Source: a bacterium
GTDB taxonomy: Bacteria > Verrucomicrobiota > Kiritimatiellia > CAIVKH01
Direction: 5' to 3'
Length of the DNA stretch: 44,250 nt
Assembly (NCBI GenBank): GCA_030432155.1
Contig: JAUIHQ010000005.1
Coordinates: 1-44,250, forward strand
Of the stretch, positions 1 through 44,250 are shown piece by piece. The position numbers were made by a program, and so were the translations under genes. Every line of letters starts with the position of its first letter. Within the stretch, counting starts at the first letter, position 1. The notes under the pieces were generated by a model, which saw only the letters and a list, made by a program, of their open reading frames with translations, searched no databases and was not told the origin of the DNA.

Positions 1-758
1 GCGTTGTCGGATACGAAGGCCTGCATCCGATCCCGGGCGCCGTGCCGATCGAAGAATTCTGCGAGCATGGCCAGGGCAACAGGGGCGGAAAAGACTCCAG
101 CCGCACAGCCGCAACACTCCTTCTTGTCGGCGGGGTGGGGGGCTGAATCACTGCCGAACATTACCTTGCCGTGACCGTTCAAAACCGCGGACTGAAGGGC
201 ATCACGGTCCTCGGGGCGTTTGAGGATGGGCTTGCAGAAGAGATGGGGATTCAGCAGGCCGCCCGCCATGTCGTCCAGGGTGAGCAGGAGGTGATGCAGG
301 GTCACGGTCGCGTGAAGATTTTCGTGCCGATCCAGAAGCGCAACGGCATCGGCCGTGGTAACGTGTTCCATGACGATCTTGAGTCCCGGATATTTCTCGG
401 AAAGCCACGAGTAGGTGACGAGGAACTCACGTTCGCGATCCATCACGAAGCCATGGGTTTCCCCGTGAACCATGAGGGGAATACCCATTTCCTGCATGCA
501 GGAGAATACGTTGTCGAATGCTGTGATGTCATGGATGCCTGACGCACTGTTCGTGGTTACACCATCGGGGTACAGTTTGATCCCGTGAATCTCGTCGCGC
601 GCTTCCTCCAGTTCCTTCTCGGTATAGTCCCGGAAGAAGAGGGTCATCAACGGGGAAAACGTATCACGTCCCGCAGCGTTCATGATATCCCTGCGATAGG
701 TTCGGAGTGTCTCAAGCGACGTGATCGGCGGGACAAGGTTCGGCATGATTACGGCAGC
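1..758 (-). CDS. pyrC: Dihydroorotase PyrC, broken at both ends
   Basis: Dihydroorotase closes carbamoyl-aspartate to dihydroorotate in pyrimidine synthesis. The minus-strand reading shows the class II PyrC signature in order: [10 protein letters not shown] (near 715-746), FSPLMTLFF, the region around the metal-bridging lysine in [13 protein letters not shown] (about 550-590), the metal histidines in MVHGETHGF and [22 protein letters not shown], and the active-site stretch FGSDSAPH (about 147-170). The first ~40 residues, including the HxH metal motif, are absent, because the sequence changes into mnmG at about 750-768. The C-terminus runs off the left edge. The reading frame stays open through position 1 and past the junction, so no frameshift is involved. 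The enzyme could not work without the HxH motif, so this copy is dead or misassembled. Confidence 0.9.
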
Positions 759-770
759 GGCGAAGAGATT
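746..770. other. Junction between truncated pyrC and truncated mnmG
   Basis: To the left, the minus strand reads as PyrC back to about AAVIMPNL. To the right, the plus strand reads as MnmG from about GSGEEIRAG. Both frames are readable across roughly 750-768, so a few bases may be shared microhomology. Both genes lose their 5' ends, and any shared promoter region between them is missing. The sequence does not show whether this is a genomic deletion or rearrangement, or a chimeric assembly join. Confidence 0.75.
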
Positions 771-2231
771 CGTGCCGGCGCCGTGGTGTTGACCACGGGG
801 ACCTTTCTGCGCGGCTTGATTCACCTCGGCGAGGAGACGACACCGGCGGGCCGTGCCGGCGAGGCGCCAGCCCTGGGATTGTCGCGCAGCCTGGAACGCT
901 ATGGCTTCCGGTTGGGACGCCTGAAAACCGGGACGCCTCCCCGCCTGCTCAAGGAAAGCCTCGATTATGACCGGATGGATCGCCAGCCCGGCATGAATCC
1001 GCCGCCGTTTTTCTCCCGGGCCGCCCGGCGTGAATGGCGAATGTTCCACGTGGAACATTCCCTCGAACCCGGGGAGGATCACCCATTGTTCCACGTGGAA
1101 CACTCCGCGAATCCGCTGCGTCCGTGGTTTCCGGGCGCCCGCCAGATGGACTGCTTTCTGACCCACACGCATGAAGGTACGCACGAATTGATTCGGTCGA
1201 ATCTGGGAAGGAGCGCGATGTACGGAGGGATGATCGATGGTACCGGGGTACGCTATTGCCCGTCGATCGAGGACAAGATCGTCAAGTTCCCGGATAATCC
1301 GCATCATCATGTTTTCATCGAGCCGGAGGGCCGCAATCTTGACAGTATGTATCCCAACGGTACCTCCAACAGTTTGCCGGAGGATGTGCAGCACGAGATG
1401 ATCCACTCAATTCCGGGTATGGAGAGGGCGGTTTTCCTGAAGCCGGGGTATGCGATTGAATATGACTACTCGGATCCGACGCAGTTGTACCACACGCTGG
1501 AAACGAAGCTGGTGGAAGGATTGTATCTGGCCGGTCAGATCAATGGTACGACGGGCTATGAGGAGGCGGCGGGTCAGGGGTTTGTCGCCGGGGCCAATGC
1601 CGCGCTCAAATGCCTGGGGAGACCTCCGCTCGTTCTTTCGCGGTTTGAATCATATATCGGTGTGCTGATCGATGATCTGGTGACGAAGGGAACGGAGGAG
1701 CCGTACCGGATGTTCACGTCACGGGCGGAGAATCGGCTGATTCTGCGCCAGGATAATGCCGTGTATAGAATGATCGACCATGCCGAGGCGCTGGGGATTC
1801 TTCCGGCGGAGGAACGGCAGGAGATTCGAAGGGAAGCTGATGAGACGGACCGGGAGATCCTGCGCCTGGAAAAAACCTATGCGGATGGGGTCTCCATGGC
1901 GCAGCTTCTGCGGCGTCCGGAAATGGGGTATGACCGCCTGCCCGGGGGGCTCGCCGGCTTGTCGGATGATGTCAAAATGCAGGTCGAGATCCGGGTCAAA
2001 TACGACGGCTATATTCAGCGCGAGGCGGCACGCATCGAGAAGGCGGCGAGGAGCGAGGCTGTCGCCATCCCGCGTGATATTCGGTATGATGAGATCAAGG
2101 CTCTGCGGCGGGAGTCGCGCGAGAAGCTCGATCGTATCCGCCCGGAAACGCTCGGTCAGGCATCCCGCATATCCGGAGTCAATCCCGCCGATATTGCGAT
2201 TCTCGACGTGTGGATCAGGAAGTCATCCTGA
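750..2231 (+). CDS. mnmG: MnmG (GidA), 5'-truncated, with parS-bearing insert
   Basis: MnmG with MnmE installs the carboxymethylaminomethyl group on wobble uridine of tRNA, using FAD. Homology starts at GSGEEIRAG (about 753) and continues through [91 protein letters not shown] and the C-terminal [16 protein letters not shown]. About 135 N-terminal residues with the FAD GxGxxG motif are missing. The frame is open upstream to an ATG at 585, but those codons are antisense to pyrC. Between FFS (about 1014) and DCFLTHTHE (about 1147) lie about 43 residues where E. coli MnmG has about 11. This extra loop encodes FHVEHS twice, and each copy is the translation of a parS palindrome. mnmG is classically near oriC. 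The family call is certain; whether the intact gene exists in the organism is not. Confidence 0.92.
1042..1057. other. parS-type centromere site 1
   Basis: TGTTCCACGTGGAACA is a perfect 16-bp palindrome fitting the chromosomal ParB-binding consensus TGTTNCACGTGNAACA. The symmetry extends to 22 bp (1039-1060). It lies inside the mnmG reading frame and encodes FHVEH. The match to the ParB site is seen directly; function is inferred from the known consensus and from mnmG usually lying near oriC and parAB. Confidence 0.8.
1087..1102. other. parS-type centromere site 2
   Basis: This is a second identical 16-bp palindrome, TGTTCCACGTGGAACA. Its centre is 45 bp from that of site 1, which is a multiple of three, so both copies are read in the same frame as FHVEHS. 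Confidence 0.8.
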
Positions 2232-2332
2232 ACAGGGCTGAGCGCCTGGCCGGTAACAAACAGGGCTGGGTGTAGAAGGAAAAGCTTATGCCAATCGCAA
2301 AGACGTATCGGTATACATACGCCAGACGATTT

Positions 2333-2382
2333 GGTTTCAGGTTTCAGTGTTCAGGTGTCAGGAGGGCCTGAAACCTGACACC
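2333..2382. repeat. Nested inverted repeats in the mnmG/response-regulator gap
   Basis: GGTTTCAGG (2333-2341) is the inverse of CCTGAAACC (2367-2375), and GGTGTCAGG (2354-2362) is the inverse of CCTGACACC (2374-2382). GTTTCAG and related words are also repeated directly. It could act as a bidirectional terminator for the convergent mnmG and response-regulator genes, but there is no T-tract. Nothing else recognisable is present in 2232-2540. Confidence 0.5.
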
Positions 2383-2540
2383 CGTAACCTATTGAGGAAG
2401 ACTGAAAGAATACCAATACGTTTTTCCGACGGGTAGTATGCCATCACCACACAATATACATAATCACTTGTATATGAACCTGTTGCGCGTGTGTCGTGTG
2501 TGAGTAAATCTGTGTGGCCCGGAAGGTCCGGCCCTTACGC

Positions 2541-2942
2541 CTACAGCTTGCAGGAGCCGCCGTCGAGCCTCTCGGCTATCCGGGCGATCGTGTTGGTGAG
2601 GATGTCGAAATCGACCGGCTTCACGAGGTAGGCCGCGGCGCCGGCATGGAGAATTCGGTCGATCTCCTGCTCGTCGTCCTGGGCGGAAACGATCACGACC
2701 TCCAGCTCGTTATCGCTTTCGACGATCGATTTGAGGACCGCTTCCGGATCGTTGTCGGGCATGATCAGATCCATGAACAGGATCTCATGCTCTTTCTTGC
2801 GTATCAACTTCCGCAGATCCGTCCCGGTCTCGGCGGTGTCACAATGATGTCCCAGGGAACGAATGACTGCCGCGAATCCGTTCAACACGTCAGGATCGTC
2901 GTCGGCGATGAGGATTCGCATGGGGCGGGTGGAGGTATTCAT
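2541..2942 (-). CDS. Single-domain response regulator (CheY-like)
   Basis: This 133-residue protein is only a receiver domain and has no output domain. It shows the acidic cluster DDD at 14-16, the phosphoacceptor Asp58 in LFMDLIMP, the switch Ser86 in VIVSAQDD, and Lys108 in YLVKP. Such stand-alone receivers pass phosphate on or act by protein contact. No histidine kinase or partner is next to it. It is divergent from the cysteine desulfurase gene with about 80 bp between starts. A PP2C-type SpoIIE phosphatase lies 1.3 kb away on the other strand, but SpoIIE outputs usually carry their own receiver, so any link is speculative. Confidence 0.9.
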   Translation of the reverse strand: MNTSTRPMRILIADDDPDVLNGFAAVIRSLGHHCDTAETGTDLRKLIRKKEHEILFMDLIMPDNDPEAVLKSIVESDNELEVVIVSAQDDEQEIDRILHAGAAAYLVKPVDFDILTNTIARIAERLDGGSCKL

Positions 2943-3023
2943 GACGCGGCTTGCGGGCGGTTGCGGATGTATTTCCGATGAACGATTATGATAGAGTGTC
3001 TGTGCGCGACCTGCATCACCATC

Positions 3024-4181
3024 ATGATATATCTTGATAACAACGCGACGACAAGAGTGGATGACCGGGTTTTCGATGCCATGCTGCCGTTCCTCAAGGA
3101 TGTATACGGCAATCCATCGAGTCCCTGCACATTTTCACGCAAGCCTGCCCTGGCCATCGATCACGCCCGGCACCAGGTCGCGGCATCGATAGACGCCGAT
3201 CCGTCACAGATCATTTTCACCAGCGGCGGAACGGAAAGCAATCACCTCGGGATTCATGCCCTGCTTCAACAGGCCGATGCGGAACGTCGGACCATTGTCG
3301 TTTCGCCAATGGAGCATCCATCGATTCGGAATCTCATGCCGACCCTTGAGCGGAAGGGCTACAAGATCGTGCGGCCGGGCGTGGATCGCGACGGCCGTCC
3401 TCTGCCCGGCTCGCTGGAGTCCGCCATTGACGAGACAACCGCACTGGTCATCTGGATGTCCGCAAACAACGAAACCGGAACCGTATTCGATAAAAAAATG
3501 GTAGGTGCCCTTTGTAATGATTTCCATGTAAAATTGTATTCAGATTGCTCCCAATCCCTGGGAAAGCATGCAATCAGCATTACACGCGACGGGTGTGATG
3601 GGGCGGGGTTCTGTGCCCACAAGCTTCATGGACCCAAGGGGGTGGGGGCTTTGTATCTCCGTGATCCTTCCGGGGTGGAAGGGCTGTTCGCGGGCGGGGA
3701 TCAGGAACGGGGCATTCGTCCCGGAACCGAGCCGGTGTCGCTGATCGTCGGTATGGGGGAGGCGGCGGTGATTGCTACGAACATGATACATCAAGCCGGG
3801 ACCTTGATGGCCGGATTGCGTGACCGGTGGGAAGCGACCATTCAGGCCGCGCTGCCGGATGTGGTTGTCATCGGTTCGGGTGTCGACCGTTTGCCCAACA
3901 CCTCGCTGATGATCATTCCCGGTTGCTCGACGGAAGGCTTGCTGGCCCGTCTTGATATGGCGGATGTCTGTGTTTCCTCCGGCAGCGCCTGTACCTCGGG
4001 AAGTCACGAGGTGTCCCACGTTCTGACCGCGATGGGTTGGCGTAAGGAAGCGGAGCAGGGGGCGGTGGTGCGGATGAGTCTGAGTCGGTTTACAACCGGG
4101 GACGAAATCCATGACGCGGCGATCCGTCTGGTTGAAGCGGTAACCGCATTGCGAACGAAGCAGGCGGGTTCGCCGATATGA
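3024..4181 (+). CDS. Cysteine desulfurase, NifS/IscS family
   Basis: This PLP enzyme (385 residues from ATG 3024) removes sulfur from cysteine for Fe-S clusters or tRNA thiolation. It shows the family N-terminus MIYLDNNATT, the TSGGTESNHLGI segment at about 66-77, His98 in PMEHPS, Asp174 and Gln177 in the cofactor pocket, the PLP lysine Lys200 in CAHKLHGPKG, and the catalytic Cys323 in SSGSACTSG. An upstream in-frame ATG at 2988 would add 12 residues that do not match the family; neither start has a clear Shine-Dalgarno. No iscU, iscR or mnmA is nearby, so I cannot assign iscS versus nifS. The CSS..SACTSG loop is of the long, IscS-like type. Confidence 0.93.
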   Translation: MIYLDNNATTRVDDRVFDAMLPFLKDVYGNPSSPCTFSRKPALAIDHARHQVAASIDADPSQIIFTSGGTESNHLGIHALLQQADAERRTIVVSPMEHPSIRNLMPTLERKGYKIVRPGVDRDGRPLPGSLESAIDETTALVIWMSANNETGTVFDKKMVGALCNDFHVKLYSDCSQSLGKHAISITRDGCDGAGFCAHKLHGPKGVGALYLRDPSGVEGLFAGGDQERGIRPGTEPVSLIVGMGEAAVIATNMIHQAGTLMAGLRDRWEATIQAALPDVVVIGSGVDRLPNTSLMIIPGCSTEGLLARLDMADVCVSSGSACTSGSHEVSHVLTAMGWRKEAEQGAVVRMSLSRFTTGDEIHDAAIRLVEAVTALRTKQAGSPI

Positions 4182-4288
4182 CCAGTGTATTGTTTCCCAT
4201 ATGCCGGCGGTCAAATTGTATTTGGCGAATGATGTATTGAAAACAAACGGGAACGAGCGGTACTTTCATAGTATGGGACGATCATTGG

Positions 4289-5515
4289 ATGAAGGGGTTT
4301 AAAGACAAGAATGTCGGCCGCTGGGTGGCGTATCATGCGCTGGCCCCGGCCCTGCTCACCGGTATCGCCGGCATGATTCTGCTTGCGATGGCGTATCCTG
4401 TCGGCATTCCTGCGGTGGATCCGATTCTTCTCGGCATTCTCGGCGGTCTTCTTCTTCTCGTCGGTATTGTCCTTGTCATCCGTATTCTGAGTGCGTCATC
4501 GCGCGATACGCTTACCGCGGGTAACCGTGCGGCGGATGCCGGCGTATGGGTCACCAAGACCGCGTTCGGCAAGCTTCCGGACGACGATCCCCGGGTCATC
4601 CGCTACCCGTGGGTGAAGCGGCCGCTTCCGCCGCTCCAGGCAGACATTCAAAAGGATCTCGCCGAATGGTTCGATCACCTCAAATCAGAGCTTCTCAATC
4701 AGTCGACGATGATCGACGACGAACAGAAGCGCGACATGCAGATGGCGATGGAATTCCAGCAGGCGTTTCTGAACCGCCCGTATCCCGAGGTTCCTCAGGT
4801 CTACATCGACGGCCGGATCCGCCTGGAATTCAATCATCTGTATAAACCGGCCCTCGCGGTCGGCGGTGATTTCTTCGACATCATGCCGATCGGCAACGAT
4901 TGTGCCGGCGTATTCATTACCGACGTCATGGGCCATGGCGTCCGCAGCGCCCTGATCACCGCGATCCTTCGCGCGCTGCTCGCCGAGCTGCAGCCCCAGG
5001 CCCGGAACGCTCCGCATTTCATGAAGGAGATGAACCGGGAGTTCTGCGAAATTCTTGAGTCGATGCCGAACTCGTTTTTTGCCTCCGCGTTTTATCTTGT
5101 GCTCGACACAACCTCCCGCATCGCGACGTACGCCGGCGCCGGTCATCCCGCGCCGTTTTTCCTCAACCGCGATCGGGCCCGAGTGAGCCGCCTCGGCATT
5201 CCCCAGCCCCGAAGCTCCGCGCTTGGTTTGATCAAGGACGAAGCCTTTCACGGGGAAACGATCCGCATTCAACACGGCAACGCATTTATCTTTTTCACCG
5301 ACGGCGTTTATGAATGTACCAATCCCGAAGGGGAGGAGTACGGGCTGCAGCGTCTGGAGAAGGTGTTCCAAACCAATATCTACAAGAGTACGCCGCAGAT
5401 TCTCAATGCGGTCATGAATTCGATCAACGCGTTCACCCGCGGCGAACCCCTCGCCGACGACCTTTGCCTGGTCGCGGTGGACGTCACCACCGATCCTCCG
5501 CCGCAGCAGAAATGA
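4289..5515 (+). CDS. Membrane-anchored SpoIIE/PP2C-type serine phosphatase
   Basis: 408 residues. Two hydrophobic segments (about 17-37 and 45-66) anchor it. A charged linker (about 120-160) of the helical type leads into a SpoIIE catalytic domain (about 170-400). Metal-binding motifs are visible: GGDFFD (192-197), TDVMGHG (211-217), FTDGVYE (336-342) and the final Asp pair (390-391). Such phosphatases (RsbU-like) dephosphorylate anti-sigma-factor antagonists and so control a sigma factor. No RsbV/RsbW partner is in the window. The gene overlaps the following tag gene by four bases (ATGA), so the two are translationally coupled, although their roles look unrelated. Confidence 0.9.
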   Translation: MKGFKDKNVGRWVAYHALAPALLTGIAGMILLAMAYPVGIPAVDPILLGILGGLLLLVGIVLVIRILSASSRDTLTAGNRAADAGVWVTKTAFGKLPDDDPRVIRYPWVKRPLPPLQADIQKDLAEWFDHLKSELLNQSTMIDDEQKRDMQMAMEFQQAFLNRPYPEVPQVYIDGRIRLEFNHLYKPALAVGGDFFDIMPIGNDCAGVFITDVMGHGVRSALITAILRALLAELQPQARNAPHFMKEMNREFCEILESMPNSFFASAFYLVLDTTSRIATYAGAGHPAPFFLNRDRARVSRLGIPQPRSSALGLIKDEAFHGETIRIQHGNAFIFFTDGVYECTNPEGEEYGLQRLEKVFQTNIYKSTPQILNAVMNSINAFTRGEPLADDLCLVAVDVTTDPPPQQK

Positions 5516-6075
5516 TGAAAACCCGTTGCGCCTGGTGCGGCTCCGATCCGCTTTATGTGGAGTATCACGATCATGAATGGGGCATCCCCGAGCATGATGA
5601 CCGGCGCCTGTTTGAAATGCTGATCCTCGAAGGCGCCCAGGCCGGATTAAGCTGGCTGACCATTCTCCGCAAACGCGATCATTATCGGAAAGCGTTCCAT
5701 GGATTCGATCCTGCCCGCATTGCCCGCTACACGAACAAGGATATCGAGCGGCTGATGAACAACGCCGGGATCGTGCGGAACCGGCTGAAGATCGAGTCGA
5801 CGATCCGCAACGCAAAAGGAACCCTGGAAATCATCAAGGCATTCGGATCCCTCGATGCCTACCTCTGGCAGTTTGTCGATGGCCGACCGATCATCAACCA
5901 CTGGACGTCCATGTCCGAGCTGCCGTCGAAAACCCTTGAGTCCGATGCCATGAGCAGGGACCTCAAGAAGCGGGGATTCAACTTCGTCGGCTCCACGATC
6001 TGCTATGCTTTCATGCAGGCCGTGGGGATGGTGGATGATCACGCGTCGGATTGTTTCCGGCGAACCGGGGCCTAG
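5512..6075 (+). CDS. tag: DNA-3-methyladenine glycosylase I
   Basis: This enzyme excises 3-methyladenine from alkylated DNA. It is 187 residues, the same length as E. coli Tag. The structural zinc site is intact: Cys6, His19, His177 and Cys181 match E. coli C4, H17, H175 and C179 with a constant offset of two. Typical blocks are CAWCGSDPLYVEYHDHEWG, GAQAGLSWLTIL, and FNFVGSTICYAFMQAVGMV. The start at 5512 overlaps the stop of the upstream phosphatase gene (ATGA). The frame is open further upstream, but that part is only a shadow of the phosphatase. Confidence 0.95.
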   Translation: MMKTRCAWCGSDPLYVEYHDHEWGIPEHDDRRLFEMLILEGAQAGLSWLTILRKRDHYRKAFHGFDPARIARYTNKDIERLMNNAGIVRNRLKIESTIRNAKGTLEIIKAFGSLDAYLWQFVDGRPIINHWTSMSELPSKTLESDAMSRDLKKRGFNFVGSTICYAFMQAVGMVDDHASDCFRRTGA

Positions 6076-6119
6076 GATTTCTCCCCCTTTATCATTGCAA
6101 ACCTTCGCACGAACCCCAA

Positions 6120-6133
6120 TGATAGCGCTTACA
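6120..6133. promoter_or_regulatory. LacI-family (cre-like) operator candidate
   Basis: TGATAGCGCTTACA fits the cre/LacI-family consensus TGWAANCGNTNWCA at 13 of 14 positions. It lies 20 bp upstream of the start of a secreted glycosidase gene, the usual place for sugar-responsive repression. No LacI-type regulator is in the window, and one short site can occur by chance. Confidence 0.35.
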
Positions 6134-6153
6134 TGTGCGGGTTGGGTGATATT

Positions 6154-9100
6154 ATGAAGCAAATGCATCGTGCGATCGGTTGGCTGGCTCTGGGGTTGGG
6201 AGTATTGGCGGTTCCGGTAGGAGCGGTTCCGGCGGACGCGGAGCAACCCCTGGTTCAAACCTCGCTGATTGAGGATGTCGGTCTCCTGCCGCCCCGGGAA
6301 GCGTGGACCGCGACATCGTCCGGATTGCAGGAGGACCAATATGGCCCGGCCCTTGCCATCGATGGGGATACCTCGACCCGCTGGAGCAGTCCCGCTTCCG
6401 ACCCCCAGTGGCTGACCATCGATATCGGCCGGGAGGCGGTGATCTGCGGTGCGGTCCTTCGTTGGGAAACCGCATACGCCGACGCCTATGACCTCGATGT
6501 GTCGACGGATGGTGAGTCCTGGCAAACGGTCTACACCTGCCGCAATGGAGACGGGCAGACGGATGATATCTACTTTTCCCCGGTGAAGGCTCGGTATTTG
6601 CGCATCATGGGCAGGACCCGCGCCACGGGATGGGGATACTCGCTGTGGGACGTGGATGTCCGGGACATACAGGAGGCGCCGCTCGTTCGTGTCGATGGCG
6701 AACTCTTGCCCGCCGGTCATGCGATCTTTGACGGCGACCGGACAACCGGCCGTGACGTACCTGTCCCCGGGACCGTGGAGATCGACCTGCATACACGACG
6801 CGACCTCGGCGGAATCAGAATCGACTGGGGGGACCGCTTCGCTTCGCACTATACCATCCGGTCTTCCATCGACGGGCAAACCTGGACCGAGCTGGAAGCG
6901 GTGGACTATGACACCGGAGGGTTCAATCTGATTCTCCACCCACGGACCGACGTTCGCTTTCTGCGCGTGAATATCGAGAAGGCCACGGAAAGCGAATCCG
7001 TCTCCCTAAACGAAATCTCGTTCAAGGCCCCGGAGGAAGAGGTAACCCCGTTGCGGCGGTTCGAGCTGGCGGCCATGAAAGCCCCTTCATCCCACTATCC
7101 CGGTCAATTCCGCCGGGAACAGGTTTATTGGACGCTTTTTGGCATCCCCGGCTCCAAGAAGGAAAGCCTGATCGATGAGTACGGGGCGGTGGAGCCTTAC
7201 CAGGGCCGTCCGGTTCTTACGCCGTTCCTTCGGATTGATGGTGTCTTGCGGGGGGCGTTGGATGCGTCGTCTGTCACCCGGTCGCTGGCGGACGGGTGGA
7301 TTCCGCTTCCCGGGGTCGCGTGGGAATTTGACGATATCATTCTTGAAATCGATACCGCGGCCGCCGGCGGGAAGGGGGATGCGGTGTCGCTGGTCCAGTA
7401 CAAGATTCGAAACCCCGGAACGGAAACGGTCGAGGGAGAATGTCTACTCACGGTCCGGCCTTTCCAGGCGACGCCGGTCTGGCAGTACGGCGGGCTGGCT
7501 CCGATCCGGAACATGAAGGTTGAAGTCTCATCCGACTCCACATGCGTGACCATCAATGATGAACCTCTCTATCATCTCTATCCGGCCGCTACCGGCGCGG
7601 GGGTCCATCGATTCCTGCGCGGTGATGTCGTGGAGGCGCTTGAGGCGGGCGGGATGCCGGAGGCCGGAGAGGGCATCGACGAGGAGAGGGGTTTGCTGTC
7701 CGGCGCCGCCGCCTATCCGTTCCGCCTTGCTCCCGGCGAATCGATGCAGATTACGGCCCTTCTCCCGCTGCATGGTTCGGGCGGGGATGAGGCGGACACC
7801 GGAGCCGCAGCCTTCTCACAGGCCCGTGCGAGGCAGCTTGCCTACTGGCGCGAGGTGATGGGCGAGGTGTCGCTGGAGCTGCCGGACCGGAGCGTGACCG
7901 ATACGGTTCGTTCGCAGATTGCCTATATCCTGCTCAACATGGACGGGCGTGCGATCCAGCCCGGCTCGCGGAACTATAAGCGTTCGTGGATCCGCGACGG
8001 TGGTATCACCTCGGTGGCGATGATGCGGATGGGCGCCCTCGAACCGGCTCGCGACTTCCTTTCGTGGTATGCCCAGCGGATTTATCCCAACGGGATGGTG
8101 CCGCCGATTCTGGACAACGACGGCACGGTGAATACGGGGTACGGGTCGGATCTCGAGTACGACAGCCAGGGCCAGTTCATCTATGCCCTGATGGAATACA
8201 CCAGGCTTTCCGGCGACGATTCGCTGTTGCGGAATCATTACGAGGATATCGTCAAGGCCATGCAGTTCATGCAGGAGCTTCGCGAACGGACGCTGGTCGA
8301 TGGCTATATGGCGGACCACCCCCGGCCCGACCGGTTCGCCGGCCTGTTCCCGCCGTCCTACAGCCATGAAGGATACAACCCCCCGATGCACAGTTACTGG
8401 GATACGTTCTGGGGACTTTTGGGTTGGAAGGAGGGCATGGCTGCCGCCCGCCGGATGGGCCGGACGGAGGATGCGGTATGGGCGGAGGAGCAATATGATC
8501 TACTGGCCGGATCGGTGTCCTCAACCATCGCCGCGGTCATCGATTTCAAGAGCATCGACTTTATCCCCGGCTGTGCGGAGAAGGGGGATCCCGACCCGAC
8601 TTCGACCGCCATCGCGCTCTCGCCCTGTCGGATTGCCGATCTTTTGCCGGGCGGGATCCTCACCAACACCTTCGACCGCTACTACCACGATCTCATGTCC
8701 CGCCGGGAGCCGGGATGGGAAGGAACCTTCACCCCGTACGAAATCCGGTCGGTCACCGCATTCCAATCCCTGGGTCAACCGGATCGCGCGGCGGAGCTGT
8801 TGGACTACCTGATGAGCTGCCGCCGTCCGCCGGCCTGGAACCATCTCGCCGAGGTTGTCATCGGCGACGAGCGCAAGGGCGGCTACATCGGAGACATGCC
8901 CCATACCTGGGTGGGCTCGGGTCTCGTGAACTCCGTTCGGTTGATGCTGGTGCGTGAGGTGGACGGCCGGCTTGTCCTGCTCGAAGGCGCCCCGGCCTCA
9001 TGGCTGCAGGGGGAGGGGATTCGTCTGAGCAATCTGCCGACACATTTCGGCCGGATAACGCTCAACGCAAAGGAACGGGATGGAAACCTGATCGTGGATT

Positions 9101-9201
9101 GGAGCGGCATCAGCGACCCGCCGGAAGGCATTGCTCTGCGAAATCCGATCGATGGAACCATCACCGAGCTCCCCCCGGCCACCCGCGCCTGGACACCGTA
9201 G
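6154..9201 (+). CDS. Secreted discoidin-domain six-hairpin glycosidase
   Basis: 1015 residues from ATG 6154; an ATG at 6133 would put seven extra residues before the signal peptide. The N-terminus (basic MKQMHR, then a hydrophobic run to about VGAVPADA) is a signal peptide. Residues about 45-150 form an F5/8 type C (discoidin) carbohydrate-binding domain (AIDGDTSTRWSS, LTIDIG, ARYLRI), and about 160-265 form a second, more divergent one. After a beta-rich linker, about 560-950 look like an (alpha/alpha)6 barrel with SWIRDGGITSVAMMRMG (Asp615 in WIRDG) and the DNDGTVNTGYGSDLEYD loop. That points to the GH15/GH63/GH133-like superfamily, possibly acting on alpha-glucosides. The exact family and substrate are not determined. 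It stands alone, with no transporter or sulfatase beside it. Confidence 0.75.
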   Translation: MKQMHRAIGWLALGLGVLAVPVGAVPADAEQPLVQTSLIEDVGLLPPREAWTATSSGLQEDQYGPALAIDGDTSTRWSSPASDPQWLTIDIGREAVICGAVLRWETAYADAYDLDVSTDGESWQTVYTCRNGDGQTDDIYFSPVKARYLRIMGRTRATGWGYSLWDVDVRDIQEAPLVRVDGELLPAGHAIFDGDRTTGRDVPVPGTVEIDLHTRRDLGGIRIDWGDRFASHYTIRSSIDGQTWTELEAVDYDTGGFNLILHPRTDVRFLRVNIEKATESESVSLNEISFKAPEEEVTPLRRFELAAMKAPSSHYPGQFRREQVYWTLFGIPGSKKESLIDEYGAVEPYQGRPVLTPFLRIDGVLRGALDASSVTRSLADGWIPLPGVAWEFDDIILEIDTAAAGGKGDAVSLVQYKIRNPGTETVEGECLLTVRPFQATPVWQYGGLAPIRNMKVEVSSDSTCVTINDEPLYHLYPAATGAGVHRFLRGDVVEALEAGGMPEAGEGIDEERGLLSGAAAYPFRLAPGESMQITALLPLHGSGGDEADTGAAAFSQARARQLAYWREVMGEVSLELPDRSVTDTVRSQIAYILLNMDGRAIQPGSRNYKRSWIRDGGITSVAMMRMGALEPARDFLSWYAQRIYPNGMVPPILDNDGTVNTGYGSDLEYDSQGQFIYALMEYTRLSGDDSLLRNHYEDIVKAMQFMQELRERTLVDGYMADHPRPDRFAGLFPPSYSHEGYNPPMHSYWDTFWGLLGWKEGMAAARRMGRTEDAVWAEEQYDLLAGSVSSTIAAVIDFKSIDFIPGCAEKGDPDPTSTAIALSPCRIADLLPGGILTNTFDRYYHDLMSRREPGWEGTFTPYEIRSVTAFQSLGQPDRAAELLDYLMSCRRPPAWNHLAEVVIGDERKGGYIGDMPHTWVGSGLVNSVRLMLVREVDGRLVLLEGAPASWLQGEGIRLSNLPTHFGRITLNAKERDGNLIVDWSGISDPPEGIALRNPIDGTITELPPATRAWTP

Positions 9202-9251
9202 TCGCGGTGATGTTGCGTGATGGTTGCCATGATCACCCACATGCTCCCCGC

Positions 9252-9286
9252 TTGACGCCTCATGATGTATATATATGATGTATATT
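9252..9286 (+). promoter_or_regulatory. Toxin-antitoxin promoter with tandem operator repeat
   Basis: TTGACG (9252-9257) and TATGAT (9274-9279) form a sigma70-type promoter with a 16-bp spacer. Transcription would begin close to the ATG at 9288, giving a leaderless or nearly leaderless mRNA. ATGATGTATAT occurs twice as a direct repeat (9262-9272 and 9275-9285) over the -10 region. This fits autoregulation by the ribbon-helix-helix antitoxin encoded next. Confidence 0.6.
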
Positions 9287-9287
9287 C

Positions 9288-9518
9288 ATGAAGCGCACAC
9301 AAATCTATCTGACGAATCAGGAGCATCAGCGCCTCAACGCCCTCGCGAAAATCACCGGGAAGAAGAAATCCGCGTTGATTCGCGATGCCGTGGATTCGTA
9401 CCTGGAGATGATCAAGGATACTCAACGGGATATGATCCTGGCGGAGGCAAAGGGATCGTGGGGCGCGGGAGAGACCGGGGAAACGGTCAAGGGCCTTCGC
9501 AAAAGCTGGGATCGCTGA
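9288..9518 (+). CDS. Ribbon-helix-helix antitoxin (CopG/VapB-like)
   Basis: 76 residues. It begins MKRTQIYLTNQEHQRLNALA, a classic RHH pattern: a short beta strand with alternating residues, then helix A. GKKKSALIRDAVDSYLE follows as helix B. Dimers of this fold bind tandem or inverted operators, and the C-terminal tail (about 50-76) usually wraps the toxin. It sits 4 bp before the PIN toxin gene and is probably expressed first, under its own repression through the repeats upstream. It has almost no 5' leader if the promoter call is right. Confidence 0.85.
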   Translation: MKRTQIYLTNQEHQRLNALAKITGKKKSALIRDAVDSYLEMIKDTQRDMILAEAKGSWGAGETGETVKGLRKSWDR

Positions 9519-9522
9519 CCGC

Positions 9523-9915
9523 ATGAAGACCAGGAAACCCCTTCTGGTGGATTCGGATGTGATCATCGACTTTTTGCGCGGCCGGCCGCAGGCTGCGGCA
9601 ATCCTGGAAAAGCATTCGGACCGGATCATTCTGTCCGCGATCGTCGTGGCCGAGGTGTATGCGGGCGCCCGTAATGACGATGAACGAGCCATTCTGGATC
9701 GGCTCCTCAGCTTGTTCCGCATCGTGTCCGTATCACCATCCATCGCCCGTGCAGGCGGGATCTACCGTCAACAATACGGAAGATCACACGGCGTCGGCAT
9801 GGCGGATGCGGTGATTGCGGCAACGGTACGGGAGGAAGGTGCAGAACTCGTCACCTGCAATGTGAAACACTATCCCATGTTTCCCTCGTTGAAGCCGGCG
9901 TATCGAAAAGCGTAA
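9523..9915 (+). CDS. vapC: PIN-domain toxin ribonuclease, VapC-like
   Basis: 130 residues, a usual length for VapC. PIN acidic residues are visible: Asp10/Asp12 in LLVDSDVIIDFL, Glu44 in VVAEVYAGA, and Asp95 in MADAVIAATV. The fourth position is Asn113 in TCNVKHY, as in many active VapC proteins. VapC toxins cleave tRNA or rRNA with Mg2+ until neutralised by the antitoxin. It is encoded 4 bp behind the RHH antitoxin gene in one operon. The pair stands alone between the glycosidase and the rdgC-like gene, with no sign of an integrase. Confidence 0.88.
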   Translation: MKTRKPLLVDSDVIIDFLRGRPQAAAILEKHSDRIILSAIVVAEVYAGARNDDERAILDRLLSLFRIVSVSPSIARAGGIYRQQYGRSHGVGMADAVIAATVREEGAELVTCNVKHYPMFPSLKPAYRKA

Positions 9916-10008
9916 GGTAGGCAATCACCGGCCTCTCCGTTCATCCAGAAGAAGCTTCGTTACATTCGGGATGTCGGGAATACTCGGGCAATCTACGCAA
10001 CCTATTGA

Positions 10009-11115
10009 TTACACGCGGGTTTTACGGTTGGCTGCCCACTCTTTCATTTCGCTGACCGTGGCGCTCCAGGTCGCAGGGTCGTTGCGCTCGGTGCAGAACC
10101 GATCGTAGAGCTGAAAGAACATATTGCGAAACTCGTCGATATACATCATCCGCTCCTGAAATTTCGAGGCAGCATCAAGCTTCTCTCCTTCGGGCAGTTT
10201 GAGGCTGCGCAGCACGAAGGACGAGGCGTCGAGGGTGCCGGTCCACTGGGTATCGTCACCGCGGGCCAGGGTCAGCTTGGCCTTGCGGAGCTTCTTACCG
10301 CTGAGCAGCGCCGACTTGGCTTCGGCGGCGAAGCGCGGCTCGCCCCGGCGCAGAACCACATCATTGGCCGCGTTGCTTCCCTCAAGGCTGAGCTGGAGCG
10401 GGCCGTCGATCATGACCGCGACCTTGCCGAGCTTGTCCGCTTCAAACAGTCCGCCGCGCGCTTCGGTGAAGAACCATATCCAGGTCAGAAAATCCTCGCC
10501 GGGATCGTTGGACACCTGCTCATCCCCGACTTCGGCGGAAAAGCTGGTGGCATTCCAGTCCCGGATGTTGCCCTTGCGACGGTGAATCGCGGTGGTATCG
10601 GGGGTAAAGGGAATCAGGGCGAATCCGATGGTCTGGGTGAAGCTGATGTTGAACGCATCGAGCTGCTTTTCCGACAACGCCTCGGCATACACGACCTGGT
10701 TGGGCTCATCGACCACCATGGAGATCCCCTTGAGGGTGGGGGGCATCTGGGGCAGCAGACGCTCGGTCACCGACCGGCGGATTTCGCTGCGGACCCGGCC
10801 GCTCAATTTTTCCAGCCCTGACGCCTGAAGCTGGGCCAGCTCCTCCATCTTGCATTCGGCCCGGAGCAGGGGTCCGGGAATCTTGCGGGCTGCCTGCATC
10901 AGGGTCACGCGCAGGTGACCGCCGAAGTAGGCGTTGTCGTTATCGATGGCCCGGTCGAGCAGATGACGGCCGCTGACCCACCCCTGCAGCTCGTTGTCCC
11001 CGAGGGTATCGATCGGCGGGGCCGCGTTCTCCGCCAGCAGGCGGACACAGTCCGACGGCAGGGGCTGGGGCAGATGAAACATACGAAAACTCACGGAACC
11101 ACTCTCGAACGCCAT
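10009..11115 (-). CDS. rdgC: RdgC-like recombination-associated protein
   Basis: 368 residues from ATG 11115, which has a good Shine-Dalgarno (GAGGAG, six bases upstream). An ATG-like start at 11133 would add six residues and has no such site. RdgC forms a ring dimer around DNA and limits RecA access. The pattern resembles RdgC: GWVSGRHLLD early on, a basic helical block LSGRVRSEIRRSVTERLLPQM, then a strand-rich part with an aspartate-rich helix and FLTWIWFFTEARGG. The protein is longer than E. coli RdgC (303 residues), and the similarity I see is by pattern rather than alignment. The gene is divergent from the BrkB fusion, with about 150 bp between starts. Confidence 0.6.
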   Translation of the reverse strand: MAFESGSVSFRMFHLPQPLPSDCVRLLAENAAPPIDTLGDNELQGWVSGRHLLDRAIDNDNAYFGGHLRVTLMQAARKIPGPLLRAECKMEELAQLQASGLEKLSGRVRSEIRRSVTERLLPQMPPTLKGISMVVDEPNQVVYAEALSEKQLDAFNISFTQTIGFALIPFTPDTTAIHRRKGNIRDWNATSFSAEVGDEQVSNDPGEDFLTWIWFFTEARGGLFEADKLGKVAVMIDGPLQLSLEGSNAANDVVLRRGEPRFAAEAKSALLSGKKLRKAKLTLARGDDTQWTGTLDASSFVLRSLKLPEGEKLDAASKFQERMMYIDEFRNMFFQLYDRFCTERNDPATWSATVSEMKEWAANRKTRV

Positions 11116-11269
11116 GAAAAACTCCTCTGTCAAACGGTATCAAATCGACTGCCGGTCCCGCGGACCGGGCGGAAAGCCTCGAACCCTAGACCGATTATTT
11201 CTCGGACTCAAGGCGGGAGAATCACGAGGCCGGTTGCGGGAATGGACTCCCCGGCGTTTCTCGTTCATC

Positions 11270-12514
11270 ATGGCCGACATGCAGACATCAAAGGAGTTGC
11301 GGAAGGACCGGTGGACGATGGCCCTGATCATCGCCCGGGAGTCGTTCCGGTCCTTCATGGGAAACCGGAATCTCGAAACCGCGGCCACGCTGGCGTTCTA
11401 CGGATTCCTTTCCCTGCTGCCGCTGTTGTTCCTGTCGATCTTCAGCATGGGCTTGATGATCCGGTCCTCGGAAGCGCTGCTGTCCTCGGTGGAAGGGGTC
11501 ATGCAGGATCTGATTCCTTCGTTCAACGATGCGATTCTCGAGGACCTGTTCCAGCTCACCCAGCATAAATCATGGGGGATCATCGGCGCGGTCCTCCTGG
11601 TGTGGTCGATGACTCCGTTCGCCGGTGCGCTTCGCACGTCCATGGCCAGGGTGTTCAAGGTCTCCCGCCGGTACCCGTTGTGGAAGGCCAAGCTCCTCGA
11701 TCTTGCCGCGGTGCTGGGGCTGTTCGTGCTGCTGGTGGCGATGGCGGGGTTCCGGTGGGTTCTTGCCGCGGGCTTCTTTCCTGTTCTGGAAACCTCCGCG
11801 GCCGCGTTTGTGATCCGGTTTGCCGTGGTGCCCGCCGCGTCGTTTGCCCTGCTGTGCCTGTTCTTCCGGGTGTTTGTGCCGGTCCGGGTGCGTTTTCTTC
11901 ACCTTGCCCTCGGCTCGGGCGCGGTTCTGCTGCTGTGGCTGGCGGTGCGGCGGTTGTTTGTGTTCATTCTGACCGTCAATCCCGACTACGGGTACGCCTT
12001 CGGCTCGCTCAAGACGGTCTTCCTGCTGATCATCTGGGTCTACTATTCCTGCGTGGCCCTGTTGTTTGCCGCGGAGCTGATGGCCAATGCCTACCGCCGG
12101 GATGCGATTGTGTTCCGGGATCTCCTGCGCGGCGGTGTCCGCGGCCGCCTCGCCGGCCGGACCCTCGCCCGGCATACCCGGACCTTTGAACCCGGGCAGC
12201 GCCTGTTCGAACAGGGCGAGGAAGGCGGAGCCATGTATGTGATCGCGCAGGGCGGGGTGATCCTCGAGCGGGACGGCCGCACCCTGGCTGAGCTGGGGGA
12301 GGGAGCGTTCTTTGGGGAGATGTCGCTGCTGCTCGACGCCCCGCGCAGCGCCGCCGCGGTGATCCGCGATGAAGGCACCCGCCTCATCACCATCGATCAC
12401 GCCAACATCGAACTCCTGCTCCGCGAGAACCCCGAACTCGTCATGACCATCCTCAAAGAGATGGCCTCCCGTCTCGAACGGCTGAACCGCCGGGCCTCGG
12501 GGCGGGATGCGTGA
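11270..12514 (+). CDS. BrkB/YihY membrane protein fused to cyclic-nucleotide domain
   Basis: 414 residues from ATG 11270; an ATG at 11279 is equally possible, and the open frame back to 11114 is not conserved sequence. The first ~290 residues match the YihY/BrkB family: an NLETAATLAFYGFLSLLPLL opening, about six membrane helices, and GSLKTVFLLIIWVYYSCVALL near the end. Residues about 304-405 are a cyclic-nucleotide-binding domain (FEPGQRLFEQGEEGGAMYVI and FFGEMSLLLDAPRSAAAV). The phosphate-binding cassette keeps the Glu and Arg that contact cyclic nucleotide. The family is often annotated as ribonuclease BN by mistake; its real role is unknown. The fusion suggests control by cAMP or c-di-GMP. 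Confidence 0.85.
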   Translation: MADMQTSKELRKDRWTMALIIARESFRSFMGNRNLETAATLAFYGFLSLLPLLFLSIFSMGLMIRSSEALLSSVEGVMQDLIPSFNDAILEDLFQLTQHKSWGIIGAVLLVWSMTPFAGALRTSMARVFKVSRRYPLWKAKLLDLAAVLGLFVLLVAMAGFRWVLAAGFFPVLETSAAAFVIRFAVVPAASFALLCLFFRVFVPVRVRFLHLALGSGAVLLLWLAVRRLFVFILTVNPDYGYAFGSLKTVFLLIIWVYYSCVALLFAAELMANAYRRDAIVFRDLLRGGVRGRLAGRTLARHTRTFEPGQRLFEQGEEGGAMYVIAQGGVILERDGRTLAELGEGAFFGEMSLLLDAPRSAAAVIRDEGTRLITIDHANIELLLRENPELVMTILKEMASRLERLNRRASGRDA

Positions 12515-12545
12515 TGCGGGATACGGGATACTGGATACGGGATGG
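12502..12545. repeat. Degenerate GGGATAC tandem tract
   Basis: The words GGGATGC, TGATGC, GGGATAC, TGGATAC and GGGATG follow one another at 6-8 bp steps across the end of the BrkB-fusion gene and into the gap. It looks like simple-sequence expansion of a 7-bp unit. No function is apparent. Confidence 0.4.
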
Positions 12546-12601
12546 GGGAGATCCCGATTTCCCGTTTGAGCGATCAGGCCCCCTGTGGTACATCAGGCGC
12601 C

Positions 12602-13489
12602 ATGAAGGGAATCATTCTTGCCGGAGGTTCGGGGACCCGGCTGTATCCAATTACCCGCGTGGTCAGCAAGCAACTGTTGCCGGTCTACGACAAGCCGATG
12701 ATCTATTATCCTCTGTCCACCCTGATGCTGGCCGGCATCCGGGAGGTGCTGATCATCTCGACCCCCGAGGATCTTCCCCGGTTTGAATTGCTGCTCGGCG
12801 ACGGCTCCCAGCTCGGCATGAAGCTCGCCTACGCCGTCCAGCCCCGGCCCGAAGGCCTCGCCCAGGCGTTCGTGATCGGCAGCGATTTCATCGGCGGCGA
12901 CAGCGTGGCCCTGATCCTCGGCGACAACATCTTCTTCGGCAACCACCTCTCCCGCATCTTCGGCGAAGCCGGCAAGCTTGAGAAGGGCGGACTGATCTTC
13001 GGGTACCGCGTGCGGGATCCCGAGCGCTATGGCGTGGTCTCATTCGACAAGGACGGCAAGGTGCTGGATATCGAAGAGAAGCCCGCCCGGCCCCAATCAC
13101 GCTACGCCGTGCCCGGCCTGTACTTTTACGATAACGACGTGGTCAACATCGCCGCCAATCTCAAGCCCTCGCCCCGCGGCGAGCTGGAGATCACCGATGT
13201 CAACCGCACCTACCTTGAGCGCGGCGACCTGCGGGTCGAGCTTCTCGGCCGCGGCTTCGCGTGGCTCGACACCGGCACCCACGAATCGCTTCTCCAGGCA
13301 TCCAACTATGTCCAGACCATTGAGGAACGCCAGGGCATGAAGGTCTCCTGCATCGAGGAGATCGCCTACCGCAAGGGGTTCATCAATGCCGCCCAGCTCG
13401 AAAAGCTGGCCGAGCCCCTGCTCAAGAATGAATACGGCGCCTACCTGATGGATCTGTTGAAAGGGGATGACACGATCGATGGCTATTGA
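12602..13489 (+). CDS. rfbA: Glucose-1-phosphate thymidylyltransferase
   Basis: This is the first step to dTDP-L-rhamnose: glucose-1-phosphate plus dTTP gives dTDP-glucose. It is 295 residues, the usual length. The N-terminal nucleotide-binding signature [16 protein letters not shown], then [18 protein letters not shown], the metal aspartate in [27 protein letters not shown] and [14 protein letters not shown] are all visible. The start at ATG 12602 gives the family N-terminus MKGIILAGG; the open frame upstream to 12542 is repeat-derived. It overlaps rfbC by 11 bp. The other two pathway genes, rfbB and rfbD, are not in the window, so the cluster is split. Confidence 0.96.
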
Positions 13490-14042
13490 GTTCGAACCCC
13501 AGGCCATCCCCGGATGTGTGCTGGTCCGGCCCGATGTGTTTCCCGACGACCGCGGCTTCTTCACCGAAACCTACCACGCCGCCAAGTACCGCGAAGGCGG
13601 AATCCCCGGTTCGTTCGTTCAGGACAACTATTCCCACTCCCGACGCGGTGTGCTGCGGGGCCTGCACTTCCAGCAGAACAATCCCCAGGGCAAGCTGGTG
13701 TATGTCGTCCACGGCGAGATCTTCGATGTCGCCGTCGACATGCGGAAGGGGTCGCCGATGTTCGGCAAATGGATCGGGGCCCGGCTGTCCTCGGAGAACC
13801 GTCACCAGTTCTTTGTCCCCGAGGGCTGCGCTCATGGGTTCGTCGTGCTGAGTGAGACCGCCGATGTGATGTACAAGTGCACCGATCTGTATTCCCCCAA
13901 AGACGACCGGGGCCTGATCTGGAACGATCCCGACATCGGCATCGATTGGCCGGTTGCCGATCCCGTGCTTTCCCCCAAGGATGCGCAACTTCCCCGGTTT
14001 CGGGACTATCCCGACGACCAGTTGCCGGTGTTTTCTCCATAA
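13479..14042 (+). CDS. rfbC: dTDP-4-dehydrorhamnose 3,5-epimerase
   Basis: 187 residues from ATG 13479. It epimerises dTDP-4-keto-6-deoxyglucose on the way to dTDP-rhamnose. Family blocks are visible: [29 protein letters not shown] with the catalytic His, [18 protein letters not shown], and [23 protein letters not shown] lies about 11 bases before this ATG. The ATG at 13467 overlaps that site and would add four residues. The gene overlaps the end of rfbA, so the two are coupled. Confidence 0.96.
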
Positions 14043-14153
14043 CCACCGTAAAGACAATCGGTAGGGCCGATTCATCGCGGCGGGACCCCGGTGTACCTGT
14101 CCCCATGTCGGGCGGACTCGGCCCTTCGGCGTAAATTTCTGTATCCATGGTGA

Positions 14154-14180
14154 TTGACACGCTTTAAGGGGTTCGATAAT
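14154..14180 (+). promoter_or_regulatory. Sigma70-type promoter for rplM-rpsI
   Basis: A perfect -35 TTGACA (14154-14159) and a -10 GATAAT (14175-14180) are separated by 15 bp, slightly short. The predicted start is about 23 bp before the rplM ATG. The leader contains GGGG and CCCC blocks (about 14168-14186) that could pair. Confidence 0.6.
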
Positions 14181-14209
14181 GTCCCCACTCTTTTTCCGGG
14201 GTTGGATGT

Positions 14210-14638
14210 ATGAAGACGACATTAGTTAAAGAAGCAGATATTTCGCGTTCGTGGTTCCTGGTGGATGCCGCGGGTAAACCGGCCGGCCGTCTGGCCGCCA
14301 AGGTGGCCCACATTCTCCGGGGCAAGAACAAGGTGACGTTTGCGCCTCATATCGATGACGGCGATTTCGTCGTGGTGATCAACGCGGCCAAGGTCAAGCT
14401 GACCGGTTCCAAGGAGAGCAAGAAGATCTACCAGGATTATTCCGGCTATCCCAGCGGACTGAAGGAGCGGACCGCAGCCCAGGTGCGGGAAAAGGATCCG
14501 ACACGGCTCGTGTCGCAGGCGGTCAAGGGGATGCTTCCCCGGAACAAGCTTGCCCGGACCCAGATCACGCGGCTGAAAGTATACGCCGGCGAAGAGCATC
14601 CGCACGATGCCCAGCAGCCCCAGGCGATCGAATTGTAA
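14210..14638 (+). CDS. rplM: 50S ribosomal protein L13
   Basis: 142 residues, the normal length. Typical blocks are [60 protein letters not shown] and [15 protein letters not shown]. It is the first gene of the conserved L13-S9 operon, 22 bp before rpsI. E. coli L13 represses its own operon; the short leader here may do the same, but I see no mimic structure to support that. Confidence 0.98.
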
Positions 14639-14660
14639 TTCCAGGGAAGGGGATTCACAC

Positions 14661-15059
14661 GTGGCACAGAAAGTTCTCGAATATGCAGCGACCGGCCGGC
14701 GGAAAACGTCGGTGGCGCGGGTCCGCCTTGCGAACGGCGTCGGCAAGGTTATCGTCAACGGCAAGGAAATCGCCGACTACTTCAAACTCGAAACGCTCCG
14801 GCGGATCATCGAACAGCCGTTCGACACCACCGGCACCTCCAAGCGGTATGATGTTCTCGTGAATGTGCACGGCGGCGGCCCGACCGGCCAGGCCGGCGCC
14901 ATCCGGCTCGGGATTGCCCGGGCCCTCGTCCTCAGCGACGAAGGATTGAAGCCCGCGCTCAAGGAAGCCGGCTACCTCACTCGCGATCCCCGCATGAAAG
15001 AACGAAAGAAACCCGGTCAGCCGGGCGCTCGCAAGCGGTTCCAGTTCTCGAAGCGTTAA
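14661..15059 (+). CDS. rpsI: 30S ribosomal protein S9
   Basis: 132 residues from a GTG start at 14661, preceded by GGAAGGGG about eight bases upstream. An ATG at 14607 in the same frame lies inside rplM and gives non-family residues. [33 protein letters not shown] and the basic C-terminus ending RKRFQFSKR (the tail that reaches the P-site tRNA) confirm S9. A strong terminator follows. Confidence 0.98.
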
Positions 15060-15083
15060 TCAAGAGATTCATGACAATTGCGA

Positions 15084-15116
15084 AACCCCGGATGTCCACG
15101 GACGTTCGGGGTTTTT
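15084..15116 (+). terminator. Rho-independent terminator after rpsI
   Basis: AACCCCG (15084-15090) pairs with CGGGGTT (15107-15113). The pairing continues inward through GAUGUC against GACGUU, with G-U pairs, to a four-base loop, giving a stem of about 13 bp. A run of five T follows (15112-15116). It closes the ribosomal operon. Confidence 0.9.
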
Positions 15117-15173
15117 GCTTGCGGTGGAGACCCGAGATTCGAAACCTGTGTGTTGGAGCATGTCTGATCATTC

Positions 15174-16358
15174 ATGAAGATTCACAATGACATCGTGTTG
15201 CCGAAAGGCTACCGGGCCGGCGGTATGTATGCCGGCATCAAGCGGAAGAAGGTTCCGGACCTGACCCTTCTGCTGTCGGACGAACCGGCGGCGGTGGCCG
15301 GCACGTTCACAACGAACCTCGTGACGGCCGCCCCGGTAAAGGTCTGCAAAAAGCGGATCGGAAAAGGCCGGGGCCGCGCCGTGATCGCGAACAGCGGAAA
15401 CGCGAATTGCTGCACCGGGGCCCGGGGGGTCGCCGACGCCGAAGCCATGGCGAACGCCGCCGCCAAAGCGCTGGGCATTCCCGCCGCCGAGGTGTTTGTG
15501 TCGTCGACCGGAAGCATCGGCAAACCGCTACCCATGGATGTCATCATCCCCGGCATTGGCAAGCTGGCGAAAAAGATCAGCCCGGACGGCGGGCCCTCCG
15601 CGGCCCGGGGGATCATGACCACCGACAGCGGGCCGAAAACCGGTACGGTACGGATGAAGCTCGGCGGAAAAATGGTAACCCTTTCGGCCATCGCCAAAGG
15701 TGCGGGCATGATCGAACCGAACATGGCCACCATGCTCTGTTATGTGATGACCGATGCCGGGATATCCTCCGCCGATCTGAAGCGGTTCTTGAAGCCGGCG
15801 GTGGCCGACAGCTTCAACCGGATCTCGGTGGATGGTGACATGAGCACCAACGATACGGTTCTGCTCTTTGCCAACGGCGCCGCCGGGGCGAAGGTCGGAT
15901 ACGGAACGCCCGATGGGGACCGGTTCGCCGCCGCGCTGCTCGCCCTGCTTCAGAAGCTCGCGTGGCTGATGGTGCGGGACGGCGAAGGTGCGGACAAGGT
16001 CGTGAAGATCGTGGTGACCGGCGCGAAGACCGGCCGCGACGCCGAGGCGGTGGCCCGGGCGGTCGCCAATTCCCTTCTCGTCAAAACGTCGTGGCACCGG
16101 GACAACCCGAACTGGGGCCGGATCATGGATGCAATCGGCTACGCCGGCGCCAGGGTCGTCGAATCGAAGGTCGATATGTCATACGATGGACTGCTCGCGG
16201 TCCGCGGCGGAGAGCGGACCGACATGCCGCTGGAACGGCTGAAACAGGTTCAGCGGAAGGAGTCGTTTGAGATCGCCATCAACCTCAACCTCGGCACGGG
16301 CGCTTCGTGGGTGTACGGATGTGATTGCGCCCACAAATACATCGACATTAACATTTAG
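15174..16358 (+). CDS. argJ: Bifunctional ornithine acetyltransferase/N-acetylglutamate synthase
   Basis: 394 residues. ArgJ recycles the acetyl group from N-acetylornithine to glutamate. It is made as a precursor that cleaves itself before Thr186 in EPNMATML; this threonine becomes the N-terminal nucleophile of the beta chain. GIKRKKVPDL, NSGNANCCTGARG, SSTGSIGKPLPMD and TSWHRDNPNWGRIMDAIGYAG are typical. The protein ends in INI. Its presence implies the cyclic (acetyl-recycling) arginine pathway. It heads a cluster with argB, argD and argG. Confidence 0.96.
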   Translation: MKIHNDIVLPKGYRAGGMYAGIKRKKVPDLTLLLSDEPAAVAGTFTTNLVTAAPVKVCKKRIGKGRGRAVIANSGNANCCTGARGVADAEAMANAAAKALGIPAAEVFVSSTGSIGKPLPMDVIIPGIGKLAKKISPDGGPSAARGIMTTDSGPKTGTVRMKLGGKMVTLSAIAKGAGMIEPNMATMLCYVMTDAGISSADLKRFLKPAVADSFNRISVDGDMSTNDTVLLFANGAAGAKVGYGTPDGDRFAAALLALLQKLAWLMVRDGEGADKVVKIVVTGAKTGRDAEAVARAVANSLLVKTSWHRDNPNWGRIMDAIGYAGARVVESKVDMSYDGLLAVRGGERTDMPLERLKQVQRKESFEIAINLNLGTGASWVYGCDCAHKYIDINI

Positions 16359-16373
16359 ACTGGAGAGGTCGTT

Positions 16374-16394
16374 CGGCTCCCGTCGGCGGAGCCG
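16374..16394 (+). other. Hairpin between argJ and argB
   Basis: CGGCTCC (16374-16380) pairs perfectly with GGAGCCG (16388-16394) over a seven-base loop. It has no T-tract, so it is unlikely to terminate. It lies just before the argB ribosome-binding site (GGAAGGAAG, about 16402-16410) and may shield or set spacing for that site. Confidence 0.5.
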
Positions 16395-16414
16395 CCTTCA
16401 CGGAAGGAAGAACC

Positions 16415-17287
16415 ATGCAACATTACATTGAGAAAGCCACGGTCCTGATCGAGGCCCTGCCGTATATCCAGCGGTTCCGGGATGAAATCGTTGTGGTGAA
16501 GTTCGGCGGCAGCGCGCTGGAGGAGAAAGCCGGTGTGGAGGCAGTGCTGAAGGATATCGCCTTCATGGCATGTGTCGGCCTCAAGCCGGTGGTGGTCCAC
16601 GGCGGCGGCAAGGCGATCTCCCGCCGCATGCAGGAAGCGGGTTTGAAACCGGATTTTGTGAAGGGGCTCCGGGTGACCGACGCGGCCTCGATCGAAGTTG
16701 TGGAGCAGGTCCTGAACCGGGAAGTGAATCCGGATCTTGTCACGACGCTGTCCGGCATGGGCTGCAAGGCCCGGGGCATTTATGGTGAGGACATCCTCGG
16801 CGTGAACCGCCACACCGAAACCGATCCCAACACCGGGGATGTGTTCGACTGGGGGTACGTCGGCAAGATCAAGGATGTGGATATCGAGCCGATCATCGCC
16901 TTCAGCAATTCCCATATTGTACCCATGATTACTCCGTTGGGGTGGGGTGACGACAACAAGGTGTACAACTGCAACGCCGACGAGGCGGCGTCCGCTATCG
17001 CCACCGCGTTGAAAGCCCGCAAACTTGTTTTCATGTCGGATGTACCCGGACTGCTCCGGGACCCGAAGGATCCGGCATCGCTGATCTCGACCCTTCACGT
17101 CAAGGATGTCAACGACCTGGTCCGCCGCGGCGTGATCGACGGCGGTATGCTGCCCAAGGTGAAAGGCGCCGTGCAGGCGCTCAAGGCCGGGGTGAAGAAG
17201 GTTCACTTTGTGCATGCCGCGCTGACCCATTCATTGTTGCTGGAATTGTTTACCGACCAGGGCGTCGGGACGGAGATTGTGGAATGA
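16415..17287 (+). CDS. argB: Acetylglutamate kinase
   Basis: 290 residues. It phosphorylates N-acetylglutamate, the second step of arginine synthesis. The amino-acid kinase fold shows VVVKFGGSAL (ATP phosphate contact), VVVHGGGKAISRRM, KGLRVTD, NCNADEAASAIATAL and LVFMSDVPGLL. The N-terminal helix (about 1-25) before the kinase core is the extension seen in arginine-inhibited hexameric forms, so feedback inhibition by arginine is likely. It overlaps argD by four bases (ATGA). Confidence 0.96.
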   Translation: MQHYIEKATVLIEALPYIQRFRDEIVVVKFGGSALEEKAGVEAVLKDIAFMACVGLKPVVVHGGGKAISRRMQEAGLKPDFVKGLRVTDAASIEVVEQVLNREVNPDLVTTLSGMGCKARGIYGEDILGVNRHTETDPNTGDVFDWGYVGKIKDVDIEPIIAFSNSHIVPMITPLGWGDDNKVYNCNADEAASAIATALKARKLVFMSDVPGLLRDPKDPASLISTLHVKDVNDLVRRGVIDGGMLPKVKGAVQALKAGVKKVHFVHAALTHSLLLELFTDQGVGTEIVE

Positions 17288-18491
17288 GCAGGACGATGGA
17301 TATCGCCGGCGCCCACGAAACGTGGGTGGTGCCGAATTACGCCCCGGCACTCGCGCTGGTCAAGGGCAAGGGGGCCCGGGTCTGGGATGCGGAGGGTAAT
17401 GAATACCTCGACTTCCTCGCCGGGATCGCCGTGGTCAGCCTCGGCCATGCCCACCCGGCATGGGTCAAGGCGATCAAGACCCAGGCCGAAACCCTCGCCA
17501 TGGTGTCGAACCTTCACTTCAACGAGCTCCAGCCGAAGCTGGCGCGGCGGCTTGCGTCCCGCTTCGTGGAAGGGGCGAAAGTCTTCTTCTGCAATTCAGG
17601 CGCGGAAGCCAACGAGGCCCTGATCAAGGTCGCCCGGTCATGGGGAAGCTGCGTCGGTCGGCACGAGATCATCACCATGCGGAACTCATTCCACGGGCGT
17701 ACGCTTGCCACCCTGACCGCCACCGGACAGGACAAGGTCAAGAAGGGCTTCGCCCCTTTGCCCGAAGGTTTCGTACATGCTGATTTCAATGACATCCAAT
17801 CCGTTCGGGACGCAGTCACCGACAAGACCGTCGCGGTGATGGTCGAAGTGATCCAGGCGGAAGGCGGAGTGGTCTCGGCGGATAAGTCTTTCCTGCAGGA
17901 GCTGCGGGCTCTTTGTGATGAGAAAGACCTTCTTCTGCTGGTGGATGATGTGCAGTGCGGGGTAGGCCGCCTCGGAACCTGGTTCGGCTTTCAGTCGTTC
18001 GATGTCACGCCCGACGCCTTCTCGTTGGCCAAGGGACTGGGCGGAGGCTTTCCCATCGGGGCGATGGTCGCCGGTCCGAAGCTATGCAATGTGTTTCAGC
18101 CGGGCAGTCACGGAACGACCTTTGGCGGCAACCCTCTCGCCTGTGCCGCCGCGCTGGCGGTTATCGACACCATCGAACACGATCACCTGCTGGATCAGGT
18201 CCGTTCGGTCGGGGCCCGGTTCGGGGGGCATCTGCGGGGAATCGCGGCCGAGTTTGACTGGATCAAGGCGGTGCGGGGTACCGGTCTGATCTGGGGGGTG
18301 GAAATCGAAGGGCCCGTAAAACGGCTCGAAGCCCTGATGTTCGCACAGGGCCTGATCGGGGTCGCCACCGCCGGCAAGGTCATGCGGTTTGTGCCGCCGC
18401 TGATCGTCACTGCGCAGGATGTGGATGCCGCGGCGGAAAAATTCCGCGCCGCGTGCAGAATCTTTCACGAAGAAACCAAGGGAGCAACAAC

Positions 18492-18495
<4 letters not shown>
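17284..18495 (+). CDS. argD: Acetylornithine aminotransferase
   Basis: 403 residues. This class III PLP aminotransferase converts N-acetylglutamate semialdehyde to N-acetylornithine and may also serve lysine synthesis as Dap[49 protein letters not shown] and the PLP lysine Lys250 in [11 protein letters not shown] are visible. The usual DEVQ at the cofactor aspartate reads DDVQ (221-224), a conservative change. It overlaps argB before it and argG after it by four bases each. Confidence 0.95.
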
Positions 18496-19700
<1,205 letters not shown>

Positions 19701-19741
19701 GGAACGATCCGCAACGAATTGGCATACTACACGGGAAAACG

Positions 19742-20995
19742 ATGGAAGCATTTGATTATCGCGATGGTGAACTCTGTGCCGAGGACGTGCCGGTCCGCGA
19801 GCTAGCGGAAACATACGGTACGCCCTTGTACGTATACAGCCGGGGACACATTCTCTCGCAGTTTCATGCTTTGAAGAATGTGATGGCGGAGGTTGATCCG
19901 CTGATTTGTTACGCGGTGAAGTCCAATACCAACGCCGCGGTCATTTCCGCCCTTGCCGGTGAAGGCGCCGGCGCGGACGTGGTGTCCGGCGGGGAGTTGC
20001 TGCGAGCCCGCCGGGCCGGTGTGCCCGCGGACCGCATCGTGTTTGCCGGGGTCGGCAAGACCGAAGCGGAGATCGAGTATGCCCTGAAGGAGGGGATTCT
20101 CTATTTCACCGTGGAATCGGAGCCGGAGCTGGAGCGGATCTCCGAGGTGGCGCAGCAGACGGGAACCACCGGGCGCATCGCCATCCGGGTGAATCCCGAT
20201 GTGGACCCCAAGACCCACAAGTACACCAGCACCGGCAAGAAGGAGAATAAATTCGGGGTCGATCTCGAGCGGGCGATGGCCGCGTATGAGCGTGCCGCGG
20301 AACTGCCGGGTATTGAGATCACATCGCTCCACATGCATCTCGGCTCGCCGATCATGACCAGCGATCCGTATGCCGAGGCGCTGGAGAAAGTCGCGCCGCT
20401 GTGTCGTGACCTGAAGACGCGGTTTTCAACGTTCCGCCATATCGACATCGGCGGTGGTCTCGGGATTCCGTACCGGGAGGAGGATACAGCATTCGACCTT
20501 GATGCGTTTGCGTATGCCGTCATCCCCCCGCTCAAGGCCCTCGGCCTGACCGTCAGCATGGAACCGGGACGCTATCTCACCGGCAACGGCGGGATTCTTG
20601 TCACCCGCGTTGAGTACGTGAAGGACAACCCGTTCAAGAAATTCATCGTGATCGATGCCGCGATGAATGACCTGATCCGGCCTGCGCTGTACGAGGCATA
20701 TCACGCCATCCGTCCGGTGCGGGACACCCGGGAAACGGTGTTCGGCGACCTTGTCGGACCGATCTGCGAGTCCGGCGACTTTTTCGCCGCCAACCGCGAT
20801 CTGCCCGCGGTCGGACCGGGCGAGCTGCTGGCGGTGATGAGCGCCGGCTCGTACGGATTTGTCATGGCCGGCACCTACAATTCCCGTCCCCTGGCCGCCG
20901 AGGTCATGGTCTCGGGAAATCAGCACCGGTTGGTGCGGAAGCGGCAGGACATGGAGGATATCTTCCGGGACGAGGTGATCCCGGACTGGAACTGA
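19742..20995 (+). CDS. lysA: Diaminopimelate decarboxylase
   Basis: 417 residues. This last step of lysine synthesis decarboxylates meso-diaminopimelate with PLP. It has the alanine-racemase fold: the PLP lysine Lys60 in CYAVKSN, GADVVSGGEL, HMHLGSPI, IDIGGGLGIPY, EPGRYLTGNGG, and CESGDFF near residue 343 supplying the catalytic Cys from the partner subunit. It lies 41 bp behind argG and 84 bp ahead of dapA, so the lysine genes follow the arginine genes on the same strand. Confidence 0.96.
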   Translation: MEAFDYRDGELCAEDVPVRELAETYGTPLYVYSRGHILSQFHALKNVMAEVDPLICYAVKSNTNAAVISALAGEGAGADVVSGGELLRARRAGVPADRIVFAGVGKTEAEIEYALKEGILYFTVESEPELERISEVAQQTGTTGRIAIRVNPDVDPKTHKYTSTGKKENKFGVDLERAMAAYERAAELPGIEITSLHMHLGSPIMTSDPYAEALEKVAPLCRDLKTRFSTFRHIDIGGGLGIPYREEDTAFDLDAFAYAVIPPLKALGLTVSMEPGRYLTGNGGILVTRVEYVKDNPFKKFIVIDAAMNDLIRPALYEAYHAIRPVRDTRETVFGDLVGPICESGDFFAANRDLPAVGPGELLAVMSAGSYGFVMAGTYNSRPLAAEVMVSGNQHRLVRKRQDMEDIFRDEVIPDWN

Positions 20996-21009
20996 CCCCG
21001 TTCCCCCTT

Positions 21010-21028
21010 GTTTCCAATCATTGGAAAC
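21010..21028. repeat. Palindrome copy 1 before dapA
   Basis: TTTCCAATCATTGGAAA, extended by G and C on either side, is a 19-bp palindrome broken only at its central base. It lies 15 bp after the lysA stop. It may be a protein-binding site or a small dispersed hairpin element. Confidence 0.75.
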
Positions 21029-21041
21029 GATAGGGTGCGGG

Positions 21042-21060
21042 TTTTCCAATCATTGGAAAA
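21042..21060. repeat. Palindrome copy 2 before dapA
   Basis: TTTTCCAATCATTGGAAAA repeats the same 17-bp core in the same orientation. Its centre is 32 bp from that of copy 1, about three helix turns. It ends 19 bp before the dapA start, so it could regulate dapA transcription or translation. Confidence 0.75.
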
Positions 21061-21079
21061 TGAATCGAGAGGCCAGCGC

Positions 21080-21946
21080 ATGTTAGAAGGAACCCATACC
21101 GCCATTGTCACCCCGTTCACCGCCGACGGAGAGGTCGATTACGACCGCTTCCGGGATCTGATCGAATTTCAGATCGAGGGCGGCGTGACCGGGATTGTTC
21201 CCGTCGGAACCACCGGCGAATCACCGACACTGAATGTATCCGAGCACAGCAAGGTGATTGAGACGGCGATCGAGACCGCGAAGGGCCGGGTGAAGATCAT
21301 CGCCGGAACCGGCGGTAACGCCACCGCCGAAGCCATCGAGCTGACCCGCCATGCGAAGGAGGCCGGCGCCGATGCAACCCTGCAGGTGACGCCGTACTAC
21401 AACAAGCCGAATGCCGCGGGGCTTATCCGGCACTTTTCCGCCGTGGCCGATATAGGCCTTCCGGTCGTGCTCTACAATGTGCCGGGACGTACCGGAAAGG
21501 AGATCCCGGTCGAAGTCGTGGCTGAGCTGGCGCAGCATCCGCATGTGACGGCGATCAAGGAAGCCGGGGGCAGTGTCGACCGGGTCAGCCGGATTCTGAA
21601 CGTATGCGAGATCGAGGTTTTATCGGGCGATGACTCCCTGACCTATCCCATGATGGCGCTGGGCGGGGTCGGGGTGATCAGTGTGGCATCGAATGTTGCT
21701 CCGCGTGCTGTATCGGACCTGGTGGGAGCGGCGTTGAATGGCGACTGGAACCGGGCCCGTACGCTTCATTACGAGCTGTATAACCTGTTCACCGACCTGT
21801 TCATCGACACCAACCCGATTCCGGTGAAGACGGCGCTGGCCATGATGGGACGGATCGAGGAGTCGTTCCGTCTGCCCCTTTGTGAAATGGCCGATGGGCC
21901 CCGGCAGAAGCTGAAGGCTACCCTGAATGCTGTCGGTTTGCTGTAA
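21080..21946 (+). CDS. dapA: 4-hydroxy-tetrahydrodipicolinate synthase
   Basis: 288 residues from ATG 21080. The frame is open to 21008, but that part translates the palindromes. It condenses pyruvate with aspartate semialdehyde, the branch point to lysine and diaminopimelate. The pyruvate-binding Lys160 in TAIKEAGG, Thr44-Thr45 in VGTTGESPT, Tyr132 in LYNVPGRTG and TPYYNKPNAAGL are all in place. GAGAGG about eight bases upstream is the probable ribosome-binding site. Confidence 0.96.
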   Translation: MLEGTHTAIVTPFTADGEVDYDRFRDLIEFQIEGGVTGIVPVGTTGESPTLNVSEHSKVIETAIETAKGRVKIIAGTGGNATAEAIELTRHAKEAGADATLQVTPYYNKPNAAGLIRHFSAVADIGLPVVLYNVPGRTGKEIPVEVVAELAQHPHVTAIKEAGGSVDRVSRILNVCEIEVLSGDDSLTYPMMALGGVGVISVASNVAPRAVSDLVGAALNGDWNRARTLHYELYNLFTDLFIDTNPIPVKTALAMMGRIEESFRLPLCEMADGPRQKLKATLNAVGLL

Positions 21947-21992
21947 GGCGGACAAAGCCTTCAGGGCTTGCACTGCGGGAGCATGATTTCGA

Positions 21993-23459
21993 ATGGATGG
22001 CGAGATGACGCAAACCGTGGAAACCGATGATACGCGCCCGCCGATTATCAGCCTGGTCAGTCTTGGCTGTGCCAAGAACGAGGTGGATTCCGAGCGCATT
22101 CTCGGTCGGCTGGCCGAATCGGGATTTCTGATTGCCGAGGATCCGGCCCAGGCCGATGTGTGCCTTGTGAATACCTGCGGATTCATTGAGGAGTCCCGGG
22201 AGGAATCTGCGGGGATTCTTCGTGAACTGCAGGCGCTCAAAGCGTCGGGTTCCCTGAAGTCTGTGGTTGCCCTCGGATGCCTTGTCGAGAGGGTGGCCGG
22301 AGCGGAGGAGACGGAGGGCTATCTGCGGCATGCCGATGCCCGGATTGGTTTCAATGATTATCCTCGCATTGCCGACCTGTGCCGCGATCTTGCCGCGGGC
22401 GAGATTACATCAGCACGGGACGAAGGGGTGAAGGTTGAGATCGGCGACAAGCGTTTCAAGGGGCTGGCGGCCGAGGCGGGATCCTTTACCGAGAGTTACA
22501 ACGACTTCCTGACCGCCCCGCGGCTCCGGATCGGCTCCCCCCACCTTGCGCATCTCAAGATTTCCGAAGGGTGTTCAAACTTCTGCCGGTTCTGTTCGAT
22601 TCCCTACATCCGGGGGGTGCAGGTCAGCCGGCCGATCGAAGACATTGTAACCGAGGCCCGTCAACTGCTGGATACCGGGGCGGCGGAGCTCAGCCTGATC
22701 GCCCAGGACACGACCAGTTATGGCCGGGACCTGTATGGCGATCTCAAGCTGGCCGACCTTCTCCGGTCGCTCCTCGCGATCAACACCGATGCGTGGTTCC
22801 GGTTGATGTACGCGTTTCCGAGGTTTCTGAACGAGGAAATGCTCGACGTGATGGCGTCCGATCCGCGGATGTGTCCGTATATCGACATGCCTTTGCAGCA
22901 TATTCATGACCGGATGCTGTCGGTGATGGGGCGCGGCATGGGGCGGCGGGATACGGTTGCGTTGCTGGATTTGATCCGGGACAAGCTGCCCGGCGGGGCC
23001 ATTCGCACGACCTTCATCGTGGGTCATCCCGGGGAAACCGATGAACAGTTCCTTGAGCTTCTTCGATTTGTCGAGGAGGGCCGCTTTTCCCACGTCGGTG
23101 TCTTCATGTACTCGAAGGAACCGAAAACGCCGTCGGCAAAGCTTGCGGATGATGTTCCGCTGGCGGTGAAGAAAGAGCGGCGGGATGCGTTGATGAAAGC
23201 CCAGCTTGAGGTTTCGCGGAAGCGGCTGCGGTCGATGGTCGGCCGAGAGATGGACGTTATGATCGACGGTCCCGTCGGACCCGGTATGTCGGCTCCGAAA
23301 GGTGCCGGCGTGATGGGGCGCACCCGGTGCGAGGCCATGGATGTGGATGGCGTGGTTTTCATCCGGGGTCGGGCTGCGTCCCGGTTGCCGCCGGGAACAC
23401 GGCGGAAGGCGAGAATTGTCCAGGCCATGGACTATGACCTGGTTGCGGCCCTGCATTGA
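21993..23459 (+). CDS. rimO: Ribosomal protein S12 methylthiotransferase
   Basis: 488 residues. This radical-SAM enzyme adds a methylthio group to the conserved aspartate of ribosomal protein S12. The N-terminal domain has the three cluster cysteines in SLGCAKNEVDSE, VNTCGFIEESREES and ALGCLVER. The radical-SAM motif is CSNFCRFC in KISEGCSNFCRFCSIP. DMPLQHIHDRML and the closing TRAM-like domain (about 415-485) complete the family order. The start may be ATG 21993 or 22005. It is slightly longer than E. coli RimO (441 residues), mainly through an insert around residues 145-180. Confidence 0.93.
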   Translation: MDGEMTQTVETDDTRPPIISLVSLGCAKNEVDSERILGRLAESGFLIAEDPAQADVCLVNTCGFIEESREESAGILRELQALKASGSLKSVVALGCLVERVAGAEETEGYLRHADARIGFNDYPRIADLCRDLAAGEITSARDEGVKVEIGDKRFKGLAAEAGSFTESYNDFLTAPRLRIGSPHLAHLKISEGCSNFCRFCSIPYIRGVQVSRPIEDIVTEARQLLDTGAAELSLIAQDTTSYGRDLYGDLKLADLLRSLLAINTDAWFRLMYAFPRFLNEEMLDVMASDPRMCPYIDMPLQHIHDRMLSVMGRGMGRRDTVALLDLIRDKLPGGAIRTTFIVGHPGETDEQFLELLRFVEEGRFSHVGVFMYSKEPKTPSAKLADDVPLAVKKERRDALMKAQLEVSRKRLRSMVGREMDVMIDGPVGPGMSAPKGAGVMGRTRCEAMDVDGVVFIRGRAASRLPPGTRRKARIVQAMDYDLVAALH

Positions 23460-23462
23460 GCG

Positions 23463-25088
23463 ATGACGGCATCGAGAACAGGCGTGTGGTTGCCGGTTCT
23501 CCTCCTGGTTGTTGGATTATGTTCGTGGTTTCACCCGGTGCTATTATCCGGGTTCGAGCGAAGCGTAACCGATCTCGGCGACAGCCGGTTTAACCACTAC
23601 CTTCTTGAGCATGCTTATCAGTGGATGATCGGGAACCCGGCTCATGCCGAATTGTGGTCGCCTCCGTTTTTCTATCCGCAAAAAGAGGTTCTGGCCTACA
23701 GCGATATCATGGCCGGGTTTGTGTGGTTCTATGCGCCGTTCCGGTTCGTTGGCATTCCGGAGGTTCCATCCTTTGCTCTGTGGATGATGACGGCTTGCCT
23801 GCTGACCTTCGGTGTTTGCTGGCAGTTGTTCCGCAGGGGGCTGGAGCTGCCGCCGGCGGGTTCGGCGATCGGAGCGTTTCTGTTTACGTTTGGCGTACCG
23901 CGGGCCGCGCAGTTGGGTCACCAGCAGCTATTGCCCGGTCTGTATGTCCTCGCTGCGGTGAGTGGCGTGGTGATGCTGGGGCGTTGCGCATCCGCCGGCG
24001 ATCTTCGGTTTCGGGTGATTGTCCCTGCGACCCTGCTGGCGTGCGGCGGGTGCGTGCTCCAGATGTATAGTGCTTTCTATCCCCTGTGGTTTACGTTGTT
24101 TGGACTCCTGGTCCTCGCTCTTGTCGGCATGCTTGGCGGATCCACCCGGCAGGATCTCATATCGCTGTTGCGAAGCCGGTGGTTGTGGGTCGTTGCCGGC
24201 ATGGCAGTCATCGCCATGTTGCCTGCGCTTCGGCTTTACCTTGGCGGCCTTGATGTCATGGGTGCCCGCCGTGAGGATGCGGTTGAGAGTATGCTGCCGA
24301 GATTGCGGTCATGGATCTTTCTCGGCGAGGGCCATGTTCTATACGGGAGAATCTATCAAAACGTTCCCTGGCTGGCGGACCTTCCGATGTCGCATGAGCA
24401 CCGGTTGGGCGTGGGGCCGGTTACGACCGTGCTGGCCCTGGCCGGTTTATGGCGACTGCGCGGGAAGCCGTGGGGCCGGGCGCTTCTGATTACGTCGCTG
24501 GTGATATTCGCGGCGACATTGTTCCTCTACCCGGGATTTCATCCGTGGTTTGCCATAAGCGGATGGATACCCGGTGCATCGGCTCTTCGTGCGGTGGCGC
24601 GGGTGGGACTGTTGCTTCTGCTGCCGCTGTCGATCGGTGTGGCATGGCAGGTCTCGAGCTTGAAAACGAATGCGTGGAAAGTTGTGGTCATCCTGGTGGT
24701 ACTGGCGGAGCAATGGGTGGTTGTGCCGACGTATGATGCCCGGGGACGATTTGACCGGGTGCGGGAAATGGCTGCGGAGGTGAAGCGGGATGCCGATGCG
24801 TTCTATCTTGTCCGGCAAACAGGACGCCGTCATGAGCGTGGATCCGAGTATCGGGACCAGATCGATGCGATGTGGGTTTCCATCCTGTCCGGCGTTCCGA
24901 CGGTAAATGGATACAGCGGGCTGATCCCACCGGGATGGGAGTCCCTGTATTTCAATTTTATCAGGGGGGAGAAGGATGTGGAGCGTCTGGATCGGAGTCT
25001 TGAGGGTTGGGCGTTGGCAAACGGGGCGGATCCGGCGGAAATTCAGATGCTCATGACAGCGGGATCTGATGCGGAAGATCGTCCATGA
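23463..25088 (+). CDS. Polytopic membrane protein, GT-C glycosyltransferase-like
   Basis: 541 residues, starting three bases after the rimO stop. It has about ten hydrophobic segments and a soluble C-terminal part (about 425-541). After the first helix, a loop holds TDLGDSRFNHYLLEH. An aspartate in this place fits the first luminal loop of GT-C enzymes that use lipid-linked sugars, as do the hydrophobicity and the late HPWFAISGWIPGASALRAVARV segment. No sugar specificity can be read. Its 3' end overlaps the convergent hypothetical gene by 38 bp. Confidence 0.55.
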   Translation: MTASRTGVWLPVLLLVVGLCSWFHPVLLSGFERSVTDLGDSRFNHYLLEHAYQWMIGNPAHAELWSPPFFYPQKEVLAYSDIMAGFVWFYAPFRFVGIPEVPSFALWMMTACLLTFGVCWQLFRRGLELPPAGSAIGAFLFTFGVPRAAQLGHQQLLPGLYVLAAVSGVVMLGRCASAGDLRFRVIVPATLLACGGCVLQMYSAFYPLWFTLFGLLVLALVGMLGGSTRQDLISLLRSRWLWVVAGMAVIAMLPALRLYLGGLDVMGARREDAVESMLPRLRSWIFLGEGHVLYGRIYQNVPWLADLPMSHEHRLGVGPVTTVLALAGLWRLRGKPWGRALLITSLVIFAATLFLYPGFHPWFAISGWIPGASALRAVARVGLLLLLPLSIGVAWQVSSLKTNAWKVVVILVVLAEQWVVVPTYDARGRFDRVREMAAEVKRDADAFYLVRQTGRRHERGSEYRDQIDAMWVSILSGVPTVNGYSGLIPPGWESLYFNFIRGEKDVERLDRSLEGWALANGADPAEIQMLMTAGSDAEDRP

Positions 25089-25755
25089 AAACGAGGCGTG
25101 AAGAGAGGTCATTCAGCGCCTCGCGGGCAACCGGAAACGCGTCGGAGAGCTGGTGAAGGGTGGTCTCGAGGCGGTACCGGCGTGCGCAGGGGTGGTTTCC
25201 GGCTTCCCGGTAGCTCATCCGGCCCATCCCTTCGTAATAGTCCATGGAAGGGGCACCTTTCCGGGAGGCCCGACTGCGGATCCTGTCCGGAAAGATCCCG
25301 GCGAGGAACAGCGAGTAATTGCCGATATGGGCGCGCAGAGAAAAGCGTGTTTCCTCGTTGGCATCATGGAGGGCGGCCAGCATGTCGACAATGTAGTCGA
25401 GTTGGGGGGATGTATTGTCATGTGTGCCCCGCATACGCATCGTGATGGAGAATTCTGCGAGGAGTGCGCCGACATAGTCGGCGAGTTCGCGGTCATCGAG
25501 GCCGGCTTCGAGGAGCGCGTGTCGAACAAGAACATAAAAGTAAAGGGGTGGTGAGACTGCGATCAGCGATGGATCTTCCAGGAGTGCGTCAAAGACTTCG
25601 CGGGAATCCAGCATCTCATCGATGAAAAATGGATCGGAGATCAGCTTGTCGAGTGCCTCTTCATGTTCGCGGGCACGGTCGATGCATTGCATCAGAAACA
25701 GCAGGTCTGTTGTGCTGATACGTATGCGGCAGTTGGGTTGAACCACTCGTGCCAT
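25051..25755 (-). CDS. Uncharacterised 234-residue helical protein
   Basis: I do not recognise this family. From ATG 25755 it reads as a soluble, mostly helical protein: TTDLLFLMQCIDRAREHEE, FFIDEMLDSREVFDALLE, then AVSPPLYFYVLVRHALLEAG, DYVGALLAEF and an arginine-rich late segment. There are no membrane helices and no signal peptide. The frame is open a further 140 codons upstream, but that part has a non-coding composition rich in Thr, His and Pro. No Shine-Dalgarno stands before the chosen ATG. It is divergent from the 54-residue gene at 26024, and I see nothing in the gap (25756-26023). Confidence 0.6.
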   Translation of the reverse strand: MARVVQPNCRIRISTTDLLFLMQCIDRAREHEEALDKLISDPFFIDEMLDSREVFDALLEDPSLIAVSPPLYFYVLVRHALLEAGLDDRELADYVGALLAEFSITMRMRGTHDNTSPQLDYIVDMLAALHDANEETRFSLRAHIGNYSLFLAGIFPDRIRSRASRKGAPSMDYYEGMGRMSYREAGNHPCARRYRLETTLHQLSDAFPVAREALNDLSSRLVFMDDLPHQIPLS

Positions 25756-26023
25756 GGTCAAAGGGATAACCGCGCCGCCCGATCTCGTGTAGTGGAAAAC
25801 CTGATAGAGTAATGTTTGGCGGGTGTGAGCCTCTGCCCGGGTGCGTTTCGTAATGTGCTGGTGTTGATCTGGTTGCGACGATTTGACACTCGGTAATGAA
25901 TGTGTTAGTTGTTTGTGCGCCGTTCGGGTTATGGCGGTTTTTGCAACCGGCGGCAGGGTATGTGGTGGCGTATTCGTCAAGGAAATGGAGAGAACCTGAA
26001 ACGATTCTATTGAGGGAGCCGAC

Positions 26024-26188
26024 ATGAACCGAGTCCTGCAGCAACGCATGAACCAGATCAGCCGCCAGCATAACCTCATGTTTTCCACCGCGAACCGGCA
26101 TCCGGACGAAACCTTGTCCGGCCGATTGGCGCCCAAGCCCAAATCGTCATCCGGCGACCGCAAGACGTCTTCCAAGCTCGGGCGCTGA
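26024..26188 (+). CDS. Small basic protein, 54 residues
   Basis: The ATG at 26024 follows a strong Shine-Dalgarno, GAGGGAG, five bases upstream, and the frame runs to TGA at 26186-26188. The product is Gln/Asn/Arg-rich at its start (MNRVLQQRMNQISRQHN) and Lys/Ser-rich at its end (KPKSSSGDRKTSSKLGR), with no Cys and no hydrophobic helix. I do not recognise it. It ends eight bases before the convergent dcd stop. The coding call rests on the ribosome-binding site and the fit of the frame between two genes. Confidence 0.55.
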   Translation: MNRVLQQRMNQISRQHNLMFSTANRHPDETLSGRLAPKPKSSSGDRKTSSKLGR

Positions 26189-26196
26189 GCGTCCGG

Positions 26197-26778
26197 CTAT
26201 ACCCGGGGCAGGGTGACTTCCGGCCTTTGATTCTGATACTTGCCGCTGCGGGTTGCGTAGGTTGTTTTGCAGGGTTCCCCCTCGAAGAACAGGAGTTGCA
26301 CCACGCCTTCTCCGGCATAGATGCGGATATCCGCATGGGAGGCGTTGGAAAACTCCAGCGTCAGGTGTCCTTTCCATCCCGCTTCCGCCGGTGTCAGGTT
26401 CGCAATGCAGCCGACACGTGCATAGGTGCTTTTTCCGATGCAGAGAACCGTGATGTAGTCGGGCACATCGAGGTATTCCATCGCGACACCCAAGCCATAG
26501 CTGTGGGCGGGAAGGATGAAATAGCGACCGTGCTCATCCTCCTTGAGGTCTTCCCGTTCAACATTCGCGGGGTTGAAGTTTTTGGGATCGACCACCGTGC
26601 CGGGAATGTGGCGGAAGATTCTGAAGTCATTGGGTGAAAGCCGGATGTCATATCCATAGCTGCTGAGGCCGAAGGAGAGGACCGGTTTGTCTTCGCATCG
26701 TCGGACGAGCGTGGGTTCAAACGGGTCGATCATCCCTTTTCCTGCCATGGCCGCAATCCATTCATCATTCTTGATCAT
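26197..26778 (-). CDS. dcd: dCTP deaminase
   Basis: 193 residues. It deaminates dCTP to dUTP, the main source of dTMP precursors. The motifs SSYGYDIRLSPN, GKSTYARVGCIANLTPAEAGW and TLEFSNAS with the catalytic Glu142 are visible, followed by the C-terminal lid ending TRSGKYQNQRPEVTLPRV. It could be bifunctional (dCTP deaminase-dUTPase), which cannot be told from pattern alone; the usual product is dUTP. It is divergent from hemB. Confidence 0.95.
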   Translation of the reverse strand: MIKNDEWIAAMAGKGMIDPFEPTLVRRCEDKPVLSFGLSSYGYDIRLSPNDFRIFRHIPGTVVDPKNFNPANVEREDLKEDEHGRYFILPAHSYGLGVAMEYLDVPDYITVLCIGKSTYARVGCIANLTPAEAGWKGHLTLEFSNASHADIRIYAGEGVVQLLFFEGEPCKTTYATRSGKYQNQRPEVTLPRV

Positions 26779-26854
26779 GGCGTGAAGGTACCAGCAGATG
26801 ATGGCCCGGGCAACCGGTGTGCGGGATCATGGATTGATTTTTTCCCTCTGATGG

Positions 26855-27862
26855 ATGACTGTTTGTGACATGCATGACGACCACGAGATCTTTCTGCCGT
26901 TCCGGCCTCGCCGAAACCGGTCGACCGACGCGGTTCGCCGCTTGGTGCGAGAGACCGTTTTGACTCCATCCGATCTGATTCTCCCTCTGTTTGTCTGTGA
27001 GGGGAAGAACCGGAAAGTCGCGATCAAGTCCATGCCCGGTTGTTTCCGGTTGAGCCGGGATTTGATTGTGAAGGAAGCGAGAGCAGCGCGGAGGCTTGGC
27101 ATTCCGGCGGTAGCTTTGTTTCCTGCTCTTCCTGATGCGAAGAAGGATCGGAGGGCCGGCGAGTCGGTCAATCCGGATGGGCTGTTACAGCAGACCGTTC
27201 GGGCATTGAAAGACAAGGTCCCCGAGCTGGCAGTGATCACCGACGTCGCCATGGATCCCTACTCCAGCGATGGTCATGACGGATATGTCGAGAATGGCCG
27301 GATCGACAATGACAAAACCCTCCCCATTCTCGCCGCGATGGCCGTCTCCCAGGCTGAAGCCGGAGCCGACATCGTCGCGCCCTCGGACATGATGGACGGC
27401 CGTGTTTCCTACATCCGGGAAGCCCTGGACACCCACGGCTATACGGGGACAGGCATTTTAGCGTACTCCGCGAAATATTGTTCGGCTTTCTACGGTCCCT
27501 TCCGGGAAGCGCTGGATTCCGCTCCGCGCGGCGGAGATAAAAAGACGTATCAGATGGATCCTGCGAATGCGGTCGAGGCCTTGCGGGAAATCCGGCTTGA
27601 TGTGGAGGAGGGGGCTGACATGGTGATGGTCAAGCCGGGGATGCCGTACCTGGATATCGTTGCTGCCGCCAAAGAGGCGGTGGATGTTCCCGTGGCGGTG
27701 TATCAGGTCAGTGGGGAGTATGCGATGATCAAGGCGGCGGACAAGCTGGGCTGGCTATCCGGAGCGGACGCGATGATGGAGAGCCTGGTTGCTTTCAAAC
27801 GGGCCGGGGCGGACATGATTTTGACATATTATGCCGCAGAAGCTGCGTCCGCGCTCTCGTGA
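26855..27862 (+). CDS. hemB: Delta-aminolevulinic acid dehydratase (porphobilinogen synthase)
   Basis: 335 residues from ATG 26855, or 330 from ATG 26870. It joins two 5-aminolevulinate molecules to porphobilinogen for haem and related tetrapyrroles. The two active-site lysines lie in YSAKYCSAFYGPFR and MVMVKPGMPYLD. The metal-site segment reads DVAMDPYSSDGHDG, without the cysteines of zinc enzymes, so the Mg2+-dependent type is expected. FFCEG-like LPLFVCEGKN and AVALFPALPD are standard. It overlaps the next gene by one base (TGATG). Confidence 0.96.
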   Translation: MTVCDMHDDHEIFLPFRPRRNRSTDAVRRLVRETVLTPSDLILPLFVCEGKNRKVAIKSMPGCFRLSRDLIVKEARAARRLGIPAVALFPALPDAKKDRRAGESVNPDGLLQQTVRALKDKVPELAVITDVAMDPYSSDGHDGYVENGRIDNDKTLPILAAMAVSQAEAGADIVAPSDMMDGRVSYIREALDTHGYTGTGILAYSAKYCSAFYGPFREALDSAPRGGDKKTYQMDPANAVEALREIRLDVEEGADMVMVKPGMPYLDIVAAAKEAVDVPVAVYQVSGEYAMIKAADKLGWLSGADAMMESLVAFKRAGADMILTYYAAEAASALS

Positions 27863-28218
27863 TGAAGGTCGCCGTACTCGGAGCCTCACCAAAGCCTGAC
27901 CGGTATGCCTACCGAGCCTTTCGTATGCTACTGGAACATGGCCATGAACCGGTTCCGGTGAATCCAGCCTACGAGGAGATCGATGGAATCCCCTGCTGGC
28001 CAACCATCACAGATGTAAAATCACCTCATACGATTACCGTTTATCTGGCACCGGCCCACCTGCATAAAATCTTGCAGGACATCATCAGCGCCGCACCAAC
28101 ACGAGTCATTCTCAATCCGGGAACCGAAGATCCTGCCATCAAAAAAAGCCTACGAGAAGCCGGAATCCCCGTCACAGAAGCCTGCACCCTCGTCATGCTT
28201 CGAACCGGCCAATTCTAA
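27862..28218 (+). CDS. CoA-binding domain protein (YccU-like)
   Basis: 118 residues from ATG 27862, overlapping the hemB stop. It is a single Rossmann domain: MKVAVLGASPKPDRYAYRAF (dinucleotide loop GASPKPDR), VPVNPAYEEIDG, TVYLAPAHLHKIL, ILNPGTEDP. These match the CoA_binding_2 family, which binds CoA-like nucleotides with no defined reaction. Its end marks the left edge of the RAYT island. Confidence 0.88.
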   Translation: MKVAVLGASPKPDRYAYRAFRMLLEHGHEPVPVNPAYEEIDGIPCWPTITDVKSPHTITVYLAPAHLHKILQDIISAAPTRVILNPGTEDPAIKKSLREAGIPVTEACTLVMLRTGQF

Positions 28219-28285
28219 CTCGGCAGGGACAGGCAAGTTGGTTCGATTCATTCTGTTATACATATCGTGACAGGCGTTTCTCTTG

Positions 28286-28423
28286 ACGGGCACAATGCCC
28301 GTATGTCGTTGATGTAAAGCGGTTTGTGGGTGGCGGCTGCAAGGCGTGGCTGCCTCGGGATGGTGACAGGTGAATTAGGATGAAGTGACTGATGGCAAGA
28401 GATTTTGCCTGTCCCCATTTGGG
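28286..28423 (+). repeat. Left copy of RAYT-flanking direct repeat
   Basis: It begins with the hairpin ACGGGC-ACAAT-GCCCGT (28286-28302), runs through GTGGGTGGCGGCTGCAAG and TGAATTAGGATGAA, and ends TTGCCTGTCCCCATTTGGG (to 28423). It is clearly alignable with the right copy, with scattered differences. Confidence 0.75.
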
Positions 28424-28574
28424 CGTGGAAGTTTCTACCGGGGGGGGCGCCTCCATAGACTAAACGGATGAGGCTGCCGTCTGTTTCTCGCTGGTTTTCA
28501 GGTATCAAGCAAAGACCAACACTTAGGCTTTGACGACACGCACAAGCCTGGACCATTGATTTTGTGAATACCTA

Positions 28575-29453
28575 CTAAGTCGTTTGCAGATGCTTGTAGC
28601 AGTAAAGTGAGCCGGGCCCACGGATCCTCGCTGCCCCGGTCTTTTTCGTTCGCAGGTGTGGTCGGTATCGAGCTGCTGTATCAAGCACAAACAACTCCGA
28701 GCCGATAACAAGACCGTCTACCCAGTACCGCACCCGTCGTTCCAGCCACGGCTTCCGGACCTCCGAGCCTGGCCTCGATTCGTTAAACACGCTCCAGAGG
28801 CTTTCAAACAATTGGTCAAGGTTGGCATAGGGGTAGATCTCGGACAGGATTGGGAGCAGAATGGACCGAAGATGGAGGGCAAACGGATGCATACCCGTGG
28901 CTGCCCATGCGCCAAAACTGCAAAACCTATAGTCGGAGGGGTGTTTGACCATCCGGGCCCTGACCGGATTCATCTCAATGTATTGAATACACCCCCATGC
29001 CGCCCGCCCGTCCCCTAATAGCGTGTGCTTGAATCGCTCCGCCCATAGGGATCCGCGCCGGTGCACCGGACGGGTCCGGTTGAACCAGCAGGTGAACTGT
29101 TGTTGTAGATCATGCATCAGCCAACTGATATCCACCATTCGGTGGGCATGAACCTGAACCATTGGGTCGTGTGGATCAAGCCGCCGGCCGGGATAGTAGG
29201 CTTCATATCTTCGGCATACCTCTTCAGCCGATGGCAAGCTTCCCGGGGCATACACGACAAGGTGAAAATGGTTGGACATGACCACGTACGACAGCGGTTT
29301 TACCAGATAATACTCATCCAGCTTGTGCAGAAGTTGAACGAACTTCTCCTTCTCGGCCCTGCCAAAGGGGCGGTCGGAAGACGTTCCCGACACGCGGTTG
29401 TACAGGTGATAGATCATTGGTTCACCAATTACTTTGATTCTCGCTCTACGCAT
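28575..29453 (-). CDS. REP-associated tyrosine transposase (Y1 family, RAYT)
   Basis: 292 residues from ATG 29453, which has GAGGTG four bases upstream; the open frame to 29477 is not needed. This single-strand nuclease cuts and joins REP-type hairpins. The histidine pair His62-His64 lies in VMSNHFHLVVY (HxH form of the HUH motif), and the catalytic Tyr158 lies in CIQYIEMNPVRARMV. SLWAERFKHTLL between them is also typical. The C-terminal extension (about 190-292) is longer than in E. coli TnpA-REP. Active-site residues are intact, so it may be functional. Confidence 0.88.
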   Translation of the reverse strand: MRRARIKVIGEPMIYHLYNRVSGTSSDRPFGRAEKEKFVQLLHKLDEYYLVKPLSYVVMSNHFHLVVYAPGSLPSAEEVCRRYEAYYPGRRLDPHDPMVQVHAHRMVDISWLMHDLQQQFTCWFNRTRPVHRRGSLWAERFKHTLLGDGRAAWGCIQYIEMNPVRARMVKHPSDYRFCSFGAWAATGMHPFALHLRSILLPILSEIYPYANLDQLFESLWSVFNESRPGSEVRKPWLERRVRYWVDGLVIGSELFVLDTAARYRPHLRTKKTGAARIRGPGSLYCYKHLQTT

Positions 29454-29555
29454 AAAACACCTCGTGGTTACATACACAGGAAGAATTCAGGACCCATGAT
29501 TTCCGGCCGAATTGTGAAAAAATGTGAAAAAATCCAGAATAGCCAAGTTTGAACC

Positions 29556-29695
29556 ACGGGCCCCGCGCCCGTATATTGTTGATGTACAGCAGGTTGTGGG
29601 TGGCGGCTGCAAGCCGTATCTTCCCGGGACGGGGACCGGTGAATTAGGATGAAATGAAATGGCTGATCAAAAGAATTTGCCTGTCCCCATTTGGG
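29556..29695 (+). repeat. Right copy of RAYT-flanking direct repeat
   Basis: It has the same order as the left copy: hairpin ACGGGC-CCCGC-GCCCGT (29556-29572), GTGGGTGGCGGCTGCAAG, TGAATTAGGATGAA, and TTGCCTGTCCCCATTTGGG to 29695. The hairpin stem is identical in both copies while the five-base loop differs, so the stem seems to be the conserved feature. Confidence 0.75.
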
Positions 29696-29856
29696 AGACG
29701 CCCGAGAGGGAGACACCCGAGAGGACCATGCAGGATGGTTTACCTGTCACCAACTTGAGGAGATTGAAACAGGTTGTTCGCGCGATCGTGTCACGGAAGA
29801 TGTTTCACCTGTCCCTCTTGAATGAGGAATTGCCTGTCCCCCTCTGGAAGGGGTGG

Positions 29857-31002
29857 TTAGTCGGTCTGGCCGTATGTCATTCTGGTTCTGGTCATGAGGG
29901 GGGTGGTTGCCTGGTTTATGAGGACGGTGTGGATGGTTCCGTCTCCCTGGATGGGGGGGCCGGTGTTTGTGTAGTCGTAGCCATTTGTCGAGATCTGTAT
30001 CTGGTATTCTGTGCCGGGTCGGGTTTCAAAAACGGCATGACCATTGATGACATCCGCCGGCGTGATATCAGGCATGACTGTGGGACCGTACATCATCCAT
30101 TGCCATTCTTCATGGAATGTATCTGATGTCGGCAGGTGATAGTCGACAACCATGGAGCCATGGGCATTGGTTGTGCTCACGTCGGTCATGAATGTATGTG
30201 ATCCGCGGTATGGAGCATGTTCGGTATCGACGAGAACCTGCGGGCCAAAATCAAACAGCCCAAGTTCCTCCCAAAAGGCCACGAGCCGATTTGAAGAAAC
30301 CAGCTCATCGTCATAATGGCCAAAGCCGAAATACCGTTCCGGCTTCGTCATACCCGGGGAAGACACCCAGTCCGCCGGACGGTTACCCGTGAAATACCAA
30401 TCCATGGATGCAAACATCATGACTCGCTTCACCGGCCGCACTTTCCCGATCATGGCAGCATGACCGCCACCCTGGGAATGACCGGCAATTGTGACATTCG
30501 ACCAGCGTACTCCCCCGGACCCATCCAGAAACTGTGCCCAATCAAAACTCGGATACTGGGCGTCAAGATAAGTCAGAAGTTTGATGAGGCGATTGTCGAT
30601 ACTGTCGGTGCGACTCACATCCACCAGGGCGGTTCGGTTCGTTCCATCGAAAACTTCAAGCCGTACGTTCTCATGACAGGTAGAGTCTGTTTGCAAAGCG
30701 CAAAGATTGTTTACCGCATCGCCATTCACATACATCAAGCCAACCGCATAAAATCCTTGCCGCGCAGCTTCCTGCACAATGTTTGTATAGACAATCGGTG
30801 CACCATCGGTGCCGGGAAGAAACACAAATAAATCATGGCCGGAAGGAGACAGGCCCGGAACACATATCGTGTGGACGTTGTTGTACTGGGAAATATTCGG
30901 GTCAGTTGTGCTCGGTGAGACAACAACACAAAGCTGGGCGCTTCCCGCCATAGTCCCCAGGTACAAGCCGACCCCAAACGGTATACAGTGCCAAAATTTC
31001 AT
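29857..31002 (-). CDS. Secreted alpha/beta-hydrolase
   Basis: 381 residues from ATG 31002. MKFWHCIPFGVGLYLGTMAGSA is a signal peptide in the usual order of charge, hydrophobic core and small residues. The nucleophile elbow GHSQGG (in VTIAGHSQGGGHAAM), an early FVFLPGTDG oxyanion strand and a late His in EHAPYRGSHTFM fit the alpha/beta-hydrolase fold. The C-terminal ~70 residues (GTEYQIQISTNGYDY) resemble the small beta modules found at the ends of secreted PVC proteins. A GTG start at 31059 would add 19 residues before the signal peptide. It follows the K+ channel gene on the same strand. Confidence 0.75.
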   Translation of the reverse strand: MKFWHCIPFGVGLYLGTMAGSAQLCVVVSPSTTDPNISQYNNVHTICVPGLSPSGHDLFVFLPGTDGAPIVYTNIVQEAARQGFYAVGLMYVNGDAVNNLCALQTDSTCHENVRLEVFDGTNRTALVDVSRTDSIDNRLIKLLTYLDAQYPSFDWAQFLDGSGGVRWSNVTIAGHSQGGGHAAMIGKVRPVKRVMMFASMDWYFTGNRPADWVSSPGMTKPERYFGFGHYDDELVSSNRLVAFWEELGLFDFGPQVLVDTEHAPYRGSHTFMTDVSTTNAHGSMVVDYHLPTSDTFHEEWQWMMYGPTVMPDITPADVINGHAVFETRPGTEYQIQISTNGYDYTNTGPPIQGDGTIHTVLINQATTPLMTRTRMTYGQTD

Positions 31003-31061
31003 GTTGACGATCGAATCCTCCCTTCCCACTCCATACCCGGAAAAGAGCCTCCCGTTCACCG

Positions 31062-31886
31062 TTACAGCCGGGCGCCGCAGTTTTTGCAGAACGCGGCATC
31101 AGGATCATGTCCCTCGGCAGAACAGTTCGGACAGGCCTGGGTGCTTATATCCCGCGGTCTTCGCCTGGCCGCCTGGGCAATTTCCACGGAAACAATCCCG
31201 GTCGGTACCGCAATAATCCCATAGCCCATAATCATGATCACAACCGCAAGCATACGACCGGGAACCGTGGCCGGGGAGATGTCGCCATAGCCCACCGTGG
31301 TCAATGTCACCACCGCCCAGTAGATGCTGGTGGGAATACTGGTGTACCCATTGTTCTCCCCCTCGATCAGGTACATCATTGAGCCGAGCACCACCACCAG
31401 GGTAAGCACCGCAAAAAGGAATACGGTAATTTTCCGTCCGCTGGCCCGTAGCGCCCTCACCAGCAATTCCGCCTCATCGAGATACAGCGCCAGCTTGAGT
31501 ACCCGGAACACCCGCAAGACCCGCAGGATGCGGATGACCAGCAAGTACTGGCTCCCGGGTAGAAAAAGGCTGAGATAGGTGGGAAGAACCCCCAACAGGT
31601 CAACAATGCCGTAGAAGCTCAGCGCATATTTCCGCGGACTCCGCACACAGGTGAGCCTCAAAACATACTCGACGGTGAAGAGAATCGTGAAACCCCACTC
31701 GAGTGAATATAGCACAGCCCCGTGTTCCAGCCGAACGGACCGAATACTATCCAGCATCACCACGGCCACGCTGACGAGGATGCTGACAATCAGGATGATA
31801 TCAAACAATTTGCCTGCAACGGTGTCCGCCTCGAAGATGACTTCGTGAAGCCTTTCCCTCCAAGAACTGGCGGCATGCTCACTCAT
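31062..31886 (-). CDS. Voltage-gated potassium channel with C-terminal zinc ribbon
   Basis: 274 residues from ATG 31886; an ATG at 31895 would add three. Six membrane segments can be seen. S4 has arginines every third residue (RILRVLRVFRVLKL), and the pore has the K+ filter TTVGYGD in VVTLTTVGYGDISPAT. The last ~30 residues hold CPNC...CKNC, a zinc ribbon, which is unusual as a channel tail. It may oligomerise the channel or sense metal or redox state. The hydrolase gene starts about 60 bp downstream on the same strand. Confidence 0.92.
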   Translation of the reverse strand: MSEHAASSWRERLHEVIFEADTVAGKLFDIILIVSILVSVAVVMLDSIRSVRLEHGAVLYSLEWGFTILFTVEYVLRLTCVRSPRKYALSFYGIVDLLGVLPTYLSLFLPGSQYLLVIRILRVLRVFRVLKLALYLDEAELLVRALRASGRKITVFLFAVLTLVVVLGSMMYLIEGENNGYTSIPTSIYWAVVTLTTVGYGDISPATVPGRMLAVVIMIMGYGIIAVPTGIVSVEIAQAARRRPRDISTQACPNCSAEGHDPDAAFCKNCGARL

Positions 31887-31991
31887 GGGTGCCATTCTAG
31901 ACAGAACCCGCGCTACGGCAACGGTGAAGTGCCGGCCTCGGTATCATCAATAACCATTGATCGGGCGATACCGTCATGCAATCTTTCCGCT

Positions 31992-33284
31992 ATGCATGGT
32001 TCCCGAAATAAACTGCTCGTTGTTCAGGCCGCCGCCATGGGCTCGAAGCTGCTGGCCCGCCATGGGAAGACGTTTACCGGTCATGATGTTCATTCCATGG
32101 CCTCCATTTTCCCCGCGGTTACCTGTCCGGTTCAGGCTTCCATGCGGACAGCCCTGCCGCCCGCCGGCCACGGGATGGTGGCGAACGGGGGATACTTCCC
32201 CCAGCTTAAGAAGGTTCTGTTCTGGGAACAGGCGGCAACGCTCGTGTCCGGTGAACGCGTGTGGGCCCCCCTCCGCTCCGCCGGCGGTACGGCGGGTATG
32301 ATGTTCTGGCAGCAAAGCCTGGTGGATGATCTGGATCTCGTGCTTTCCCCCCGACCCATTCACAAACACGAAGGCGGGATGATCCAGGACTGCTACTCGA
32401 TGCCCGGCGATCTCTATGGTCGGCTTTGCAAGGATATCGGCCGGTCATTCAACCTGATGCATTACTGGGGACCTGTCACGTCGCGAAAATCCAGTGAATG
32501 GATCGCCGATGCCACCATCGCCGTCATGAAGGATCCAGCGCCCGATCTTTTGTTTTCCTACATCCCTCACCTTGACTATGACCTTCAGAGAAAAGGGCCC
32601 GATCACCCCAGAGCGGCCCAGGCGCTCGATGTTCTCGAGACACTGACCGGCAAACTCGACCAGGCCTGCCGGGAATCCGGCTACGACTGGGTCATGTTCG
32701 GCGACTATGAAATCAACCCGGTTACCCAACCGCCGGTGTTCCCCAATCGAATTCTCCGGGATGCCGGGCTCTTTCGGACTCGTATGTTGAAGGGAATGGC
32801 CTATCCGGACTTTTTCTCCGGCGGCACCTTCGCCATGGTTGATCATGAGGTGGCGCATGTTTATGTCGGTGATCCACAGGACCGTGAACAAGTCCGCGGC
32901 CTTTTCGCGAACCAGCAGGGCATCGACCGCATACTCGACCGGCAGGCTCAAAAGGAGCTCGGCCTCGATCACGCCTCGTCAGGAGATTTTGTTCTCGTGT
33001 CATCCGAAGGCTCCTGGTTTGCGTATCCATGGTGGACCGAACGCCGCGAGGCTCCCGATTTTGCCACCCACGTGGATATCCACAACAAGCCCGGATTTGA
33101 CCCCTGCGAACTTTATTTCGGATGGCCGCCGCCTGGCATCAGCATGAATGTTTCGAAAATCGGCGGAACCCATGGGCGGAGCTGCAATGTTGCATGGTTC
33201 GGTACCTGGAACCCTGAGCGCAACATCTCACATCAACTCGACCTTGCCGAAGCGATCCGGGATTGGTGCGGTCAGCATGGATGA
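31992..33284 (+). CDS. Type I phosphodiesterase/nucleotide pyrophosphatase family protein
   Basis: 430 residues from ATG 31992. The open frame back to 31722 is antisense to the channel gene. The alkaline-phosphatase superfamily order is visible: KLLVVQAAAMG, the nucleophile-threonine region FPAVTCPVQASMRTALPP, HGMVANGGYF, the metal-binding FSYIPHLDYDLQRKGPDHP, and MFGDYEINPV. Its substrates may be nucleotide sugars or phosphodiesters. No signal peptide is seen, so it is probably cytoplasmic. It overlaps the following methyltransferase gene by eight bases. Confidence 0.8.
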   Translation: MHGSRNKLLVVQAAAMGSKLLARHGKTFTGHDVHSMASIFPAVTCPVQASMRTALPPAGHGMVANGGYFPQLKKVLFWEQAATLVSGERVWAPLRSAGGTAGMMFWQQSLVDDLDLVLSPRPIHKHEGGMIQDCYSMPGDLYGRLCKDIGRSFNLMHYWGPVTSRKSSEWIADATIAVMKDPAPDLLFSYIPHLDYDLQRKGPDHPRAAQALDVLETLTGKLDQACRESGYDWVMFGDYEINPVTQPPVFPNRILRDAGLFRTRMLKGMAYPDFFSGGTFAMVDHEVAHVYVGDPQDREQVRGLFANQQGIDRILDRQAQKELGLDHASSGDFVLVSSEGSWFAYPWWTERREAPDFATHVDIHNKPGFDPCELYFGWPPPGISMNVSKIGGTHGRSCNVAWFGTWNPERNISHQLDLAEAIRDWCGQHG

Positions 33285-34437
33285 CACAAGGGCGGATACG
33301 TTTCGATCCTACGTCATTTGTCCGCCGGGACTCGAACATATCGCGTCGGCGGAACTTCGGAGGATGGGAATCCAACATCAAGCCGGCCGCGGGAATCATA
33401 CCGCAGAAGGCGGATTTCCAATCAATCTTACCCCCCAGGAATTAATTCGCGCCAACCTCCGGCTGCGAACAGCCTCCCGGATCCTGGTGCGAATGGACGC
33501 TTTTTCCGCGTCCGCGTTCTGGGAGCTTCGCAAGCGGGCAGCGAAAGCACCGTGGCACCGATACATTACACCGGGTCGACCGGTAGGGATTCGGGTAACG
33601 ACCCGGCAGTCTGCACTCTACCACAAGAACGGAATCGCCGAACGGATTGCGGGGGCAGTCTCTGATGCCCTTGGCCGTGAATCTCCCATGATGCGCGGGG
33701 ATGACGACACCATGCAGAAGGACGGACAGTGGGTCCATGTCCGCATCGTGAAGAACAATGTCATGTTGAGTATGGACGCCACCGGAGACCATCTTCACCG
33801 GCGTGGCTACCGGACCCACATCGGCCGCGCACCTTTACGGGAAAACCTTGCCGCGGCCCTGGTCATGCTTTCGGGCTGGGACCGGTCGGCTCCCCTGGTT
33901 GATCCCTGTTGCGGCTCCGGTACGATTCTGATCGAGGCGGCGCTTCTTGCTTCCGGAACCGCCCCGGGCCGGAATCGCCCATTTGCCTGCGAACATTGGC
34001 CATGCATGCCGAACGCGCTCGCGGAGGTTGAGCGCGAATCAGCGCAAACGATACAGACCGCCGCGCCTCCGGTTCTCCAGGGATGCGATGTGAATCCGGA
34101 TGAAATCCACGCCGCCCGCCACAATGCGGAACAGGCCGGCGTGGCATCCATGATCGGTATGGACGCTCATCCCGCGAGCAAGATGTCACTTCCGGAAGGT
34201 GACGGATGGATCGTGACAAACCTGCCGTACGGCAAACGAGTGGGCCGAAACGAGGGTTCATCGGTGCTGGACGAAATCGCGTCCGCTGTTCATCGTAGTA
34301 CCCGTTCATGGCGCATGACAGCCATGACCGCTGACCGCATAGCCCTGAAGCGGTCTGACTTCCGCATCGATCATGTGACCCCACTTCGAAATGGCGGCCT
34401 GAAGGTGGATGTTGTCACCGGAAGCTGGATGCCGTGA
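33277..34437 (+). CDS. THUMP-domain RNA methyltransferase (RlmL/TrmN-like)
   Basis: 386 residues from ATG 33277. The N-terminal ~150 residues look like a ferredoxin-like plus THUMP RNA-binding part (CPPGLEHIASAELRRMGI, PVGIRVTTRQSALYHKNGIAERI). The C-terminal part is a Rossmann methyltransferase with PLVDPCCGSGTILIEAALL and the NLPYG variant of the NPPY motif, which is typical of guanine-N2 methylation. The target could be 23S rRNA G2445 (RlmL) or tRNA position 6; the sequence does not decide. It is coupled to the phosphodiesterase gene upstream. Confidence 0.88.
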   Translation: MDDTRADTFRSYVICPPGLEHIASAELRRMGIQHQAGRGNHTAEGGFPINLTPQELIRANLRLRTASRILVRMDAFSASAFWELRKRAAKAPWHRYITPGRPVGIRVTTRQSALYHKNGIAERIAGAVSDALGRESPMMRGDDDTMQKDGQWVHVRIVKNNVMLSMDATGDHLHRRGYRTHIGRAPLRENLAAALVMLSGWDRSAPLVDPCCGSGTILIEAALLASGTAPGRNRPFACEHWPCMPNALAEVERESAQTIQTAAPPVLQGCDVNPDEIHAARHNAEQAGVASMIGMDAHPASKMSLPEGDGWIVTNLPYGKRVGRNEGSSVLDEIASAVHRSTRSWRMTAMTADRIALKRSDFRIDHVTPLRNGGLKVDVVTGSWMP

Positions 34438-34489
34438 TCTGCGCGGACAAGTCATCGCCTCCGGAACTCATACGCAAAGGATACCCGAA

Positions 34490-35008
34490 ATGACGACAAT
34501 ACGAACCCACGCCTGGCAGGAAGCAGCGGCCTTTGCCGCACGCCATCACCTCGGGCACTTCCGGAAAGATAACGCCACGCCCTATATCTCCCACCCGTTC
34601 CGGGTAACCCTGACCGTGGCGACGGTATTCGGCGTTACCGACGAGACGGTCATGACTGCTTCCCTGCTTCACGACACCATCGAGGATTGTCGGGCCGATT
34701 TTGATGAAATCGCCGACCAGTTCGGAGCCCGTGTTGCCGAGATTGTCGCTCTCCTCAGCAAGGACATGCGTGCACCCGAAGACCGGCGCGAAGCTGAGTA
34801 TGACGCAGGACTGGCGGCCGGCCCCTGGGAAGCGAGGCTGATCAAGCTCGGTGACGTATATGATAACTACTGCGATGCCCGCTCCGATGCGATGCGGGAA
34901 AAGGCGAAAGACAAGGTGCTTCGCGCCCTGAAATTGGCGGCCGCGGATCCGGAATGTGCCACGGCCGTCAAGGCGGTGGAGGCCTTGATCCACAGCGGCA
35001 AAGCATGA
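34490..35008 (+). CDS. HD-domain (p)ppGpp hydrolase-like protein
   Basis: 172 residues from ATG 34490, with AAAGGA eight bases upstream. It resembles the hydrolase half of RelA/SpoT and the small Mesh1 proteins: ISHPFRVTLTVATVFGV, SLLHDTIEDCRADF with the HD pair, and ARLIKLGDVYDNYCDA. Synthetase and regulatory domains are absent. It may cleave ppGpp or another 3'-pyrophosphate such as NADPH. Its stop abuts the stop of the convergent SpoU methyltransferase gene, with no spacer. Confidence 0.85.
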   Translation: MTTIRTHAWQEAAAFAARHHLGHFRKDNATPYISHPFRVTLTVATVFGVTDETVMTASLLHDTIEDCRADFDEIADQFGARVAEIVALLSKDMRAPEDRREAEYDAGLAAGPWEARLIKLGDVYDNYCDARSDAMREKAKDKVLRALKLAAADPECATAVKAVEALIHSGKA

Positions 35009-35818
35009 CTACTGCTTGGGGCGAAATCCGCGCTGCCTTGCCGCTTCATACAGCAGTACCGTTGTGGCACATGCCACATTCAGCGAATCTATGCGGCCCA
35101 GCATGGGCAGTTTTACCTTCAGATCCGCCTGATCCATCCACCGGTCGCTCAAACCGAACTTTTCCGTACCGACCACCAGCGCAATACCCCGGGTCAAATC
35201 CTCGTCGGTGTATACCCGGTCCGTATGCGGTGTGGCGGCGAGAACCCGGATTCCGCGCTCCCTGAGAAAGGCCAGGGTGTCATCCGAGGAGGCTTCGGCG
35301 ACCGGAACGGTGAAGATGGTGCCGATGCTCGATCGTACAACGTTGGGATTGTTGACGTCGGTACAATGGTCACAGACGATGACGGCATCCACGCCGGCAG
35401 CATCGGCGGAACGAAGAATGGAGCCAAGGTTTCCCGGCTTTTCAATCGACTCGGCAACGATCAGAAGCGGATCCTCCGGAAGGTTCAAATCGCTCAGCCG
35501 GCAACCGACAGCCTTGCCTACGGCCAGCAACCCCTCCGGGCGGTCCTTGTAGGCAATCTTGCGGAATACATCCGGGGTGCAGGATAAGAGCCGGGCTCCG
35601 GCCTTCTCCGCATCCGCCATCATCCGGTCCTCGTTGTCGCCCAGAAAGAAATCCCGGCAAAAGTAGAACTCCATGACCGGGTGCCCCGCATCGAGGGCCC
35701 GACGGATTTCCCGATAGCCCTCGATCAGCAGGACATCTTCCCCGGTACGCCCCGGTTTCCGCCGCAGCCGCACCAGCTCCTTGACCCGGGGGTTCTGGAG
35801 ACTGGAAATTTCCATCAT
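35009..35818 (-). CDS. SpoU/TrmH-family RNA 2'-O-methyltransferase
   Basis: 269 residues from ATG 35818 (or the adjacent ATG 35815). The N-terminal substrate-binding domain is marked by LLIEGYREIRRAL. The trefoil-knot domain holds motif 1 NLGSILRSADAAGVDAVI, motif 2 LVVGTEKFGLS and motif 3 DSLNVACATTVLLYEA. The target may be rRNA or tRNA. The open frame to 35938 is antisense to the next gene. It is divergent from the secreted-protein gene at 35896. Confidence 0.92.
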   Translation of the reverse strand: MMEISSLQNPRVKELVRLRRKPGRTGEDVLLIEGYREIRRALDAGHPVMEFYFCRDFFLGDNEDRMMADAEKAGARLLSCTPDVFRKIAYKDRPEGLLAVGKAVGCRLSDLNLPEDPLLIVAESIEKPGNLGSILRSADAAGVDAVIVCDHCTDVNNPNVVRSSIGTIFTVPVAEASSDDTLAFLRERGIRVLAATPHTDRVYTDEDLTRGIALVVGTEKFGLSDRWMDQADLKVKLPMLGRIDSLNVACATTVLLYEAARQRGFRPKQ

Positions 35819-35895
35819 GCCCGGGGCCTGCGGTTTGCTTGTTGAACGATCGACTGCATGGTATTGTCCTATACGGTATGACCGGACTTTCATCA

Positions 35896-36546
35896 ATGAG
35901 GACCTTTGTTGCCGTATGCGCAGCCGGCTTGTTTTCATCGGCTGCCGCCCTTGCCGACACCCCTGCCTTTCAGAAGTACCAGGTCATTATTGACCGCAAA
36001 CCATTCGGCGCTGCCCCCCCGCCTCAGAACAACGCCCCGGTGGTGAATGTACCCAAGGCCGATTCTTTCGCCAAAAGCCTCCGCCTTTCCATGATCATCG
36101 AGGCGGACGACGGGGAGATGCGGGTTGGTTTTGTCGACAACCGTACCAGCAAGAGTTATTCCCTGATGGCCGGAGAGTCGGAGGACGGCATCGAGCTGGT
36201 AACCGCCAGCTTTGAAGACGAGGAGGCCATCCTCAAGAGCGGCCAGGAGATGGCGCTGCTGAAGCTGGCATCCGGCGAGTTTGAGGAAATCACCCAGGAA
36301 GAGGGCGAGGCCCGAATCGAGGCCGCCCGCAACCGGCCCTCCTATGCGGAGCGTCGCCGGATGCGACAGCAGCGGGAAGCTCAACCGCCGCCCGAACCCA
36401 AGTACACCGGCGAGGAACTGTCGCGCCATCTGTTCGAATATCAGATGGAAGTTATCCGCCAGGGCCTGCCCCCGCTTCCCATCCCGCTGACCCAGGAGCA
36501 GGACGACCAGCTCGTGGCCGAAGGCGTACTACCGCCGGCGCAATAG
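35896..36546 (+). CDS. Secreted acidic protein of unknown function
   Basis: 216 residues from ATG 35896. MRTFVAVCAAGLFSSAAALADTP is a signal peptide with an Ala-x-Ala cleavage site. The mature part begins FQKYQVIIDRKPFGA, continues with a Pro/Asn-rich linker and a beta-rich section (MIIEADDGEMRVGFVDNRT, SLMAGESEDGIEL), and ends in a charged, coiled-coil-like helix (about 140-185). I do not recognise the family. The opening resembles periplasmic parts of type II secretion or pilus proteins, but that is a weak impression. It ends 13 bp from the convergent queC stop. Confidence 0.65.
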   Translation: MRTFVAVCAAGLFSSAAALADTPAFQKYQVIIDRKPFGAAPPPQNNAPVVNVPKADSFAKSLRLSMIIEADDGEMRVGFVDNRTSKSYSLMAGESEDGIELVTASFEDEEAILKSGQEMALLKLASGEFEEITQEEGEARIEAARNRPSYAERRRMRQQREAQPPPEPKYTGEELSRHLFEYQMEVIRQGLPPLPIPLTQEQDDQLVAEGVLPPAQ

Positions 36547-36559
36547 CCGACAGGATCGT

Positions 36560-37252
36560 TTACAACAGAGCGGGGTCATCCAATCCGGCCTCCTGGAATC
36601 CCTTTTTGCGAAGGCGACAGGCATCGCATTCCCGGCAGGGTTTCCCATCCGGGCCGGGATCGTAGCAGGACAAGGTCAGGCCGTAATCCATCCCGAGTTC
36701 CGTACCCCGGCGGATAATCTGGGCCTTGGTAAGCTTGATCAGCGGGGTGTGAATCTTGATTTTGGCTTTTCCTTCCACCGCCGCGCGGGTGGCGGTGTTG
36801 GCCATACGTTCAAACGCATCGATGAACTCAGGCCGGCAGTCGGGATAGCCGCTGTAATCCAGAGCATTCACGCCGATGAAGATATCGCGGCACCCCAGCA
36901 CCTCGGCCCAGGCCAGGGAGAATGACAGGAAAATCGTGTTCCGGGCCGGAACGTAGGTGATGGGAATCCCTTCGGTCATGTCCTGGTCGCTGCGGCCCTT
37001 CGGTACGTCGATATCCGCGGTCAGTGCGGAACCGCCAAAGACCCGAAGGTCGATGTCGGCCACCCGGTGATCCTTGACATCAAGATGTGCAGCAACCCGG
37101 GCGGCAGCATCCAATTCCGTCGAGTGGCGCTGTCCGTACCGAAACGACAGTGCGTGGAGCTCATAACCCTGGTGACGAGCAATCGCCCCGACGGTTGCGG
37201 AATCGAGTCCGCCGCTCAGCAGCAGGACGGCAGGTCTGGCATCGGTTGTCAT
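36560..37252 (-). CDS. queC: 7-cyano-7-deazaguanine synthase
   Basis: 230 residues from ATG 37252. The frame is open much further upstream (to 38149), but that part is antisense to mutS. QueC makes preQ0 from carboxy-deazaguanine and ammonia using ATP, on the way to queuosine. The ATP-pyrophosphatase loop [12 protein letters not shown], then [39 protein letters not shown], and the C-terminal zinc site with four cysteines in [18 protein letters not shown] are all seen. No queD or queE is in the window. Confidence 0.96.
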
Positions 37253-37390
37253 GCCGGCATAGTAGGAAGGCAGGGCGGGGTCGGCAAGAACGGCGTATGC
37301 CCGTTGCGAGAGCTTCCGGATCCAAAATCCGCCATTGACCCCACGCCATGAACCATGAACCATGCTGGTCGCACCGGCACGCTCGACGAT

Positions 37391-39910
37391 ATGGCCAAAG
37401 ACACAACCAGTACCCCGATGATGCAGCAATACCGGCGGATCCGGAACGATCTGTCCGACGATACCGTGCTGTTCTTCCGCATGGGGGATTTCTATGAAAT
37501 GTTTTTTGATGATGCGAAGCGGGTCGCCCGCATCCTTGACATCACCCTGACCAAACGCCAGGGCGTACCGATGTGCGGTGTTCCCCATCACGCATCCGAG
37601 ATGTACCTGTCGCGCCTGATTCGCGAGGGCGTCAAAGTGGCGATCTGTGAGCAGATGGAGGATCCATCCCAGGCCAAGGGCATCGTGCGGCGGGAGGTCA
37701 CGCGTGTGGTGACCCCGGGGACGGTACTCGAAGAGCAGGTTCTCGACGCCAAGCGCAACAACTACCTCGCCGGTTTGTATCCGGCCGCCGACGGGGCGGG
37801 TATGGCGTTTCTGGACCTTTCCACCGGAGCCTTCTGGATTGAACGGGTGACCGGTGAGTCCGACATCCGCGACAACCTTGCCCGGTACATGCCGTCCGAA
37901 TGCGTGGTGCCGGAAGACGACCGGGACCACCCGATGATCCGTGACCTGTTCGGGCCGGGCGTGAAGACCCTGCTGACCGCTCACGAAGACTGGACGTTTG
38001 ACCTTGAGGCGGCCACCGACGTGCTGATGCGGCACTTCAACGTTCATTCCCTCGACGGTTTCGGGGTTGGCGATGCCAGGCCCGGTCTGCGGGCGGCGGG
38101 CGCGGTTTTGCACTACGTGACCCAGGAGCTTCGCCGCAAGATGGACCACGTGCGGCAGATCCGGGTTAAAAATCCGTCCGACTACATGCTGCTCGACGAG
38201 GCCACGGTTCGGAATCTCGACCTGGTTGAATCCTCAACATCCTCCCGGCAGGCGGGCGGGGCCACGACCTTGCTCGGTGTACTCGACACCACGAGTACCG
38301 CGATGGGGGGGCGGGCGTTGCGCGACTGGATTCTCCGTCCGCTTCACGATCTTGCGTTGATCAACCGGCGTCACGATTCGGTTGAAGCGCTGGTGAAGAA
38401 CCGGCGGATCCTGTCCGAGGTCCGGGAAACCCTCGGCGAGATCAAGGATCTCGAGCGATTGATCGCCCGCCTGAATGCCGGTTCCGGAAACGGGCGCGAT
38501 GTTCGGGCGGTCGGGCGATCCCTTGCCGGCCTCGAGCCGCTGGTGAAGCTCATGCAATCCATCGATGCTGAAATGGTTCACGACCTTGCCGGGCGTATCG
38601 CGCTCCTCCCCGAACTGGTTGATCTGATCGACCAATCCATCGTGGAGGAACCGCCCATCACCATCAAGGATGGCGGCGTGATCCGACCGGGATATCATGA
38701 AGAACTCGACGAGCTGCGGGATGCCGCGACCAAGGGCAAGCAGTGGCTGGCCGATTTCCAGGCGAAGGAGCAGGAGCGAACCGGCATCAAAACGCTGAAG
38801 GTCCGCCACAACAAGGTGTTCGGCTACTTCATCGAGATCAGCAAATCCTATGCTGAGCAGGCCCCGGAAAACTATATCCGGAAGCAGACCCTCGTGAACG
38901 CCGAGCGCTATATCACCTCCGATTTGAAGGAGTACGAGAACAAGATTCTCGGCGCCCAGGAGCGGTCGGTTGAGCTGGAATATGATCTCTTTCTGGAAAT
39001 CCGGGCCAGAGTTGTGGAGCAGACGGCGGCCATTCAGGATACCGCGGCTGCGGTGGCGGCGATGGATGTTCTGGCAACATTGGCCGAACGCGCCATGGCC
39101 CTGCGCTATGTCCGGCCGGTCATGTCGGACGGCGACCGGCTGGATATTCGCGACGGCCGGCATCCGGTGATTGAGTGCCTGCCCCAGGCCGAGCGGTTTG
39201 TCCCCAACGATACGCTGCTCGACGGCATGAAGAATCAGCTCGCGATTATCACCGGGCCCAACATGGCGGGTAAGTCCACCTACATCCGCCAGGTGGCGGT
39301 GATTGTCATCATGGCCCAGATTGGATGCTTCGTACCCGCGGCCTCGGCCGAGGTCGGGCTGGTCGACCGGGTGTTTACTCGCGTGGGGGCAAGCGACGAC
39401 CTCGCGAGAGGCCGCAGCACCTTCATGGTTGAAATGCAGGAGACGGCTAACATCCTGAACAACGCCACGCCGGCGAGTTTGATCGTCCTCGATGAAATCG
39501 GCCGCGGAACCAGCACCTTTGACGGCATCAGCATCGCATGGGCGGTGGCGGAGTTTCTGCATAACAACACCGCGGTGAAGGCCAAGACCCTGTTCGCAAC
39601 CCACTACCATGAATTGACCGACCTCGCGATGACGATGGACGGGGTGAAGAATTATAATGTGCTGGTCAAGGAATCAGGCGACAAGATTGCCTTCCTTCGG
39701 AAGATCGCTGTCGGCTCGGCTGATAAAAGCTACGGAATTCATGTGGCCCGGCTTGCAGGCCTGCCCGGTGATGTCATTCAGCGGGCCAATGAAATCCTTT
39801 CCAACCTGGAGGAGGGTGAATTCGAGGAGGCCACCGGAAAACCGAAGATCGCCCAGAAGCGGAAAAAGAAAGACGACAGCCGCAATCAGCTCGACCTGTT
39901 CGGCGGGTGA
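37391..39910 (+). CDS. mutS: DNA mismatch repair protein MutS
   Basis: 839 residues from ATG 37391. It recognises mismatches and recruits MutL. The mismatch-contacting motif appears early as [15 protein letters not shown] (Phe-x-Glu as F-Y-E). The connector and lever domains follow, then the ATPase with Walker [29 protein letters not shown], Walker [17 protein letters not shown] and [10 protein letters not shown]. It ends QLDLFGG, a QxxLF-type sliding-clamp-binding motif. An upstream ATG at 37355 adds 12 residues and is less likely. It is divergent from queC and overlaps the antitoxin gene's end by 25 bp, convergently. Confidence 0.97.
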
Positions 39911-40170
39911 TCGTCGTCCCGGTCTTCCCGGATCATGCTGGTGGGTGATGGTAAACCTTTCATCACAAGGCGAGGCAACTGATCGATCCGGTCCAGCAGG
40001 CGTCGCCGCCTTGCCTTGTGATCGGCTCCCTGATCAAGTCCCCGCTTCAATGTAACCAACGCCTGCTGGGCAAGGCTTCGGTGTTCATCTTCAGCGGCCC
40101 GGTGCAGGGCGTCATAAACATCGACGGAAACTTCACGTACCTGCAGGGATGGAGATTTCCGACTCATCAT
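39886..40170 (-). CDS. Orphan RHH antitoxin (FitA/VapB-like)
   Basis: 94 residues from ATG 40170 (or the next codon, 40167). SPSLQVREVSVDVYDALHRA is the beta strand and first helix of an Arc/FitA-type ribbon-helix-helix domain. EDEHRSLAQQALVTLKRG is the second helix. The basic C-terminal tail (KARRRRLLDRIDQLP) is where such antitoxins grip a PIN toxin. No toxin gene follows: the downstream space is the convergent mutS end. It may be a remnant or a stand-alone regulator. Confidence 0.7.
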   Translation of the reverse strand: MMSRKSPSLQVREVSVDVYDALHRAAEDEHRSLAQQALVTLKRGLDQGADHKARRRRLLDRIDQLPRLVMKGLPSPTSMIREDRDDDHPPNRSS

Positions 40171-40185
40171 GGTCACACCCGACAC

Positions 40186-40215
40186 TGCATGCATTATAAC
40201 GTCAATATGCATGCA
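40186..40215 (-). promoter_or_regulatory. Antitoxin promoter between twin TGCATGCA sites
   Basis: Two TGCATGCA palindromes (40186-40193 and 40208-40215) are 22 bp apart, two helix turns. Between them, on the minus strand, is TATAAT (40198-40193), a consensus -10. The arrangement fits autorepression by the RHH protein encoded just downstream. A -35 is not clear. Confidence 0.6.
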
Positions 40216-40239
40216 TCGTGATCATCGGATGATGTTGCC

Positions 40240-43200
40240 CTACTCCTCCACGCGTACAACGAAGTTGCTGGCGTTGTTGTTGTCCCAGAAAGCCTGGCCT
40301 TCATCATCCAGCAGTTCGATGGCATACTGTATTTCCGTGTCCGCGGGATAGACGCCGATCGACGCGTTCCATACATCGTTGTTGCCGTTTGTTCCCACAT
40401 GAACCATCGGAGAGGCCATCCAGCTCTCGCCTCCGTCTGCGCTGTAGATGAGGTTGGCCGCGGCGGCCCCGCCGGCCGGCCAGGTTTCAATCGTGACAAC
40501 AACGGATTCATTGGCCTTGATACCGCCGATCCCGTCCGCCCGGTCCACCCGGAGGCAGTAGAAGCCGGTTCCCTCGCTTGACAGCTCCGCCAGCGCCCGG
40601 TGGGCGGCATTGCTATCGGCCGCGAATTGCTCCACGACGATCCAGTTCAGGAGGTTGGTGCTTCGGCAAAGCGAATACGTCACACCGTTTTTCAGTTCGC
40701 TGAGCGAAAGCTGGTTCCGTTCCGGCCCGGTTCCGATGCTCACATCCGGAGCGGGGGCGCCGAAGCTCTTCGTGTTGCCATACCAGTGCAGCGAGGAGGG
40801 CGGTGCGCTCACGGTTACAACATAGTTGCTGCCCCCGTTGTTGTCCCAGGTTTCGGTCCCGTCCTCATCGGCCACATGCAGGGCAAACTGAATTTCCGTT
40901 CCGGCAGCGAAGGTGCCGAGATTGACATGCCAGAGGTCCGCATCCTCGGATGTCCCATTTGGAGAGAGAGCCATCATCTGCCAGGTCGAGCCTCCATCGG
41001 CGGAATAGACAACGGACCCGCCAAACCCGGCGCTGATCGGGCGGGAGGCGGTGTTGATCCAGAGGTTGTCCAGGGAGGTGACGTTTCCGGCTTCCGGCCA
41101 GTGGTGGGTGCCTCCGACCCATTCAACCGGCACGACATTCCTGCTCACGGTGATCTCGTAGTTTTCCCCCCCGTTGCTGTCCCAGACTTCACCATTGTCT
41201 CCCCAGATCATGGCCGCGAACAGGATGGTTTCCCCGCGGGCAAAGGCGCCGAGATTCACATGCCAGGCGTCGTTGTTATTCTGCGTACCGTTCTTCTCGA
41301 GTCCGACGGATTGCCAGGTTTCTCCGGCATCGGTGGAGAACACCACGGTTCCTTCCACCCCTGCGCCCTGCGGGTAGGATTCAACATTGATCCAGAGGTC
41401 CTCGCCCGGATCCAGCTCGCCCGCCGCGGGCCAGGGGGTCACGGCGCCGACCCAATCAAGATTGATCCCGGTTTTGCCGCAATCCGTGATGTCGACGACC
41501 CAGTTATCTCCGTCGTTGTTGTCATACATCGGTTCCGGGGCGGATTCGTCAAAGAACCAGAACGTGATGTCGGTGGTCATGTTGCTCAAGGCGTAGGTGA
41601 ACTCCCAGGCGTCGCCGTTCTGTATCATGGCCCGGTCGATGATATTCTGGTTCCCGTCATGGCCGAGGCCGATGTGAATCGGACCGGCGGCATTGGTCAG
41701 CGGGCCTTCCCCGATCTCGTATGAAATGGTGATGAATGTGCGGTCGCAGCTCGTTGAAACTTTTGAGCCGCCGCCACCGGCGATGAAAATCTTCGAGCCC
41801 TTGCTTCCGACATTCACGTTCAGGGTTCCCCCGCTGACCGAGATCTGTTCGTCGGGATCGAACAGATTGAAGAATGTGGTTCCGTCGGGCTTGCCTACCT
41901 GCGGTGTGCAGCTCCGGTTTCCCCAGTCGGTATTAATGACCACGAGCGCTTCCTGATCATCCAGACTGCGGGTGTAGGCATAGATTCCCTTGCTGTTTTC
42001 ATCCCAGCGGGTGGTAAACGTCCCGCGGGTCAGCGCAGGATAATCACGGCGGAATTCGTTCAGGGCTTTGATGTGGTTGTAAAGGGCGCTCTCGTGGAAC
42101 TTGTCACCCCATGCATTTCCGGGCTGGTAGCCGTAATGGAACATCACTTCCCGCTGATAGTCGCCATCCTGAATCCCGTTGTTTCGCTGTCCGCCCTGGT
42201 TAAAGCCGTGCTCGGTTCCGTAGAACAGGCAGGGTACCGGGGTGCCGGTATAGAGAAACGTGAGGGCGGGCTTGAGCTTGGCTTCCCAGGCATCGCCGCT
42301 TTCCAGGGAGATACGGTCCACATCATGATTGTCCATGAACGTCACAAGGTTGTTGGCGCCCTCGCCGTAGAGGTGAAGATTGTTGCGCCGGTCGGTGATC
42401 TGGCGGGTGCCCTGCTCATAGGCGAAAACGTTTTTCAGCGTTGCCTGCATCGGGAAGTAGAGCGCTGAATTAAATGCATACCCCTCATCCCGGCAGTGTT
42501 CGGCCACCGCGCCATCGTCGTAGTTGAAGTTCTCTCCGAAGAGGATGAAGTTGCTTTTGCCCAGCCATGCCGCGTGCTTACGCATCGCATCCGCCCACGG
42601 CATCATGAAGTCGTCCTTGGCTACGTGCTTGATCGCATCCACCCGGAACCCATCGCAGTCCGTCGCATCGATCAGGTTCTTGAATGCCGCGGTCAGGTGC
42701 TGCTGAACAAACGGATCCTCGGTTTTCAGGTCGTCGGTACCGATGAAAGCACCGTTCTGGGTCTGCCAGTAATCATTCCAGTCGGTGATTTTGCCGTTGT
42801 TGTGAAAGTACTTGAGGTCATTCAGGGGCCAGGCGTGGGTCTTGCCGGTCCACCAGAACAGGTTTCCGCCGCCCAATGGATGATAATAGTCGTCCTTGCC
42901 GCCGCCGAGACCGGCGAGATCGGCCATGTGGTTGATGACCACGTCGATAATGACATAGATCCCGCGGCTGTGGGCGTCGTCAATCAGGTCCTTGAGTTCC
43001 TGAAAGGTTCCGAACATCGGCTCCACCCGGTAAAAGTCCGTGGGGTGGTAAGCGTGGTAAGGCGCATAACGGGTATCGACGCCCTGCTCGTTGATCTGGA
43101 CACCGGAAATCCAGATGGCATTCACCCCCATGCCTTGGAGGTAATCCAGTTTCATCCGGATCCCCGCCCAGTCTCCACCCATCGCATAGTGGCGGTAGCC

Positions 43201-43440
43201 GTCCGTCGTGTACCAGCCGCGAATGTTGTTGTTCCCGGTGTTACCATCAAAAAACCGGTCGGTGAAAAGCTGGTACATGTTCACATCCCGCCAATCCGCG
43301 GGACTGGGGAAATACTGGTAGCTCGCATTTCCTTCCCGGCGTGAGGACAGAAGATAGTCGTCGGCAAAGACGGGGGAGACGAGGGAAGTGATGAGAGCGG
43401 CGAGTATCGTAAGGCGGGCGGTATGGACTGTCTTCATCAT
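40240..43440 (-). CDS. Secreted GH13 alpha-amylase with starch-binding modules
   Basis: About 1066 residues. AAAGGA precedes the adjacent ATG 43440 and ATG 43437. A signal peptide (ILAALITSLVSPVFA) is followed by the GH13 barrel with all four conserved regions: DVVINH, GFRVDAIKH (nucleophile Asp), ILFGENFN (acid/base Glu) and FMDNHDVDR. The C-terminal half has four modules ending in WDNNGG-type motifs, like CBM25/26 starch binders (about 41480-41770, 41130-41470, 40800-41120 and 40240-40530 on the minus strand). A different insert (about 40550-40790, SLCRSTNLLNWIVVEQF) resembles a PVC-type secreted module. It breaks down starch or glycogen outside the cell. Confidence 0.93.
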   Translation of the reverse strand: MMKTVHTARLTILAALITSLVSPVFADDYLLSSRREGNASYQYFPSPADWRDVNMYQLFTDRFFDGNTGNNNIRGWYTTDGYRHYAMGGDWAGIRMKLDYLQGMGVNAIWISGVQINEQGVDTRYAPYHAYHPTDFYRVEPMFGTFQELKDLIDDAHSRGIYVIIDVVINHMADLAGLGGGKDDYYHPLGGGNLFWWTGKTHAWPLNDLKYFHNNGKITDWNDYWQTQNGAFIGTDDLKTEDPFVQQHLTAAFKNLIDATDCDGFRVDAIKHVAKDDFMMPWADAMRKHAAWLGKSNFILFGENFNYDDGAVAEHCRDEGYAFNSALYFPMQATLKNVFAYEQGTRQITDRRNNLHLYGEGANNLVTFMDNHDVDRISLESGDAWEAKLKPALTFLYTGTPVPCLFYGTEHGFNQGGQRNNGIQDGDYQREVMFHYGYQPGNAWGDKFHESALYNHIKALNEFRRDYPALTRGTFTTRWDENSKGIYAYTRSLDDQEALVVINTDWGNRSCTPQVGKPDGTTFFNLFDPDEQISVSGGTLNVNVGSKGSKIFIAGGGGSKVSTSCDRTFITISYEIGEGPLTNAAGPIHIGLGHDGNQNIIDRAMIQNGDAWEFTYALSNMTTDITFWFFDESAPEPMYDNNDGDNWVVDITDCGKTGINLDWVGAVTPWPAAGELDPGEDLWINVESYPQGAGVEGTVVFSTDAGETWQSVGLEKNGTQNNNDAWHVNLGAFARGETILFAAMIWGDNGEVWDSNGGENYEITVSRNVVPVEWVGGTHHWPEAGNVTSLDNLWINTASRPISAGFGGSVVYSADGGSTWQMMALSPNGTSEDADLWHVNLGTFAAGTEIQFALHVADEDGTETWDNNGGSNYVVTVSAPPSSLHWYGNTKSFGAPAPDVSIGTGPERNQLSLSELKNGVTYSLCRSTNLLNWIVVEQFAADSNAAHRALAELSSEGTGFYCLRVDRADGIGGIKANESVVVTIETWPAGGAAAANLIYSADGGESWMASPMVHVGTNGNNDVWNASIGVYPADTEIQYAIELLDDEGQAFWDNNNASNFVVRVEE

Positions 43441-43513
43441 CTGATTCCTTTCTGCTCCCGTATCCATTCTGCTTGATGCCGATTTGTTTGGGTAAACCGC
43501 ATGAATGAACCTT

Positions 43514-43526
43514 GTAAACCGTTTCG
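43514..43526. promoter_or_regulatory. LacI-like site upstream of the amylase
   Basis: GTAAACCGTTTCG has a symmetric core AAACCGTTT (43516-43524), similar to LacI-family operators. A related GTAAACCG half lies at 43492-43499. The sites are 50-90 bp upstream of the amylase start. Confidence 0.3.
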
Positions 43527-43558
43527 ATGATTACCTTACCCGGCGGGGTGGGGCGGGT

Positions 43559-43585
43559 AAAGTAAAAATTCAAGCGTTTTACTTT
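43559..43585. repeat. Perfect 9-bp inverted repeat in the divergent region
   Basis: AAAGTAAAA (43559-43567) and TTTTACTTT (43577-43585) are exact inverses, nine bases apart. It lies between the amylase and amidotransferase genes and could be an operator for either. The rest of 43441-43720 shows nothing else I can name. Confidence 0.55.
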
Positions 43586-43723
43586 TGGCGGTTCGTGGGG
43601 CGGTGTGATTTGTAACCATTTCATAACAAATATGTTGTGATTATGATTGTGTGGTTGCGGCTCAAATTCCGGACGAGCTTTTGCTTGCATTGAGGGGGTA
43701 TCCGCCTAGGCTGGAAGTACGTT

Positions 43724-43829
43724 CTTTGCTAAAACAGGCGACTGTTTAGCCGATCAAAGCGCGTTGAGCGCCGAGACGAAACCCTACTTTGGGAGGATAT
43801 GGCGGAGGTTCCGCCTGAACCGGCCTCCC
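43724..43829 (+). ncRNA. Structured leader, possible riboswitch
   Basis: Three stems follow one another upstream of the amidotransferase gene. The first is GCTAAAACAG/CTGTTTAGC (43728-43750), nine pairs with one bulged A and a GCGA (GNRA) tetraloop, inside an outer CTTT/AAAG pairing. The second is a short GCGC/GCGC hairpin (43759-43771). The third is GGGAGG (43791-43796) with CCTCCC (43824-43829), enclosing GGCGGA-GGT-TCCGCC (43801-43815). I cannot match it to a known class by eye. The GCCGAG, GGGAGGA and TGAACC blocks and the osmolyte gene downstream make the c-di-AMP (ydaO/yuaA) class the first to test. Confidence 0.5.
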
Positions 43830-43867
43830 GCGACCCCCTCTTTCCTTTTACGACAAGGACGTTTCCC

Positions 43868-44250
43868 ATGTGTGGATTTTGCGGAGAAATACAATTTCAG
43901 AATCAGCCGGCTTCGCTGGAGCGGATAGCGCGCATGCTTCCGACCCTGGCGAGGCGCGGTCCCGATGCGTCCGGTGTGTTGCACCAGGGGCCGGTGGCAT
44001 TCGGGCACCGTCGGCTGAAGATCATCGATCTGACCGAGCACGCGCAGCAACCGATGATGGATGCGGAGCTGGGTCTGGCCATTGTCTACAACGGGGCGAT
44101 CTACAACTACAAAGAGCTGCGGGCGGAATTGACGGCAAAGGGTTACCGGTTCTTTTCCACCGGTGACACCGAAGTCATTCTGAAGGCCTACCACGCCTGG
44201 GGCCGCGACGGCCTCGAGAAGTTCAACGGTATGTTTGCCTTCGCGATCTG
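43868..44250 (+). CDS. N-acetylglutaminylglutamine-type amidotransferase, N-terminal part
   Basis: 127 residues are present before the window ends. ATG 43868 has AAGGA nine bases upstream. It opens MCGFCGEIQFQ; Cys2 becomes the N-terminal nucleophile of a class II glutamine amidotransferase. RRGPDASGV, FGHRRLKIIDL, NGAIYNYKELRAEL, GDTEVILKAYHAWG and FNGMFAFAI follow the asparagine-synthase pattern. The CGFCGEI start and HAWG segment are closest to the NAGGN synthesis subgroup, which makes an osmoprotectant dipeptide. Plain asparagine synthase (AsnB) is the alternative. Confidence 0.85.
   Translation, partial: MCGFCGEIQFQNQPASLERIARMLPTLARRGPDASGVLHQGPVAFGHRRLKIIDLTEHAQQPMMDAELGLAIVYNGAIYNYKELRAELTAKGYRFFSTGDTEVILKAYHAWGRDGLEKFNGMFAFAI

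Follow-up and report, generated by a model that had tools for sequence, protein, structure and literature searches.

HuH enzymes cut one strand of DNA and stay on its 5′ end; the 3′-OH left by the cut may serve as a primer for synthesis or may attack the link to the tyrosine (PMC8266576). Among the transposases that work in this way, TIRYTs are tied to an inverted repeat of consensus GGGGWSAS that is single, dimeric or clustered, as stated by Di Nocera et al. (2013, PMC3733652), and most of them are placed in subclass 2.1 of the TnpA-Y1 enzymes by Quentin et al. (2018, PMC6006769). The locus considered here is located in a window of 44,250 nucleotides (the whole stretch of DNA that was analysed), which is one entire contig (C369) of an incomplete genome, 86% complete and made of 3.89 Mb in 466 contigs. 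We lean, by a little, towards understanding positions 28226-29841 as a TIRYT-like transposon, old and degenerate, with ends marked by inverted R-GGGACA-[GC], the direct repeats around its gene being two left-end copies that the element would have made of itself by nicking, synthesis and resealing.

The transposase and its setting

The transposase gene, on the minus strand, lies between a gene for a CoA-binding protein (27859-28218) and an unrelated gene ending at 29857. Its product matches Pfam Y1_Tnp at 24.5 bits, just above the curated cut-off of 23. The HuH motif (NHFH) and the conserved tyrosine are present, H62, H64 and Y158 being invariant across 25 aligned proteins, and the initial annotation was right in considering the active site intact. 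The predicted structure is of good confidence (mean pLDDT 87); the fold closest to it is that of E. coli TnpA-REP (4er8, E 3e-8), with IS200/IS605 transposases coming next. A YIEMNP motif is found in the protein, and alanine follows the conserved tryptophan, at a position where REP-reading enzymes have glutamine or glutamate. The same annotation had named the gene a RAYT. What stands of this name is a Y1/HuH transposase tied to repeats; the canonical REP type does not stand, in view of the absence of GT[AG]G, of the inverted GGGACA ends and of a score of 52.3 bits against the REP equivalog of NCBIfam, REP_Tyr_transpos, below its cut-off of 80. The transposase is a TIRYT-like Y1 enzyme, not a canonical REP-type RAYT.

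Most of the relatives that the protein search brought in are metagenome assemblies, under the names Kiritimatiellae, Lentisphaerae, Verrucomicrobia, PVC group or Akkermansia. Two genomes, G035 and G183, stand far above their neighbours in related Y1 transposases, for which the search reported 50 matches or gave hundreds of first-look candidates.

Direct repeats and inverted motifs around the gene

The features of the locus, in the order of their positions, are as follows.

28226-28232, plus strand: outermost downstream motif GGGACAG, inverted
28267-28273, plus strand: downstream variant GTGACAG, inverted
28286-28423, minus strand: second left-end unit, oriented like the first, on the downstream side of the gene and itself gene-less
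28286-28302, no strand assigned: hairpin ACGGGC-ACAAT-GCCCGT
28363-28369, plus strand: variant GTGACAG within the second unit, inverted
28409-28415, minus strand: motif GGGACAG of the second unit
28416-28423, minus strand: outside tag CCCAAATG of the second unit
28575-29453, minus strand: Y1/HuH transposase gene, 292 aa (ATG at 29453; GTG at 29477 possible)
29470-29535, minus strand: leader, resembling the leaders of relatives (CCGGAAAT..TTCTT), limits approximate and judged by eye
29556-29695, minus strand: gene-linked left-end unit (tag, motif, inner stretch, hairpin)
29556-29572, no strand assigned: hairpin ACGGGC-CCCGC-GCCCGT
29681-29687, minus strand: motif GGGACAG of the gene-linked unit
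29688-29695, minus strand: outside tag CCCAAATG of the gene-linked unit
29744-29750, minus strand: upstream variant GTGACAG
29809-29815, minus strand: upstream motif GGGACAG
29834-29840, minus strand: outermost upstream motif GGGACAG

The direct repeats of about 140 bp reported earlier on both sides of the gene are indeed there: self-BLAST of the locus aligns 28286-28423 with 29556-29695 over 143 columns, at 81% identity (E 2e-30), a similarity far beyond chance. Each unit carries the hairpin as it had been described, with identical ACGGGC/GCCCGT stems and 5-nt loops that differ (ACAAT vs CCCGC). The two also share TTGCCTGTCCCCATTTGGG, at 28405-28423 and 29677-29695, which had been taken as the sequence in which the units end; the sequence and its places are correct, but on the gene strand it is the beginning, so that each unit opens with it, as CCCAAATG-GGGACAGGC, and closes with the hairpin. 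Eight bases before GGG are common to both units (CCCAAATG), while the ninth differs (T or G). Just outside the gene-linked unit, at 29693-29722, two tandem copies of a 15-bp unit (GGGAGACGCCCGAGA) are found.

Further copies of the motif are found on both sides, inverted about the gene and reaching 28226 and 29841; those which come after the downstream unit (28267-28273 and 28226-28232) resemble a right end. The relatives are built likewise: read on the gene strand, GGGACA[GC] lies upstream of the gene and its complement downstream. Upstream, the first 250 bp (8.75 kb of sequence) hold 43 motifs and the following 250 bp hold 19, each bin beyond having 0-3; downstream, the complement peaks at 250-500 bp, with 28 occurrences in 8 kb, the other bins having 1-6 each. 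Control motifs of reversed order gave 0-6 per bin. Inverted repeats of the GGGGWSAS type, GGGGACAG upstream and its complement downstream, are thus present on both sides of the gene in the window and in its relatives. Judged by its sequence, the locus belongs with the TIRtrons and not with the REPtrons, because these inverted motifs match the repeat described for TIRYTs, a known kind. A single GGGGACAG motif, without partner or array, is also seen in an intergenic position at 14097-14104 of the window.

A shared tag outside the copied ends

Many relatives carry several copies of the motif on one side, and the bases located just outside the motif are identical between these copies: GAAGTTA four times at locus L077, GGAGGAGCA three times at L080, GGCGAAG three times at L081, and both GACAGTA and CAAGCATA many times in genome G326. 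We counted this feature over 65 genes, hence 130 sides, leaving out the partial matches L103, L104 and L109-L113 and taking each contig once. The motif is present on 88 sides and in at least two copies on 50, of which 27 share at least five outside bases and 23 have no shared tag of 5 nt; when copies were drawn from different loci, the corresponding number had a mean of 0.97 and a maximum of 6 in 2000 draws. Between upstream and downstream copies of one locus, the tag is shared in 1 case out of 30. For 105 neighbouring pairs the shared length is bimodal, with 60 pairs at 0-5, 41 at 6-11 (31 of these at 7-9) and four longer; lengths of 22, 31 and 54 reflect whole units that were plainly duplicated again. 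The inner parts of the 41 units sharing 6-11 nt range from 3 to 99 nt, with a median of 16. Among 85 outermost copies, about 99% have A or G immediately before GGGACA, and the rest of the tag is without strong consensus.

Since the pattern was first noticed in the same data that served for the count, 40 loci which had not been read before were fetched. Some of them are partial matches or lie near a contig end, and six of the genomes (G005, G043, G162, G196, G261 and G373) had been met earlier, although none of the loci belonged to the first count. Their 13 neighbouring pairs share 0-2 bases in five cases and 8-13 in eight. A test that makes no use of the motif, looking in these 40 loci for local exact repeats of at least 14 nt, found them upstream in 8 of 36 flanks and downstream in 2 of 39, and in none of 40 gene bodies. 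Seven Paraburkholderia loci, looked at by eye, display no clear array. In the window the tag is common to the two long units and the other motif copies do not share it; this pair, whose tag is 8 nt and whose unit is about 1.27 kb long, fits the rule of the family, though it is a single old case.

Self-copied ends thus recur in the family, as arrays of a 7-9 nt tag, the motif and a variable length of the end, at either side of the gene, the part copied sometimes extending hundreds of bases inward: L081 and L085 hold tandem copies of the left end with the start of the gene, 368 bp long at 98% identity and 223 bp long at 96%, respectively. Plasmids of Skermanella rosea and of S. mucosa have the locus in common, its flanks being 94-98% and its gene region 93% identical, with arrays that differ; they stand around the motif GGGGTCAG, and an older 78-bp end copy is also present. 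A Pseudomonas aeruginosa plasmid has, by eye, an end copy of about 70 nt. The arrays are therefore not confined to one phylum, and they change. A shared tag on a terminally copied end seems undescribed in the open literature that was searched, where the name TIRYT occurs in two papers.

As for the origin of the tag, nearly identical elements with different tags are found at L149a and L149b, two elements with the same inside in one genome, and likewise at L150 and L151. Because copies with the same inside carry different tags, the tag is usually flanking host DNA, and we rejected in general the idea that it is a fixed part of the element. Locally this idea is favoured: G065 has similar tags at five loci, the outside bases on left and right mirror each other in R. 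rubrum and in Iodobacter, and in these three cases the tag may belong to the element. Empty sites were also looked for and none was found, searches of plasmids and phages yielding only distant relatives or few records. At L193, on an Iodobacter fluviatilis plasmid, one stretch of host sequence stands on either side of the transposase element and looks like a duplication of host DNA around it. The TIRYT genes of the plasmid loci L164, L165, L168 and L193 adjoin toxin-antitoxin genes (Doc, MazEF and HipA annotations).

Clusters without a transposase

In the genome to which the window belongs, the pattern GGGACAG-N6-36-GGGACAG occurs 16 times, vs three for the pattern read backwards. Of the seven places read in addition to the window, five hold clusters without any transposase hit in the vicinity (C15, where the cluster lies at a contig end, C144, C152, C228 and C342), and the two on C225 and C247, which by eye look like coding sequence, were set aside as chance. 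The cluster on C152 (L187, at about 12.0-12.3 kb) resembles a mini-element, with inverted GGGACAGGCACC ends about 60 bp apart and, on one side, three copies of a 25-bp unit of tag and end. Those on C144 (L186) and C342 (L188) are made of seven to ten motif copies in one orientation, intergenic and without a transposase nearby.

A possible mechanism and its alternatives

The mechanism that we infer from these arrays would begin with the transposase nicking one strand 7-9 nt outside the motif and becoming linked by its tyrosine to the 5′ end. From the free 3′-OH, displacement synthesis would proceed through the tag and the end over a variable length, after which the enzyme would seal the flap so displaced onto the newly made 3′ end. 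Every round would add a tandem unit whose outer boundary is fixed and whose inner boundary varies. For the window this would imply a unit of about 1.27 kb, whose second copy would later have lost its gene, unless a gene-less mini-element landed there; the reading of the window assumes one or the other, deletion or mini-element, and its repeats are old (81%). As a general statement, it is a plausible idea, which we put at somewhat short of an even chance, that TIRYT transposases nick at a fixed 7-9 nt outside GGGACA and reseal after variable synthesis, a repeatable terminal copying that stacks tagged partial ends, occasionally copies the start of the gene and could seed gene-less clusters elsewhere.

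Replication slippage or unequal exchange, which could multiply short end repeats without any transposase, appears rather unlikely to us as an account of the arrays. Tandem repeats change easily, and the units duplicated again as wholes are what such processes would leave, but nothing in them would set the outer boundary at 7-9 nt across loci that are unrelated and whose tags are unrelated too, and they do not sit well with exact local repeats that are found in upstream flanks and in no gene body. We consider it very unlikely that short fragments of the ends inserted again and again, with a target duplication of 7-9 bp each time. This would yield the same succession of tag, fragment and tag, but whole elements lack such a duplication, which was rejected as a general feature: their two sides match over at least 4 bases at 2 of 29 loci (L084 and L149a), although this exceeds the control mean of 0.24. 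Duplicating the target is not a known habit of Y1 enzymes (PMC2817692).

For the window itself, the downstream unit might be a gene-less mini-element that moved beside the gene, the matching tags then reflecting a target preference. The succession of this unit and of inverted motifs like a right end would suit such an event, and a structure of this sort exists on C152 of the same genome, but the identical 8-nt tag of the two units, when tags usually differ between loci, and the lack of any other copy of the unit in the genome make it unlikely. It is barely credible that the 140-bp unit is a long composite REP moved by a REP-type RAYT, along the lines of the initial annotation. The hairpin in both units and the intact HuH motif and tyrosine would be in keeping with it, but the unit was found neither elsewhere in its own genome, as far as its 86% completeness goes, nor in 57 relatives, where nothing appeared but a scrap of 29-30 nt in each of two genomes. 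The search for the unit without the transposase thus gave the outcome named beforehand as contrary to its mobility, which is not supported. A REP reading was also discarded for the hairpins at 28286 and 29556, which have no GT[AG]G foot on either strand and belong to a unit that is not dispersed, and the hairpin was dropped as a hallmark of the family after 15 leaders were folded, none comparable being evident in the other 14. Both 140-bp units make better sense as two old copies of the left end of the element.

Should terminal copying be what happens, it would provide a transposase with a route to make families of REP-like repeats without ordinary transposition, and it would bear on how TIRYT and RAYT enzymes multiply the repeats that surround them. 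The tag suggests how clusters devoid of transposase, such as those of C144, C152 and C342, might arise, and its nearly fixed length at many unrelated loci leads to a concrete guess at the position of cleavage, hence to a testable reaction.

Comparison with known systems

The locus shares with the RAYTs and their REPtrons, as represented by E. coli TnpA-REP (4er8), the catalytic core and the fold, but it lacks hairpins tagged by GT[AG]G, and no dispersed REP family was found for it. With IS200/IS605 elements (IS608, ISDra2) it has in common the HuH fold and no general target duplication; these elements have subterminal hairpins and no terminal inverted repeats, whereas the motifs of the family of the window are inverted and stacked. 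With subclass 2.1 of TnpA-Y1 (PMC6006769), whose motifs are NH[YF]H, W[EQ] or FQ, and YIELNP, it has in common NH[YF]H, a YIExNP motif, a long C-terminal part and no REPs. The window protein departs from that portrait in having alanine in place of the glutamate or glutamine that follows the conserved tryptophan, in its length (292 aa, against a median of 238 aa) and in its C-terminal part, where the subclass features a helix-turn-helix for which the protein gave no Pfam match up to E 0.5. The TIRYTs and TIRtrons of PMC3733652 are alike in their Y1/HuH transposase and in an inverted motif, fitting GGGGWSAS, that is found on both sides, single or clustered; the outside tag in common, an outer boundary that is fixed beside an inner one that varies, and the long copies of the left end are features of the present family that do not figure in the available parts of that description.
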